A DNA stretch of 64,000 bases, taken from Pseudomonas sp. WJP1. Lineage in GTDB: Bacteria > Pseudomonadota > Gammaproteobacteria > Pseudomonadales > Pseudomonadaceae. The stretch lies in assembly GCF_028471945.1 (NCBI RefSeq), contig NZ_CP110128.1, positions 5,134,501-5,198,500 on the forward strand, in the 5' to 3' direction. The notes beneath the pieces are model-generated. The model was not told the origin of the DNA. It saw only the letters and a program-made list of their open reading frames with translations, and ran no database searches. This document shows positions 1 to 64,000 of this stretch, one piece after another. The translations under genes and the position numbers were made by a program. Each line of letters starts with the position of its first letter. Positions within the stretch are counted from its first letter, which is position 1.

Positions 1-664
1 CGTTGTTCAGGTAGTTTTTGCTGATCAGGTAATGGGCGCTGATCGCATCGCCCAGGTAGACATCCGCCTGGCCGAAGGCGACTGCGCCGACCGCCGCCAG
101 TGTCGAGGGAAAAAGCTGAACCTGGGCTTGGGGATAAAATTGCTGCACGTTTTGTTCAGGCAAGTAGTGGTAGAGCGTTGCCAGGCGCTTGCCGGCCAAG
201 GTCGGGTCCAGTACCTGTGGCGAATCAATGCGGGTCACCAATACCGGCTGATCCACCGCATAGGCGTGGGACATTTGTAATTGGCGGTCCTGGGACTCGT
301 AGCTGTTGGACGTTCCCAGCAAGTCTGCCGTCCCTTGCTTGACGGCTCGGACGGCGTCTTCGCGGGATGCATAGCGCCGCACTTCGATCTCCACCCGCAG
401 CAGTTGCCGCAGCAGATCGGCATAGTCGGCTGTCACCCCTTCCAGCACGTGATCGGTGGTGATGTCGAAAGGCGGATAGTCCGGGGCCGAAACGGCAAGC
501 ACCAATCGGGCTTTTTGCCGCAACCAGCGCCAATCGGCTGCTGACAACGACAGCACCTGGCCGTCCACGCTGGAACGGCCCAGTAACGTCAATGTTTGCG
601 GCTGCGCAAAGACACTCGATGCCCCCAGGCAAAGCGCCAACAGCAGGTATCGAAGAGTGTTCAT
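1..664 (-). CDS. BvgS/EvgS-like sensor, periplasmic solute-binding domain (partial, 3' end outside window)
   Basis: The reading frame is open from an ATG at 662-664 to the window edge, so only the N-terminal 221 residues are visible. It starts with a clear signal peptide (a hydrophobic Leu/Ala core ending at SSVFA-Q). A family 3 solute-binding (venus flytrap) fold follows, with the typical stretches APDYPPFDI and GTADLLGTSNSYES. Such domains at the N-terminus of BvgS/EvgS-type hybrid histidine kinases sense periplasmic signals. The start codon directly abuts the stop of the upstream response regulator gene, so the two are almost surely co-transcribed, which favours a sensor kinase over a free transport protein. 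The kinase part itself cannot be seen here. Confidence 0.75.
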   Translation of the reverse strand, partial: MNTLRYLLLALCLGASSVFAQPQTLTLLGRSSVDGQVLSLSAADWRWLRQKARLVLAVSAPDYPPFDITTDHVLEGVTADYADLLRQLLRVEIEVRRYASREDAVRAVKQGTADLLGTSNSYESQDRQLQMSHAYAVDQPVLVTRIDSPQVLDPTLAGKRLATLYHYLPEQNVQQFYPQAQVQLFPSTLAAVGAVAFGQADVYLGDAISAHYLISKNYLNN

Positions 665-1291
665 TCAGATCAAGTGATGACGCTGGGCAAGATCGCGCAG
701 ATGCACCGACGACTTCACGTTGAGTTTTTCAGTCAGGCGGGTTTTGTAGGTGCTGACGGTCTTGTGGCTCACGTGCAGGATTTCGGCGATTTCCTTGTTG
801 CTCGTGCCCCGGGCCAGATGCAGGAAAATGGATAACTCGCGGTCCGAAAGGCTGTTGATCAACTGTTTTTCACTACGCAGTACCTGGCTCACCGACACCG
901 AGCTCGAGGGCAACCGGGTGAAGTATGTGTAACCCGCCATCACGGCGTGCACGGCTTTGTGCAAATGCTGCAGATCGTTGGTCTTGGCGACGTAGGCCAC
1001 GGCACCGGCACGCATGCAACGATCCTGGAAAAACGCCGGTTCCTGGGCCGTGAACACCACCACCCGGCAGTGCGCCTCTTCCATCTGGATTCGTGCCAGT
1101 ACATCCAGGCCGTCGAGCTTCGGGATGTTGAGGTCCAGCACCACCAGTTCAGGTTTATGCTCGCGGATCATCGACAGGACTTCATTACCGCAGGCCGCTT
1201 CAAAGATACGTTTGTATCCCTCAAGCTTGAGCACGATTTTGACTGCACCGCGAATCACCGGATGATCGTCCACAACCAGCGCGCACTTCAT
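665..1291 (-). CDS. LuxR-family (BvgA/EvgA-like) response regulator
   Basis: This 208-residue protein has an N-terminal receiver domain and a C-terminal LuxR-type helix-turn-helix. Receiver hallmarks are present: the acidic pair Asp8-Asp9, the phospho-acceptor Asp53 in VVLDLNIP, a switch Thr in VVFTAQE and the conserved Lys in AYVAKTND. The output domain carries LSDRELSIFLHLARGTSNKEI followed by a recognition helix with HKTVSTYK. Length and layout match BvgA, EvgA and NarL-type regulators. Its stop codon immediately precedes the ATG of the sensor gene, so the pair forms one unit. Targets cannot be read from the sequence. It lies two genes downstream of pvdA on the same strand, but no link to siderophore control is shown. 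Confidence 0.9.
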   Translation of the reverse strand: MKCALVVDDHPVIRGAVKIVLKLEGYKRIFEAACGNEVLSMIREHKPELVVLDLNIPKLDGLDVLARIQMEEAHCRVVVFTAQEPAFFQDRCMRAGAVAYVAKTNDLQHLHKAVHAVMAGYTYFTRLPSSSVSVSQVLRSEKQLINSLSDRELSIFLHLARGTSNKEIAEILHVSHKTVSTYKTRLTEKLNVKSSVHLRDLAQRHHLI

Positions 1292-1394
1292 GGCAACTCC
1301 CTATGCATAAACACGACATTCGGACACTGACGGCCCATGGGCAAGAACACGCACATGGCTGCGCATAGACTCTTGCACGTAAAACCCGATTGAA

Positions 1395-1808
1395 CTACCT
1401 GACAGAAATGACAGTGCCGACGAACGGTTTGGGTCGATCGATGATCGCCATCAACCGCTGGATCGTCGCCAGGTCTGGCAGCAAGGCGTGGCTCACCTGC
1501 ACCTTGTGCCGCTCAGAGGCTGCAATGATGGGGAGCTGCGCGTGCTTGCCGTCGAAGATCAGGGCGTGCGCCAGCTGTTCGTTGTCGAGACAGAAATCCA
1601 GAAGGTTCAGCTTGCCTTGAGCCAGGCCAGCATTGATGACCAGCAGATCGAATGGCTCGCAGCCATATTCGACCAGGTTCAGAAGCTCCTCGAGGCTTTG
1701 CACCGGCGCCACCCGGAAGTAATCGAGCTGGTTGAACAACCGCTCGATTTTCATCCGGTTGAAGTGTTGATTGTCAGCGATCAGGATGCGTAAGGACTTG
1801 CTGGGCAA
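1395..1808 (-). CDS. Degenerate receiver-domain protein without output domain
   Basis: A 137-residue protein that resembles a single receiver domain: it begins LRILIADNQHFNRMKIERLF, a recognisable beta1-alpha1 of response regulators. The usual Asp-Asp pair reads Asp-Asn, and the phospho-acceptor position reads Asn (DLLVINAGLAQG) where receivers have Asp. No DNA-binding or enzymatic domain follows. The best start is a TTG at 1806-1808 preceded by a G-rich ribosome binding site; the first in-frame ATG would remove beta1. It lies about 100 bp upstream of the BvgAS-like pair in the same orientation. I infer a phosphorylation-independent pseudo-receiver that may modulate the neighbouring system; the function is unproven. 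Confidence 0.65.
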   Translation of the reverse strand: MPSKSLRILIADNQHFNRMKIERLFNQLDYFRVAPVQSLEELLNLVEYGCEPFDLLVINAGLAQGKLNLLDFCLDNEQLAHALIFDGKHAQLPIIAASERHKVQVSHALLPDLATIQRLMAIIDRPKPFVGTVISVR

Positions 1809-1854
1809 CGTGGCCCCCCGGGTCAGATTGATGAGGGGGCAAGGCTACGGAAGA

Positions 1855-1874
1855 CCTACAGCGCATTCTGTAGG
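1855..1874. repeat. Short perfect inverted repeat upstream of the receiver gene
   Basis: CCTACAG and CTGTAGG are separated by six bases. The repeat lies about 50 bp upstream of the degenerate receiver gene, between its start and the 3' end of pvdA, where a promoter operator would be expected. It could be a regulator site or a small hairpin. Confidence 0.4.
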
Positions 1875-1926
1875 AAAAATCCGAAATACCGCCCGCCAAG
1901 TCTGACGCGGGTCATGGAGATGCGAC

Positions 1927-1951
1927 GAAGGCGGCCTCACAGCCGCCGAAG
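1927..1951 (-). terminator. Hairpin just after the pvdA stop codon
   Basis: GGCGGC and GCCGCC arms enclose a six-base loop directly downstream of pvdA on the minus strand. No run of T follows, so it may slow rather than fully end transcription. Confidence 0.4.
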
Positions 1952-1954
1952 TTC

Positions 1955-3289
1955 TCAGCTGGCCGTCGCCAGGAGCAAATCCGCCATCGAGCGATGCCCG
2001 CGCTTCTTGCCATGGTCATACAGCGACCCGGCAATCTCGTCCGCGCGAATCGGCAGGATCGACAGCAGCGTGTCGCTCAAGCCATGGCTGGCCTGGCAGA
2101 AGCCCTGCATATAGATGCCGGCCTTGCAGCGCTCGTCGGTGATCAGTTTGTAGTTGCGATCCACCTCGAAATCACCCAGGTACTGCTCCAGCGGGGCCAG
2201 CAGCTTGCGGTGCATCTGCCGCTCGTAACCGGTGGCCAGCACCACGGCGTCGTAGTGACGGACCGTGACTTCGCCGGTGGCGTTGTTGCGCACCGCCAGT
2301 TCGATGCCACGCTCGGTGGCGCTGGCTTTTTCGATAGTGGTCAAGGTACGGAACGCATGGCGAGCAATGCCCGAGACTTTCTGCCGGTAGAAAATGCCGT
2401 AGATGCGCTCGATCAGGTCGATGTCCACCACCGAATAGTTGGTGTTGTGGTATTCGTTGACCAGGCGCTCACGCTCGCTGCTTTCCTGCTGGAACACCAG
2501 GTCGGTGAACTCCGGCGAGAACACCTCATTGACGAACGGGCTGTCGTCCGCCGGTTTCAGGGCAGAACCACGCAGGATCATGTCGACCTGCACCGACGGG
2601 AAGCTGTCGTTAAGATCGATGAAGGCTTCCGCTGCGCTCTGCCCGCCACCGATGATCGCGATGCTCATCGGCTGGTTGTTCACGCACGGCTGTTTGGCCA
2701 TCTGCGCCAGGTACTGCGAATGGTGAAACACCCGATTGTCGCCCTTGAGCGCCTTGAACGCCTCGGGGATCCGCGGCGTACCGCCCGCGCTGACCACCAC
2801 CGAGCGGGTGGTTCGCACATGTTGATGCCCAGTGCTATCGCGAGAAATCACCCGCAGCGCTTCGACCTGCTGGTTGTGCAGCACCGGTTCGATGGTCAGC
2901 ACTTCTTCGCCATAACGGCTCTGATTCTCGAATTGCGCGGCTACCCAGCGCAGGTAATCGTTGTACTCCATGCGGCAGGGATAGAACGTGCCCAGGTTGA
3001 TGAAGTCCACCAGGCGACCGTGGGCCTTGAGGTAATTGACGAACGAGTAAGGACTGGTCGGGTTGCGCAGGGTCACCAGGTCCTTGAGGAAGGAAATCTG
3101 CAGCTCGCTCTGGGTCGACAGGGTGTTGCCATGCCAGCTGTAGTGGGCTTGCTTGTCGAGAAACAGCACATCCAGTTCGCCCTGGCTCGGCCCGCGCTCT
3201 TGCAGGGCGATGGCCAGTGCCAGGTTCGAAGGGCCGAAACCGACGCCGATCAGGTCGTGAACGATGGGCGATGCAATTGCCTGTGTCAT
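1955..3289 (-). CDS. pvdA: L-ornithine N5-monooxygenase PvdA
   Basis: This flavoprotein hydroxylates the side-chain nitrogen of L-ornithine using NADPH and oxygen, supplying N5-hydroxyornithine for the hydroxamate ligands of pyoverdine. The 444-residue length is typical of PvdA. The FAD-binding motif GVGFGPSNLALA lies at residues 15-26 and the NADPH-binding motif IIGGGQSAAE at 212-221, with the C-terminal ATGYE motif of this monooxygenase class also present. An AGAGGACA ribosome binding site precedes the ATG. A perfect PvdS box lies about 100 bp upstream (3388-3411), so expression should follow iron starvation. The gene is transcribed alone, followed by a hairpin. Confidence 0.97.
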   Translation of the reverse strand: MTQAIASPIVHDLIGVGFGPSNLALAIALQERGPSQGELDVLFLDKQAHYSWHGNTLSTQSELQISFLKDLVTLRNPTSPYSFVNYLKAHGRLVDFINLGTFYPCRMEYNDYLRWVAAQFENQSRYGEEVLTIEPVLHNQQVEALRVISRDSTGHQHVRTTRSVVVSAGGTPRIPEAFKALKGDNRVFHHSQYLAQMAKQPCVNNQPMSIAIIGGGQSAAEAFIDLNDSFPSVQVDMILRGSALKPADDSPFVNEVFSPEFTDLVFQQESSERERLVNEYHNTNYSVVDIDLIERIYGIFYRQKVSGIARHAFRTLTTIEKASATERGIELAVRNNATGEVTVRHYDAVVLATGYERQMHRKLLAPLEQYLGDFEVDRNYKLITDERCKAGIYMQGFCQASHGLSDTLLSILPIRADEIAGSLYDHGKKRGHRSMADLLLATAS

Positions 3290-3387
3290 TTCCAGTGTCC
3301 TCTGGATGAACCCCCGAGCGGCGGGGAGATAAGCCTAAGTGACCTGGCCGGCCTTGAGCAGGACAGCAGGTCGTCTGTTGATTAGGA

Positions 3388-3411
3388 ACGAGGACAGTGA
3401 AATAAAATTTA
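3388..3411 (-). promoter_or_regulatory. PvdS iron-starvation box of pvdA
   Basis: On the minus strand the sequence reads TAAAT, 16 bases, CGT, the known -35/-10 signature for the sigma factor PvdS. It lies upstream of pvdA with the right orientation. Confidence 0.9.
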
Positions 3412-3434
3412 ACAAGAACAGGTCAGCGCGAGGA

Positions 3435-3917
3435 TCAATGCGCATCCCATTGGCGCATCCGCACCCGGCAATGCTTCATGGCGTTGACGATGTGCTTTTC
3501 TACCAGGGCCTTGGAGATGCCCAGGTGTTCGGCGATCTGCGGATGTGAAAGGCCTTCGATCTTGCGCAGCAGGAAACTCTCGCGACACAGTCGGGGCAAT
3601 TCCGCCAGGGCGCGCTGGAGCATGTCCAGGCGCTGGCCGTGATCGAGGCTGCTGAGGGGCGATGGGCTGAAATAGCGCTCTTCGTTGTCGAGCACCTCCA
3701 GCGACTCGACCTGGCGCAATGCATTGCGTCGGTGATCGTCGATCACCAGGTTCAAGGCCGTGCGATAAAGGAATGCCCGGGGCTGCTCGATCGGCGTGTC
3801 GCTGGAGCGTTCCAGGACTCGCAGATAAGCGTCATGCACCACATCTTCGGCCACCTGGCGGTTGCCGAGCTTGGCGTTGAGGAAACACACCAGCTCTCGA
3901 TAGTAGTTTTCCAACAT
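3435..3917 (-). CDS. fpvI: ECF sigma factor FpvI
   Basis: A 160-residue extracytoplasmic-function sigma factor of the iron-starvation (FecI-like) group. Region 2 is visible as DVVHDAYLRVLE with the following RAFLYRTALNLVIDDHRR, and region 4 as LPRLCRESFLLRKIEGLSHPQIAEHLGIS with a helix-turn-helix near the C-terminus. In P. aeruginosa FpvI drives transcription of the receptor gene fpvA. Its length fits FpvI (about 159) rather than PvdS (about 187), and its position between pvdA and pvdRT-opmQ is the FpvI position. The expected neighbour fpvR, which encodes the membrane anti-sigma factor, is not present between this gene and pvdR. A Fur-like site lies about 95 bp upstream. Confidence 0.9.
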   Translation of the reverse strand: MLENYYRELVCFLNAKLGNRQVAEDVVHDAYLRVLERSSDTPIEQPRAFLYRTALNLVIDDHRRNALRQVESLEVLDNEERYFSPSPLSSLDHGQRLDMLQRALAELPRLCRESFLLRKIEGLSHPQIAEHLGISKALVEKHIVNAMKHCRVRMRQWDAH

Positions 3918-4011
3918 GACTCCCGTCCGCAGGGGTGCGGTTTCTGTCCTTGAGCCCGCTCATCGACCACAAAAACAGACAGTGGCACGATAGTGGCAAT
4001 TGAAGTGCGTA

Positions 4012-4031
4012 ATTTATAGTAATTCTCATAT
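4012..4031 (-). promoter_or_regulatory. Candidate Fur box upstream of fpvI
   Basis: The minus strand reads ATATGAGAATTACTATAAAT, close to the Pseudomonas Fur pattern with GAGAAT and an AT-rich ACTAT half. The position suits repression of fpvI under iron-replete conditions. The match is by eye. Confidence 0.6.
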
Positions 4032-4083
4032 AGATTTAAAGTGTTGCTTTGTCTTGCCCGACAAATAGTCATGGGCTACCGCT

Positions 4084-4218
4084 GATCGTTCCCATGCTCT
4101 GCGTGGGAATGCAGCCCGTGACGCTCCGCGTCACCCTTGCGCAAGATCCGAGCCTTGCGTCGGCAGTGGAACGCGGAGCGTCCCTGGCTGCATTCCCACG
4201 CGGAGCGTGGGAACGATC
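4084..4218. repeat. Large inverted repeat (GGGAACGATC family) between fpvI and pvdR
   Basis: Arms of about 33 bp at 4084-4116 and 4186-4218 are near-perfect inverted copies, starting GATCGTTCCCA and ending in the complement. Between them are further matching GC-rich segments. It is a different family from the TGTGGGAGC-type REPs elsewhere in the window and separates the divergent fpvI and pvdR promoters. Confidence 0.85.
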
Positions 4219-4258
4219 AGTTGAGGCAAGCCACAGTGTTACGCCGTGTGTCCGCGGC

Positions 4259-4282
4259 TAAATTCCCTGCTGCTGTCCTCGT
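4259..4282 (+). promoter_or_regulatory. PvdS iron-starvation box of pvdRT-opmQ
   Basis: CTAAATTCCC then CGT, with exactly 16 bases between TAAAT and CGT. Transcription would start near 4290, which argues for the pvdR start codon at 4347 rather than an upstream ATG at 4299. Confidence 0.88.
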
Positions 4283-4346
4283 CTACAAGGACAGCTCCAT
4301 GTTCCTGCCGGCTCCACGGCAGTGTTCAACTGCTTTGGAACCCTGC

Positions 4347-5519
4347 ATGAATCGTCCCCGTCACACCCGACGCGCCCTGCTTGTAGCACTCAGCCTGATT
4401 CCCGTTGTCGCCGTCGCGGCCTGGCAGTTCATCCCGCCCGGGCGTGACCAGTTCGCCACCGTGCAAGTCACCCGCGCCGACATCGAAAGCAGCGTCACGG
4501 CCTTGGGTACCCTGCAACCCAGGCGTTATGTCGACGTCGGTGCCCAGGCGTCCGGGCAGATTCAAAAGATCCATGTGGAAGTCGGGGACGTGGTCAAGGA
4601 AGGCCAGCTGCTGGTGGAAATCGATCCCTCCACGCAACAGGCCAAGCTCGATGCCGGGCGTTTCTCCATCGAAAACCTCAAGGCGCAGCTTCAGGAACAA
4701 CGCGCGCAACACGACCTCGCCCAACAGAAATACCAGCGTCAGCAAAACCTCAAGGCCGGCAACGCCACCCGCGAAGAAGACGTGCAGACCGCCCAGGCCG
4801 AACTGCGCGCCACCCAGGCGCGCATCGACATGTTCCAGGCGCAGATTCGCCAGGCCCAGGCCAGCCTGCGCAGCGATCAGGCCGAGCTCGGCTACACCCG
4901 GATCTATGCGCCCATGTCCGGCACCGTGGTCGCGCTGGATGCCCGGGAAGGCCAGACCCTTAACGCCCAGCAACAGACCCCGCTGATTCTGCGCATCGCC
5001 AAGCTGTCGCCAATGACCGTGTGGGCCGAAGTCTCCGAAGCCGACATCGGCCACGTCAAACCCGGCATGAACGCCTGGTTCACCACCCTCAGCGGCGGCA
5101 CCCGACGCTGGAAAAGCACCGTACGGCAGATTCTGCCGGTCCCGCCCAAACCCCTGGACCAGACCAGCCAGGGCGGCGGCAGCCCGGCCAGTTCGAGCAA
5201 AAGCGGCAGCGCGCGGGTGGTGCTGTACACCGTGCTGCTGGACGTCGACAACGCCGACAACGCGCTGATGGCGGAAATGACCACCCAGGTATTTTTCGTC
5301 GCAGACCAAGCGCAGAACGTCCTGACCGCGCCGATCGCCGCCCTGCAGGCCGGCGTGCAAGCCGACAGCCAGACCGCGCAAGTGGTGGCCAGGAATGGCA
5401 GCATCGAACAGCGCAACGTCCGCACCGGCATCAGCGATCGGCTGCGGGTGCAGATCCTCGACGGCCTGCAGGAAGGCGATCACTTGCTGATCGGCCCGGC
5501 CGACGGGAGTGGCGGTTGA
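4347..5519 (+). CDS. pvdR: PvdR, periplasmic adaptor of the pyoverdine efflux pump
   Basis: This 390-residue membrane fusion protein (HlyD/MacA family) links the inner-membrane pump PvdT to the outer-membrane channel OpmQ. A single N-terminal membrane anchor (residues about 10-28) is followed by the lipoyl-like half GAQASGQIQKIHVEVGDVV, a long Gln/Ala-rich coiled-coil hairpin (about residues 105-185), the second lipoyl half with YAPMSGTVV and a beta-barrel region. The pump exports newly made and recycled pyoverdine from the periplasm. The start at 4347 keeps the family length and lies downstream of the predicted transcription start. An in-frame ATG at 4299 has a better AAGGA site but would leave almost no leader. 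Its TGA abuts the pvdT ATG. Confidence 0.93.
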   Translation: MNRPRHTRRALLVALSLIPVVAVAAWQFIPPGRDQFATVQVTRADIESSVTALGTLQPRRYVDVGAQASGQIQKIHVEVGDVVKEGQLLVEIDPSTQQAKLDAGRFSIENLKAQLQEQRAQHDLAQQKYQRQQNLKAGNATREEDVQTAQAELRATQARIDMFQAQIRQAQASLRSDQAELGYTRIYAPMSGTVVALDAREGQTLNAQQQTPLILRIAKLSPMTVWAEVSEADIGHVKPGMNAWFTTLSGGTRRWKSTVRQILPVPPKPLDQTSQGGGSPASSSKSGSARVVLYTVLLDVDNADNALMAEMTTQVFFVADQAQNVLTAPIAALQAGVQADSQTAQVVARNGSIEQRNVRTGISDRLRVQILDGLQEGDHLLIGPADGSGG

Positions 5520-7493
5520 ATGCAAACGCCCCTGATCGACCTTTCGGACATCCGCAAAGCCTACGGCGGCGGCGACGCCCCTGAAGTCCACGTATTGCGC
5601 GGCATCGACCTGTCGATCCATGCCGGTGAGTTCGTGGCGATCGTCGGCGCCTCCGGTTCCGGCAAGTCGACACTGATGAACATCCTCGGCTGCCTCGACC
5701 GGCCGACCTCGGGCGAATACCGCTTCGCCGGAGAAAACGTCGCCGCCCTGGACAGTGATGCACTGGCGTGGTTGCGCCGCGAAGCCTTCGGTTTCGTGTT
5801 CCAGGGTTACCACCTGATTCCGTCCGGCTCGGCCCAGGAAAACGTCGAGATGCCGGCAATTTATGCAGGCACCCCGGCCGCCGAACGCCATGCCCGCGCC
5901 GCCGCCCTGCTCGAGCGCCTCGGCCTGGCCACGCGCACTGGCAATCGTCCGCACCAGCTTTCCGGTGGTCAGCAGCAGCGGGTGTCCATTGCCCGCGCCT
6001 TGATGAACGGCGGCCATATTATCCTCGCCGACGAACCCACCGGCGCCCTCGACAGCCACAGCGGCAAGGAAGTCATGGCGCTGCTCGACGAGCTGGCGAG
6101 CCAGGGCCACGTGGTGATCCTCATCACCCACGACCGCGAGGTGGCGGCGCGGGCCAAGCGCATCATCGAGATCCGCGACGGCCTGATCATCAGCGACAGC
6201 GCCCGGGACAACCCCGCCGCGCAAACCTGCGCCAATCCCGGCGCGTTGCAAGCGGTGGACCTGCGCAAGCGCCTGACCGAAGGCGCGCAAGCCAGCGGCG
6301 CCTGGAAAGGCGAACTGGTCGATGCGGTGCAAGCTGCCTGGCGGGTGATGTGGATCAACAAGTTCCGCACCGCGCTGACCCTGCTGGGGATCATCATAGG
6401 CGTCGCTTCGGTGGTGGTGATGCTGGCCGTCGGCGAAGGCAGCAAGCGCCAGGTCATGGCCCAGATGGGCGCGTTCGGCTCCAACATCATTTACCTCAGC
6501 GGCTCGTCGCCCAACCCGCGAACACCGCTGGGCATCGTCACCCTGGACGAAGTCAAGGCAGTGGCGAGCCTGCCCCAGGTCATGCGCATCATGCCCGTCA
6601 ACGGCCAGGAAGCCGGGGTCCGCTTTGGCAACCTCGACCACCTGAGCTACGTCGGCGGCAACGACACCAACTTCCCGGCGATCTTCAACTGGCCGGTGGT
6701 GCAAGGCAGCTATTTCACCGAGGCCGATGAACGAAACGCCGCGGCGGTCGCGGTGATCGGGCACAAGGTGCGGACCAAGCTGCTCAAGGACGTGGCCAAT
6801 CCCATCGGCCAGTACATCCTCATCGAAAACGTGCCATTCCAGGTGGTCGGCGTGCTGGCGGAAAAAGGTGCGAGCTCCGGCGACTCCGACAGCGACGACC
6901 GCATCGCCATCCCCTACTCCGCGGCCAGTGTGCGGCTGTTCGGCACCCATAACCCGGAATACATCGCGATTGCCGCCGCCGATGCGCGCAAGGTCAAGGA
7001 GACGGAACAGGCCATTGAGCAATTGATGCTGCGCCTGCACAACGGCAAGAAGGATTTCGAACTGACCAACAACGCGGCGATGATCCAGGCCGAAGCGCGC
7101 ACGCAAAACACCCTGTCGCTGATGCTCGGTTCGATTGCCGCGATTTCGTTGCTGGTGGGCGGTATCGGGGTGATGAACATCATGCTCATGACCGTGCGTG
7201 AACGGACCCGCGAGATCGGCATCCGCATGGCCACCGGCGCCCGCCAGCGCGACATCCTGCGCCAGTTCCTCACCGAAGCGGTGATGCTCTCGGTGGTCGG
7301 CGGACTGGCCGGGATCGCCCTGGCGCTGATTGTCGGCGGCGTACTGATCCTCAGTGAAGTCGCCGTCGCGTTCTCCTTGATAGCGGTGCTGGGCGCCTTC
7401 GGCTGCGCCCTGGTCACCGGTGTTGTCTTCGGCTTCATGCCGGCCCGCAAAGCTGCCCGACTCGACCCGGTCACGGCCCTTACCAGTGAATGA
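5520..7493 (+). CDS. pvdT: PvdT, MacB-type ABC transporter of pyoverdine efflux
   Basis: The 657-residue protein fuses an N-terminal ATPase with a C-terminal MacB-type permease. Walker [10 protein letters not shown] is at about residues 43-51, the ABC signature LSGGQQQR near 147 and Walker [13 protein letters not shown] just after. The permease half has one membrane segment near residue 285, a large periplasmic domain and three closing segments including [12 protein letters not shown]. With PvdR and OpmQ it forms a tripartite pump that secretes and recycles pyoverdine. It starts directly on the base after the pvdR stop, so the two are translationally coupled. Confidence 0.95.
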
Positions 7494-7500
7494 TTTCTTG

Positions 7501-8895
7501 ATGAAGCCGCAATTGAGTTTGCTGACCCTTTGCCTGTTGCTAGGCGCCTGCGGCAGCCCTGCCCAGCGCCCGGACAGCGGCATTGCGCCGCCCGCCGCCT
7601 GGCAATCGCCGCACACAGCGGGTTCCACCCGCGACAACCAGCAATGGTGGAACCGCTTCGGCAGTCCGCAACTGGGTCGCCTGATCGAACAGGCCCGAGT
7701 CGGCAGTTACGATTTAGCCGCCGCTATTGCCCGAGTACGCCAGGCACAGGCCGAAACAGTAGTCGCTGGCGGCTCGCAGTTACCTGAGGTCAAGGCCGGG
7801 TTGAACGCCAACCGGCAGAAGTTGCTGCGCGGCAATGGCTACAGTCAACTCGACGCCGACAGCGATAACAACGCGGTCGACTACTTCACCGCCAACCTGA
7901 CTGCGAGCTACGAAATCGATTTCTGGGGCGGCCAGCGCGCGTCCCGTGACAGTGCGCAATTCGCCTTGCGGGCCAGCGAGTTCGATCAGGCGACCGTCGA
8001 GTTGACGCTGCTCAGCGGTGTCGCCAGCACCTATGCGCAAACTTTGTCGCTGCAGGAGCAGAGCCGAATTGCCGAGCTTAATCTGGCCAACGCCCAGAAT
8101 GTTTTGAAACTTGTGCAGACCCGCTACGACTCAGGTTCGGCAACAGCTCTGGAGCTGGCCCAGCAGAAAAGCCTGGTGGCCGCGCAACAACGGCAATTGC
8201 CACTGGTGCAGCAGCAGGCCATCGACGCGCAGATCAGCCTCGCCACCCTCCTCGGTCGCCCGGTGCAGGAACTGGCGCTGGGCCAGGAACACTTCGATCA
8301 ATTGTCCTGGCCCGCCATCGACGCAGGTGTCCCCAGCGAATTGCTCAGCCGCCGCCCGGACATCGCCCGGGCCGAAGCGCAACTGGCCGCCGCCCAGGCC
8401 GACGTCACCGTGGCCCGCGCCGCGATGTTGCCGACCGTGACCCTGAGCGCGGAAATCGGCTCCGGTGCCGACCGTGCCGGCGACATCCTGCGCAGCCCCT
8501 TCTACAACCTCACCGCCGGATTGCTCGCCCCGGTGTTCAACAACGGGCGCCTGGGCGCCGAGCGCGACAAGGCCACCGCGCGCCAGGAAGAACTGCTGGA
8601 AACCTACCGCGGCGCGATCATCAATGGCTTCGCCGACGTGGAAAAAGCCTTGAACAGCATTCGCGGGCTGGACGAACAGCGCCAGTGGCAAAGCGAGGAA
8701 CTGAGCCAGGCGCAGACCGCGTTCAACATCGCCCAAAGCCGCTATGAAGCCGGTGCCGAGGACTTGCTGACGGTGCTGGAGACGCAACGCACGCTGTATG
8801 CGGCGCAGGATTTGAATGTGCAGCTGAGGCTGTCGCGGATGCAGGCGAGCATTGCGTTGTACAAGGCACTTGGGGGTGGGTGGCAGGTTTTGTAA
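7501..8895 (+). CDS. opmQ: OpmQ, outer-membrane channel of the pyoverdine pump
   Basis: A 464-residue NodT/TolC-family outer-membrane factor. The N-terminus is a lipoprotein signal ending in LLLGAC, with the lipidated Cys at residue 17, followed by two repeated halves rich in coiled coil (LIEQARVGSYDLAAAIARVRQAQAE and the later RPDIARAEAQLAAAQADVTVAR). It completes the PvdRT-OpmQ pump. The start is the ATG eight bases after the pvdT stop; an in-frame GTG at 7486 overlapping pvdT is an alternative but would put four extra residues before the signal peptide. A REP hairpin follows the stop and probably ends the operon. Confidence 0.94.
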   Translation: MKPQLSLLTLCLLLGACGSPAQRPDSGIAPPAAWQSPHTAGSTRDNQQWWNRFGSPQLGRLIEQARVGSYDLAAAIARVRQAQAETVVAGGSQLPEVKAGLNANRQKLLRGNGYSQLDADSDNNAVDYFTANLTASYEIDFWGGQRASRDSAQFALRASEFDQATVELTLLSGVASTYAQTLSLQEQSRIAELNLANAQNVLKLVQTRYDSGSATALELAQQKSLVAAQQRQLPLVQQQAIDAQISLATLLGRPVQELALGQEHFDQLSWPAIDAGVPSELLSRRPDIARAEAQLAAAQADVTVARAAMLPTVTLSAEIGSGADRAGDILRSPFYNLTAGLLAPVFNNGRLGAERDKATARQEELLETYRGAIINGFADVEKALNSIRGLDEQRQWQSEELSQAQTAFNIAQSRYEAGAEDLLTVLETQRTLYAAQDLNVQLRLSRMQASIALYKALGGGWQVL

Positions 8896-8918
8896 TTGCT
8901 GCGCCTGTCAGGCCGCCA

Positions 8919-9006
8919 TCGCTGGCAAGCCAGCTCCCACAGGTTATGTGTCGAGCCGAAATCATGTGCCACGCATTATTCCCTGTGGGAGCTGGCTTGC
9001 CAGCGA
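8919..9006. repeat. REP inverted pair between convergent opmQ and pvdP
   Basis: Arms TCGCTGGCAAGCCAGCTCCC and its complement enclose about 40 bp. It lies between the 3' ends of opmQ and pvdP and can serve as a bidirectional terminator. Confidence 0.85.
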
Positions 9007-9024
9007 AGAACGATAACGCGGTCG

Positions 9025-10644
9025 TCAGACCTGACTTTGCTTGGCCTTCAAATTCCGCGCATACCAAGGCCGCTGCGGCACCTTCCTGAACAGATCCGCC
9101 AGCTTCTTCTCATCCTCACCAAAGGTAATCCGCAGCGCCAGCTTCATGGTCTCCGGATCCATCTCCACCGACTTGCCCGCCTGCAACCCCGGCGTGGTGT
9201 TGCAACCATGGGTGCCCGGACCCAGCCACGGATCGTCGATCTCGACCCAGCGCCCCGGTGCGAACCACTGCACGCCATTGACCTCAAGCCGGCTCACCTC
9301 CCCCGGATGAAAGCGTTCATGGGCGCGGAACCAGTCTTCCAGGCGATCGTCGATCCAGCCGTGGAAGTGCCAGAACACCGGGTTCACATGGGACGAGAAA
9401 GGATCGCCGAGAAAGTCGTTTTCCGGCGCATACCAGCGTGCGGAAAAGTCCGCCGGATCGCGGGCGAACGGCACCGGCTGACCGTTGGACGGGTCGCGCG
9501 GCACCGAGGCCCAGCGCATGTGCAGCCAGTCATGCAAGCCCAGCTCGACCTCCGAGCCAAACTGCCCCAGGGTCAACTTCGACAGGTAACGCGGGTCGCG
9601 GTACTGCGACTCCCAGACCTGGAAATTGCTGTGGTAGGTCTCGGCGGTCTTGATGTCGCTGACCCATTGCGAATACTCGTCATCGTCTTCGGCCAGCCAG
9701 GTCGGCGGCAGCGCCGTGCCGTCGTGGTTGTCGAAATAATGGGCGAAGCCGATGCGGTCCCGGAGCAACTCCGGTTGCGGCAAGGGGAACTGCGTCCACG
9801 ACGGCAAATCCTGCATCGAACGTGCGGTGCCGAGCATGTGCCGGTGCATGAAGAAAAAGTCCACGCCCGAGCCGTTGCGATCCTTGCGCGTGCCACGGGC
9901 GTCACGTTCCTTGTCCCGCGGCCCGGGCTGCCAGCCAATACCGCGCAAGGCGTTGCGCTTGTCTTCGGGCAAGGTGTGCCATTTATCCCTGGACGCATGC
10001 CAGAGCTGGTGGAACAACCGATGCTCCTGGGATGTCAGCCAGGCCAGCAAAGGCGGATTCAGACCGGTGCGTTCGCGGGCTTCGGGGAACACTTTCTTGA
10101 CCGCAACGAAACGATTGTCCTGGGCCGTCATCATCAAGGGACGATCCAGGTCCAGCACGCGACCACTGAGGCTGCCGCTACCGGCATTGCCGAAACCGGC
10201 CCAGACTTCGTCCAGCGCCATGCTGAACTCGTAGTCACAGCTGCCACGGGCGCTGAGCAAGCGCCAACTCAACTGCGCCGGCTTGACCCCGGCCACATCA
10301 CCGAGCACCTGATAGCGCGGCACTTCGTGTGAACGCAAGCGCTCGGCGGTGTCGAGAAAACCAACCAGACCACGGCCCTTGTGGCCGATGTCGAGAAACA
10401 GCTCCAGTCCGTCCCGTGGCAAGCCTTCGAGCCCGGCATCACGGCCTTCGAAACGGATCTGCCAGACACCGCGCAGCGTATTCGCCAAGCGTTGACCGGC
10501 AACATCCGCCACATCGAACGACGCTTCGCCGGGGGTGATCGTCGGATCCGGCTTCGTCCACTGGCGATGCCCATAAAAAGCCGCGGGCACGGCAGCACCG
10601 GTCAGCGCCAGGCCTGCCATGAACCATCGTCGAGAAATCTTCAT
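9025..10644 (-). CDS. pvdP: PvdP, periplasmic tyrosinase of pyoverdine maturation
   Basis: PvdP is a copper tyrosinase that oxidises the D-tyrosine-derived part of ferribactin during formation of the fluorescent chromophore. The protein has a twin-arginine signal (ISRRWFMAGLALTGAA), so it is exported folded. Candidate copper ligands cluster in HRLFHQLWHASRDKWH, FFFMHRHMLG and HVNPVFWHFHGWIDDR, the last matching the second copper site of tyrosinases. The chosen ATG at 10642-10644 gives 539 residues and puts the Arg pair at positions 5-6; upstream in-frame ATGs exist but lack family support. A perfect PvdS box lies about 45 bp upstream. It is convergent with opmQ and divergent from pvdM. Confidence 0.94.
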   Translation of the reverse strand: MKISRRWFMAGLALTGAAVPAAFYGHRQWTKPDPTITPGEASFDVADVAGQRLANTLRGVWQIRFEGRDAGLEGLPRDGLELFLDIGHKGRGLVGFLDTAERLRSHEVPRYQVLGDVAGVKPAQLSWRLLSARGSCDYEFSMALDEVWAGFGNAGSGSLSGRVLDLDRPLMMTAQDNRFVAVKKVFPEARERTGLNPPLLAWLTSQEHRLFHQLWHASRDKWHTLPEDKRNALRGIGWQPGPRDKERDARGTRKDRNGSGVDFFFMHRHMLGTARSMQDLPSWTQFPLPQPELLRDRIGFAHYFDNHDGTALPPTWLAEDDDEYSQWVSDIKTAETYHSNFQVWESQYRDPRYLSKLTLGQFGSEVELGLHDWLHMRWASVPRDPSNGQPVPFARDPADFSARWYAPENDFLGDPFSSHVNPVFWHFHGWIDDRLEDWFRAHERFHPGEVSRLEVNGVQWFAPGRWVEIDDPWLGPGTHGCNTTPGLQAGKSVEMDPETMKLALRITFGEDEKKLADLFRKVPQRPWYARNLKAKQSQV

Positions 10645-10689
10645 TGCCCTACCTGTGTCAGCCATGAAGCAGGCTTTATCCAAGCTAGA

Positions 10690-10713
10690 ACGTTTGTTGC
10701 TCTCACAAATTTA
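10690..10713 (-). promoter_or_regulatory. PvdS iron-starvation box of pvdP
   Basis: The minus strand reads TAAAT, 16 bases, CGT, about 45 bp upstream of the pvdP ATG. Confidence 0.9.
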
Positions 10714-10717
10714 AAAG

Positions 10718-10794
10718 CTTCGCGAGCAGGCTCGTTCCCACATTGACCGAGTGAACACTGAAGATCCCCTGTGGGAGCGAGCCTGCTCGCGAAG
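10718..10794. repeat. REP inverted pair between the pvdP and pvdM promoters
   Basis: CTTCGCGAGCAGGCTCG and its complement form arms around a short spacer. The element sits exactly between two divergent PvdS boxes and may insulate them. Confidence 0.85.
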
Positions 10795-10810
10795 AGGCCC
10801 GCACAAACAC

Positions 10811-10834
10811 TAAATTCCTCCCCCGCTGACTCGT
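10811..10834 (+). promoter_or_regulatory. PvdS iron-starvation box of pvdMNO
   Basis: TAAAT, 16 bases, CGT on the plus strand, about 40 bp before the pvdM ATG. Confidence 0.9.
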
Positions 10835-10872
10835 TCCTCCCAGATAGCAAAGGCTCCCTGACTGAGAAGGCA

Positions 10873-12222
10873 ATGACAAAACCACGTTCGAAAAAGGCTC
10901 TTTTCATCGGCCTGCCGTTGGCCCTGGCGATCAGCGCGGGTGCAGGCTTTGCGGCCTGGGATTACTGGTTCAAGGACAATCCCGGCTACCCGGTCAAGGT
11001 GATGAAGCAGGCCGATGAACTGCATGAGCGCCTTCTCTCGTTCGACAGCCACATCACCGTGCCCATGGATTTCGGCACCGCCGGCAATGAAGCCGACAAG
11101 GACGGCAGCGGCCAGTTCGACCTGGTCAAGACCGGGCGCGGACGCCTGTCCGGGGCGGCCCTGACGATTTTCGGCTGGCCGGAAATCTGGAACGGCCCCA
11201 ACGCGCCGCATCGCCCCACCGCCGGCTTCATCGAAGAGGCACGCTTCGAACAGGAAACCCGCTACAAGATCATCAGCGCCCTGGTGCGCGACTTCCCCAA
11301 CCAGGCTGCCATCGCCTACACCCCCGACGATTTCCGGCGCCTGCATGGCGAAGGCAAGTTCGCGATCTTCCTCAGCATGCTCAACGCCTACCCCCTGGGC
11401 AACGACCTCAATGCCCTGGACAAATGGGCTGCGCGGGGCATGCGTATGTTCGGTTTCAGCTACGTGGGCAACAACGCCTGGGCCGATTCGTCCAGGCCCT
11501 TGCCGTTCTTCAACGATTCGCGGGATGCCCTCGGCGGTCTCTCGGACATCGGCAAGCAGGCTGTACAGCGTCTCAACGACCTTGGCGTGATCATTGATGT
11601 GTCGCAGATGTCGACCAAGGCCCTGGAACAAGTGGCCCGCTTGAGCCGCACGCCGATGGTGGCGTCGCACTCCGCCCCGCGCGCCCTGGTGGACATCCCG
11701 CGCAACCTCAGCGACCACGAAATGCAGTTGATCAAGGACAGCGGCGGCGTGGTGCAGATTGTCGGTTTCCCGACCTACATCCGCCCGCTGAGCCAGGCCA
11801 CCCAGGACAAACTCAACGCCCTGCGTGCGCGTTTCGACCTGCAACCGCTGCAAGGCCTGGAGATGGCGTTGATGCCGGGCGACCCGATCATCACCGTATG
11901 GTCTGAGCAACGTTTCGGCGAATACGCCAGCCAGCTCTACGCGATTGTCGACGAAGAACCCAAGGCCACCCTCAAGGACTACGGCGACGCGATTGACTAC
12001 GCGGTGAAGAAAATCGGCATCGATCACGTCGGCATCAGTTCCGACTTCAACGATGGCGGCGGCCTGGACGGCTGGAAGGACGTCAGCGAGGCGCGCAACG
12101 TGACCGCAGAGCTGATCAGCCGCGGCTACAGCGAAGCCGATATCGCCAAACTCTGGGGCGGCAACTTCCTGCGGGTCTGGGACCAGGTCGAAAAATCCTC
12201 CAGGCCCGTCGCCAAAAACTGA
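10873..12222 (+). CDS. pvdM: PvdM, periplasmic dipeptidase-family pyoverdine maturation protein
   Basis: A 449-residue member of the renal dipeptidase (peptidase M19) family, matching PvdM length. Residues about 8-28 form an uncleaved or signal-anchor hydrophobic segment, followed by the family start LLSFDSH. Later family motifs include IDVSQMS, VASHSAPRALVD and HVGISSDFNDGG. Published work on fluorescent pseudomonads indicates PvdM is needed for ferribactin oxidation by PvdP in the periplasm; the exact reaction is not evident from the sequence. The start at 10873 has a GAGAAGG site; upstream codons read through a REP element and are not credible. The stop overlaps the region upstream of pvdN. 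Confidence 0.93.
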   Translation: MTKPRSKKALFIGLPLALAISAGAGFAAWDYWFKDNPGYPVKVMKQADELHERLLSFDSHITVPMDFGTAGNEADKDGSGQFDLVKTGRGRLSGAALTIFGWPEIWNGPNAPHRPTAGFIEEARFEQETRYKIISALVRDFPNQAAIAYTPDDFRRLHGEGKFAIFLSMLNAYPLGNDLNALDKWAARGMRMFGFSYVGNNAWADSSRPLPFFNDSRDALGGLSDIGKQAVQRLNDLGVIIDVSQMSTKALEQVARLSRTPMVASHSAPRALVDIPRNLSDHEMQLIKDSGGVVQIVGFPTYIRPLSQATQDKLNALRARFDLQPLQGLEMALMPGDPIITVWSEQRFGEYASQLYAIVDEEPKATLKDYGDAIDYAVKKIGIDHVGISSDFNDGGGLDGWKDVSEARNVTAELISRGYSEADIAKLWGGNFLRVWDQVEKSSRPVAKN

Positions 12223-12251
12223 TGCCACTTTTGCCAAGCGAACCCGAAGCC

Positions 12252-13532
12252 ATGACCAACCGTCGCTCATTCCTCAAGCAGGCCGGCATTCTCGCCGCCG
12301 GCCTGCCCCTGGCTGCTGGCGTGAACCTGCCAGCGGTAGCCGGCAATCCGCCGCCTTTGCCCAAGGGCAAATGGGCGCAATTGCGCCAGCTGTTCAATCA
12401 GGACCCGGACTACCTGCATTTCGCCAACTTCCTCGTCACCTCCCACCCCACGCCGGTGCGCAACGCGATCGAGATGCACCGCGCCAACATCGACCGCAAC
12501 CCTGGCCGGGCCATGGACTGGGACCTGCAGGAAACCGAGAAACGCGAGCACAACGTGCGGGTCTGGGCCGGGCGTTACCTCAATGCCAAACCCGAGCAGA
12601 TCGCGCTGACCGGCAGCACCACGGAAGGCCTGGCGATGATCTATGGCGGGATTCATGTGCGGCCCGACCAGGAAATCCTGGTCAGCGAACATGAGCACTA
12701 CTCGACCAACTACACCCTGGAATTTCGTCAGCAACGCCAGGGCACGAACGTGCGCAAGCTCAAGCTGTTCGAGAACAGCCGCGACATTTCCGTGGACGAA
12801 GTGCTGGGTTCGATCGCCAAAGGCATCCGCCCGCAGACCCGCGTGCTGGGCATGACCTGGGTGCAATCGGGCAGCGGCGTGAAACTGCCGATCGGCGACA
12901 TCGGCAAACTGGTCGAAGAGCTGAACCGCAAGCGCGACGAGAAAGACCAGATCCTGTATGTGGTCGACGGGGTGCACGGCTTTGGTGTCGAGGACTTCGA
13001 GTTTCCCGACATGCACTGCGACTTCTTCATCGCCGGCACGCACAAATGGATGTTCGGCCCCCGTGGCACCGGAATCATTTGCGCCCGCTCCGCCGAGCTC
13101 AAGAACGTCACGCCGATCATTCCGACCTTCAGCGAATCCACCGACTTCGCGACCATCATGACCCCCGGCGGTTATCACAGTTTCGAACACCGTTGGGCCG
13201 CGGATGAAGCGTTCAAGCTGCACCTGGATTTGGGCAAGGCCGAGGTCCAGGCGCGCATTCATGAGCTCAACACCTATGCCAAGGATCGCCTGCTGGAACA
13301 GCCGCGGATCGAACTGGTCACGCCAAAAAGCCCGCAACTGTCCGCCGGTTTCACCTTCTTCCGGATCAAGGACCAGGACTGCGAGAAGGTCGCCAGCCAA
13401 CTGATGCAGAACCGTGTGGTCTGCGACTCGGTGGAGCGTGACGCCGGCCCGGTGGTGCGCATCGCCCCCGGCCTGCTCAACAGCGAACACGAAATCGACC
13501 GTTTCATGGCGTTGCTCAACAAAACCGCCTGA
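12252..13532 (+). CDS. pvdN: PvdN, periplasmic PLP-dependent enzyme of pyoverdine side-chain processing
   Basis: A 426-residue fold-type I PLP enzyme related to cysteine desulfurases and class V aminotransferases. A twin-arginine signal (NRRSFLKQAGILAAGLPLAAG) directs it folded to the periplasm. The PLP lysine is in FIAGTHKWMFGP (near residue 265), and the pocket motifs GSTTEGLAM and VVDGVHGFG are present. PvdN converts the glutamic acid side chain on the pyoverdine chromophore to a succinamide. An ATG at 12222, overlapping the pvdM stop, is also in frame but has no ribosome binding site and would bury the Tat signal. The gene follows pvdM in the same operon. Confidence 0.94.
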   Translation: MTNRRSFLKQAGILAAGLPLAAGVNLPAVAGNPPPLPKGKWAQLRQLFNQDPDYLHFANFLVTSHPTPVRNAIEMHRANIDRNPGRAMDWDLQETEKREHNVRVWAGRYLNAKPEQIALTGSTTEGLAMIYGGIHVRPDQEILVSEHEHYSTNYTLEFRQQRQGTNVRKLKLFENSRDISVDEVLGSIAKGIRPQTRVLGMTWVQSGSGVKLPIGDIGKLVEELNRKRDEKDQILYVVDGVHGFGVEDFEFPDMHCDFFIAGTHKWMFGPRGTGIICARSAELKNVTPIIPTFSESTDFATIMTPGGYHSFEHRWAADEAFKLHLDLGKAEVQARIHELNTYAKDRLLEQPRIELVTPKSPQLSAGFTFFRIKDQDCEKVASQLMQNRVVCDSVERDAGPVVRIAPGLLNSEHEIDRFMALLNKTA

Positions 13533-13566
13533 CGCCGTCTGCAATCCTTGGTGCCGATTGCTTTTT

Positions 13567-13634
13567 TGTAGGAGCCAGGCTTGCCGGCGAAGGCGATCTC
13601 AAGGACGCCTTCGCCGGCAAGCCTGGCTCCTACA
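13567..13634. repeat. REP inverted pair between pvdN and pvdO
   Basis: TGTAGGAGCCAGGCTTGCCG and its complement are arms of a compact hairpin of the CCTGGCTCC type. It lies within the pvdMNO operon and may lower transcription into pvdO. Confidence 0.85.
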
Positions 13635-13639
13635 GATAC

Positions 13640-13683
13640 CGCTTCCGGCTCCAGTTCCGGTTCCGGTTTTGGTCCCGGTTTCG
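13640..13683. repeat. TTCCGG-rich short imperfect repeat before pvdO
   Basis: Several TTCCGG or related hexamers follow one another (TTCCGGCTCCAGTTCCGGTT and onward) between the REP hairpin and the pvdO ribosome binding site. It looks like a short-period repeat tract. Confidence 0.5.
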
Positions 13684-13713
13684 CACCCGTTTTTTCTTTG
13701 ATCGAGATGTCTC

Positions 13714-14589
13714 ATGAACAGTGATCTGCTGTCTCCCCTCAAGGCCCTGGCCCTGACCGCCCTCATGGCCAGCCTGCTGCCGTCTGCCGCACAGGCCGCC
13801 ACTGCCCCGCCAGCGGGCAAGGTATTCAAGGACTGCAAGAACTGCCCGGAAATGGTCGTGCTGCCCGCCGGGACCTTCACCATGGGCACCCCGGATGACG
13901 AAGTCGGTCGCGAGCCCGATGAAGGTCCGATGCATGCCGTCACCTTCGCCAAACCCTTCGCCATGAGCCGCTTCCAGATCACCGCCGGTGAGTGGGACAG
14001 CTATGTGAAGGAAAGCGGCGTGACCATCGCCAACGGCGATACCCGGCCAGGTCGCGAGTGCGTCGCCAGCAAGCCGCGTTACCCGCAGGGCCCGCGCCAG
14101 CCGGCGGTGTGCATGAACTTCGACGATGTGAAGAACTATGTCGCCTGGCTGTCGAAGAAAACCGGGCAGACATACAGCATGGTCAGCGAAGCCCAGCGTG
14201 AATACGCCGCACGCGGCGGCACCCAGGGTCCGTTCCCCTTCCCGTTCGATGAAGGCAAGGGATACAGCATCGCCAAACACGCCAACACCTACGGTCCGGC
14301 GGACGGCTACAGCTACAGCTCGCCCGTGGGCAGCTACCCGCCCAACGCCTTCGGTATGTACGACATGCACGGCAACGTCTATGAATGGGTCGAAGACTGC
14401 GAACACCCGGACTACGTCGGCGCCCCCACCGATGGCAGCGCCTGGCTGGAACCCAATTGCGAAGCCGTGCGCATCCGCGGCAACGACTGGGGGGAAGCCC
14501 CGGTGTTCTCCCGCTCCGGTAACCGCAATAGCCAGTACCCGCAGGAACGCGGGGACTGGATGGGCTTTCGCGTAGTGCGCGAGCTCTAA
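13714..14589 (+). CDS. pvdO: PvdO, FGE-like protein of pyoverdine chromophore formation
   Basis: A 291-residue protein of the formylglycine-generating-enzyme (FGE-sulfatase) family, with an N-terminal signal peptide ending near AQAA. The family pattern is clear: MVVLPAGTFTMGTPDDE near the start, RFQITAGEWDSYV, WLSKKTGQTYSMVSEAQREYA in the middle, GMYDMHGNVYEWVEDC and the closing RGGDW-like and GFRVVREL segments. PvdO acts in the periplasm, where it is required for oxidation of dihydropyoverdine to mature pyoverdine. It follows pvdN after a REP element and has no PvdS box of its own, so it probably relies on read-through from pvdM. In P. aeruginosa pvdF lies next; it is absent here. Confidence 0.93.
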   Translation: MNSDLLSPLKALALTALMASLLPSAAQAATAPPAGKVFKDCKNCPEMVVLPAGTFTMGTPDDEVGREPDEGPMHAVTFAKPFAMSRFQITAGEWDSYVKESGVTIANGDTRPGRECVASKPRYPQGPRQPAVCMNFDDVKNYVAWLSKKTGQTYSMVSEAQREYAARGGTQGPFPFPFDEGKGYSIAKHANTYGPADGYSYSSPVGSYPPNAFGMYDMHGNVYEWVEDCEHPDYVGAPTDGSAWLEPNCEAVRIRGNDWGEAPVFSRSGNRNSQYPQERGDWMGFRVVREL

Positions 14590-14604
14590 CCCACCCCCGC
14601 CCCC

Positions 14605-14709
14605 CCTGTAGGAGCGAGCATGCTCGCGATGGACGTTAACGATTACGCGGGGGGGCCAGGTACCCCGTGGTGTCCTGAAGTCCATCGCGAGCATGCTCGC
14701 TCCTACAGG
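14605..14709. repeat. REP inverted pair after pvdO
   Basis: Arms CCTGTAGGAGCGAGCATGCT and its complement lie about 50 bp apart, downstream of pvdO and just upstream of the pvdE promoter. Confidence 0.85.
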
Positions 14710-14748
14710 GTTCCATGTGATGCCTGTCACCACCAATCGCCCACCCTC

Positions 14749-14772
14749 TAAATTAACCCCTCGACCAGACGT
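14749..14772 (+). promoter_or_regulatory. PvdS iron-starvation box of pvdE
   Basis: CTAAAT, 16 bases after TAAAT, then CGT, located about 40 bp upstream of the pvdE ATG. Confidence 0.9.
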
Positions 14773-14813
14773 TCTACTGGGTATCTGCCTTCCGACCCAA
14801 GGAACCGTCTTCC

Positions 14814-16463
14814 ATGACCCAGCCTACCCGAGGCGCCATCGGCGAATTGTTCGCCCTGCTCAAACCCTTTCGACTCATTGTCGCCGCGTCCATATTCCTG
14901 GGCATGGTCGGCGGCCTGAGCGTCACGGTGTTGCTGGCGACCATCAACAATGCCCTGCATTCGGACAGCGGCCTGACCCAGGGCGTGGTCGCGCTGTTCG
15001 CCGGCCTGTGCCTGCTGGCGCTGGCCAGTTCGATCTGCTCCGACATCGGCACCAACTACGTCGGCCAGCACATCATAGCCAAGCTGCGCAAACAGTTGGG
15101 CGAGAAGGTGCTGTCGGCGCCGATCGAGCAGATCGAGCGCTACCGCAGCCATCGCCTGATCCCGGTGCTGACCCACGACGTCGACACCATCAGCGATTTC
15201 GCCTTCGCCTTCGCACCGCTGGCGATTTCCCTGACCGTGACCCTGGGTTGCATGGGCTACCTGGCGATCCTGTCGTGGCCGATGTTCCTGATCATGGTGG
15301 CCGCGATCCTGATCGGCAGCGCGATCCAGGCCTACGCCCAGAGCAAGGGCGTGCAAGGTTTCATGGCCGCCCGCGACGCTGAAGACGAGCTGCAAAAGCA
15401 CTACAACGCAATTGCCGAAGGCGCCAAGGAACTGCGCATCCACCGCCCACGCCGCCAGCGCATGTTCACCTCGGGCATCAAGGGCACCGCCGAATTCATC
15501 TGCAACACCCAGGTGCGCTCGATCAACACCTTCGTCATCGCCAAGACCTTCGGCTCGATGCTGTTCTTCGTGGTCATCGGCCTGGCCCTGGCCCTGCAAA
15601 CGTTCTGGCCGAGCGCCGACAAGACGGTCATGAGCGGTTTCGTGCTGGTGCTGCTGTACATGAAAGGCCCGCTGGAACATTTGATCGGCACCCTGCCGAT
15701 CGTCAGCCGCGCGCAGATCGCTTTTCGCCGCATCGCTGAACTGTCGGAACAATTTTCCACCCCGGAACCGCACCTGCTGCTCAGCGACCAGGGCAACGCC
15801 AAACAAGCCGTTCATGAACTGCAACTGGCGGACGTGCGCTACGCCTTCCCCTCGGTCGAGGGTGCCGCGCCGTTCCAGCTCGGGCCGGTCAACCTGTCGA
15901 TCAAGCAGGGGGACATCACCTTCATCGTCGGCGAGAACGGCTGCGGCAAAACTACGCTGATCAAGTTGCTGCTGGGCCTGTACACACCGCAACAGGGGCA
16001 GATCCGGGTCAACGGCGAGGCCATCGACGCGCACAACCGCGACGACTATCGCCAGCTGTTCACCACCATCTTCGCCGACTACTACCTGTTCGACGACGTG
16101 GTCCAGGGCGACACGCAGATCCCCGAAGACGCCAACAAATACCTGCAGCGCCTGGAGATCGCGCACAAGGTCAGCGTCAAGGACGGCAACTTCACCACCA
16201 CCGACCTTTCAACCGGGCAGCGCAAGCGCCTGGCGCTGGTCAATGCCTGGCTGGAAGAGCGGCCGGTGCTGGTGTTCGACGAGTGGGCGGCCGACCAGGA
16301 CCCGACCTTCCGGCGGATTTTCTACACCGAGCTGCTGCCGGACCTCAAGCGCCTGGGCAAGACCATCATCGTGATCTCCCACGATGACCGTTATTTCGAT
16401 GTCGCCGACCAACTGGTGCGCATGGAAAGCGGCCGGGTCGTCACCGAGCTGACGGCTGCCTGA
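14814..16463 (+). CDS. pvdE: PvdE, inner-membrane ABC exporter of the pyoverdine precursor
   Basis: A 549-residue half-type ABC exporter of the cyclic-peptide/SyrD family that carries acylated ferribactin from the cytoplasm to the periplasm for maturation. The N-terminal half holds about six membrane segments (for example LIVAASIFLGMVGGLSVTVLL). The ATPase half has Walker A GENGCGKTT (about residues 372-380), a signature variant DLSTGQRKRLAL near 463 and Walker B VLVFDEWAADQDP near 484, where DEWAADQDP is characteristic of this subfamily. It has its own PvdS box and is followed after about 115 bp by fpvA. Confidence 0.95.
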   Translation: MTQPTRGAIGELFALLKPFRLIVAASIFLGMVGGLSVTVLLATINNALHSDSGLTQGVVALFAGLCLLALASSICSDIGTNYVGQHIIAKLRKQLGEKVLSAPIEQIERYRSHRLIPVLTHDVDTISDFAFAFAPLAISLTVTLGCMGYLAILSWPMFLIMVAAILIGSAIQAYAQSKGVQGFMAARDAEDELQKHYNAIAEGAKELRIHRPRRQRMFTSGIKGTAEFICNTQVRSINTFVIAKTFGSMLFFVVIGLALALQTFWPSADKTVMSGFVLVLLYMKGPLEHLIGTLPIVSRAQIAFRRIAELSEQFSTPEPHLLLSDQGNAKQAVHELQLADVRYAFPSVEGAAPFQLGPVNLSIKQGDITFIVGENGCGKTTLIKLLLGLYTPQQGQIRVNGEAIDAHNRDDYRQLFTTIFADYYLFDDVVQGDTQIPEDANKYLQRLEIAHKVSVKDGNFTTTDLSTGQRKRLALVNAWLEERPVLVFDEWAADQDPTFRRIFYTELLPDLKRLGKTIIVISHDDRYFDVADQLVRMESGRVVTELTAA

Positions 16464-16518
16464 CCCCAAATAACATTTTTTTCACATTTCTTTTCCGGTT
16501 TCATAATCGCATCTCGTC

Positions 16519-16537
16519 TTAATAATCATTCCTATTA
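16519..16537 (+). promoter_or_regulatory. AT-rich Fur-like site upstream of fpvA
   Basis: TTAATAATCATTCCTATTA lies about 45 bp before the fpvA start and resembles part of a Fur palindrome. No TAAAT-N16-CGT box is seen here, which would fit FpvI-dependent rather than PvdS-dependent transcription. Confidence 0.45.
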
Positions 16538-16579
16538 ACAAAAACTCTGCACGACACTTTTCAGGAGCACAGGCAAGTA

Positions 16580-19057
16580 ATGCGATCTCTTCCACGCCGT
16601 ACCCCTCTCGCGCTGGCCGTACAGCGCCCGTCATTGCACAAGACGCTGTTGACCAGCGTCCTGCTGACCGCCACGTTGCTGGGGAGCACGATGGCCAACG
16701 CAGCACCTGTAAAAGTGAGTATTGCCGTGCAGCCGCTGTCCAGCGCGCTGACCCAACTGGGCATGCAAACCAACCTGCAAATCCTCTACAGCCCGGATCA
16801 GGTGGCCGGCATCAAGTCCCGCGCCGTGTCCGGCTCGCTGGAGCCTTCCGCGGCCCTGGCCGAGATGCTCAAGGGCACCGGCATTTCGTTCCAGATCAAC
16901 GGCAACAGCGTGACGCTGGTGTCGGGTGGCTCATCGAGCCTGCAACTGGGCGCCACGACCATTTCCGGCCAGGCCCTGGGCCTGACCACCGAAGGCACCG
17001 ACTCCTACACCACGGGTGCGACCACCACCGCCACCAAGTTGCCGCTGACCATTCGCGAAACGCCGCAGTCGGTTACCGTGGTGACTCGCCAGCAGATGGA
17101 CGACCGCGGTGTGACGAGCGTCGCCGATGCGCTGCGCAACACCCCGGGTATCACCACCCAGAAGTACGACAGTGACCGTACCGAGTTTTCCGCCCGAGGC
17201 TTTGCCATCACCAACTTTCAGTACGATGGCGTCAACATTCCCTACGACGGCGTGTACGGTGAAAACCCCAACAACAGCGATGACGCTGCCAGCCTCGACC
17301 ACATCGAAGTCATCAAGGGCGCGACCGGCCTGATGACTGGCGCCGGCGACCCGGCAGCCACGGTCAACCTGATCCGCAAGAAACCAACCAAGGAATTCAA
17401 GGCCTCGGTCAGCGCCACTGCCGGTTACTGGGACAACTACCGTACCGAAGGCGATATCTCCGGCTCGCTCAACGATAGCGGCAGCGTGCGCGGCCGTTTC
17501 GTCGGTGCCTTGCAGGACAAGGATTCCTACATCGACCACTACAGCCAGAAGAAAGACCTGTACTACGGCATCCTCGAAGCCGACCTGACCGACGATACGC
17601 TGCTGACCCTTGGCGTCGACAAGTCCAGCGCCACTCCACGCGGCAGCTCCTGGACCGGTAACTCGCCGTACTACAGCGACGGCGGTCGTACCGACTTCTC
17701 TCGCGGTTTCAACCCGGGCGCCGACTGGAGTCGTCGTGACTTCGACAGCACCACCTACTTCGCGTCCCTGGAACAAGCCCTGGCCAACGACTGGAAACTC
17801 AAGGCCAGCTTCGACCAGAAAACCACCGACCACGATACCCAACTGGCCTCGGCGAGCGGCGGTTACCCGGACCGCAACACCGGCGAAGGCATGTTCTTCT
17901 ACTGGGGGCGCTGGGAAGGCCATCGCGTGCAGAACACCGCTGACGTGAACGTCTCCGGCCCTTTCACCCTGGGCGGTCGCGAGCATGAACTGGTGGCGGG
18001 TTTCATGACCTCCCATTCCCGTCAGACCGGTGCGACCTACGACACCAGCGAGTTCGGGCTGGTCCCGGGCGACATTTTCGACTGGACAGGCCATATCGCT
18101 AAACCGGACTTCCCGAAAAACGGCAAATACGAGCGCACCCAGAGCCAGAACGGCGCTTACCTGGCCACGCGCCTGCGCCCGACCGATGACCTGTCGTTCA
18201 TCCTTGGCGGCCGCGTAAGTACCTACAAGTACAACGAGGATTACACCTACTACCCGGGCGCCGGCCTGTCCGATACCCACGCCAGCTACAAGGAACACGG
18301 CGTGGTTACGCCTTACGCCGGCGTGGTCTATGACTTGGACGATACCTATTCGGTCTACGCCAGCTACACCAGCATCTACCAGCCACAGATCTACAAGGAT
18401 GCGAGCGGCAAGACCCTGGAACCGGTTGAAGGCGACAGCTACGAGACCGGCATCAAGGCGGCCTACTTCGAAGGCAAGCTGAACGCCAGCCTGGCCTTGT
18501 TCCAGATCGAGCAAGACAACGTCGCCCAGTACGTCACCACCAACACCGACAACGGCCAGGACGTCTATGAGCCCATCTCCGGTGCCAAGACCAAGGGTGT
18601 GGAACTGGAACTCGCCGGTGAACTGGCCGAAGGCTGGAACCTGTCTGCCGGCTACACCTACGCCCGTACCCGCGACCAGGACCATCAACGCATCTTCGGT
18701 TTCCCACTGGCCACCAGCAAACCGGAACACGTAGTGCGCACCTTCACCACTTACCGCCTGCCCGGCGCGCTGGACCAGTTCACCGTCGGTGGCGGTGTCA
18801 GCTGGCAGAGCGCGTTTTACGGCCAGAGCTACAGCCCTAACGTAGGCGGCGGCGAAGGCGGCAGCACCATGCTCAAGCAAGGCGGCTACACCCTCGTCGA
18901 CCTGATGACCCGTTACCAGTACGACGACCACCTGAGCTTCACCGTCAACGCCTACAACGTCTTCGACAAGCGCTACCTGACCGGCCTTGGCAACTTCGGC
19001 ACCACCTTCTACGGCGAACCGCGCAACATGCAGATCACCGCGAAGTACGACTTCTGA
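16580..19057 (+). CDS. fpvA: FpvA, TonB-dependent ferripyoverdine receptor with signalling domain
   Basis: An 825-residue outer-membrane receptor. After a long signal peptide ending at ANA, residues about 45-120 form a secretin/TonB short N-terminal (STN) domain (VSIAVQPLSSALTQLG to ISFQINGNSVTLV), found in receptors that signal to an anti-sigma factor. A plug domain follows (TIRETPQSVTVVTRQQMDD, IEVIKGATGLMTGAGDPAATVNLIRKKP) and then a 22-strand-type barrel ending in the aromatic ITAKYDF. It imports ferripyoverdine with TonB. The STN domain predicts an FpvR-like partner, yet none is encoded beside fpvI. An intrinsic terminator follows the stop. Confidence 0.95.
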   Translation: MRSLPRRTPLALAVQRPSLHKTLLTSVLLTATLLGSTMANAAPVKVSIAVQPLSSALTQLGMQTNLQILYSPDQVAGIKSRAVSGSLEPSAALAEMLKGTGISFQINGNSVTLVSGGSSSLQLGATTISGQALGLTTEGTDSYTTGATTTATKLPLTIRETPQSVTVVTRQQMDDRGVTSVADALRNTPGITTQKYDSDRTEFSARGFAITNFQYDGVNIPYDGVYGENPNNSDDAASLDHIEVIKGATGLMTGAGDPAATVNLIRKKPTKEFKASVSATAGYWDNYRTEGDISGSLNDSGSVRGRFVGALQDKDSYIDHYSQKKDLYYGILEADLTDDTLLTLGVDKSSATPRGSSWTGNSPYYSDGGRTDFSRGFNPGADWSRRDFDSTTYFASLEQALANDWKLKASFDQKTTDHDTQLASASGGYPDRNTGEGMFFYWGRWEGHRVQNTADVNVSGPFTLGGREHELVAGFMTSHSRQTGATYDTSEFGLVPGDIFDWTGHIAKPDFPKNGKYERTQSQNGAYLATRLRPTDDLSFILGGRVSTYKYNEDYTYYPGAGLSDTHASYKEHGVVTPYAGVVYDLDDTYSVYASYTSIYQPQIYKDASGKTLEPVEGDSYETGIKAAYFEGKLNASLALFQIEQDNVAQYVTTNTDNGQDVYEPISGAKTKGVELELAGELAEGWNLSAGYTYARTRDQDHQRIFGFPLATSKPEHVVRTFTTYRLPGALDQFTVGGGVSWQSAFYGQSYSPNVGGGEGGSTMLKQGGYTLVDLMTRYQYDDHLSFTVNAYNVFDKRYLTGLGNFGTTFYGEPRNMQITAKYDF

Positions 19058-19075
19058 GGCTGAGCTGAAATGAAC

Positions 19076-19106
19076 AATGCCCGTATCGAGAGATGCGGGC
19101 ATTTTT
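19076..19106 (+). terminator. Rho-independent terminator of fpvA
   Basis: AATGCCCG and CGGGCATT form a perfect stem followed by TTTTT, 20 bp after the fpvA stop. Confidence 0.85.
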
Positions 19107-19142
19107 GTATTGGCCGATATTTGCGGTGTCTGTGATGCCGTC

Positions 19143-19234
19143 ATCGCGAGCAGGCTCGCTCCCACAGGGGATCTTCGGTGTGCACAAATTCCGAGTTCAC
19201 CTCGGTCAACTGTGGGAGCGAGCCTGCTCGCGAT
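19143..19234. repeat. REP inverted pair downstream of fpvA
   Basis: ATCGCGAGCAGGCTCGCTCC and its complement about 40 bp apart; same class as those at 10718 and 63127. Confidence 0.85.
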
Positions 19235-19257
19235 GGCGACAGTCGCCCCAACATTGA

Positions 19258-19596
19258 CTATTCAGGCGGATCGATCCGGTCCAGTGCACGATTCACCGCC
19301 AACTCCCCCAACATGATCACCTGGGCAATCCCCAACAACGAGTTACGACCAGTCCCTTGCATATGATCCGCCAGATCCAACGCCATGACGTTGGCCGAAG
19401 CCAGCGACTCACAGGCGTGGGCCAGCAGGGTTTCGACATCGAGTTCAGGGTTGACGATGAACATGCTGCAGAGCTTGCGCGGGGTGGACTGGATATCGGC
19501 GGCTGAGGGGATGCGGTCGTTGGAATTGTCTGAATCGGAATCTTCCGACGAGGATGTCGGATCGGAATCCGGCGGATTCGGTGTCACTTTGAACAT
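19258..19596 (-). CDS. Small acidic DUF6124-like protein
   Basis: This 112-residue protein begins MFKVTPNPPDSDPTSSSEDS, the N-terminal signature I associate with the DUF6124 family, which is common and multicopy in Pseudomonas. The N-terminal third is disordered and rich in Ser, Asp and Pro. The rest is helical (LDVETLLAHACESLASANVMALDLADHMQGTGRNSLLGIAQVIMLGELAVNRALD). The function is unknown. The start at 19594-19596 has an AGGGAG site, and the upstream leader contains a long hairpin (see 19630-19800). It faces fpvA and is probably not part of the pyoverdine system. Confidence 0.75.
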   Translation of the reverse strand: MFKVTPNPPDSDPTSSSEDSDSDNSNDRIPSAADIQSTPRKLCSMFIVNPELDVETLLAHACESLASANVMALDLADHMQGTGRNSLLGIAQVIMLGELAVNRALDRIDPPE

Positions 19597-19629
19597 ATTT
19601 GCAAACTCCCTGAATGGAGCCGCAACCAC

Positions 19630-19800
19630 CTTGCTACTAAACGAAGGGTGGCGGCTGTGCGCAGGTTAGTAGACCGGGGGAGTTAGCATTAACCGGCGCG
19701 CCGAAGCGCCCTGCGCACAGCCACCATCAAGTGCAGGCATATGAATACCTGACTGAAGGGAGCGCTATGCACCTAACTAACAACCCTCGGGCTACTAAAC
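19630..19800 (-). promoter_or_regulatory. Structured leader upstream of the DUF6124-like gene
   Basis: A 16-bp stem is formed by 19647-19665 and 19710-19725, with three unpaired bases, and encloses a small inner hairpin at 19695-19710 (GGCGC and GCGCC arms). The whole is flanked by two exact copies of GCTACTAAAC at 19633-19642 and 19791-19800. It lies 35-205 bp upstream of the start codon, so it would form in the 5' untranslated RNA. I infer a cis-acting RNA or a mobile palindrome. Confidence 0.5.
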
Positions 19801-20186
19801 CCGATCACTGACAATCAGTGACCCGATCCAAGTTACCGAGCGCCCCCAAGTCGCACAAGCCGGTGGATTCTGGAGTAACTGTAGGCAACGACGCAAGGTG
19901 CTGTAGCTTTCTGGAAGTAACCTGTCTGGCAATTAAACGCGCTACAAATTGCTCGAAAAAGCGCCGCAAATAGAGGCCCAACAACCCTCGACCCGAACGC
20001 TTGAATGCCGTCCGATTCCACCGCGCAACACCCCTCTCCAAACCCGGCACCATTCCTACAGATCCGGCGCACAACCATCTCGGATGCTTCCTACGTTTGT
20101 AATGGAAGAATCCTATTTCGACCCTTGTCGGTTTCTTGAAAGCTATCGAGCTGCTGTTCCAATAATTCAAATACTCAAGGACCGAT
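19801..20186. other. Non-coding accessory stretch
   Basis: About 390 bp of mixed base composition without a credible gene. Short open frames exist on both strands but lack ribosome binding sites and familiar motifs. It leads into the decayed effector-like fragment. Confidence 0.5.
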
Positions 20187-20533
20187 ATGAACGACACCCT
20201 GCGCCGTACGGACACACTCAACCCTTTCAAAGACGTTATATGCGGCAGACAGAAAGATTACTGGGTGAGCCCGTCGCGAACATGCCCTATCGGGCGATTA
20301 ATGAGGCCACCCGTACCGGTTATGTTTCTGAATACGCTGGCCAGAGCGATGCTCAAGGCGTGATCCGCCTTGACGGCCTGCACCCGCTGGCCATCACACT
20401 CAAGATCGAGGCCGCTCCTCTGCTCGAGCAGATGCAGGCTCGCCGCCTGCGTGCCGTACGGCCCGAGCCACCTCGTCCTGGCCTGGGCTGCCAATTTTGG
20501 TTGTATCTTCAGCGAAAGCGTAGGGCAGGCTGA
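20187..20533 (+). pseudogene. Frameshifted N-terminal fragment of a putative type VI effector-like protein
   Basis: An ATG at 20187 begins MNDTLRRTDTLNPFKDVICG, and the frame is soon lost. From about 20260 another frame continues with ERLLGEPVANMPYRAINEATRTG and SDAQGVIRLDGLHPLAITLKIEAAPLLEQMQARRLRAVRPEP. The second part resembles the N-terminal adaptor-like domain of Pseudomonas type VI effectors, in which a residue or gift domain (PYRAxxEATR...YAGxSDAQGxxRL) precedes the toxin. After RPEPPRPG the similarity stops and the frame ends, so at least one frameshift and a C-terminal loss are likely. The assignment is from memory of the family and is tentative. Confidence 0.5.
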
Positions 20534-20697
20534 GAAATGTTGAGGCGAGTAGGGGAATGTATAAGCTGGCGGTGAAATGTTCTTGGGATTCCTCGATAAC
20601 ATGCAGGGTGTTGGGGGGCAGTTGAAATAAATACTTATGGCGGAAAGGTAGCGTGACAGTGCTCACAAGGAAGAGAAAATTTTAACGTAGGTGAGAG

Positions 20698-21180
20698 TTA
20701 GTCAAATCTTATGCGAACGCAGCTAATGCCTGTTATGAATTCAGGGTGATGGAAAGCCTTATGGATCAAGCGCAACCCCGGTACAACGACAGTGCCAGCA
20801 TCGTGTTTAATAAGGTCCCAGATATCGAGGCTGGTTGTCACGTTGTCTTTTGTGGTTCTGAGCGTAACAGTGTAATTGTCGGTGTTCATACATCCGTTAA
20901 TGTCGTTGCCCTGCGTTCTGTAAGTGCTTAGTTGTATGGTTGCGGCCGATCGAGCATTTTGAAGATGTATTGATGGTCTCCTATTCCATCCGCCGCGGCA
21001 GCCTTTTTCTTTTAGATAGAGGTCTACCTGTCCTTCCTCTATTTTCAATGAGCACACTGGGTCGCCAGCGACATAAATGGTTAGGGTGCCAGGGTCAGGT
21101 TCTGTGGCCATTGCCAGTACAGACTGAAAAAAGAAAATTGTAACCAAAAGCCTGAAAAAGCTCTTCTTGAAAGTGTTCAT
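20698..21180 (-). CDS. Secreted or periplasmic hypothetical protein
   Basis: A 160-residue protein with a clear signal peptide (KKSFFRLLVTIFFFQSVLAMA-T). The mature part has four cysteines (CSL, CRGG, CMNT, SCVR) that may form disulfides and a beta-rich pattern. A GGAAG ribosome binding site lies before the ATG at 21178-21180. I do not recognise the family. Low GC content compared with its neighbours, and its place between effector-like fragments, suggest recent acquisition; an immunity or surface protein role is possible but not shown. Confidence 0.6.
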   Translation of the reverse strand: MNTFKKSFFRLLVTIFFFQSVLAMATEPDPGTLTIYVAGDPVCSLKIEEGQVDLYLKEKGCRGGWNRRPSIHLQNARSAATIQLSTYRTQGNDINGCMNTDNYTVTLRTTKDNVTTSLDIWDLIKHDAGTVVVPGLRLIHKAFHHPEFITGISCVRIRFD

Positions 21181-21272
21181 CTAAATGCTTCCGTACATAG
21201 TACCTTTCATGGATGGCGGCAATATCGACCGCCCGTTCGTATTAACCATAACCTCTTTTCAGTCGTAGACAA

Positions 21273-21290
21273 CCTAGCAGTTCTGCTAGG
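21273..21290. repeat. Perfect 8-bp-arm palindrome
   Basis: CCTAGCAG and CTGCTAGG are separated by two bases, upstream of the 20698-21180 gene. No T-run follows on either strand, so a terminator is unlikely. Confidence 0.4.
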
Positions 21291-21379
21291 TAGGCAAGTC
21301 GATTATTCAGGCGTAAAAACACTTCCATGAAAGGGCTCTCACCCATGAGCCGATTTGAACCCCGAACAAATCATACGTG

Positions 21380-21880
21380 ATGGAGCTCAGGATATGGCGG
21401 ATACCTACCCCCGCACCGAAAGTCCCCCTGGGGCCTGGCAATGCACTCGACCTTGAGCAGTTAGGCAACAACAACTTGACTACCCATGTTCACTTCCCGG
21501 GTATTGAACAGGCACGGGGCGGTAAAATCTTCCCCCGCTGGTGGGGATGTAACGCGCAAGGTGAGGCAGGAGATAACGACCCAACTGAAGAATGGCCGAT
21601 TGATGGGGTGCTTGAGCCCGACGGGCGCCCAGTGACATTCCCCAATGCATTGCTAAAAGGTCTGAATCAAGGCTGGGTGTTTTATTCATATTTCGTGCAG
21701 CTTCCTGGAAATAGTCATCGAGAGCCCGAATCAAAACGCCTGTTTTTCTACGTCGGAAAACGCCCTTCGGTGATCGCGGATCTGGCGGCACCGCAGATCA
21801 TGGAGTCCCATGGACTGGCACTGGATCCAGACAGAAACGAGCTGCCTTCTGACGGTGTCATGATTGTGGCGCCCCCTTAA
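21380..21880 (+). pseudogene. Isolated fragment of a large Pseudomonas surface/repeat protein
   Basis: The frame encodes 166 residues with RIWRIPTPAPKVPLGPGNALDLEQLG near the start and LNQGWVFYSYFVQL and RLFFYVGKRP later. This pattern resembles one unit of long Pseudomonas proteins of unknown function whose repeats begin with PxPLGPGxxLDLxxLG and contain GWVFYSY. Here only a single unit remains, with no ribosome binding site or signal peptide visible, and the frame closes at 21880. It reads best as the remnant of a larger gene, although a small functional gene cannot be excluded. Confidence 0.45.
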
Positions 21881-21889
21881 CCGTTACAG

Positions 21890-22814
21890 TGAAACTGCCG
21901 AAAGAGCTCGAAGCGAGAACCCTGCTAGGTATATATCGCTCAACCCGATGCACGTTTACCGATCACACGGCCAGTGAAAAATCTTATTAACGCGATGGAT
22001 ACCAACGTAGCGATGTAGAGCCCATACGGAAGGGTCAGAGCGATCTTTATGAAGCGAAGTTACCGATGAATGGTGGTGGCGCATGTCAATGGCGTTTGAG
22101 CAACCTGACCTTTGGCGTTAAATATGGAGATCCGACGTTTTTTGCCAGAACGTTAACTTTGGAGCGGATGGTGGGGTGATCGTGATATTCGCCCACAACA
22201 ACTCGCCGCGAGGCGGAGCAAACATCAAGGTCGATGGGGAACTGACGATCAAGAAGGACTACTACCCTTGGGTGAATGAATCATTTATTGGGAAGTATAA
22301 AAAGGACGTCAGTCTATTAAGCGAAGGTCAATATTACTTCTTGAGTTATCAGGCACCGAAGGCACGCCAAGTCTATTTTGAGCCGATCCTGCACACCGCT
22401 TTTCTGGTTAGTTCGGTAGGGCCTAAAGTAAAGGAAAAAGGTAACTTCGCAGGTTTCACCTATCCCGATGGCAGCAGTGAATTTGTGGCTCGTGCCAAAC
22501 CGGATTTCTTGAAACTACAAACAATCCGGACTGGACGCGCCCGCGATTGTTTCACCGTCGGGCGTTACGCCAACTGCCCAGACCGCCGCCCACAGTTACT
22601 GTCCGATTGGCTGCCCGAGCCTGGTAAACCAGGTTACGGGCGCTACGTAGTTGCGGACGAATGGGGTAACACACTGCCGTCGTACTTCTATCGACTGATC
22701 GGCGAAAACGATCAGGTATTCCGGGGCTTGACCGAGCTCAATGGGCGAACTGAACCGTTGCCGAACAACGTACATCCGCTGCGCAAAGCCGAGTTTCCCG
22801 AGCGGGTATGGTGA
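21890..22814 (+). pseudogene. Broken hypothetical gene with in-frame stop and frameshift
   Basis: From about 21890 one frame reads VKLPKELEARTLLGIYRSTR, continues to a TAA within SEKSY*RDGYQ, then DVEPIRKGQSDLYEAKLPMNGGGACQWRLSNL to TFFARTLTLE. There the frame shifts, and GADGGVIVIFAHNNSPRGG to the end at 22814 lies in the next frame. The joined parts resemble one Pseudomonas family of exported proteins of unknown function. Beyond TIRTGRARDC the sequence changes to one with DEWGNTLPSYFYRLIGENDQVFRGLTELNGRT, a type VI adaptor-like module, so two remnants seem fused. One stop, one frameshift and a junction support a pseudogene. Confidence 0.6.
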
Positions 22815-22900
22815 TGTCTTGAGCGCTGAAACTGAGAACGAAAAAAGGATGTATTTGATCGTTCCCATCCTCCGCGCTGTGACGCGTGTGTTCGTTTACG

Positions 22901-23857
22901 TCAAAACCACGATCGCATCCACCCCGCCACTTGCGCATGAATCCCTTCCACCTCACTCAACAACCCCGCCATCCGCAAAAAGTCATGGGTCATGCCCGGT
23001 TGTTCCAGCAACGTCACCTCATTCCCCGCAGAACGCAAGCGCTCGGCGTAGGCCAACCCTTCGTCATGCAGCGGGTCATGCCCGGCCAGGTACAACAACG
23101 CCGGTGCCAAACCCGACAGGTCATCGGCCAGCAGCGGCGAGCACCGCCAGTCGGCCAGGTCCTGCACGGTGCGTGCGTAGTGGGCGTAGAACCAGTCCAG
23201 GGTAGGGGTTTCCAGAAGGTAGCCCTCGGCAAAATCCCGGTGCGAGGCGCGGTGGGTGGTGGCGTCGGTCACGGGGTACACCAGCAGTTGGGCTTTGGGT
23301 TGCAGCGCCAGTTCCGCAGGCTCGCGAACGGCGATGATCGACAACACTGTGGCCAGTGTCGCGCCGACGCTGTCACCGGCCAGGGCCACTCGCGCGGCAT
23401 CCAGGCCACGGGACGCGCCTTCGCGGGCCAGCCAGTTGCCGGCGTCGCAGGCGTCCTGCACCGGGGTCGGGAAACGCCATTCGGGGGCCAGGCGATAATC
23501 CACGGTCAAGACGGCAAAACCGCCCTGGGCCGCCAGGCGTCGACACAGCGCGTCGTGGGAATCGAGGCTGCCGACCACGTAGCCGCCGCCGTGGAAATAC
23601 AGGATTACCGGTTGCAGGGCGTCGGCTGTTTGGCCGTCACGGTATAGGCGCGCCGCGAGGCTGTGGCCGTCGCGGGCGGTGATGGTGAAGTGGTCGCAGG
23701 CGATGTGGTCCAGCGGCACATCGAGGAACCCGGAGGATGCTTCGAAGTCGATCCGCGCCTGTTGCGGGGTCTGTTCGTGCATCGGGCGGCTCTTGCCGGT
23801 GAGGCGGCCGAACTCGGCGAGTTCGAGGAAAGCTTCAAGTTCTGGCAGTAGGGCCAT
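22901..23857 (-). CDS. Alpha/beta hydrolase of the hormone-sensitive-lipase family
   Basis: A 318-residue esterase-like enzyme. The HSL-family oxyanion motif HGGGYVVGS is followed by the nucleophile elbow GDSVGA, the acid in AGHDPLHDEG and the histidine in GMTHDF, giving a full Ser-Asp-His triad. No signal peptide is visible, so it should act in the cytoplasm. It lies downstream of pvdD on the same strand, separated by a REP element and about 165 bp, so co-transcription with the NRPS genes is uncertain. The substrate cannot be told; links to pyoverdine or to ester turnover are only positional. Confidence 0.85.
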   Translation of the reverse strand: MALLPELEAFLELAEFGRLTGKSRPMHEQTPQQARIDFEASSGFLDVPLDHIACDHFTITARDGHSLAARLYRDGQTADALQPVILYFHGGGYVVGSLDSHDALCRRLAAQGGFAVLTVDYRLAPEWRFPTPVQDACDAGNWLAREGASRGLDAARVALAGDSVGATLATVLSIIAVREPAELALQPKAQLLVYPVTDATTHRASHRDFAEGYLLETPTLDWFYAHYARTVQDLADWRCSPLLADDLSGLAPALLYLAGHDPLHDEGLAYAERLRSAGNEVTLLEQPGMTHDFLRMAGLLSEVEGIHAQVAGWMRSWF

Positions 23858-23907
23858 TGGACGAATCCTTTACGTTTCAAGGTAGAAAATCTTGTAATCA
23901 ACGCGGT

Positions 23908-24013
23908 CCCTGTAGGAGCTGGCTTGCCAGCGAAGGATTCAAAAGCACCGCGTTTATCCAATAAGCACGCGTTATCGTTAACGACCTTCGCTGGCAAGCC
24001 AGCTCCTACAGGG
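23908..24013. repeat. REP inverted pair between pvdD and the hydrolase gene
   Basis: CCTGTAGGAGCTGGCTTGCC arm and its complement around a 60-bp spacer. Likely to end or attenuate the long NRPS transcript. Confidence 0.85.
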
Positions 24014-24023
24014 GGCCTGCGTT

Positions 24024-35776
<11,753 letters not shown>

Positions 35777-35777
<1 letters not shown>

Positions 35778-38700
35778 CAGTTGAACTCCATCTCGTCCAG
35801 AAGCGACTCAAGCGCATCCAGGCGTGCATCGTTGTCAGTCGGGGCGTGTTGCCCGGCCATGGCGGCATAAGCCTGAAGGTCGTTGCTTTCGAACAGCGCG
35901 CGCAGCGGCAGCTCGATGCCCAGTTCCAGCTCCACGCGGGCACTGGCCTGGGCGGCGAGCAGCGAATGCCCGCCCAATTCAAAGAAGTTGTCGCGGCGGC
36001 CGATCCGGGCCACACCCAGCACCTCGGCCCAGATCGCGGCCAGTTGCTGTTCGAGTTCGCCTTCGGGAGCTTCGAACGGGCGCTGCCAGTCTTGGGCATC
36101 TGGCAGTGGCAAGGCCTTGCGGTCGAGCTTGCCGTTGCTGGTCAGTGGCAAGGCATCGAGCAACAGCCAGTGGCTGGGCACCATGTAGTCCGGCAGGTCG
36201 ATCTTCAGCGCGGCGCGCAGGTTGTCGCGCCAGGCGATCGGATCGTTCGGCAGGTGCTCGGCGACGACGTAGGCGCACAGCTGCGGACCGCCGTCGTCGA
36301 CATGCACGCTGATCACCGCCTGACGCACGCCCGGTTGCGCCAGCACGGCCGCTTCGATCTCGCCCAGTTCGATGCGGAACCCGCGGATCTTCACTTGCTG
36401 GTCGATCCGCCCCAGGTAGTCGATGCTGCCGTCGGCCCGCTGGCGCGCCAGGTCGCCGCTGCGATACAGGCGCTGCGAAGCGTCGAACGGGCTCGGTACG
36501 AAACGCTCGGCGGTCAGGCCGAAACGACCGTGATAACCCCGGGCCAGGCCGGCACCGGCGATGTACAGCTCGCCCGCCACGCCCACCGGCACCGGTTGCA
36601 ACTGGCTGTCGAGCAAGTACCAGCGCAGGTCGCGGATCGGCAGGCCGATCGGGCTTTGCGCCTTGCCGTCAAGGTCGGCCAGGCGGATCGCGCGGTAGGT
36701 CACGTGCACCGTGGTCTCGGTGATGCCGTACATGTTCACCAGTGTCGGTTGCCGGTCGCCGAAGCGTTCGAACCACGGGCGCAGGCTGGCCACTTCCAGT
36801 GCTTCGCCACCGAAGATCACCTGGCGCAACGCCAGGCTGCGCGGGCTGGCGCAGGCGATCGGCAACAATTGGCGGAACGCGGTCGGGGTCTGGTTCAACA
36901 CCGTCACCCCTTCATCGCAGAGCAAGCGGTGGAACTCCTGCGGCTCGCGACTGATGTAATACGGCACAATCACCAGGCGCCCGCCGGTGCACAGCGAACC
37001 GAACAGCTCCCACACCGAGAAGTCGAAGGCGTAGGAGTGGAACAGGGTCCAGACATCGTCTGCGCCGAAATTGAATTCGCCAGCGGTGGCCGTGAGCAAG
37101 CGGCCGACGTTGCCATGGCTGAGCAAGGCGCCCTTGGGTCGGCCGGTGGAGCCGGAGGTGTAGATCACGTAGGCGAGGTTGTCCGGGGTCGCCAACGGCG
37201 CCAGGTTGTCGGCGCTGTAGGGGGCCAGTTGCATGGCCGCCAAGTCCAGGACCTGCACGCCTTCGCGGGCGGGCAAGCCGTCGATCAGGTGAGCCTGGGT
37301 CAACAGCAAGCCAATGCCGCTGTCATCGATCATGTAGCTCAGGCGCTCGGCCGGGTATTGCGGGTCCAGCGGCACGTAGGCGCCACCGGCCTTGAGAATC
37401 GCCAGCAAGCCGACCACCAGCGGCATCGCCCGCTCGGTGGCGATACCCACGCGCACTTCGGGGCCGACACCCTGCTCGCGCAATTTGTGCGCCAGGCGAT
37501 TGGCCTGGGCGTTGAGCGCGGCGTAGGTTAGATGCTCGCCTTCGCAGGTCAGTGCGATGGCGTCCGGGCGTTGCGCGGCTTGGGCTTCGAACAGATGATG
37601 CAAGGTTGGCGATTGCGCTTGTGCCTCGAAGTTCGGATTCCAGTGCTGAATCAACCCGTCGTATTGCGGCGCTTGCAGCAACGGCAATTCGGCGACGCGC
37701 TGCTGTGGGTTTTCGACCACCGCGCGCAACAGGTTCAGCCACTGCTCGGCGAAGCGCTGCATCGAGGCTTCGTCGTACAGATCGGTGGCGTAGCTCAGGC
37801 TGGCGTCCAGTTCATCGCCCTGCTCCTGGGTGTCGAGCACCAGATCGAATTGCGCGGTGTGTTGCTGCCAGTGCAGGCGCTCGACCTGCAAATCGGCCAC
37901 CGCGCGCTCGACACTGGCGCCGAGTTTTTGCTGATGGTTGTAGAGCACCTGGAACAACGGGCTGTGATTGAGGCTGCGATCCGGTTGCAGGGCGTCGACC
38001 AATTGTTCGAACGGCAAGTCCTGATGGGCTTGCGCCGCCAAGGCCGTTTGCTTGACCTGTTGCAGCAGCGCACTGAACGGTTGCTGCCCGTCGATCTCGG
38101 CACGCAGCACCTGGGTATTGATGAAGAAGCCGATCAGGCCTTCGGTTTCCAGGCGTGAACGGCCGGCACTCGGCACGCCGACGCTGATGCCCGAGTGCCC
38201 GCTCTGGCGGTGCAGCAGGGTCTGGAAACTCGCCAGCAACAGCATGAACAGCGTCACTTGCTGCTCCTGCGCACGCTCACGCAAACCGGCCAGCAGCTGG
38301 CGATCGACGTTCAACGTCAGGCTGGCGCCGCGCTCGCTACGGCGGGCCGGGCGGGTCAGTTCGCTCGGCAACTCCAGTGGCGCCTGGCTGCCCGCCAGTT
38401 GCTCGCGCCACCACGCCAGTTGCCGCGCGCCCTCGCCGGCTTCCAGCCAGTCGCGCTGCCAACGGGCGTAGTCGCTGTAAGCCACCGGCAGTGCCGGCAG
38501 GTTGGCCGCATGCCCGTCAACGGCAGCCTGATACAGCGCGCTGAACTCATCGACCATCACCTGCATCGACCAGCCATCGGCGGCGATGTGGTGCACGGTG
38601 AGCACCAGCACATGGTCTTCGGCGCTGACTTGCAGCAGCAAGCAGCGCCACAGCGGGCCGTTGCGCAGATCGAAAGGCTGGGCGATTTCTGCGGCCACCG

Positions 38701-41700
38701 CAGCGTTGATCGCCGACTCGTTGATGGGCTTTTCGTTGAACTGCAACGGCAGCTCGACATGCACCACCGGGCGCGCCTGCTGACCATCCTGTTCGAAGGT
38801 GGTGCGCAAGGCTTCGTGGCGCAGCTGCAACTGGGCGAAGGTTTTGCGCAGGGCGTCGCGGTTCAGCGGGCCTTTGAGGCGCAGCGCTGCCGGGATGTTG
38901 TAGGCCGCGCTGTGCGGGTCCAGTTGCCAGAGAATCCACTGGCGTTGCTGGGCGTAGGACAGCAGGCGTGGCTGATCGTCCGCTGCGCGTTGCAGCGACG
39001 GTTGGCCGCTGAGGGTCGCTTGCGCGGCGCGCTCGGCGAACTCCGCCAGATTCGCCGCCGAGAACAGGCTGTTCACCGACAGCTCAAGTTGCAGTTGCTG
39101 ACGTACTCGGGAGATCACTTGCAGCACCAGCAACGAGTGGCCGCCGAGCTCGAAGAAGTTGTCGTCGCGACCGACTTTCTCGACCTTCAGCACTTCTTGC
39201 CAGATGTGCGCAAGTTGCATTTCCAGACCTTCGGCAGGCGCTACGAAGGCACGTTGTGCATCGCCCGCTTCAACCCGTGGCAAAGCCTTGCGGTCGAGCT
39301 TGCCGTTGTTGTTGAGCGGCAATCGGTCGAGCAGGACCATATGGTTGGGCACCATGTATTCCGGCAGCGACTGCTGCAGGACGGCTTTGAGTCCTTGCAG
39401 ATACTCGACCTGAGCAACCACCGGGCCGCTGGCCACGACGTACGCCACCAATTGTGTGCCGTCCTGGGCGATGACGGCGGCTTCGCGCACTTCGTCCAGG
39501 GCCTGCAGGCAGGCTTCGATCTCGCCCATCTCGATGCGGAAACCGCGAATCTTCACTTGGTGGTCGATACGCCCGACGTATTCCAGATCGCCGTTACCGT
39601 TGTAGCGCGCCAGGTCGCCGCTGCGGTACAGCCGTGCGCCCGGTTCGCGGGCAAACGGGTCCGGCAGGAAACGTTCGGCGGTCAGCGCCGGGCGGTCGAA
39701 GTAGCTTTGCGCCAGGCAGGCCGGTGCGCCGATGCACAATTCGCCGACGCCGTCAGTCGGCAGTAGCTGACCGGCCGCATCCAGCACGTACAGCGCCCGG
39801 CCAGGGATGGCGCGACCGATTGGAATGCCGAAGGCATCGCTGGCATCGGCCAATTGGCATTCATGCACGCTGGACACTACCGTCGCCTCGGTCGGCCCGT
39901 AGGTGTTGAGCAGGCGCACGTGGCTCAAACCTGCTTGATGCCACAGGCGCAGGCCTTCCACCGACATCGCTTCGCCGCCGACGTGTACCTGGCGCAAATC
40001 GCCGAGGTTTTGCACCACGCCGCTGGCGCATTCGCGGGCCAGCAGGAACCAGTAAGCGGCCGGCAAGTCGGCCACGGTCACGCCCTGCTCGACGATTTGG
40101 GTGGCCAGTCGGCCGGCGTCCCACAGGTCGTCGCCGCGCATGATCAAGGTTGCGCCGACGCACAATGCCGGGAAGCATTGTTCGACGAAGCCGTCGAAGC
40201 TGAAGGTGGCGAATTGCAGGACGCGATCGGTAGGTGACAGTCTTGAGTAGTCGGCGGCGGTCTGGCAGAACTCGCGCAGGGCGGCGTGGGTGATGGCGAC
40301 GCCTTTGGGTTGGCCGGTGGAGCCGGAGGTGTAGATGATGTAGGCCAGATCGTCGGCGACGGGGAGACCGCCTTCGCGAGCAAGCTTCGCTCCTACAAGG
40401 GGTGTGGTGTCTTCCAGGGATAAGCGTCTTACGCTTGGTACGTCTTCGAGGAGGCCGGATTCGTGCAGCAGCACGTCGAGGCGGCTGTCTTCGATCATGT
40501 AGGTGAGGCGTTCGGTTGGGTATTTCGGGTCGAGGGGGACGTAGGCCGCGCCGCTTTTCAGGACCGCCAACAGGCTGATGATCAGTTGCGGGCCGCGATG
40601 CACGGCCAGGCCGACGCGCTTGCCGGGGCCGGCGCCGTTGTCGATCAGGCGCTGGGCCAGGTGGTTGGCTTGTGCATTGAGTTGACCGTAGCTCAGGGTG
40701 TGGCCGTCCACCTGCAATGCCAGTGCATCGGGCGTGGCAGCGGCTTGCGCGGCGATCTGTTCGTGGGCCAGTAGCGTTGTGGATAACTCAACCGCAGGTG
40801 GCTGGCTGATCGCGAGCACTGCGTGCTTTCCATCGACGTCCAGCAGTTCCAGCGAGCCCAAAGCCGCCTGCGGCGATGCCATCAGTTGCATCAGCAGGTG
40901 CTGCAAATTGGCTGAAAGCTGTGCGACCTGAGCCGCGCTGAACCGCGCCGCGTCATAACTGAACTCCAGACCCAGGCCTTCGCCCAATTCGATGCCCAGG
41001 GTCAGCGGATAGTGGGTGCGCTCGTGGTTGTGCAGGTTGCCGAACGACAACCCGGCCGGCGCGCCCTGCTTCAGCGCTTCGGCCACCGGGAAGTTTTCGA
41101 ACACCAGCAGGCTGTCGAACAGTGCCGAACCCTGCTGCCCCGCCCAACCCTGGATGTCGTACAACGGCACGTGTTCGAACTCACGCATGGCCAGGTTCAG
41201 GCCTTGCAATTCCCCCAGCCACTGGCTGACGGTCTGGTCCGGTTTCATCGCGCACACCAGTGGCAGGGTGTTGATGAACAGGCCCAGCTGTTGTTCGATC
41301 CCCGGCAACGGCGCCGAACGTCCGGCCACGGTGGCGCCGAACACCACGCAATCCTGGCCGGTGTAGCGTTGCAGCAACAGGCTCCACGCCGCTTGCAACA
41401 GGGTGTTGAGGGTGACTTTCTGTTGACGGGCGAACTCGGCCAGACGCTGGGTGGCGCGGTTGTCGAGGCTGACGCGATGCTCTTCGTTACCCGTCGCGCC
41501 TACCGGTGGACGCAAGGCTTCGGCCAGCAAGGTCGGTGCTTGCAGCGGTGCCAATGCGGCTGTCCAGAACTGCTCGCCAACGGTTGCCGATTGCTGTTGC
41601 AACCAGCCCAGGTAGTCGCGGTATTGGCCCGTTGGCGCTCGCAGCGGCTGGCCGGCGGCGTAGTGCTGGATCACTTCGGCCAGCAACTGTGCGTTGCTCC

Positions 41701-44700
41701 AGCCGTCCATCAGGATGTGGTGGCTGGTGTAGATCAGGTGCCAGGCGTCAGCGCCGGTACGCAGCAGTTTCAGGCGAAACAACGGCGCCCTGCCCAGCTC
41801 GAAACCTTGCGCACGCTCGGCGTCGGCCAGTGCCTCGGTGTCAGTCGCTTCAAGCACTTGGAGTGGCAACGCGACCTGACGGGCAATCGCCTGGTGTGCG
41901 CTATCGAGGCCTTGCCAATGGAAGCTGCTGCGCAGGATGTCATGACGCTCGACCGCGGCTTGCCAGGCGCGGGTAAATCGCTCGGTGTCCAACCCGCCGA
42001 TGTCCAGGCGCAACTGGCTGATGTAGGCGCCGACCTGCGGTTCGTACAGGGTGTGGAACAGCATGCCCTGTTGCATTGGCGACAGCGGGTACAGGTCTTC
42101 GAGATTGGCAACGGCGAGCGGCAGCCCGTCCAGTTGCGCCTGATCGATGCGCGCCAGCGGGAAGTCCGATGGCGTGGCGTGCGGTGCGTCAAGGGCGCAG
42201 CAATGTTCGATCAGGGCGATCAGTTCCTGGACGTAATCATCAGCCAGGCGCTGGACGGTCGCGGTGTCGAACATCTCACGACTGAAGCCCCAGCTCAGGG
42301 ACAACTCGCCGCCGTAGACCTGGCCTTCCACCACCAGCCAGTTGCCCAGCGGTGCCGACGGGTCCTGCGCGATGCCGTTGCCTTCGGTGGACGGGGTGAA
42401 CAACGCGCCGTCGTCGAACTGACGGTCGAACTGCCCCAGGTAGTTGAAGGTGATGCGCGGTTGCGGCAACGCCGCCAGTTCGGCGCGGGTCGGTGCGCTG
42501 CCGAGGTAGCGCAGCGCGCCGTAGCCCAGGCCCTTGTCCGGGACGCTGCGCAGTTGTTCCTTGATGGATTTGATCGAGGCGCCGAGATCGGCAGCAGGCT
42601 TGAGGTTGACCGGGAACAGGCTGGTGAACCAACCCACAGAGCGCGTCAGGTCGACGTCATCGAACAGGTCTTCGCGGCCGTGGCCTTCGAGCTGGATCAG
42701 CGTACTGCCCTGCCCGCTCCAGCGGCCAACGGCGCGGGCCAGTGCGGTCAGCAGCAGGTCGTTGACCTGGGTGCGGTAGGCCGCCGGGGCCTGTTGCAGC
42801 AGCTGGCGGGTTTGCTCGGTATCGAGCTTGATTTCGAGTTTGTGTTCGAAGCGGTTTTCCAGTGCGCCGTGCGGGCGCTCGCACGGCAGGTCGAGTGGCG
42901 CATCCAGCAATTGGGCCTGCCAGTGGCCGAGGCTGAGTTCGAAGGCTGGAAGGTGATCCTGCAAACGCGCGACCCAGCGCTGGTAGCTGCTGGTTTTCGC
43001 TGGCGCCGCAGCGCCGTTGTAGAACTGCTGGAGATCTTCCAGCAGCACGCGCCAGGACACACCGTCCACCGCCAGATGGTGAACCACCAGCAGCAAACGC
43101 TGGCTGCCGTCAGCCATCGAAACCAGCAGTGCGCGCAGCAACGGGCCGTTTTGCAGGTCGAGACTGCGCTGGGCTTCATCGCACGAGGCGTTCAGCGCTT
43201 CGACCGATTGCGCCTGGCGCTGCCACAGCACCGAGTCGGTGGTCGGCGCAGCATAGGCCTGCTGCCAGCCGCTATCTGTCTGTTGATAACGCAGGCGCAG
43301 GCTGTCGTGATGGGTCAGCAATTGTTCCAGGGCACGCTCCAGCGCCTCGATGTTCAGCGGCTCGTGCGGTACCAGCAACAGCGACTGGTTCCAGTGCTGA
43401 CGCGCAGGGATAGCCTGTTCGAAGAACCACTGTTGCACCGGTGCCAGCGCTACCGCGCCGCTGGCTGGACCCTGGTCGATCAGTTGTTGCTCGCCACTGC
43501 GCGCCGCCTGGGCCAGGCTGCGGATGGTCTGGTGCTGGAACAGGTCCTTGGGGCTGAGCAGGATCCCGGCCTGCCGCGCGCGGCTGACCACTTGCATCGA
43601 GACGATGGAGTCGCCGCCCAGTTCGAAGAAGTTGTCTTCCAGGCCGACGTTGTCGATGGCCAGTACGTCTTGCCAGATCGCCACGAGGGACTTTTCCAGC
43701 GCACTGCGTGGCGCCACGTGTTCGCGTTGTTGCTGGCTGCCGTCCACCGCCGGCAGCGCCTTGCGGTCGAGCTTGCCGTTGGGGGTCAGCGGCAGTTGCT
43801 CGAGGAACAGCAGGAACGCCGGAACCATGTAGTCCGGCAGGTGCTGACGCAAGGCCTCCTTCAGGGATTCACGCAGGGTCGCTTGCGCGTCGAGGTCGAC
43901 CAGCAGTGCCGGATCGCTCGGCACGATGTAGGCCACCAGGTGCTGAACGTTGATACCGTCCTGGGCCAGCACCGCCAGTTCGTGCACCGCGTCCTGTTGC
44001 AACAGCCGCGCTTCGATTTCACCCAGCTCGATGCGGAAGCCACGGACCTTGACCTGATGGTCGATGCGGCCCACGTACTGCAGGGTACCGTCGACCTGAT
44101 AACGGGTCAGGTCACCGGTGCGGTACAGGCGTTCGCCGGTGCTGGAAAACGGGTTGGGTACGTACTTTTCCGCGGTCAGGCCTGGCCGTTCCAGGTAACC
44201 ACGGGTGATGCCAGCGCCGCTGAGGTACAGCTCGGCGGACACGCCTTGTGGTACCGGTTGCAGGTCGGCATCCAGCAGATAGCTGGCGGTGTGCTTGAGC
44301 GGGCGGCCGATATTGGCGCGGCCACCGGCCTCGCGGCGGGTCCAAGTGGAGTAAGTGGTATCTTCCGACGGGCCGTACAGATCGTAGACGTGCTCGACGG
44401 TCGGCTGCTGGTACAGCGCCTCCACCAGGCTCTGCTTCAGTGGCTCACCGGCGAGGTTGATGATGCGCACGCTCGGCGGGATCTGCCCGTCGCGCTGCAG
44501 CGCGTTGATCGCCGAGGGCACGGTGTTGATCAAGCGCACCTGATCCCGGGCCGGCAGCTGCGGCAACTCCAGGGCGTTGCGGGCAATGATCAGCGATCCG
44601 CCGTTGGCCAGGGTGACGAACAGCTCCCACACCGACAGGTCGAAGCACACCGACGTCGACGCCAGCACCCCTTGAATGTCGTCGCGGCTGTACACCGCCT

Positions 44701-46756
44701 GCGACCAGTCGATCAGCGCCAGCACGTTGCGATGGGCAATCGCCACGCCCTTGGGCTTGCCGGTGGAACCGGAGGTGTAGATGACGTAGGCCAGGTTGTC
44801 CGGCGTGACGCCGGTGACCGGGGCGCTGATGGGGTAAGCCGCCAACGCGAGGCTGTCCATCAGCACTACTTGGGTATCGCTCGCCACGCTCAGCGTCCTG
44901 GCCACCTCCGCTTCGGTCAGCAGCACCAGGGCACGGCTGTCTTCGAGCATGTAGGCCACGCGTTCGGCGGGGTAATCCGGGTCCAGCGGCACGTAGGCGC
45001 CACCGGCCTTGAGCACTGCCAGCAAGGCCACCAGCAGTTGCTCGGAACGCTGCATGGCCACGCCGACCCGGACTTCCGGGCCGACGCCGAGTTCGATCAG
45101 CTTGTGCGCCAGGCGATTGGCTTGGTGGTCGAGTTCGCCATAAGTCAGCTGGCGGGTGGCGAAGGTCACGGCAAGCGCATTCGGGGTCGCGGCGACTTGC
45201 TGGCCGATCAGCTGATGAATGCATAGGTCTTGGGCGAAGCTGTCATCGGCGCGGTTCCAATCGTGGACGATGCGCTGGTACTCGGCCTGCTCCAGCAGCG
45301 GCAGATCGCTGATGCGCTGCTGGGTATCGCTGACCATGCCCTGTAAAAGGTGCGTCCAATGTTGCGCCATGCGCGCGATGGTAGCGGCGTCGAACAGGTC
45401 GTTGGCGTAGGTCAGCGCGGCGTGCAGCTTGCCGCTTTTTTCGTAGGTGTCCAGGGTCAGGTCGAACTGGGTGGTGCGTCCTTGCCACTCGATCGTGCCC
45501 AGCACCAGGCCGGACGCCGTGGTCACCGAGGAGATGTCCGCGACCTGCGGCTGGTGGTTGTACATCACCTGGAACAGCGGCGTGTGGCTGAGGCTGCGTT
45601 CCAGTTTCAGCGCCTCGACCAGGCGTTCGAAGGGCAAGTCCTGGTGAGCCTGGGCGCCGAGTGCGGTTTCCTTGATGCGGCGCAGCAGTTCGTCGACCCG
45701 GGTCTGGCCGTCCAGTTGCGTGCGCAGCACCTGGGTATTGACGAAAAAGCCGATCAGGCCTTCGATCTCGGCGCGGTTGCGGTTGGCGATCGGTACGCCG
45801 ACGCGGATGTCGGTCTGCCCGGTATAGCGGTGCAGCAGCACGTTGAAGGCGCCGAGCAACAGCATGAACAAGGTGATGTTGTGTTTCTGCGCGGTGGCCC
45901 GCAGTTGCTCGGCCAGTTGTCCGTCGACGGCGAACGCGTAGCGGGTCCCGCGATAGCTCGGCATCGCCGGGCGCGGGTGATCGGTGGGCAGCTCCAGCAC
46001 CGGGTGCTCGTCACCCAGTTGCGCCTGCCAGTAGTCGAGCTGACGCGCCTGCTCGCCAGCCTCCAGCCAGCGGCGTTGCCACAGGGCGTAGTCGCTGTAC
46101 TGGATCGGCAAGGCTGCCAGTTGCGGTTGTGCACCGGCATCGAAGGCGTCGTAGCAGCGGATGAATTCGTCGATCAGCACGTTCATCGACCAGCCGTCGG
46201 ACACGATGTGGTGCAGGGTCAGCAGCAGTACGTGTTCCTGTTCGGCGAGCTTGAGCAAGGTGACGCGCAGCAACGGGCCAGTGCCCAGATCGAACGGCAG
46301 CACCGATTGGCGCTCGGCGGCTTCGGCCACGGCCTGCTCGCGCTCGGTGGCCGGCAAGGCGCTGAAATCGACTTGTTCGATCAGCAGCGGCGCTGTGGCC
46401 GGAACCTGCAGCAAGCTGTCGTCGGCCTGCGCGGCGAACACCGTGCGCAAGGTTTCGTGGCGCGCCACCAGGCTGGCGAATGCCTGTTCCAGCGCCGGCA
46501 GATTCAGCCGACCAGTCAGGCGCACTGCACCCGGCAAGTTATAGGCGCCACTCTGCGGGTCCAGCTGCCAGAGAAACCACATGCGTTGCTGGGCGTACGA
46601 CAGCGCCTGGCGATCCTCGGCCGCAACCCCTGCAGGAATCGGAAACCGGGCGAAATCCACGCCCTCCTTGTGCAAGGCCGCAAGGAACATCTGGCGCTTT
46701 TCCAGGGGCAACCCGATAAACCGGCGAGCAAGTTTCAAGGAGTCTTCAGCATTCAT
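35777..46756 (-). CDS. pvdJ: PvdJ/PvdI-like pyoverdine NRPS, three modules without thioesterase
   Basis: A 3659-residue synthetase with layout C1-A1-T1-E1-C2-A2-T2-C3-A3-T3 (T domains near residues 1048, 2539 and 3595). The starting C1 (HHIVSDGWS, LCL type) shows that it takes a peptide from another NRPS outside the window. A1 pocket residues D,L,W,N,N,A,L,T,Y suggest alanine, epimerised by E1 (HHLAVDGVSW, EGHGRE). A2 residues D,G,E,D,H,G,T,V,V fit the pyoverdine lysine code. A3 residues D,F,W,N,I,G,M,V,H fit threonine. T1 is GGDS before E, and T2 and T3 are GGHS before C domains. Its TGA overlaps the pvdD ATG (TGATG), so both are translated together. A REP half-site lies inside A2. Confidence 0.92.
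40371..40401 (-). repeat. REP half-site embedded in the pvdJ coding sequence
   Basis: The minus strand reads TTGTAGGAGCGAAGCTTGCT then CGCGAAGG, a typical Pseudomonas REP arm. It is in frame and encodes LVGAKLAREG in a variable linker of the lysine adenylation domain. No second arm is nearby. Confidence 0.75.
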
Positions 46757-46810
46757 TTCTGGGTATCCGGATCAGTGGCGGGAAGCACAAAGGCACGTCG
46801 TCCCTATAAA

Positions 46811-46834
46811 ACGAATGCAGACCGGAAAAATTAG
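46811..46834 (-). promoter_or_regulatory. Degenerate PvdS-like box upstream of pvdJ
   Basis: The minus strand has CTAATT with CGT 15 bases after TAATT (16 after CTAAT), a relaxed version of the TAAAT-N16-CGT box, about 55 bp upstream of the pvdJ ATG. Confidence 0.45.
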
Positions 46835-46852
46835 CGAATGAGAACAACTATC
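46834..46852 (-). promoter_or_regulatory. Possible Fur site upstream of pvdJ
   Basis: GCGAATGAGAACAACTATC on the plus strand resembles Pseudomonas Fur sites (GAATGAGAA followed by an ACTATC half) and adjoins the degenerate PvdS box. Confidence 0.35.
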
Positions 46853-46895
46853 AGAAAGGAATTGGAATGCGGAAATGCAAGCCGATGAAAAACAC

Positions 46896-46986
46896 TGTGG
46901 GAGCGGGCTTGCCCGCGATGGCGGCGGCACATTCAACGTATAGCTGACTGACAGACCGCTATCGCGGGCAAGCCCGCTCCCAAAGG
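46896..46986. repeat. REP inverted pair between pvdG and pvdJ
   Basis: TGTGGGAGCGGGCTTGCCCG arm and its complement about 40 bp apart, GGGCTTGCCCGC subtype. Confidence 0.85.
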
Positions 46987-47011
46987 GATTGGGGTGATGT
47001 TTGAGATTGGG

Positions 47012-47746
47012 TTAACCCACAGCGGCCATCGCATGCCGCCGATGATGAACTTCAAGCTGATCCTTGATCACCTTGAGCACCTTGGCTTCATGCTCATGGA
47101 TGAAGAAGTGCCCGCCGGCGAGCATGTCCACGGAAAAGCTGCCGTGGGTTTCCTTGCGCCAACCGATCAACTGCTCGCTGGTGGCGCGGTCGGCCTTGCC
47201 GCCGAGCACGTGCACCGGGCATTTGAGCAACGGCCGCTGCAGCGGCTCGAAACGCCCGCACAACTGGAAGTCGGCGCGCAGGATCGGCAGTGTCAGGCTC
47301 ATCAACTCCTGGTTGGCCAGCACTTCTTCGCTGGTGCCGTTGAGTGTGCGCAGTTGCTCGATCAATTCGGCATCGGTCTTGGGCTCGGCGAAGCCACGGT
47401 CGTAATCCTCGCGCAGAGTCGGCGCGGCAGTGCCCGAGGCGAACAGTGCGACGGGCTCAGGACAGCCAAGCGAGCGAAACGCATGGGCCATTTCACAGGC
47501 GAGCAACGCGCCGAGGCTATGGCCGAACAGGGCATACGGCGCCTTGAGCGTGGTTTTTTGTTCCTGCGCCAGTTGCAGCGCCAGGCGGCGCATGTCGGTG
47601 TGCAAGGGTTCGCCAAAGCGGGCACCGCGCCCTGGCAGCTCCACGGGCTGCAGCTTGATCCACTGTGGCAGCTTACGCCGCCAGCGGCTATAGACCATGG
47701 CACTCGCGCCCGAATAGGGCAGGCACAGCAATGTCAGCTGGGTCAC
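47012..47746 (-). CDS. pvdG: PvdG, type II thioesterase of pyoverdine synthesis
   Basis: A 244-residue external thioesterase that clears misprimed groups from the phosphopantetheine arms of NRPSs. The nucleophile elbow GHSLGA, the early LPYSGASA motif and the closing GGHFFIHEH histidine are present, the usual triad of type II thioesterases. The start is a GTG at 47744-47746 with a GAGGTAAG ribosome binding site; no ATG gives a better match. It lies upstream of pvdJ-pvdD on the same strand, separated by a REP and about 255 bp, and has a CTAATT-type PvdS-like box of its own. Confidence 0.88.
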   Translation of the reverse strand: MTQLTLLCLPYSGASAMVYSRWRRKLPQWIKLQPVELPGRGARFGEPLHTDMRRLALQLAQEQKTTLKAPYALFGHSLGALLACEMAHAFRSLGCPEPVALFASGTAAPTLREDYDRGFAEPKTDAELIEQLRTLNGTSEEVLANQELMSLTLPILRADFQLCGRFEPLQRPLLKCPVHVLGGKADRATSEQLIGWRKETHGSFSVDMLAGGHFFIHEHEAKVLKVIKDQLEVHHRRHAMAAVG

Positions 47747-47780
47747 CGGGCTTACCTCGAAAGTTGTCTGTATAGGAGAA

Positions 47781-47804
47781 CGGATGAGGTACGCAGAGAA
47801 TTAG
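47781..47804 (-). promoter_or_regulatory. PvdS-like box upstream of pvdG
   Basis: TAATT, 16 bases, CGT on the minus strand, about 35 bp upstream of the GTG start. One base differs from the exact box at TAAAT. Confidence 0.5.
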
Positions 47805-47807
47805 TCC

Positions 47808-47923
47808 CCTGTAGGAGCAGCCGGTCGACGCTCGAATGCTCGCGATGGACGTCAACGATAACGCGGGGCATCAGACAGCCCGTGTCGTCCATGCGTCCAT
47901 CGCGAGCAGGCTCGCTCCTACAG
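47808..47923. repeat. Imperfect REP inverted pair between pvdG and the MFS gene
   Basis: The right arm CGCGAGCAGGCTCGCTCCTA is regular, while the left arm carries about 14 extra bases (AGCCGGTCGACGCTCG region). Confidence 0.7.
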
Positions 47924-47931
47924 TTAGAACT

Positions 47932-49104
47932 TCATTTCAGGTGGCGATAGCTTTGGATCGCGGAACCGAGGACGACCGCCCCCGCCGCAATCGCCAGCCA
48001 AAACCCGCTGCGCGCCCCGAACGCATCCACCATCCACCCCGACCCCGCTGCACCGATCGCCACCCCGATGCTCAACCCAGTCACCAGCCAGGTCAGGCCT
48101 TCCGTGAGTTTGGCCGGTGGCACGATTTGCTCCACCAGGGCCATGGCGACAATCAGGGTCGGCGCAAAAAACAGCCCGGCGACGAACACCGCCAGGGACA
48201 ACCCGAGAATGTTCGCCGCCAGCAGCAACGGCAAGGTCGTCACCGCCGTCGCGACCCCGCCGTAAAGAAACAGGCGCGGCAACGGCACTTTCGAACGCAA
48301 CGCACCGAACGCCAATCCGGCCAGGCACGACCCGATCGCATACACCGACAACACGATACTCGCCGCGGCCGGTTGGCCCTGGTGCTGGGCAAAGGCCACG
48401 CTGACCACATCCACCACCCCGACGATGGTGCCCATGGCGACCATCAGCAGCATCAGCCACTGAATCTCGCGGGAACGGATGATCGAGCCTTGATGGTGTT
48501 CCTCATGGGCATGCACCGGCGGCTCGGTGCTGCGTTGCAACACGAAAGCCGTGACCCCGATCGCCAGCATCAGCAACGCCGCCAACGGCCCGGCTTCGGG
48601 GAACGCCACCACGCATAAACCCACCGACAGCGGTGGCCCGACGATGAAGCAGACTTCGTCGAGCACCGATTCCAGGGCATAGGCGGTTTGCAGTTGCGGC
48701 TGGCCGCGATACAACTCGGTCCAGCGCGCCCGGACCATCGCCGACATGCTCGGCATGCAACCGGCGATCGCGGCGAACACAAACAACGTCCAGTTCGGCG
48801 CCTGCAACCGGGTGCAGAGCAACACCAGCAACAATGCCCCGCCCCCGATCAGCGCCGACACCGGCAGGATCCGGCGCTGGCCAAACCGGTCCACCAGCCG
48901 CGACACCTGCGGCGCACAAAATGCCGTGGCCAGGGCAAAGGTCGCCGCCACCGCCCCGGCCAGGCCGTAGCCGCCCTGCAATTGCGACAGCATGGTGATC
49001 AGGCCGATGCCAGTCATGGAAATCGGCATGCGCGCGATCATCCCGGCCAGCACGAAAGCTCTGCTGCCTGGGGCATTGAACAGCTCGCGGTAAGGATTTG
49101 CCAT
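47932..49104 (-). CDS. Major facilitator superfamily transporter
   Basis: A 390-residue inner-membrane protein with about 12 hydrophobic segments and an MFS-type loop (VSRLVDRFGQRRILP between segments 2 and 3, where Asp-Arg-x-Gly-Arg-Arg is expected). It resembles sugar or drug exporters of the SetA/YbjJ type. The start is the ATG at 49102-49104 (MANPYREL) with a GAGG site; longer in-frame starts add a hydrophilic stretch without support. It is divergent from the GH15 gene and downstream of nothing pyoverdine-specific. The substrate is unknown. Confidence 0.85.
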   Translation of the reverse strand: MANPYRELFNAPGSRAFVLAGMIARMPISMTGIGLITMLSQLQGGYGLAGAVAATFALATAFCAPQVSRLVDRFGQRRILPVSALIGGGALLLVLLCTRLQAPNWTLFVFAAIAGCMPSMSAMVRARWTELYRGQPQLQTAYALESVLDEVCFIVGPPLSVGLCVVAFPEAGPLAALLMLAIGVTAFVLQRSTEPPVHAHEEHHQGSIIRSREIQWLMLLMVAMGTIVGVVDVVSVAFAQHQGQPAAASIVLSVYAIGSCLAGLAFGALRSKVPLPRLFLYGGVATAVTTLPLLLAANILGLSLAVFVAGLFFAPTLIVAMALVEQIVPPAKLTEGLTWLVTGLSIGVAIGAAGSGWMVDAFGARSGFWLAIAAGAVVLGSAIQSYRHLK

Positions 49105-49190
49105 GGGGTCCGGCCTCGATAAGGGCCTGCAAGTTGCCATAACGACAGATCGAGGGGGAAGCAGCAAATTGTTGGGTGAATGTGAAGGCC

Positions 49191-49217
49191 CCCTGTAGGA
49201 GCCAGGCTTGCCGGCGA
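49191..49217. repeat. Solitary REP arm upstream of the GH15 gene
   Basis: CCTGTAGGAGCCAGGCTTGC followed by CGGCGA, without a matching partner arm nearby. Confidence 0.6.
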
Positions 49218-49351
49218 ACCAGACGCCGCAGTGTACCTGCTACACGTGAAGGGGCCAGCAAAGCCACCACCCAATCCCAGATTAATGAACTCTCAACCGC
49301 TCAAACCAGTCAGCTATTAAGGTCCTCGATGTAACCCGGAGCCCCGCGCCA

Positions 49352-51178
49352 ATGCCCGACCATCACCCGGAACGCCAAAGCCCCATCGACGCCCACGGCA
49401 TCATCGGCGACATGCGCAGCGCCGCGCTGGTCAATGACAAGGGCAGCGTGGATTTTTTCTGCTGGCCGGAGTTCGACAGCCCGTCGATTTTTTGTTCGCT
49501 GCTGGACACCCCCGAGGCCGGTATTTTCCAGCTGTCCCCGGACTTGCCGGACGCTCGCCGCGAGCAAATCTACCTGCCCGACACCAACGTGCTGCAAACC
49601 CGCTGGCTCAGTGACCGTGCCGTGGTGGAGATCACCGACCTGCTGCCCATCGGCGACACCGAAGACAACCTGCCGGTGCTGATGCGTCGGGTCCGGGTAG
49701 TCAGCGGCCAAGCGACGTTTCAAATGCGCTGCGCCGTGCGTCACGACTACGCGCGGGTCCGCACCCTCGCCCGCCTGGATGAACAGGACGTGATCTTCGA
49801 GGCCGCGGATCAGCCGTCCCTGCGCCTGGCGGCGGACCAGCCGTTGCGCGTTGACGGGCAGGCAGCCGTCGCCGAATTCACCCTGGAGCAGGACCAGACC
49901 GCCGAGTTCCTGCTGGGCGCTATCGACGATCCACGCTTCAAGGAAAAAGGCGCCACGCTATGCCTGGAACGCACGCTGAAGTTCTGGCGCGACTGGATCG
50001 GCCTGTCCAACTACCGGGGACGCTGGCGGGAAATGGTCAACCGCTCGGCCCTGGCCATGAAGCTTTTGACTTCGCGCAAACATGGCGCAATCCTCGCCGC
50101 GGCGACCTTTGGCCTGCCCGAGACCCTCGGCGGCGAACGCAACTGGGATTACCGCTACACCTGGATCCGCGACGCGTCCTTCACCGTCTATGCCTTCATG
50201 CGCCTGGGTTTCACCGAAGAGGCCAACGCCTACATGCGCTGGTTGCGCGGACGCGTCAGCGACTGTCGTGGCCAACCAATGAAACTCAATATCCTGTATG
50301 GCATCGACGGTCGCCAGGAACTACCGGAGATCGAGCTCTCGCACCTGTCCGGCCACGGCGGCGCCACGCCGGTGCGCATCGGCAACCTGGCGTATGCGCA
50401 GGTCCAGCTGGATATCTTCGGCGAACTGCTGGACGCGGTGTACCTGGTCAACAAATACGGCGAAGCGATTTCCCACGAAGGCTGGAAGCACACCGTGGAA
50501 GTGGTCGATCAGGTGTGCGAAACCTGGCAGCAGGAGGACGTCGGCATCTGGGAAATGCGCGGCGAACAGCACCACTTCCTGCACTCGCGATTGATGTGCT
50601 GGGTCGCCCTGGACCGGGCGATCCGTCTCGCCTCGAAACGCTCGCTCCCCGCGCCGTTCGCCCGCTGGGACCAGACACGCCAGGAGATCTACACCGACAT
50701 CTGGGAAAACTTCTGGAACGACGAACGCGGGCACTTCGTGCAGCACATCGGCGGCACCGGCCTCGACGGTTCGATGCTGCTGATGCCGCTGGTGCGTTTC
50801 GTCAGCGCCAGGGACCCGCGCTGGCTCGCGACCCTCAACGCCATCGAGAAAAACCTGGTGCGCGACGGCATGGTCTACCGCTACCACAACGACGATCAAC
50901 ACATCGACGGCCTGCCCGGCACCGAAGGCGCCTTTGCCGCCTGCTCATTCTGGTACGTCGAATGCCTGGCCCGCGCCGGCCAGGTGGAAAAGGCCCATCT
51001 GGAATTCGAGCAACTGTTGCGCTACGCCAACCCGCTGGGGCTGTACGCCGAAGAATTCGACAGCCGCGCGCGACACATGGGCAACACGCCACAGGCGCTG
51101 ACGCACCTGGCGTTAATCAGCGCGGCGTGTTTTCTGGATCGCAAATTGAGTGGGGAGAAGAGTAACTGGCAGCCGTAG
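49352..51178 (+). CDS. Glycoside hydrolase family 15 protein (glucoamylase/trehalase-like)
   Basis: A 608-residue cytoplasmic protein. The N-terminal beta-sandwich domain (IIGDMRSAALVNDKGSVDFF) leads into an alpha/alpha toroid with the family motifs ERNWDYRYTWIRDASF, WEMRGEQHHFLHS and, near the end, GLYAEEFDSRARHMGNTPQA, in which catalytic glutamates are expected. No signal peptide is present. Family members cleave alpha-glucosides such as maltooligosaccharides, dextrans or trehalose; the substrate here is not determined. The ribosome binding site CGGAG lies before the ATG. It stands alone between the MFS gene and a small hypothetical gene. Confidence 0.9.
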   Translation: MPDHHPERQSPIDAHGIIGDMRSAALVNDKGSVDFFCWPEFDSPSIFCSLLDTPEAGIFQLSPDLPDARREQIYLPDTNVLQTRWLSDRAVVEITDLLPIGDTEDNLPVLMRRVRVVSGQATFQMRCAVRHDYARVRTLARLDEQDVIFEAADQPSLRLAADQPLRVDGQAAVAEFTLEQDQTAEFLLGAIDDPRFKEKGATLCLERTLKFWRDWIGLSNYRGRWREMVNRSALAMKLLTSRKHGAILAAATFGLPETLGGERNWDYRYTWIRDASFTVYAFMRLGFTEEANAYMRWLRGRVSDCRGQPMKLNILYGIDGRQELPEIELSHLSGHGGATPVRIGNLAYAQVQLDIFGELLDAVYLVNKYGEAISHEGWKHTVEVVDQVCETWQQEDVGIWEMRGEQHHFLHSRLMCWVALDRAIRLASKRSLPAPFARWDQTRQEIYTDIWENFWNDERGHFVQHIGGTGLDGSMLLMPLVRFVSARDPRWLATLNAIEKNLVRDGMVYRYHNDDQHIDGLPGTEGAFAACSFWYVECLARAGQVEKAHLEFEQLLRYANPLGLYAEEFDSRARHMGNTPQALTHLALISAACFLDRKLSGEKSNWQP

Positions 51179-51243
51179 GCGAAGGCGTCCTTGAAAGCGC
51201 TTTCGCCGGCAAGTCGGACCGCCGCACCGCTGGCTCCTACAAA
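51179..51243. repeat. Decayed REP element
   Basis: CGAAGGCGTCC and CGCTTTCGCCGGCAAG flank a centre, but the right arm is interrupted by about 14 bases before GCTGGCTCCTAC. Downstream of the GH15 gene. Confidence 0.5.
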
Positions 51244-51412
51244 TTCGGCGTCCGGCAACGGTTTTGTGTAAGCCAGCATCCTACATTTCATAAACAAAAT
51301 ATGAATCCAGCACCCGGAAATACCTTGTTGCCAGCTGTTGGATCCCCACCTAACATCGCGCTCAACGGGCACAGCGGAGCTGTCCAACACAACCCGAATT
51401 CAAGGAAAAAGA

Positions 51413-51802
51413 ATGACCCAGCGCATCCACCGCAGCATCGACCTCCCCCTTCGAACCGGCCTGAACCGCAACGAACTGTGGGACGCCCACGACAAGGGCC
51501 TGATCAAATGCTGGGAGGTCGGCCGCCAGCGCGCCGCCCGCTTCCCCGACCTCGCTTATCAATGCCTCTGCGGCGAACTGCCGGTGCTGGGCTGGAAAGG
51601 TGGCGTCAACCGCAGCCTGAAAAAACTCGAAAAATACGGCTCCCTCAAATACCTCGCCCAATGGCAGGGCTTGCGCGGGGAGGATCTGGATGTGGACTTG
51701 AAGGAAGAACGATCGCTGACCTGTTCACGGACCGGGATGGTGGTGACGTTTACACCGGATAGGGCGAAATACTTTAATCAGGTAACAGAAGTGGAAGTCT
51801 AA
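51413..51802 (+). CDS. Small hypothetical protein
   Basis: A 129-residue cytoplasmic protein beginning MTQRIHRSIDLPLRTGLNRN, with an AAGGA ribosome binding site. It is basic and contains no known motif that I recognise (CWEVGRQRAARFPDLAYQ, SLKKLEKYGSLKYLAQWQGL). It ends ten bases before the BRCT-domain gene, so they probably form one operon. Nothing more can be said about its role. Confidence 0.6.
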   Translation: MTQRIHRSIDLPLRTGLNRNELWDAHDKGLIKCWEVGRQRAARFPDLAYQCLCGELPVLGWKGGVNRSLKKLEKYGSLKYLAQWQGLRGEDLDVDLKEERSLTCSRTGMVVTFTPDRAKYFNQVTEVEV

Positions 51803-51812
51803 GGAGAGGACC

Positions 51813-52445
51813 ATGGTCGACTTACATCAGGAGTTTCAAAACAGCGGTTTTTTCCACGAAGCACGAATTGACAGGAGATCGGCTGATGCACTAGTTGGTA
51901 TCGCTGCAGGGCTCGCCGCTGACGGCAAAATCAACCTGCAAGAAGCCGAGTTTCTCAAGTCATGGATCGAAACTCATCTATGCCATCTCGGCGATCCCGT
52001 CGTGAACATTCTCTATAAACGCCTTGCAAGCATGCTGAGCGATGGTGTGTTGGACTCCGACGAGTCTGCCGAGCTACTGGATATGCTCCACCAGTTCGCA
52101 GGCCTGCCCGTGGGCTCGGAGCAAATCTGTACCACTCCTAATAGCCTTCCTCTCGATAATCCCGCCCCCGATCTGAGTTGGGCTGATCGTGTTTTCCTGT
52201 TCACCGGAGTGATGGCTTACGGCCCGCGCAAAGATTGTGAATCACTCATTGTTGAACGTGGGGGATTGATCGGTGGATCTGTCAGCAAGAAAGTCCATTA
52301 TCTTGTGGTTGGCAGTATCGGCAACGATCAGTGGTTACACAGCAGCTATGGAACAAAAATCAAAAAAGCCGTTGAACTGAGGGAAAGTGGCGTTCCCATT
52401 GCAATCATCAGTGAAGATCATTGGCAAAGGGTGCTTTTCGGATAA
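51813..52445 (+). CDS. BRCT-domain protein with TerB-like N-terminal region
   Basis: A 210-residue protein in two parts. Residues about 20-100 are helical and resemble the TerB-like fold (LAADGKINLQEAEFLKSWI and a second acidic helix pair, DGVLDSDESAELLDML). Residues about 122-205 are a BRCT domain of the bacterial DNA ligase type (FLFTGVMAYGPRKDCESLIVERGG, KKVHYLVVGS, GTKIKKAVEL, IISEDHW). BRCT domains bind DNA ends, ADP-ribose or phosphoproteins. The combination is known from uncharacterised bacterial proteins. It follows the 129-residue protein closely, and the DNA-repair or phage-response link is a guess. Confidence 0.75.
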   Translation: MVDLHQEFQNSGFFHEARIDRRSADALVGIAAGLAADGKINLQEAEFLKSWIETHLCHLGDPVVNILYKRLASMLSDGVLDSDESAELLDMLHQFAGLPVGSEQICTTPNSLPLDNPAPDLSWADRVFLFTGVMAYGPRKDCESLIVERGGLIGGSVSKKVHYLVVGSIGNDQWLHSSYGTKIKKAVELRESGVPIAIISEDHWQRVLFG

Positions 52446-52469
52446 CACCCACTCAGCCGGGAGTGTCGA

Positions 52470-53372
52470 ATGAACAATGATGTGCGGATACAACATGTCC
52501 TGACTCCTGGCCTGAACCTCGCCTATGAGGAGCACGGCCCCATCACCGGCGACCCAGTCATTTTGCTCCATGGCTTCCCCTATTCCCCGCGCGCTTACGA
52601 CGAAATCGCTCCACGGCTCGCTTCAAAGGGCTACCGCGTGATCGTCCCCTATCTGCGCGGCTACGGCCCGACCCGCTTCAACAACCCCGACACCCTGCGC
52701 TCCGGTCAGCAAGCCGCCCTGGCCCAGGATTTGCTCGATCTGATGGACGTCCTTGGCATCCCGCAAGCGGCCCTTTGCGGCTACGACTGGGGTGGTCGGG
52801 CGGCGTGCATCGTGGCGGCGCTGTGGCCGGAGCGGGTTCGTTGCCTGGTGACGGGGGATGGTTACAACCTGCAGGACATTCCCCATTCAAGCCGGCCACT
52901 GGACCCGGAAACCGAGCATCGCCTCTGGTACCAGTACTATTTCCACACTCCACGGGGCGTCGCCGGCCTGACGGAGAATCGCCGGGCCCTGTGTGAATTG
53001 CTCTGGAAATTGTGGTCGCCGACCTGGGCCAAGGGTCCTGAGCTGTACCCGCTGAGCGCGCCTGCCTTCGACAACCCGGATTTTGTCGAAGTGGTGATTC
53101 ACTCGTACCGGCACCGGTTCATGTATGCGTCCGGCGATCCGGCGCTGGAGTGGATGGAAGAAGCCCTGGCCCGACAGCCACTGATCAGCGTGCCGACGAT
53201 TTCCCTGTGTGGTGCCGACGATGGCGTGGGCCCGGCGCCCGAGATCGACGACGACATCGAGCACTTCACCGGGCATTACGAGCGCCGGGTGCTGGCCGGT
53301 GTAGGGCACAACATTCCCGAAGAAGCGCCCGAGGCCACGCTCAAGGCATTACTGGATCTGCTGCAGCACTGA
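52470..53372 (+). CDS. Epoxide hydrolase/dehalogenase-like alpha/beta hydrolase
   Basis: A 300-residue alpha/beta hydrolase. The motif ILLHGFPYSPRAYDEIAP gives the oxyanion region, and the nucleophile elbow is GYDWGG, in which the nucleophile is Asp as in epoxide hydrolases and haloalkane dehalogenases. Histidine in the closing GVGHNIPEEAPE completes the triad with an acid in CGADDGVG. The last 32 bases overlap the 3' end of the convergent regulator gene. No signal peptide is visible. The natural substrate is unknown. Confidence 0.85.
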   Translation: MNNDVRIQHVLTPGLNLAYEEHGPITGDPVILLHGFPYSPRAYDEIAPRLASKGYRVIVPYLRGYGPTRFNNPDTLRSGQQAALAQDLLDLMDVLGIPQAALCGYDWGGRAACIVAALWPERVRCLVTGDGYNLQDIPHSSRPLDPETEHRLWYQYYFHTPRGVAGLTENRRALCELLWKLWSPTWAKGPELYPLSAPAFDNPDFVEVVIHSYRHRFMYASGDPALEWMEEALARQPLISVPTISLCGADDGVGPAPEIDDDIEHFTGHYERRVLAGVGHNIPEEAPEATLKALLDLLQH

Positions 53373-54324
53373 CCGAAAACCGCTCGCGATAAGCCTGCGG
53401 CGTTACCCCCATGGCTCGCAGAAAACTGCGGCGCAGGGTTTCTTCGCTGCCGAATCCGCATTGCACGGCCACCCGTTTGATGGGTAAGCCGGTATCGCTG
53501 AGCAGGCGTCGTGCGGTTTCGACCCGGATCAGTTCGATGGCCCGGGCCGGGGTTTGGCCGGTGTCGGCGCGGTAGTGGCGCACGAAGCTGCGTTCGCTCA
53601 TGCCGGCCTGGTTGGCCAGGGCTGGAATGCCCAGGTCCTTGTTGAGGTTTTCGCTGATCCAGGCGTGAAGTTCGTCAAAGCGGTTGCCTTCTTTCTGCAA
53701 AGACAGGGTCACGCTGAATTGCGACTGGCCGCCAGGGCGTTTCAGGAACACCACCAGTTGCCGGGCCACTTCCAGGGCCATGGTCCGACCGAGGTCGGCT
53801 TCGACCATCGCCAACGCCAGGTCGATACCGGCGGTGACGCCGGCCGAGGTCCAGACCGGACCATCATTGATGAAGATCGGATTGGGCTCGACCTGCAGCC
53901 GCGGGTGTTGCTGAGCCAGCTGTTCGCAGCGGGTCCAGTGGGTGACCACGCGCCGGCCATCGAGCCAGCCGCTGGCCGCCAGCAAAAACGCCCCGGTGCA
54001 CACCGATGCCACCCGCCGGCACGTTGCCGCGTGCTCACGTACCCAACTGACCAGTGACGGGTCCTGCGCCGCCGCATAGACGCCCCAACCGCCGGCGATG
54101 ATCAAGGTGTCGCTGCCCTGTTCGGGCAAGGGTTCGGCCAGCAACGCCAGGCCCGCCGACGACATCACCGCCCCGCCGCTGCTGGTTATCACCGACGGCG
54201 CATACGGTGGCGGCGAACCTTGCTGGCGGGCGATGTCATTGGCCGATGCAAACACCTGCAACGGCCCGGTGACATCGAGCACTTGCACATTGGCGAAGGC
54301 AAGCACGTGAATGGTTTTCGACAT
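53341..54324 (-). CDS. GlxA-family AraC-type transcriptional regulator
   Basis: A 327-residue regulator with an N-terminal DJ-1/PfpI-like sensor domain (IHVLAFANVQVLDVTGPLQVF, VASVCTGAFLLAASGWLDGR, in which the Cys of class I amidotransferase-like folds is kept) and a C-terminal AraC DNA-binding domain with two helix-turn-helix motifs (MSERSFVRHYRADTGQTPA, IKRVAVQCGFGSEETLRRSF). The start at 54322-54324 (MSKTIHV) is preferred over a longer frame that adds a low-complexity extension. It is divergent from the isonitrile hydratase-like gene, 89 bp away, and probably controls it. Confidence 0.9.
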   Translation of the reverse strand: MSKTIHVLAFANVQVLDVTGPLQVFASANDIARQQGSPPPYAPSVITSSGGAVMSSAGLALLAEPLPEQGSDTLIIAGGWGVYAAAQDPSLVSWVREHAATCRRVASVCTGAFLLAASGWLDGRRVVTHWTRCEQLAQQHPRLQVEPNPIFINDGPVWTSAGVTAGIDLALAMVEADLGRTMALEVARQLVVFLKRPGGQSQFSVTLSLQKEGNRFDELHAWISENLNKDLGIPALANQAGMSERSFVRHYRADTGQTPARAIELIRVETARRLLSDTGLPIKRVAVQCGFGSEETLRRSFLRAMGVTPQAYRERFSVSAAADPVMP

Positions 54325-54413
54325 GTTGGCGTAATTCGTGGGGTGATTGGCGCATACGCCAAATCCTAGGCGCCTACAGTCAAGGCGTCCACCCACTTCA
54401 GGAGAAAAACACC

Positions 54414-55094
54414 ATGACCTTGCAGATCGGTTTTCTGTTGTTTCCACAGGTGCAGCAACTCGACCTTACCGGCCCTTACGACGTTCTGGCGTCGCTGCCG
54501 GATGTGAAGGTGCATCTGATCTGGAAGGACCTGATGCCCATCACCGCCAGCACCGGGCTGGTGCTCAAGCCGACCGTGACTTTCGACGACTGCCCGGCGC
54601 TGGATGTGATTTGCGTACCCGGTGGCAGCGGGGTCGGGCCGTTGATGGAGGATGAGTCAACGCTGGCGTTCATCAAGGCCCAGGCCGCCAATGCGCGCTA
54701 TGTGACGTCGGTGTGCACCGGTGCGCTGGTGCTCGGTGCGGCGGGCCTGCTCAAGGGTAAACGCGCCACCACTCACTGGGCATATCACGAATTGCTGGCG
54801 CCGCTGGGGGCGATTGCGGTGGCGGATCGGGTGGTGCGCGACGGCAATCTGCTGACCGGTGGCGGGATTACTGCAGGCATTGATTTTGCCCTGACCCTGG
54901 CCGCTGAGCTGTTCGATCAGGACACTGCTGAGTTGGTGCAACTGCAACTGGAATACGCGCCTGCGCCGCCATTCCAGGCCGGTAGCCCGAAAACGGCGCC
55001 CGCCCGCGTGCTGGAGGAAGCTCGCCAACGTGCCGCCAGTTCATTGAAACTGCGCGCGCAAATCACCGAGCGGGCGGCGACGAAACTCGGCTGA
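54414..55094 (+). CDS. inhA: Isonitrile hydratase-like DJ-1/PfpI protein
   Basis: A 226-residue cytoplasmic protein matching Pseudomonas isonitrile hydratase (228 residues), which hydrates isonitriles to N-formamides. The catalytic Cys101 and Thr102 are in SVCTGALVLGAAG, and the conserved Asp17 in LDLTGP is present. An AGGAGAAA ribosome binding site precedes the ATG. It shares the PfpI fold with the neighbouring regulator, which is a common gene pair. The natural isonitrile source in this organism is unknown. A terminator-like hairpin that also ends the rsmX-like RNA follows about 60 bp downstream. Confidence 0.85.
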   Translation: MTLQIGFLLFPQVQQLDLTGPYDVLASLPDVKVHLIWKDLMPITASTGLVLKPTVTFDDCPALDVICVPGGSGVGPLMEDESTLAFIKAQAANARYVTSVCTGALVLGAAGLLKGKRATTHWAYHELLAPLGAIAVADRVVRDGNLLTGGGITAGIDFALTLAAELFDQDTAELVQLQLEYAPAPPFQAGSPKTAPARVLEEARQRAASSLKLRAQITERAATKLG

Positions 55095-55155
55095 CAAATG
55101 AATGACTGGCTGCGCGAACCCGTGTTCAAGCAGCCAGGTGTTTTCTGACGCCCAC

Positions 55156-55272
55156 AAAAAAACCCGCCGAAGCGGGTTCTTCCAAGACCATTACAACTCC
55201 CTGTCGTCAGCATTCCATGCAAATGGTCGATCATCCATGATCCTGAGAGCACTCCCTGTGTCTCAGTGGATG
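55156..55272 (-). ncRNA. rsmX: RsmX/RsmY-type regulatory RNA with repeated GGA hairpins
   Basis: On the minus strand about 117 bases contain six GGA motifs, several in hairpin loops: CTGAG...CAC-AGGGA-GTG...CTCAG, GATCA-TGGA-TGATC and GCAT-GGA-ATGC, then ACAGGGAG and TTGGAAG. It ends in an intrinsic terminator, AACCCGC-TTCG-GCGGGTT followed by seven T in all. A TATTCT -10-like box lies just upstream. These are the hallmarks of Gac-controlled RNAs that sequester RsmA/RsmE. The length fits RsmX of P. fluorescens. The 5' end is estimated. Confidence 0.75.
55157..55180 (-). terminator. Intrinsic terminator of the rsmX-like RNA
   Basis: Stem AACCCGC with complement GCGGGTT and a T-rich tail on the minus strand; on the plus strand it may also end the inhA transcript. 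Confidence 0.85.
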
Positions 55273-55326
55273 GGGCCAGAATACGCATCGGATCCAATAT
55301 GTAACAGAGGACATAGTTGTAACCGC

Positions 55327-55344
55327 GTGTAAGATATTCGCTAT
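55327..55344 (-). promoter_or_regulatory. GacA-type upstream activating half-palindrome
   Basis: TATAGCGAATATCTTACA on the minus strand keeps the right half CTTACA of the known TGTAAG-N6-CTTACA element exactly; the left half is poor (TATAGC). It is about 65 bp upstream of the estimated RNA start, the usual place. Confidence 0.55.
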
Positions 55345-55393
55345 AGCTGCCCTTCGCAAACGCTCTGGGATGCGTTTAAGCAGGGATCTGCCT

Positions 55394-55882
55394 TCACTCA
55401 TTCCCCCGCTCGCGGGCCTTGGCGTTTTCGACGAGAAATTGTTCCAGTCGGCTCAATTGCTCTTCCCAGCCACGGCTGTCCATGTAATACGCTTCCTTCT
55501 GGCGTATGTCGGGAATGTGAGCGAAGCCTGACTCGGAAACCTTGAGCAACGTGCCGTTTTCGTAATCCTGCAGTTCGAACTTGACCAGCGTGGTGGGCTC
55601 CTGGGAGTAGTCGATTTTGGGGTTCACCGCGTAGGGGTGCCAGCGAAAGGAAAACAGCTGTTGCGGCTCGACCCGCTCGACCAGCACATTCCACAACACA
55701 TGTTCATAACCGGGATACGTAACCTGCCCCTGCGTCCACTCGCCGGCGATGAACCGCCGGCCTTCAAGCGCAACGCCGAACCACTGACCGAACGCCTCGG
55801 CATCCACCAAAGCGCGCCACACATGGGCGCGGGGCGACTTGAGCATGATTTTGCGTTCAAAACTGTTGGGTACTGGTTTCAT
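55394..55882 (-). CDS. SRPBCC (AHSA1-like) domain protein
   Basis: A 162-residue protein of the START-like/AHSA1 fold. The opening ERKIMLKSPRAHVWRALVDAEAFGQWFG and the later pattern VNPKIDYSQEPTTLVKFELQDYENGTLLKVSESGF are typical of this group, ending in RGWEEQLSRLEQFL. Such proteins bind lipids or stabilise other proteins, and they often sit next to an ArsR-type regulator; none is found here. The ribosome binding site is AGGAGGTG. Function unknown. It is divergent from the LprI-domain gene. Confidence 0.85.
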   Translation of the reverse strand: MKPVPNSFERKIMLKSPRAHVWRALVDAEAFGQWFGVALEGRRFIAGEWTQGQVTYPGYEHVLWNVLVERVEPQQLFSFRWHPYAVNPKIDYSQEPTTLVKFELQDYENGTLLKVSESGFAHIPDIRQKEAYYMDSRGWEEQLSRLEQFLVENAKARERGNE

Positions 55883-56028
55883 ACGTCACCTCCTGTAATG
55901 AACAACAGTAGGCCTCTAAGACAACATGTCCAGCCCGAAAGTTGTATCAAGCCGCTGTCCGTTGTCGAAATCGCAGCATTTGGATCGCTACACTGCCCCC
56001 AATTCCCCTGTCACAGCGAGTCTTCCCC

Positions 56029-56430
56029 ATGTACTCACGCTTCCTTCTGGTACTGACACCTTTGCTGTTCACTCCCCTGGCCCAGGCCGCCGACTGCGAC
56101 AACGCCAGCGACCAGGTCACGATGAACCAGTGCGCCGCGCAGCAGCATGCGGCGGCGGACAAGGAGTTGAATGCGCTTTACCAGCAGATCACTACACGTT
56201 TGAAGGGCAATCCCGACAGCAAGAAACTGCTGGTGGGTGCGCAGCGTTCGTGGATTGCGTTTCGCGATGCCGAGTGCAAGTTTTCAGCGTCGGGGGTAGA
56301 GGGTGGGAGTGTTTATCCGCTGATCTACGGCAATTGCGTGACCGAATTGACCAAGGCGCGGGTGGAGACGTTCAAGACTTACCTGAAGTGCCAGGAGGGG
56401 GATTTGGGGTGTCCGGTGCCGGGGGTTTGA
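56029..56430 (+). CDS. Secreted LprI-type (DUF1311) protein
   Basis: A 133-residue protein with a signal peptide (MYSRFLLVLTPLLFTPLAQA, cleaved before ADCD) and the LprI N-terminal domain: the pattern DCDNASDQVTMNQCAAQQHAAADKELNALYQQI is typical, with paired cysteines expected to form disulfides. It belongs to the lysozyme-inhibitor LprI family, which act in the periplasm. The upstream ATG frames are not credible because the signal peptide begins at 56029. Whether it inhibits lysozyme is not known. Confidence 0.8.
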   Translation: MYSRFLLVLTPLLFTPLAQAADCDNASDQVTMNQCAAQQHAAADKELNALYQQITTRLKGNPDSKKLLVGAQRSWIAFRDAECKFSASGVEGGSVYPLIYGNCVTELTKARVETFKTYLKCQEGDLGCPVPGV

Positions 56431-56454
56431 TTTTATAGTGTTCTGGCGGGCCTC

Positions 56455-56525
56455 ATCGCTGGCAAGCCAGCTCCCACAAGATTCGTGTCGTACACAATAC
56501 CTGTGGGAGCTGGCTTGCCAGCGAT
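56455..56525. repeat. REP inverted pair between the LprI and qhpB genes
   Basis: ATCGCTGGCAAGCCAGCTCC and its complement, same subtype as at 8919; it can terminate both converging genes. Confidence 0.85.
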
Positions 56526-56536
56526 GGCGTCAGCAA

Positions 56537-57655
56537 TTACCGCACAAAAATCTGCGCAGTCGTAATCGCCATATCCCCACCCGGCAGCTTGATCTTGCCC
56601 ACCTGCTTCAAGCTGTCGGCATCAAAGATCGCCACATCGTTGAAGGTGCCGGCCAGGTAGATCTTGCTGCCGTCCTTGTTGAAGGAAATGCAGTAGTAGG
56701 AGTGATCAAGCGTCGCCGCCTGGAGCATTTTCTTCTCCTTGATGTCGTACTTGGCCAGGCGGTTGAGCACGCCAAACATCAGGTTCGGGTCTTTGGGCGA
56801 GCGCATGCCGCTGAAGTAGATCTCCGTCAGGGGGCCGAAATCGGTGGTTTCGGTCTTGCCGGTCTTCAGGTCGACACTGAACAGGCCGTACAGATATTCC
56901 GCGGTGGCCGGGTCCTGCTTCTTGTCCTTGAATTTCGCCGCGGTGTAGAGCAGCGAGAAATCATGCCGGTAGGTCTGCTGGTTCCACACGTAGAGCACGT
57001 CCGGCGCGCTGTAGTTTGGGCGTTTCCAGTGACGGCTGGGGATCAGCACGTCGAACTTGCCGGTTTGCACATTGACCTTGTAGATATCCGCCCCGGCCAC
57101 GTACAGCGTGCCGTCGTCACCGCTCTGCATGATGGTCAGCTGGCGAGGCGCCGGAAAACTGCGCACCGGCTTGGCGTCCATGCCGGCGTCGGTCTTGTAC
57201 ACGTCTAACCGTGGCTGCTGCACTTCGTAGCGATCGTTCATCATCAGCGTTGGATTGGCGACGGTGTACAGCTCCTTGCCGTCATGGCTGACGGTGAAGG
57301 CGAACATGGACTTGGCTTTCTCTCCCGGTTTTTGCGTGATGCTGGCGTGGAACACCTGCTTGCAGCTGTCCAGCTCGACGCCGTAGACATCCGCGTAGTG
57401 GTTGTTCAGCACGTAGGCGGTCTTGCGGTCCGGCGACAATTGCACGCTGCCAGGACCGAAGGCGTCGGGCATCTTGCAGGTCTTGTACAAGGTGTCGGTG
57501 GCCAGGTCGATCACGTGCAGGTTGTTCGGGTAATTGGTGGTCAACATGTATTCGTGACCGTCTTGCAGCGCGGTGTTTTCATCGGCCAGAACAGCGAGCG
57601 AAAACGTACTCAGGACGGCGAACGCGGCCAGGCCGCAGGCTTTGATGCTGTGCAT
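56537..57655 (-). CDS. qhpB: Quinohemoprotein amine dehydrogenase beta subunit
   Basis: A 372-residue periplasmic protein with a signal peptide (LAAFAVLSTFSLAVLA-DEN) and a seven-bladed YVTN-type propeller (HVIDLATDTLYKTCKMPDAFGPG, SPDRKTAYVLNNHYADVYG and similar repeats). It is the middle subunit of the amine dehydrogenase and lies over the quinone-bearing gamma chain. An AAGGA site lies before the ATG. It is the last gene of the minus-strand operon qhpA-qhpD-qhpC-qhpB, beginning 24 bp after qhpC. Confidence 0.93.
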   Translation of the reverse strand: MHSIKACGLAAFAVLSTFSLAVLADENTALQDGHEYMLTTNYPNNLHVIDLATDTLYKTCKMPDAFGPGSVQLSPDRKTAYVLNNHYADVYGVELDSCKQVFHASITQKPGEKAKSMFAFTVSHDGKELYTVANPTLMMNDRYEVQQPRLDVYKTDAGMDAKPVRSFPAPRQLTIMQSGDDGTLYVAGADIYKVNVQTGKFDVLIPSRHWKRPNYSAPDVLYVWNQQTYRHDFSLLYTAAKFKDKKQDPATAEYLYGLFSVDLKTGKTETTDFGPLTEIYFSGMRSPKDPNLMFGVLNRLAKYDIKEKKMLQAATLDHSYYCISFNKDGSKIYLAGTFNDVAIFDADSLKQVGKIKLPGGDMAITTAQIFVR

Positions 57656-57679
57656 GCTGGAATCCTTCTTGTTATCTGA

Positions 57680-58003
57680 TCACTTGTCTTTCGGGAAGAC
57701 AGTGCCGAGGTTTCGCCAGTTGTCGTTGGACGCCTGGGCATCCTTGTTCCAGTCCGGGTAGGTGCTCATCATGTCCGGCACCTGGGCCGGCCACCAGCAC
57801 GGATCGGAGCAGCCATACAGGTCAGCTTCCATCGGCTGGCACAGCGACGACACACCGCCAAACGCATCGATTTCCCAGCCCGGGTCGGTGGTCGAGGCAC
57901 AGCCCGCCACGGAGCTCATGGCGACCACTTCTTCAATGCGGTTTTCATCCGCGGCCTGATCCAGCTTCAACGCTTTGTTATTGATTGCCTTGAGATGTTT
58001 CAT
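57680..58003 (-). CDS. qhpC: Quinohemoprotein amine dehydrogenase gamma subunit precursor
   Basis: A 107-residue peptide that carries the catalytic cofactor cysteine tryptophylquinone. Numbering from the known 28-residue leader, all crosslink residues of the P. putida subunit are kept: Cys35-Glu44, Cys55-Asp61 and Cys69-Asp77 (thioether bridges), with Cys65 and Trp71 forming the quinone pair in [14 protein letters not shown]. The leader ([20 protein letters not shown]...EEVVA) is recognised by the radical SAM enzyme QhpD and later removed by a protease. Translation starts one base after the qhpD stop. The gene is one of the cleanest identifications in the window. Confidence 0.95.
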
Positions 58004-58004
58004 A

Positions 58005-59435
58005 TCAGTGAGCCTTGCGCGGAGTGATGTAGCTGCTGATGAACGCAGGGTTATTGGCCATGATCCGGGTGTAGACCTCGATGCCGAAGTCGACCCAGTC
58101 ACGCATCAATTCGCAGTAGTGATAGGTCGGGTGCGTCGGGTCGCCGTAGCGGGCGTAGCTCTCGTGGTAGCAGCCGCCGGAGCACAGGTTGCGGATCTGG
58201 CAGTCTTCGCAGCCGGTGTTGGTGCGGTCCAGGCGCTGGGACAGGAAGTCGTTCAACTCCACCTGTTTCACGCCGCTGTGCACGTTGCCGAAGGTCGGCA
58301 GGCTCGAACCGGTGAAGCGGTGGCAAAGGTTCAGCTCACCCTTGTGATCCACCGCCAGCATCTTCAGGCCCGCGCCGCATGGCAGGGCTTTCTTGTGGCC
58401 TTCGTGGATGTCGGTGATCAGCTGGTGCAGGTTGGAGAAACCGATGTTGCGGTGCTCCAAAGCGGCTTCCAGATAACGCCGACCCAGGGCCTTCATGTTG
58501 GCGAACACCTGCACCAGTTCATCGCTGGTGAGGTTGAAGCTGCTGATGTCGCCGGAGGTCACCGGGGCAAAGCCGACTTCGGCGAAACCCAGTTCATTGA
58601 ACAGGTGATCCCAGATGGTTTCGACGTCGGTGACGCCGGTGGTCAGGGTAACCCGCGCGCCGACCGGACGGCTGTTGTAGCGCGACAGCAGCATCTCGGC
58701 CTTGCGCCGCACCACGTCGTAGGTGCCCTGCCCGCCCACGGTGATGCGGTTGCGGTCGTGCACGGTTTTCGGCCCGTCGATGCTCACCGACAAGCCAAAG
58801 CGGTGGGCGTTGAGGTAGTCCACGGTCTCTTCGGTGAGCAGCGTGGCGTTGGTGGTCATGACGAACTCGACGAATTTGCCGGCCTCGCGAAAACGCTTCT
58901 CGCAGTAGTCGACCATGTACTCGATCAGCTTGCGGTTGCTCAGCGGTTCGCCGCCGAAGAACACCACGGTGAAACGCTCTTCGTCCGGCGACTCGCGCAG
59001 CAGCATTTCCACCGAAGCAATCGCCGTTTCGACATCCATCTTCTTGCCCGCCGACGGCTTGTCGAGGTCTTCCTTGTAGCAATACGTGCAGCTCAGGTTG
59101 CAGCCGGTGTTGACGTTGAGCACCACGGTGTTGATCGCCGTGCGCTCGACCCGCTTGGTGGCGATGTCCGGGGTCAGCGGCGAGCCGTCGCTGACCAGTT
59201 CCAGGGCCATCAGCTCGCGCAGGGTCTCGGTGATTTCCTCGCCGTTGAAACGCGCGGCGAGGCGCTGGATCAGGTCGTCCGACGAACAGCCCGGGCCGCG
59301 CAAGGTATCGATGATGGTGCCCGTCAGTTCATCGCTGGCGAACAGCGAACTGCTGGGGATGTGAAACAGCATGCGGTCGGCATCGACCTGCACTTCGTGC
59401 AGGTTGCGTTCGACCAGATTCAAGATAGCGCCCAT
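58005..59435 (-). CDS. qhpD: Radical SAM/SPASM enzyme QhpD that installs thioether crosslinks
   Basis: A 476-residue enzyme that forms the Cys-Asp/Glu thioether bridges in QhpC using S-adenosylmethionine. The radical SAM cysteines are Cys112, Cys116 and Cys119 in [16 protein letters not shown], and the C-terminal SPASM domain is rich in cysteines ([38 protein letters not shown]) for auxiliary clusters. The ATG at 59433-59435 has a near-perfect AGGAGGT site six bases upstream and gives the family length; an in-frame TTG six bases earlier is less likely. It sits between qhpA and qhpC. Confidence 0.95.
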
Positions 59436-59517
59436 TGCCAACCTCCTGTGCAGGCCCCGGTTTCAGGGGCTTGCGATCATTCCGAAAAAGTGTCTGAAGC
59501 TCTGGCGTTCAGTTCAC

Positions 59518-61098
59518 TCATGGAATGGGTGGATTGTTCCAGCGTTGCACGGTCACGATCATGTGGCCTTCGCCGGTCAGGGATTTCCCTGCGTCGTCGA
59601 CGGCGGCGATCACCTTGAGGTTGCCGGCATTGTTGGTGGACATTTTGCGCGCCGGGTTCGGCCCGGCATCGCCCGGGGTGAACACGCCCGCGTCGGCCTG
59701 CATGGTGCCGGCGAACTTGACGTCTTCATCTTCCTTGGCACGGTCATCGAAGGCCTCGACCTTCCACTGCGCCGGGAACACGCCGATGCGATACGGCTTG
59801 CCGTCAGCGCCCTTGCCCCAGGCTTCGGCATCGAAACGGCCCTGGACTTTCGGTGTCGAACCACCGCCCTCGCCGATCCGCGCCACCGAGAATTCCGGCA
59901 CGACCTTGACCTGGTCGATCTTGCTGTAGACCGACAGGCTCGGGCCTTTTAGCGTGCCGACGGTGACCGCGTGCAAGCCCGGCTGGGCATTGGCGGCGGC
60001 CTTGATTTTGACCTTGATTCGCTCCGGGCTCTGCTCGACGACTTCGAGCACTTCCACGCCTTTGCCGAAGTTCGGCTTGCCGCTCAGGCCGCTGCCGATC
60101 AGGGTGACTTCGCTTTCGCTGCCGGCCTTCACATAACCCGGCTGCACCGCCAGCAAGCGCTGGGAACCCTGCTTGGCGGCGACGAAGTCCAGACCGCGTT
60201 CATCGTGCTCGGCCTCGAACATCCGGCCCTGCATCGCGTTGCCTTGGGCGGCGAACACCTGGCGCATGGTCACGCCGTCGATGCTGACATTGCCGCGCCA
60301 TTCGTAGCCGGTATAGAGAATCGCGCTGCCGTCGCCGTTGAACGGCGTGCCATCGGCGTATTGGCCTTTGACGCTGACCTTGAAGGTGTCGCTGCCGTCG
60401 GCGCTTACGCTCATGACGCCGGCCAGTTCGCCTTTGCCCGGCAAGTGACCGCTGAAGCTCCAGTCACCCACCAGCGCCTCGCTTTTGGGCGCCGTGCCAA
60501 GCCATTTTTTCCAGGCCGGGTTGTCCAGCGGGTAGCGCTTGGCCAACAGCGGCACCATCTCTTTGCGGGCCAGATCGAACCAGTCGCGGTCGCGGGACAG
60601 TGCCTGGTATTCCAGGGACGGCCATTGGCCGAGGTGGAAGTTCACCAGACGCTCCCACTCCTGCGCCGGACGCCGTTGCAGGGCGACCCGCGCACCGGAG
60701 TGGCAGCGGCCGCACATCTGGCTGTGCTGGTCGTCGAACTGCTCGACAGTGTTGAGCCGGCGCTCCAGCGCATAACGCACGCCATCGGTTTCGCTCGGCG
60801 CCAGGCCCTGGGTGTCGGCCAGGTATTTAACCAGCGTGCGGCGATCCTCATCGCTGATCTGCAGGCCGTGCATGGTCTGCATCCGCGCGATGCTCATCAG
60901 CCAGCCTTCCGGCGTCTTGCGCTGGTGGCTGATGCGGCTCAGGGCGTTATCAGCTTCGGGGGTATGACAGCCCTGACAGGTTTCCTTGAGGATGGTCTGG
61001 GCGTCGCGGGCTGCCAGGCTGTAAGGCGAATGCAGCGCCACACAAGCGGCCACGGCCAGCAGACTGGCACTCAGGCCTGATCGGAGTTTTCTCTTCAT
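59518..61098 (-). CDS. qhpA: Quinohemoprotein amine dehydrogenase alpha (diheme) subunit
   Basis: A 526-residue exported protein with a signal peptide (residues about 1-30, ending at SLAA). Two c-type heme motifs are visible, CQGCH at residues 41-45 and CGRCH at 129-133, so electrons from the quinone site can pass to an external cytochrome or azurin. The remainder forms the Ig-like and beta domains of the alpha subunit. The first gene of the minus-strand operon; the ATG at 61096-61098 gives the signal peptide, whereas a GTG further upstream only adds six residues. It is divergent from the aldehyde dehydrogenase gene. Confidence 0.95.
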   Translation of the reverse strand: MKRKLRSGLSASLLAVAACVALHSPYSLAARDAQTILKETCQGCHTPEADNALSRISHQRKTPEGWLMSIARMQTMHGLQISDEDRRTLVKYLADTQGLAPSETDGVRYALERRLNTVEQFDDQHSQMCGRCHSGARVALQRRPAQEWERLVNFHLGQWPSLEYQALSRDRDWFDLARKEMVPLLAKRYPLDNPAWKKWLGTAPKSEALVGDWSFSGHLPGKGELAGVMSVSADGSDTFKVSVKGQYADGTPFNGDGSAILYTGYEWRGNVSIDGVTMRQVFAAQGNAMQGRMFEAEHDERGLDFVAAKQGSQRLLAVQPGYVKAGSESEVTLIGSGLSGKPNFGKGVEVLEVVEQSPERIKVKIKAAANAQPGLHAVTVGTLKGPSLSVYSKIDQVKVVPEFSVARIGEGGGSTPKVQGRFDAEAWGKGADGKPYRIGVFPAQWKVEAFDDRAKEDEDVKFAGTMQADAGVFTPGDAGPNPARKMSTNNAGNLKVIAAVDDAGKSLTGEGHMIVTVQRWNNPPIP

Positions 61099-61350
61099 CA
61101 ACGTCGAACCTCGCACGGTGCTTTCTTATTTTTGTGGCTTATCGTTTTTTGGGTTTCTGCCGCCGGCGGCAAGCCGCTGACGGAGGCAGGAGAAACGTCT
61201 GCGATGAGCAATACACGGAGCGTGCCAGCTTACGAATAGTGTTTTTTATCAATCGTTTAGGTGAAATACAGGGTGATTGGCGACTGCTAAACCTGACGTC
61301 CCGCGTCTAATATCGCGACATCTGTTGCACTCTGAGACAAGCATAGATCT

Positions 61351-61442
61351 CTGTAGGAGCGAGGCTTACCCGCGAAGCAGTCACCGCGGTTTATCAGTAG
61401 AACCGCGTTATCGTTCTTCGCGGGCAAGCCTCGCTCCTACAG
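61351..61442. repeat. REP inverted pair in the qhpA-aldehyde dehydrogenase gap
   Basis: CTGTAGGAGCGAGGCTTACC arm and its near-complement; one base differs in the stem (TTACC against GGCAA). Confidence 0.8.
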
Positions 61443-61469
61443 AGGGGGTGTTGCGGATGTCTCACGCCG

Positions 61470-61484
61470 TCGCAAATTGCGACG
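61470..61484. promoter_or_regulatory. Palindromic candidate enhancer site
   Basis: GTCGCAAATTGCGAC is a perfect palindrome about 90 bp upstream of the sigma-54 promoter, the usual range for an enhancer-binding activator. Confidence 0.5.
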
Positions 61485-61560
61485 TTTGTCGATGTCATTG
61501 CGATTAGGAAAAGGGCCGCCAAACCCGTCGAATCAAGCCCTCGCCGCAAAAAAACGCTTC

Positions 61561-61576
61561 TGGCACAGCCATTGCG
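61561..61576 (+). promoter_or_regulatory. Sigma-54 promoter of the aldehyde dehydrogenase gene
   Basis: TGGCAC, five bases, TTGCG matches the -24/-12 consensus with the conserved GG and GC at the correct spacing. Transcription should start near 61587, 25 bp before the ATG. Confidence 0.8.
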
Positions 61577-61612
61577 AAAGACCTCGGCACACGAACAAGA
61601 CGAGGTTTCATC

Positions 61613-63103
61613 ATGTCGCTTCCCAACCTGCTTCCCGCCACTTCGGCCTTTATCCAGCGCGCCCCGCGCATGCTCATCGGTGGCGACTGGGTCGAGGCCG
61701 CCGACAGCCAGACCATGCCCTTGCACAACCCCGCCACCGGCGAAGTGCTGTGCGTGGTGCCACGGGCCACACCGGAAGATGTCGACCGCGCCGTCCTCGC
61801 CGCCCGCCAGGCGTTCGATGACTCGGCCTGGACTCGCACCCGTCCCCGGGAGCGGCAGAACCTGTTGTGGAAGCTGGCCGACCTGATGCAGCGCGATGCC
61901 GAACTGCTGGCGCAGCTGGAATGCCTGAACAACGGCAAAAGCGCCGCCGTGGCGCAAGTGATGGACGTGCAGTTGTCCATCGACTTCCTGCGCTACATGG
62001 CCGGTTGGGCGACCAAGATCGAAGGCTCCACGGTCGACGTGTCAGCGCCGCTGATGCCCAACGACCAGTTCCACAGTTTCATCCGTCGCGAAGCGGTGGG
62101 TGTGGTCGGCGCCATCGTCGCCTGGAACTTCCCGCTGCTGCTGGCCTGCTGGAAACTCGGCCCGGCCCTGGCCACCGGTTGCACCGTGGTGCTCAAGCCC
62201 GCCGACGAAACCCCGCTCACCGCATTGAAACTCGCCGAGCTGGTCCTTGAGGCCGGTTACCCCGAGGGCGTGTTCAACGTGGTCACCGGCACCGGCATCA
62301 CCGCAGGCTCCGCACTGACTCAAAACCCGCTGGTGGACAAGCTGACCTTCACCGGCTCCACCGCCGTGGGCAAGCAGATCGGCAAGATCGCCATGGATTC
62401 CATGACCCGGGTCACCCTGGAACTGGGCGGCAAATCGCCGACCATCGTGATGGCCGATGCCGACTTGAAAACCGCGGCCGCCGGTGCCGCCAGCGCGATT
62501 TTCTTCAACCAGGGCCAGGTCTGCTGCGCCGGCTCGCGCCTGTATGTGCAGCGCAAGCATTTCGACAATGTGGTGGCGGACATCAGCGATATCGCCAACG
62601 CCATGAAACTGGGTAATGGCCTGGACCCAAGCGTCGAGATGGGCCCGTTGATTTCCGCGCGCCAGCAGGCGCGGGTCTACGGCTACATCGAAAAGGGTCG
62701 CGAAAGCGGCGCGACCATCGCCTGCGGTGGCGAGCAGTTCGGGCCGGGCTTTTTCGTCAAGCCGACGGTGATCGTCGACGTCGATCAAAAACATTCGCTG
62801 GTGCAGGAAGAAATCTTCGGCCCGGTGCTGGTGGCGATTCCCTTCGATGACGAAGCCGATGCGCTGCGCATGGCCAATGACAGCCCTTATGGGCTGGGCG
62901 CGAGCATCTGGTCCAATGACCTGGCGGCGGTGCACCGGATGATCCCGCGGATCAAGTCCGGTTCAGTGTGGGTCAACTGCCACAGTGCCCTGGATCCGGC
63001 GTTGCCTTTTGGTGGCTACAAGATGTCGGGGGTCGGGCGCGAGATGGGGTATGCGGCGATCGAGCATTACACCGAGTTGAAGTCGGTGTTGATCAAGTTG
63101 TAA
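61613..63103 (+). CDS. peaE: Aldehyde dehydrogenase (phenylacetaldehyde dehydrogenase-like)
   Basis: A 496-residue NAD-dependent aldehyde dehydrogenase. The catalytic Cys304 is in FFNQGQVCCAGSR and the general base Glu270 in LELGGKSP; the coenzyme motif FTGSTAVGK is also visible. It lies between the amine dehydrogenase operon and qhpG, as in P. putida clusters that degrade phenylethylamine, where the aldehyde made in the periplasm is oxidised in the cytoplasm to the acid. Substrate preference is inferred from context. A sigma-54 promoter precedes it. Confidence 0.85.
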   Translation: MSLPNLLPATSAFIQRAPRMLIGGDWVEAADSQTMPLHNPATGEVLCVVPRATPEDVDRAVLAARQAFDDSAWTRTRPRERQNLLWKLADLMQRDAELLAQLECLNNGKSAAVAQVMDVQLSIDFLRYMAGWATKIEGSTVDVSAPLMPNDQFHSFIRREAVGVVGAIVAWNFPLLLACWKLGPALATGCTVVLKPADETPLTALKLAELVLEAGYPEGVFNVVTGTGITAGSALTQNPLVDKLTFTGSTAVGKQIGKIAMDSMTRVTLELGGKSPTIVMADADLKTAAAGAASAIFFNQGQVCCAGSRLYVQRKHFDNVVADISDIANAMKLGNGLDPSVEMGPLISARQQARVYGYIEKGRESGATIACGGEQFGPGFFVKPTVIVDVDQKHSLVQEEIFGPVLVAIPFDDEADALRMANDSPYGLGASIWSNDLAAVHRMIPRIKSGSVWVNCHSALDPALPFGGYKMSGVGREMGYAAIEHYTELKSVLIKL

Positions 63104-63126
63104 TTTGCGGCGACCAATAGACCGCC

Positions 63127-63200
63127 ATCGCGAGCAGGCTCGCTCCCACAGGGATTTGTGATCGACACAAAACTACTGTGGGAGCGAGCCTGCTCGCGAT
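63127..63200. repeat. REP inverted pair between peaE and qhpG
   Basis: ATCGCGAGCAGGCTCGCTCC and its complement between converging genes. Confidence 0.85.
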
Positions 63201-63225
63201 GAGGCCAGAATTAACAACACAAAGC

Positions 63226-64000
63226 TCAGGGCTTGAAACCCTGAGCCAACAACCAACTCCTGACCATCCTTCCCTGCTCTTCAGTCAATCCAGCCAGCGC
63301 CTGCTCAGCCGGCTCGGTTCGCAACCGCCGCACCAACGGCGCCAACTCCACCCCCTGCACATGCCAGATCCCCAACGGCTGATCCGCCGTGATCACCACC
63401 TCGGCCTCATCGACAAACCCGTCACGTAGCACCGGTGCCCGCTCGATTTTCAGCGCATTGAAATCCGCCTCGGCATGGGCCACCTCGGCATCCGGCCATT
63501 GCCGCCGTGCCTGCCAGAACGGTTGATCAACCCAACGCTGCTCATCGGCATAAAAATCCCGGCCAATGCGCGCGAACCGCAGGAATAGCTGCTCCACCCG
63601 CTGCTGATGAAACCGCCGGGCCAGCGCCGCGCGCTCGGGTTTGCGCAACAAGGTGTTGATCACCGTCGGCGCCTGCAGCGCCGAGGACAGGGATTGAAAG
63701 ATGCCGTTGCCCGACAACGGGTCGACCGCCATCGCCGCATCACCGACCCGAATCCAGTTGTCGCCGCACACCTGCGGGCTGAGAATCGCCGTGCTGCTGC
63801 GGGCGTGCAGCTGCAAATCGACCTCGGGGTCTTCGCCGAAAAACGCCTGGGCGAACGACGATGCCTGGCGCCGCTGTCGACAGTACTCGAGCAGTTGGGC
63901 CTTGCCCGGCAGAGCGGCGCTGGCCACGTCTACGGTCCATTGCCAATAACACTGGCCGTCGGCCCGTCGCGCCATCCAGGCCCAGCCGTCCTCAAGGCTT
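63226..64000 (-). CDS. qhpG: FAD-dependent monooxygenase QhpG (partial, 5' end outside window)
   Basis: The open frame continues beyond the window edge, so the N-terminal FAD-binding region is not visible. The part seen has the late flavin motif GDNWIRVGDAAMAVDPLSGNGIFQSL, typical of tryptophan halogenase-like and related monooxygenases. In amine dehydrogenase clusters QhpG is a flavoprotein that hydroxylates the gamma-subunit tryptophan on the way to the quinone cofactor. It is on the same strand as the qhp operon but separated from it by the peaE gene. QhpE (protease), QhpF (transporter) and the regulator would be expected further upstream, outside the window. Confidence 0.85.
   Translation of the reverse strand, partial: SLEDGWAWMARRADGQCYWQWTVDVASAALPGKAQLLEYCRQRRQASSFAQAFFGEDPEVDLQLHARSSTAILSPQVCGDNWIRVGDAAMAVDPLSGNGIFQSLSSALQAPTVINTLLRKPERAALARRFHQQRVEQLFLRFARIGRDFYADEQRWVDQPFWQARRQWPDAEVAHAEADFNALKIERAPVLRDGFVDEAEVVITADQPLGIWHVQGVELAPLVRRLRTEPAEQALAGLTEEQGRMVRSWLLAQGFKP

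Follow-up and report, generated by a model that had tools for sequence, protein, structure and literature searches.

In pseudomonad relatives of the strain studied here, RsmX, RsmY and RsmZ are described as GacA-activated RNAs that sequester RsmA and RsmE (excerpts of PMC2375449 and PMC7366521). GacA-dependent transcription of rsmX has been shown for such relatives (excerpts of PMC7911923, PMC13187841 and PMC3684763), and in a gacA mutant of P. chlororaphis 30-84 rsmX stood at 0.14 of the wild type (excerpt of PMC3684763). The RsmX family, as represented by P. protegens CHA0 and Pf-5, P. brassicacearum and P. syringae, is marked by GGA loops, a terminator and an rsmX-type GacA box, all of which recur at the locus reported below. 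RsmY (RF00195) and RsmZ/PrrB (RF00166) are likewise GGA-rich titrating RNAs under GacA.

In the present study, we analysed a window of 64,000 nt from the genome of Pseudomonas sp. WJP1, in which an initial annotation had read a probable GacA-controlled, RsmX-like RNA next to inhA and had proposed an Rfam covariance search and a secondary-structure prediction as checks. The rsmX covariance model (RF02144, gathering score 56), reportedly the subject of Moll et al. 2010, matched the minus strand over its full length (model positions 1-114 of 114) at 104.8 bits, with an E value of 9e-19 for the window and no non-standard pair marked (Table 1). The RsmY model reached 26.1 bits at the same place, under its cut-off of 57, and the RsmZ model gave no match there at E 0.001; across the whole window, a search at Rfam gathering scores returned rsmX and a C4 RNA only. 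The RsmX-like identity is borne out by this match, by covariation across 23 homologues and by the upstream element, which decided the call more than the number of GGA motifs did, and the locus is almost certainly rsmX, the gene of a GacA-activated RNA that sequesters RsmA/RsmE. It is an ordinary member of an already known RNA family, differing from known RsmX by small sequence changes and by the letters of its -10 element, and it leaves the knowledge of that family unchanged; what it does illustrate is that a real small RNA can be picked out by a reader of raw sequence.

Table 1. Features of the rsmX locus and its flanks (window positions; GGA motifs numbered from the 5' end of the RNA)
Feature	Position	Strand	Remarks
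RsmX small RNA	55157..55271	-	115 nt as modelled, terminator included; RF02144 full length
GacA upstream activating sequence, rsmX type, TATAGCGAATATCTTACA	55328..55345	-	18 bp; alignment of 24 loci
Probable -10 element TATTCT	55278..55283	-	Alignment of 24 upstream regions
GGA 1	55253..55255	-	First base 55255; hairpin loop (Rfam consensus, minimum-energy fold, centroid fold)
GGA 2	55241..55243	-	First base 55243; spans helix junction, paired in Rfam consensus
GGA 3	55234..55236	-	First base 55236; hairpin loop in all three folds; invariant in 23-sequence alignment
GGA 4	55214..55216	-	First base 55216; hairpin loop (Rfam consensus, minimum-energy fold); internal loop in centroid fold
GGA 5	55198..55200	-	First base 55200; hairpin loop (Rfam consensus, minimum-energy fold); internal loop in centroid fold
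GGA 6	55181..55183	-	First base 55183; single-stranded linker before terminator in Rfam consensus
Intrinsic terminator hairpin, then U-run	55160..55179	-	CCCGC-UUCG-GCGGG; Rfam structure line
inhA-like isonitrile hydratase gene (DJ-1/PfpI, Pfam)	54414..55094	+	Convergent with rsmX, outside the RNA
AHSA1-domain (SRPBCC-type) gene	55394..55882	-	Upstream of rsmX, outside the RNA

Among 57 genomes (WJP1 and 56 relatives), searched with stricter filters that lose some weak matches, rsmX scored above the cut-off in 24, all of the same genus; it is not universal in that genus, since 12 of the 36 genomes belonging to it gave none above the cut-off. Seven database records, all Pseudomonas, contain the same 25 nt of the RNA without a mismatch, and no match turned up on plasmids in a near-mode search or on phages in a distant-mode search. 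The comparative set consisted of the best rsmX locus from each of the 24 genomes, and 23 of these loci entered the covariation alignment; L025 was dropped, as it is identical to L024 over the first 60 nt. On the 23 sequences, 92.7% of the cells of the Rfam structure pair; sliding the structure by 1-3 columns lowers this to 31-45%, a comparison that leans towards the tested structure because that structure was derived from the match of the WJP1 sequence to the model. Changes on both sides were found in 12 of the 36 pairs (shuffle mean 4.9), and not one of 500 shuffles, which ignore the relatedness of the sequences, reached 12 or came as high on any of five measures. The helices are not equally firm: helix 6, the terminator, has 100% of its cells paired across the 23 sequences, pair 55-62 fails in 10 of 23 sequences, and pair 67-82 in 9 of 19. 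We also observed rsmX copies with starts about 0.2-0.5 kb apart in three genomes, G005 (L031), G010 (L035) and G018 (L022), resembling the tandem rsmX-1/rsmX-2 of P. brassicacearum.

All six GGA motifs counted in the initial annotation are present in the RNA, a number equal to that reported for both RsmX-1 and RsmX-2 of P. brassicacearum (excerpt of PMC7911923). Of all 115-nt windows in the 64 kb, taken on either strand, 0.6% contain at least six; so do 272 of the 1000 sequences obtained by dinucleotide shuffling of the RNA, and therefore the GGA count alone, not being unusual for the composition, is weak evidence. Fold stability is stronger evidence, the minimum free energy being -43.1 where shuffles had a mean of -31.1 (sd 3.4) and a single one of 1000 dinucleotide shuffles came as low. 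The proposal that at least three of the motifs lie in hairpin loops agrees with the Rfam consensus and the predicted minimum-energy fold, each of which places four there (GGA 1, 3, 4 and 5); the centroid fold retains two, GGA 1 and 3, and in the minimum-energy fold GGA 6 pairs with the 5' end of the RNA. The intrinsic terminator had likewise been read correctly, for the Rfam alignment contains its hairpin followed by U's; a simple terminator scan of rsmX returned 0, probably because A/U pairs beside the stem take up the U-run.

Upstream of the RNA, the CTTACA that had been taken for a half-site is present at 55333-55328, and it is more than that: it ends an 18-bp element located 74 nt before the RNA, which is close to, and of the same type as, the rsmX box given for P. 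brassicacearum as TATAGCGAAACGCTTACA (excerpt of PMC7911923). When the best match to the P. brassicacearum box within 130 nt upstream was scored (maximum 18), the box was found 73-75 nt before the RNA in all 24 rsmX loci, at exactly 74 nt in 21 of them, with scores of 13-17; in mononucleotide-shuffled upstream regions, the number of loci (out of 24) scoring 13 or more averaged 0.075. The pattern TATAGCGAANNNCTTACA, allowing up to two mismatches, occurs once in the window, at rsmX, where 0.01 occurrences are expected. With up to one mismatch, TATRGCGAANNNCTTACA occurs once in the 7.0-Mb genome, again at rsmX, but the reversed pattern, used as a control, is likewise found a single time, so that this uniqueness across the genome is not itself strong evidence. 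At the -10 place, TAATCT stands in 16 of the 24 loci and is named as the conserved element in an excerpt of PMC3684763; TATTCT stands in two, WJP1 and a close relative (L028), and the remaining six read otherwise. A generic promoter scan found none at rsmX.

The left half of the WJP1 rsmX box is not TGTAAG, and the box agrees with the palindromic GacA box at 11 of the 14 positions that the latter specifies; across the loci this half is the non-palindromic TATRGCGAA in 17 of 24. The strain's own RsmY carries a TGTAAG-type palindrome, TGTAAGCATTCTCTTACA, 75 nt upstream, and the best box match of its RsmZ, TGTAAGTCTTCGCTTACT, begins with TGTAAG and lies 189 nt upstream, in agreement with an rsmZ promoter longer than the rsmX and rsmY promoters (excerpt of PMC3684763). 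Setting the non-palindromic left half of rsmX against the TGTAAG of the other two boxes brings up the idea that rsmX is switched by GacA plus a second, rsmX-specific contact or factor, which we regard as rather unlikely; if true, the level of phosphorylated GacA that switches each RNA on would differ among rsmX, RsmY and RsmZ.

The -10 element also bears on whether the locus might be a decayed or silent relic, its fold kept and the RNA no longer transcribed or bound. Such a relic would suit the TATTCT, the single base inserted in hairpin 1 relative to the RF02144 model and a score below that of many relatives, which reach up to 117 bits, but TATTCT is shared with L028, the match is full-length with GGA loops and terminator retained, the box keeps its usual distance, and this is the sole rsmX copy above the cut-off in the genome, though RsmY and RsmZ remain; we consider a relic very improbable.

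A survey of the WJP1 genome filled in the Gac-Rsm parts list. Above their cut-offs, rsmX, RsmY (126.6 bits) and RsmZ (138.8 bits) are each present once; CsrA-family genes number three, and a single regulator of the GacA/UvrY family reaches 316.2 bits (cut-off 280). The single rsmX compares with two in tandem in P. brassicacearum and up to five (rsmX1-5) in P. syringae (excerpts of PMC7911923). Seventeen weaker rsmX matches (E up to 1), at 19.2-34.8 bits, were rejected as all lying under 56, and one of them is the RsmY of the genome, at 6471990-6472109; at this same loose E limit, 7 of 14 control genomes also gave rsmX matches, none of them over the cut-off. A scan at Rfam gathering scores of nine loci (the weak rsmX matches L002 and L004-L010, together with L052) found no Rsm RNA among them and returned three tRNAs and one gabT. 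Near RsmY, a weak RsmZ match (28.2 bits, cut-off 44) was rejected because its letters look like coding sequence.

At the level of DNA, four secondary matches to rsmX were rejected because each is confined to 25-29 nt at the end that holds the terminator, and the single one inspected sits just past an apparent gene end. These two observations would suit a locus that is nothing but a terminator or an element in the 3' UTR of an adjacent gene, its likeness to rsmX being accidental; however, here all 114 model positions are matched at 104.8 bits where the next score in the genome is 34.8, the RNA runs opposite to inhA with an upstream element of its own, and the covariation speaks against such an element, which leaves this explanation with hardly any probability and an RsmX gene as the reading to be kept.

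The statement in the initial annotation that the stretch has no coding potential holds broadly, though not to the letter. A mechanically called 126-aa ORF starting with TTG (54917-55297, minus strand) passes through rsmX and continues on the strand opposite the 3' end of inhA. It is probably spurious: across the 24 loci the RNA is 107-120 nt long, the stops differ in both number and frame, and all three sense frames are closed in four, including the close relative L028 (none is closed in L032).

As for what the RNA does, transcription, GacA control, RsmA/RsmE binding and derepression of targets are inferred for WJP1 by analogy with the relatives. Phosphorylated GacA would act on the 18-bp element and turn rsmX transcription on, the resulting RNA of about 115 nt would form hairpins that carry GGA as well as a terminator, and by capturing RsmA/RsmE it would free target mRNAs for translation. 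A GacA-controlled RNA diverged to some function other than this titration is extremely unlikely. In its favour, rsmX alone did not rescue a triple mutant of P. protegens Pf-5 (excerpt of PMC13187841) and constitutive rsmX did not rescue phenazines in P. chlororaphis 30-84 (excerpt of PMC3684763); against it, the GGA hairpin loops are retained in WJP1, the lesser role of RsmX in Pf-5 was read by its authors as titration of only one repressor (excerpt of PMC13187841), and overexpression of rsmX-2 restored a P. brassicacearum gacA mutant (excerpt of PMC7911923).

The neighbours of rsmX recur in relatives. The adjoining gene is indeed InhA-like, as had been supposed, its product matching the isonitrile hydratase InhA of PDB 3non at E 2.9e-113; no paper naming rsmX and inhA together with Pseudomonas turned up in the literature searched. 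Relatives of the AHSA1-domain gene lie near rsmX in 12 of the 24 genome loci (WJP1 included) and in 6 of 7 pattern loci. The corresponding counts for inhA, at an identity of at least 78%, are 4 of 24 and 3 of 7; all these counts are lower bounds, since the flanks taken for most genome loci extend 1.5 kb to either side, and two of the loci, L027 and L060, are apparently the same contig.

Elsewhere in the window, the C4 antisense RNA (RF01695), of phage type, was found at 19644-19731 on the minus strand with 71.2 bits (gathering score 45), and positions 19607-19897 share 75.8% identity with Pseudomonas phage DVM-2008 (EU982300). It is situated past a long ORF (16580-19057) that reads like a TonB-dependent receptor and before an ORF of 3917 aa (24024-35777) that reads like an NRPS. 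A quinohemoprotein amine dehydrogenase cluster occupies 56537-61116 on the minus strand, with an alpha subunit, a radical-SAM maturase, and gamma and beta subunits, each above its NCBIfam cut-off.
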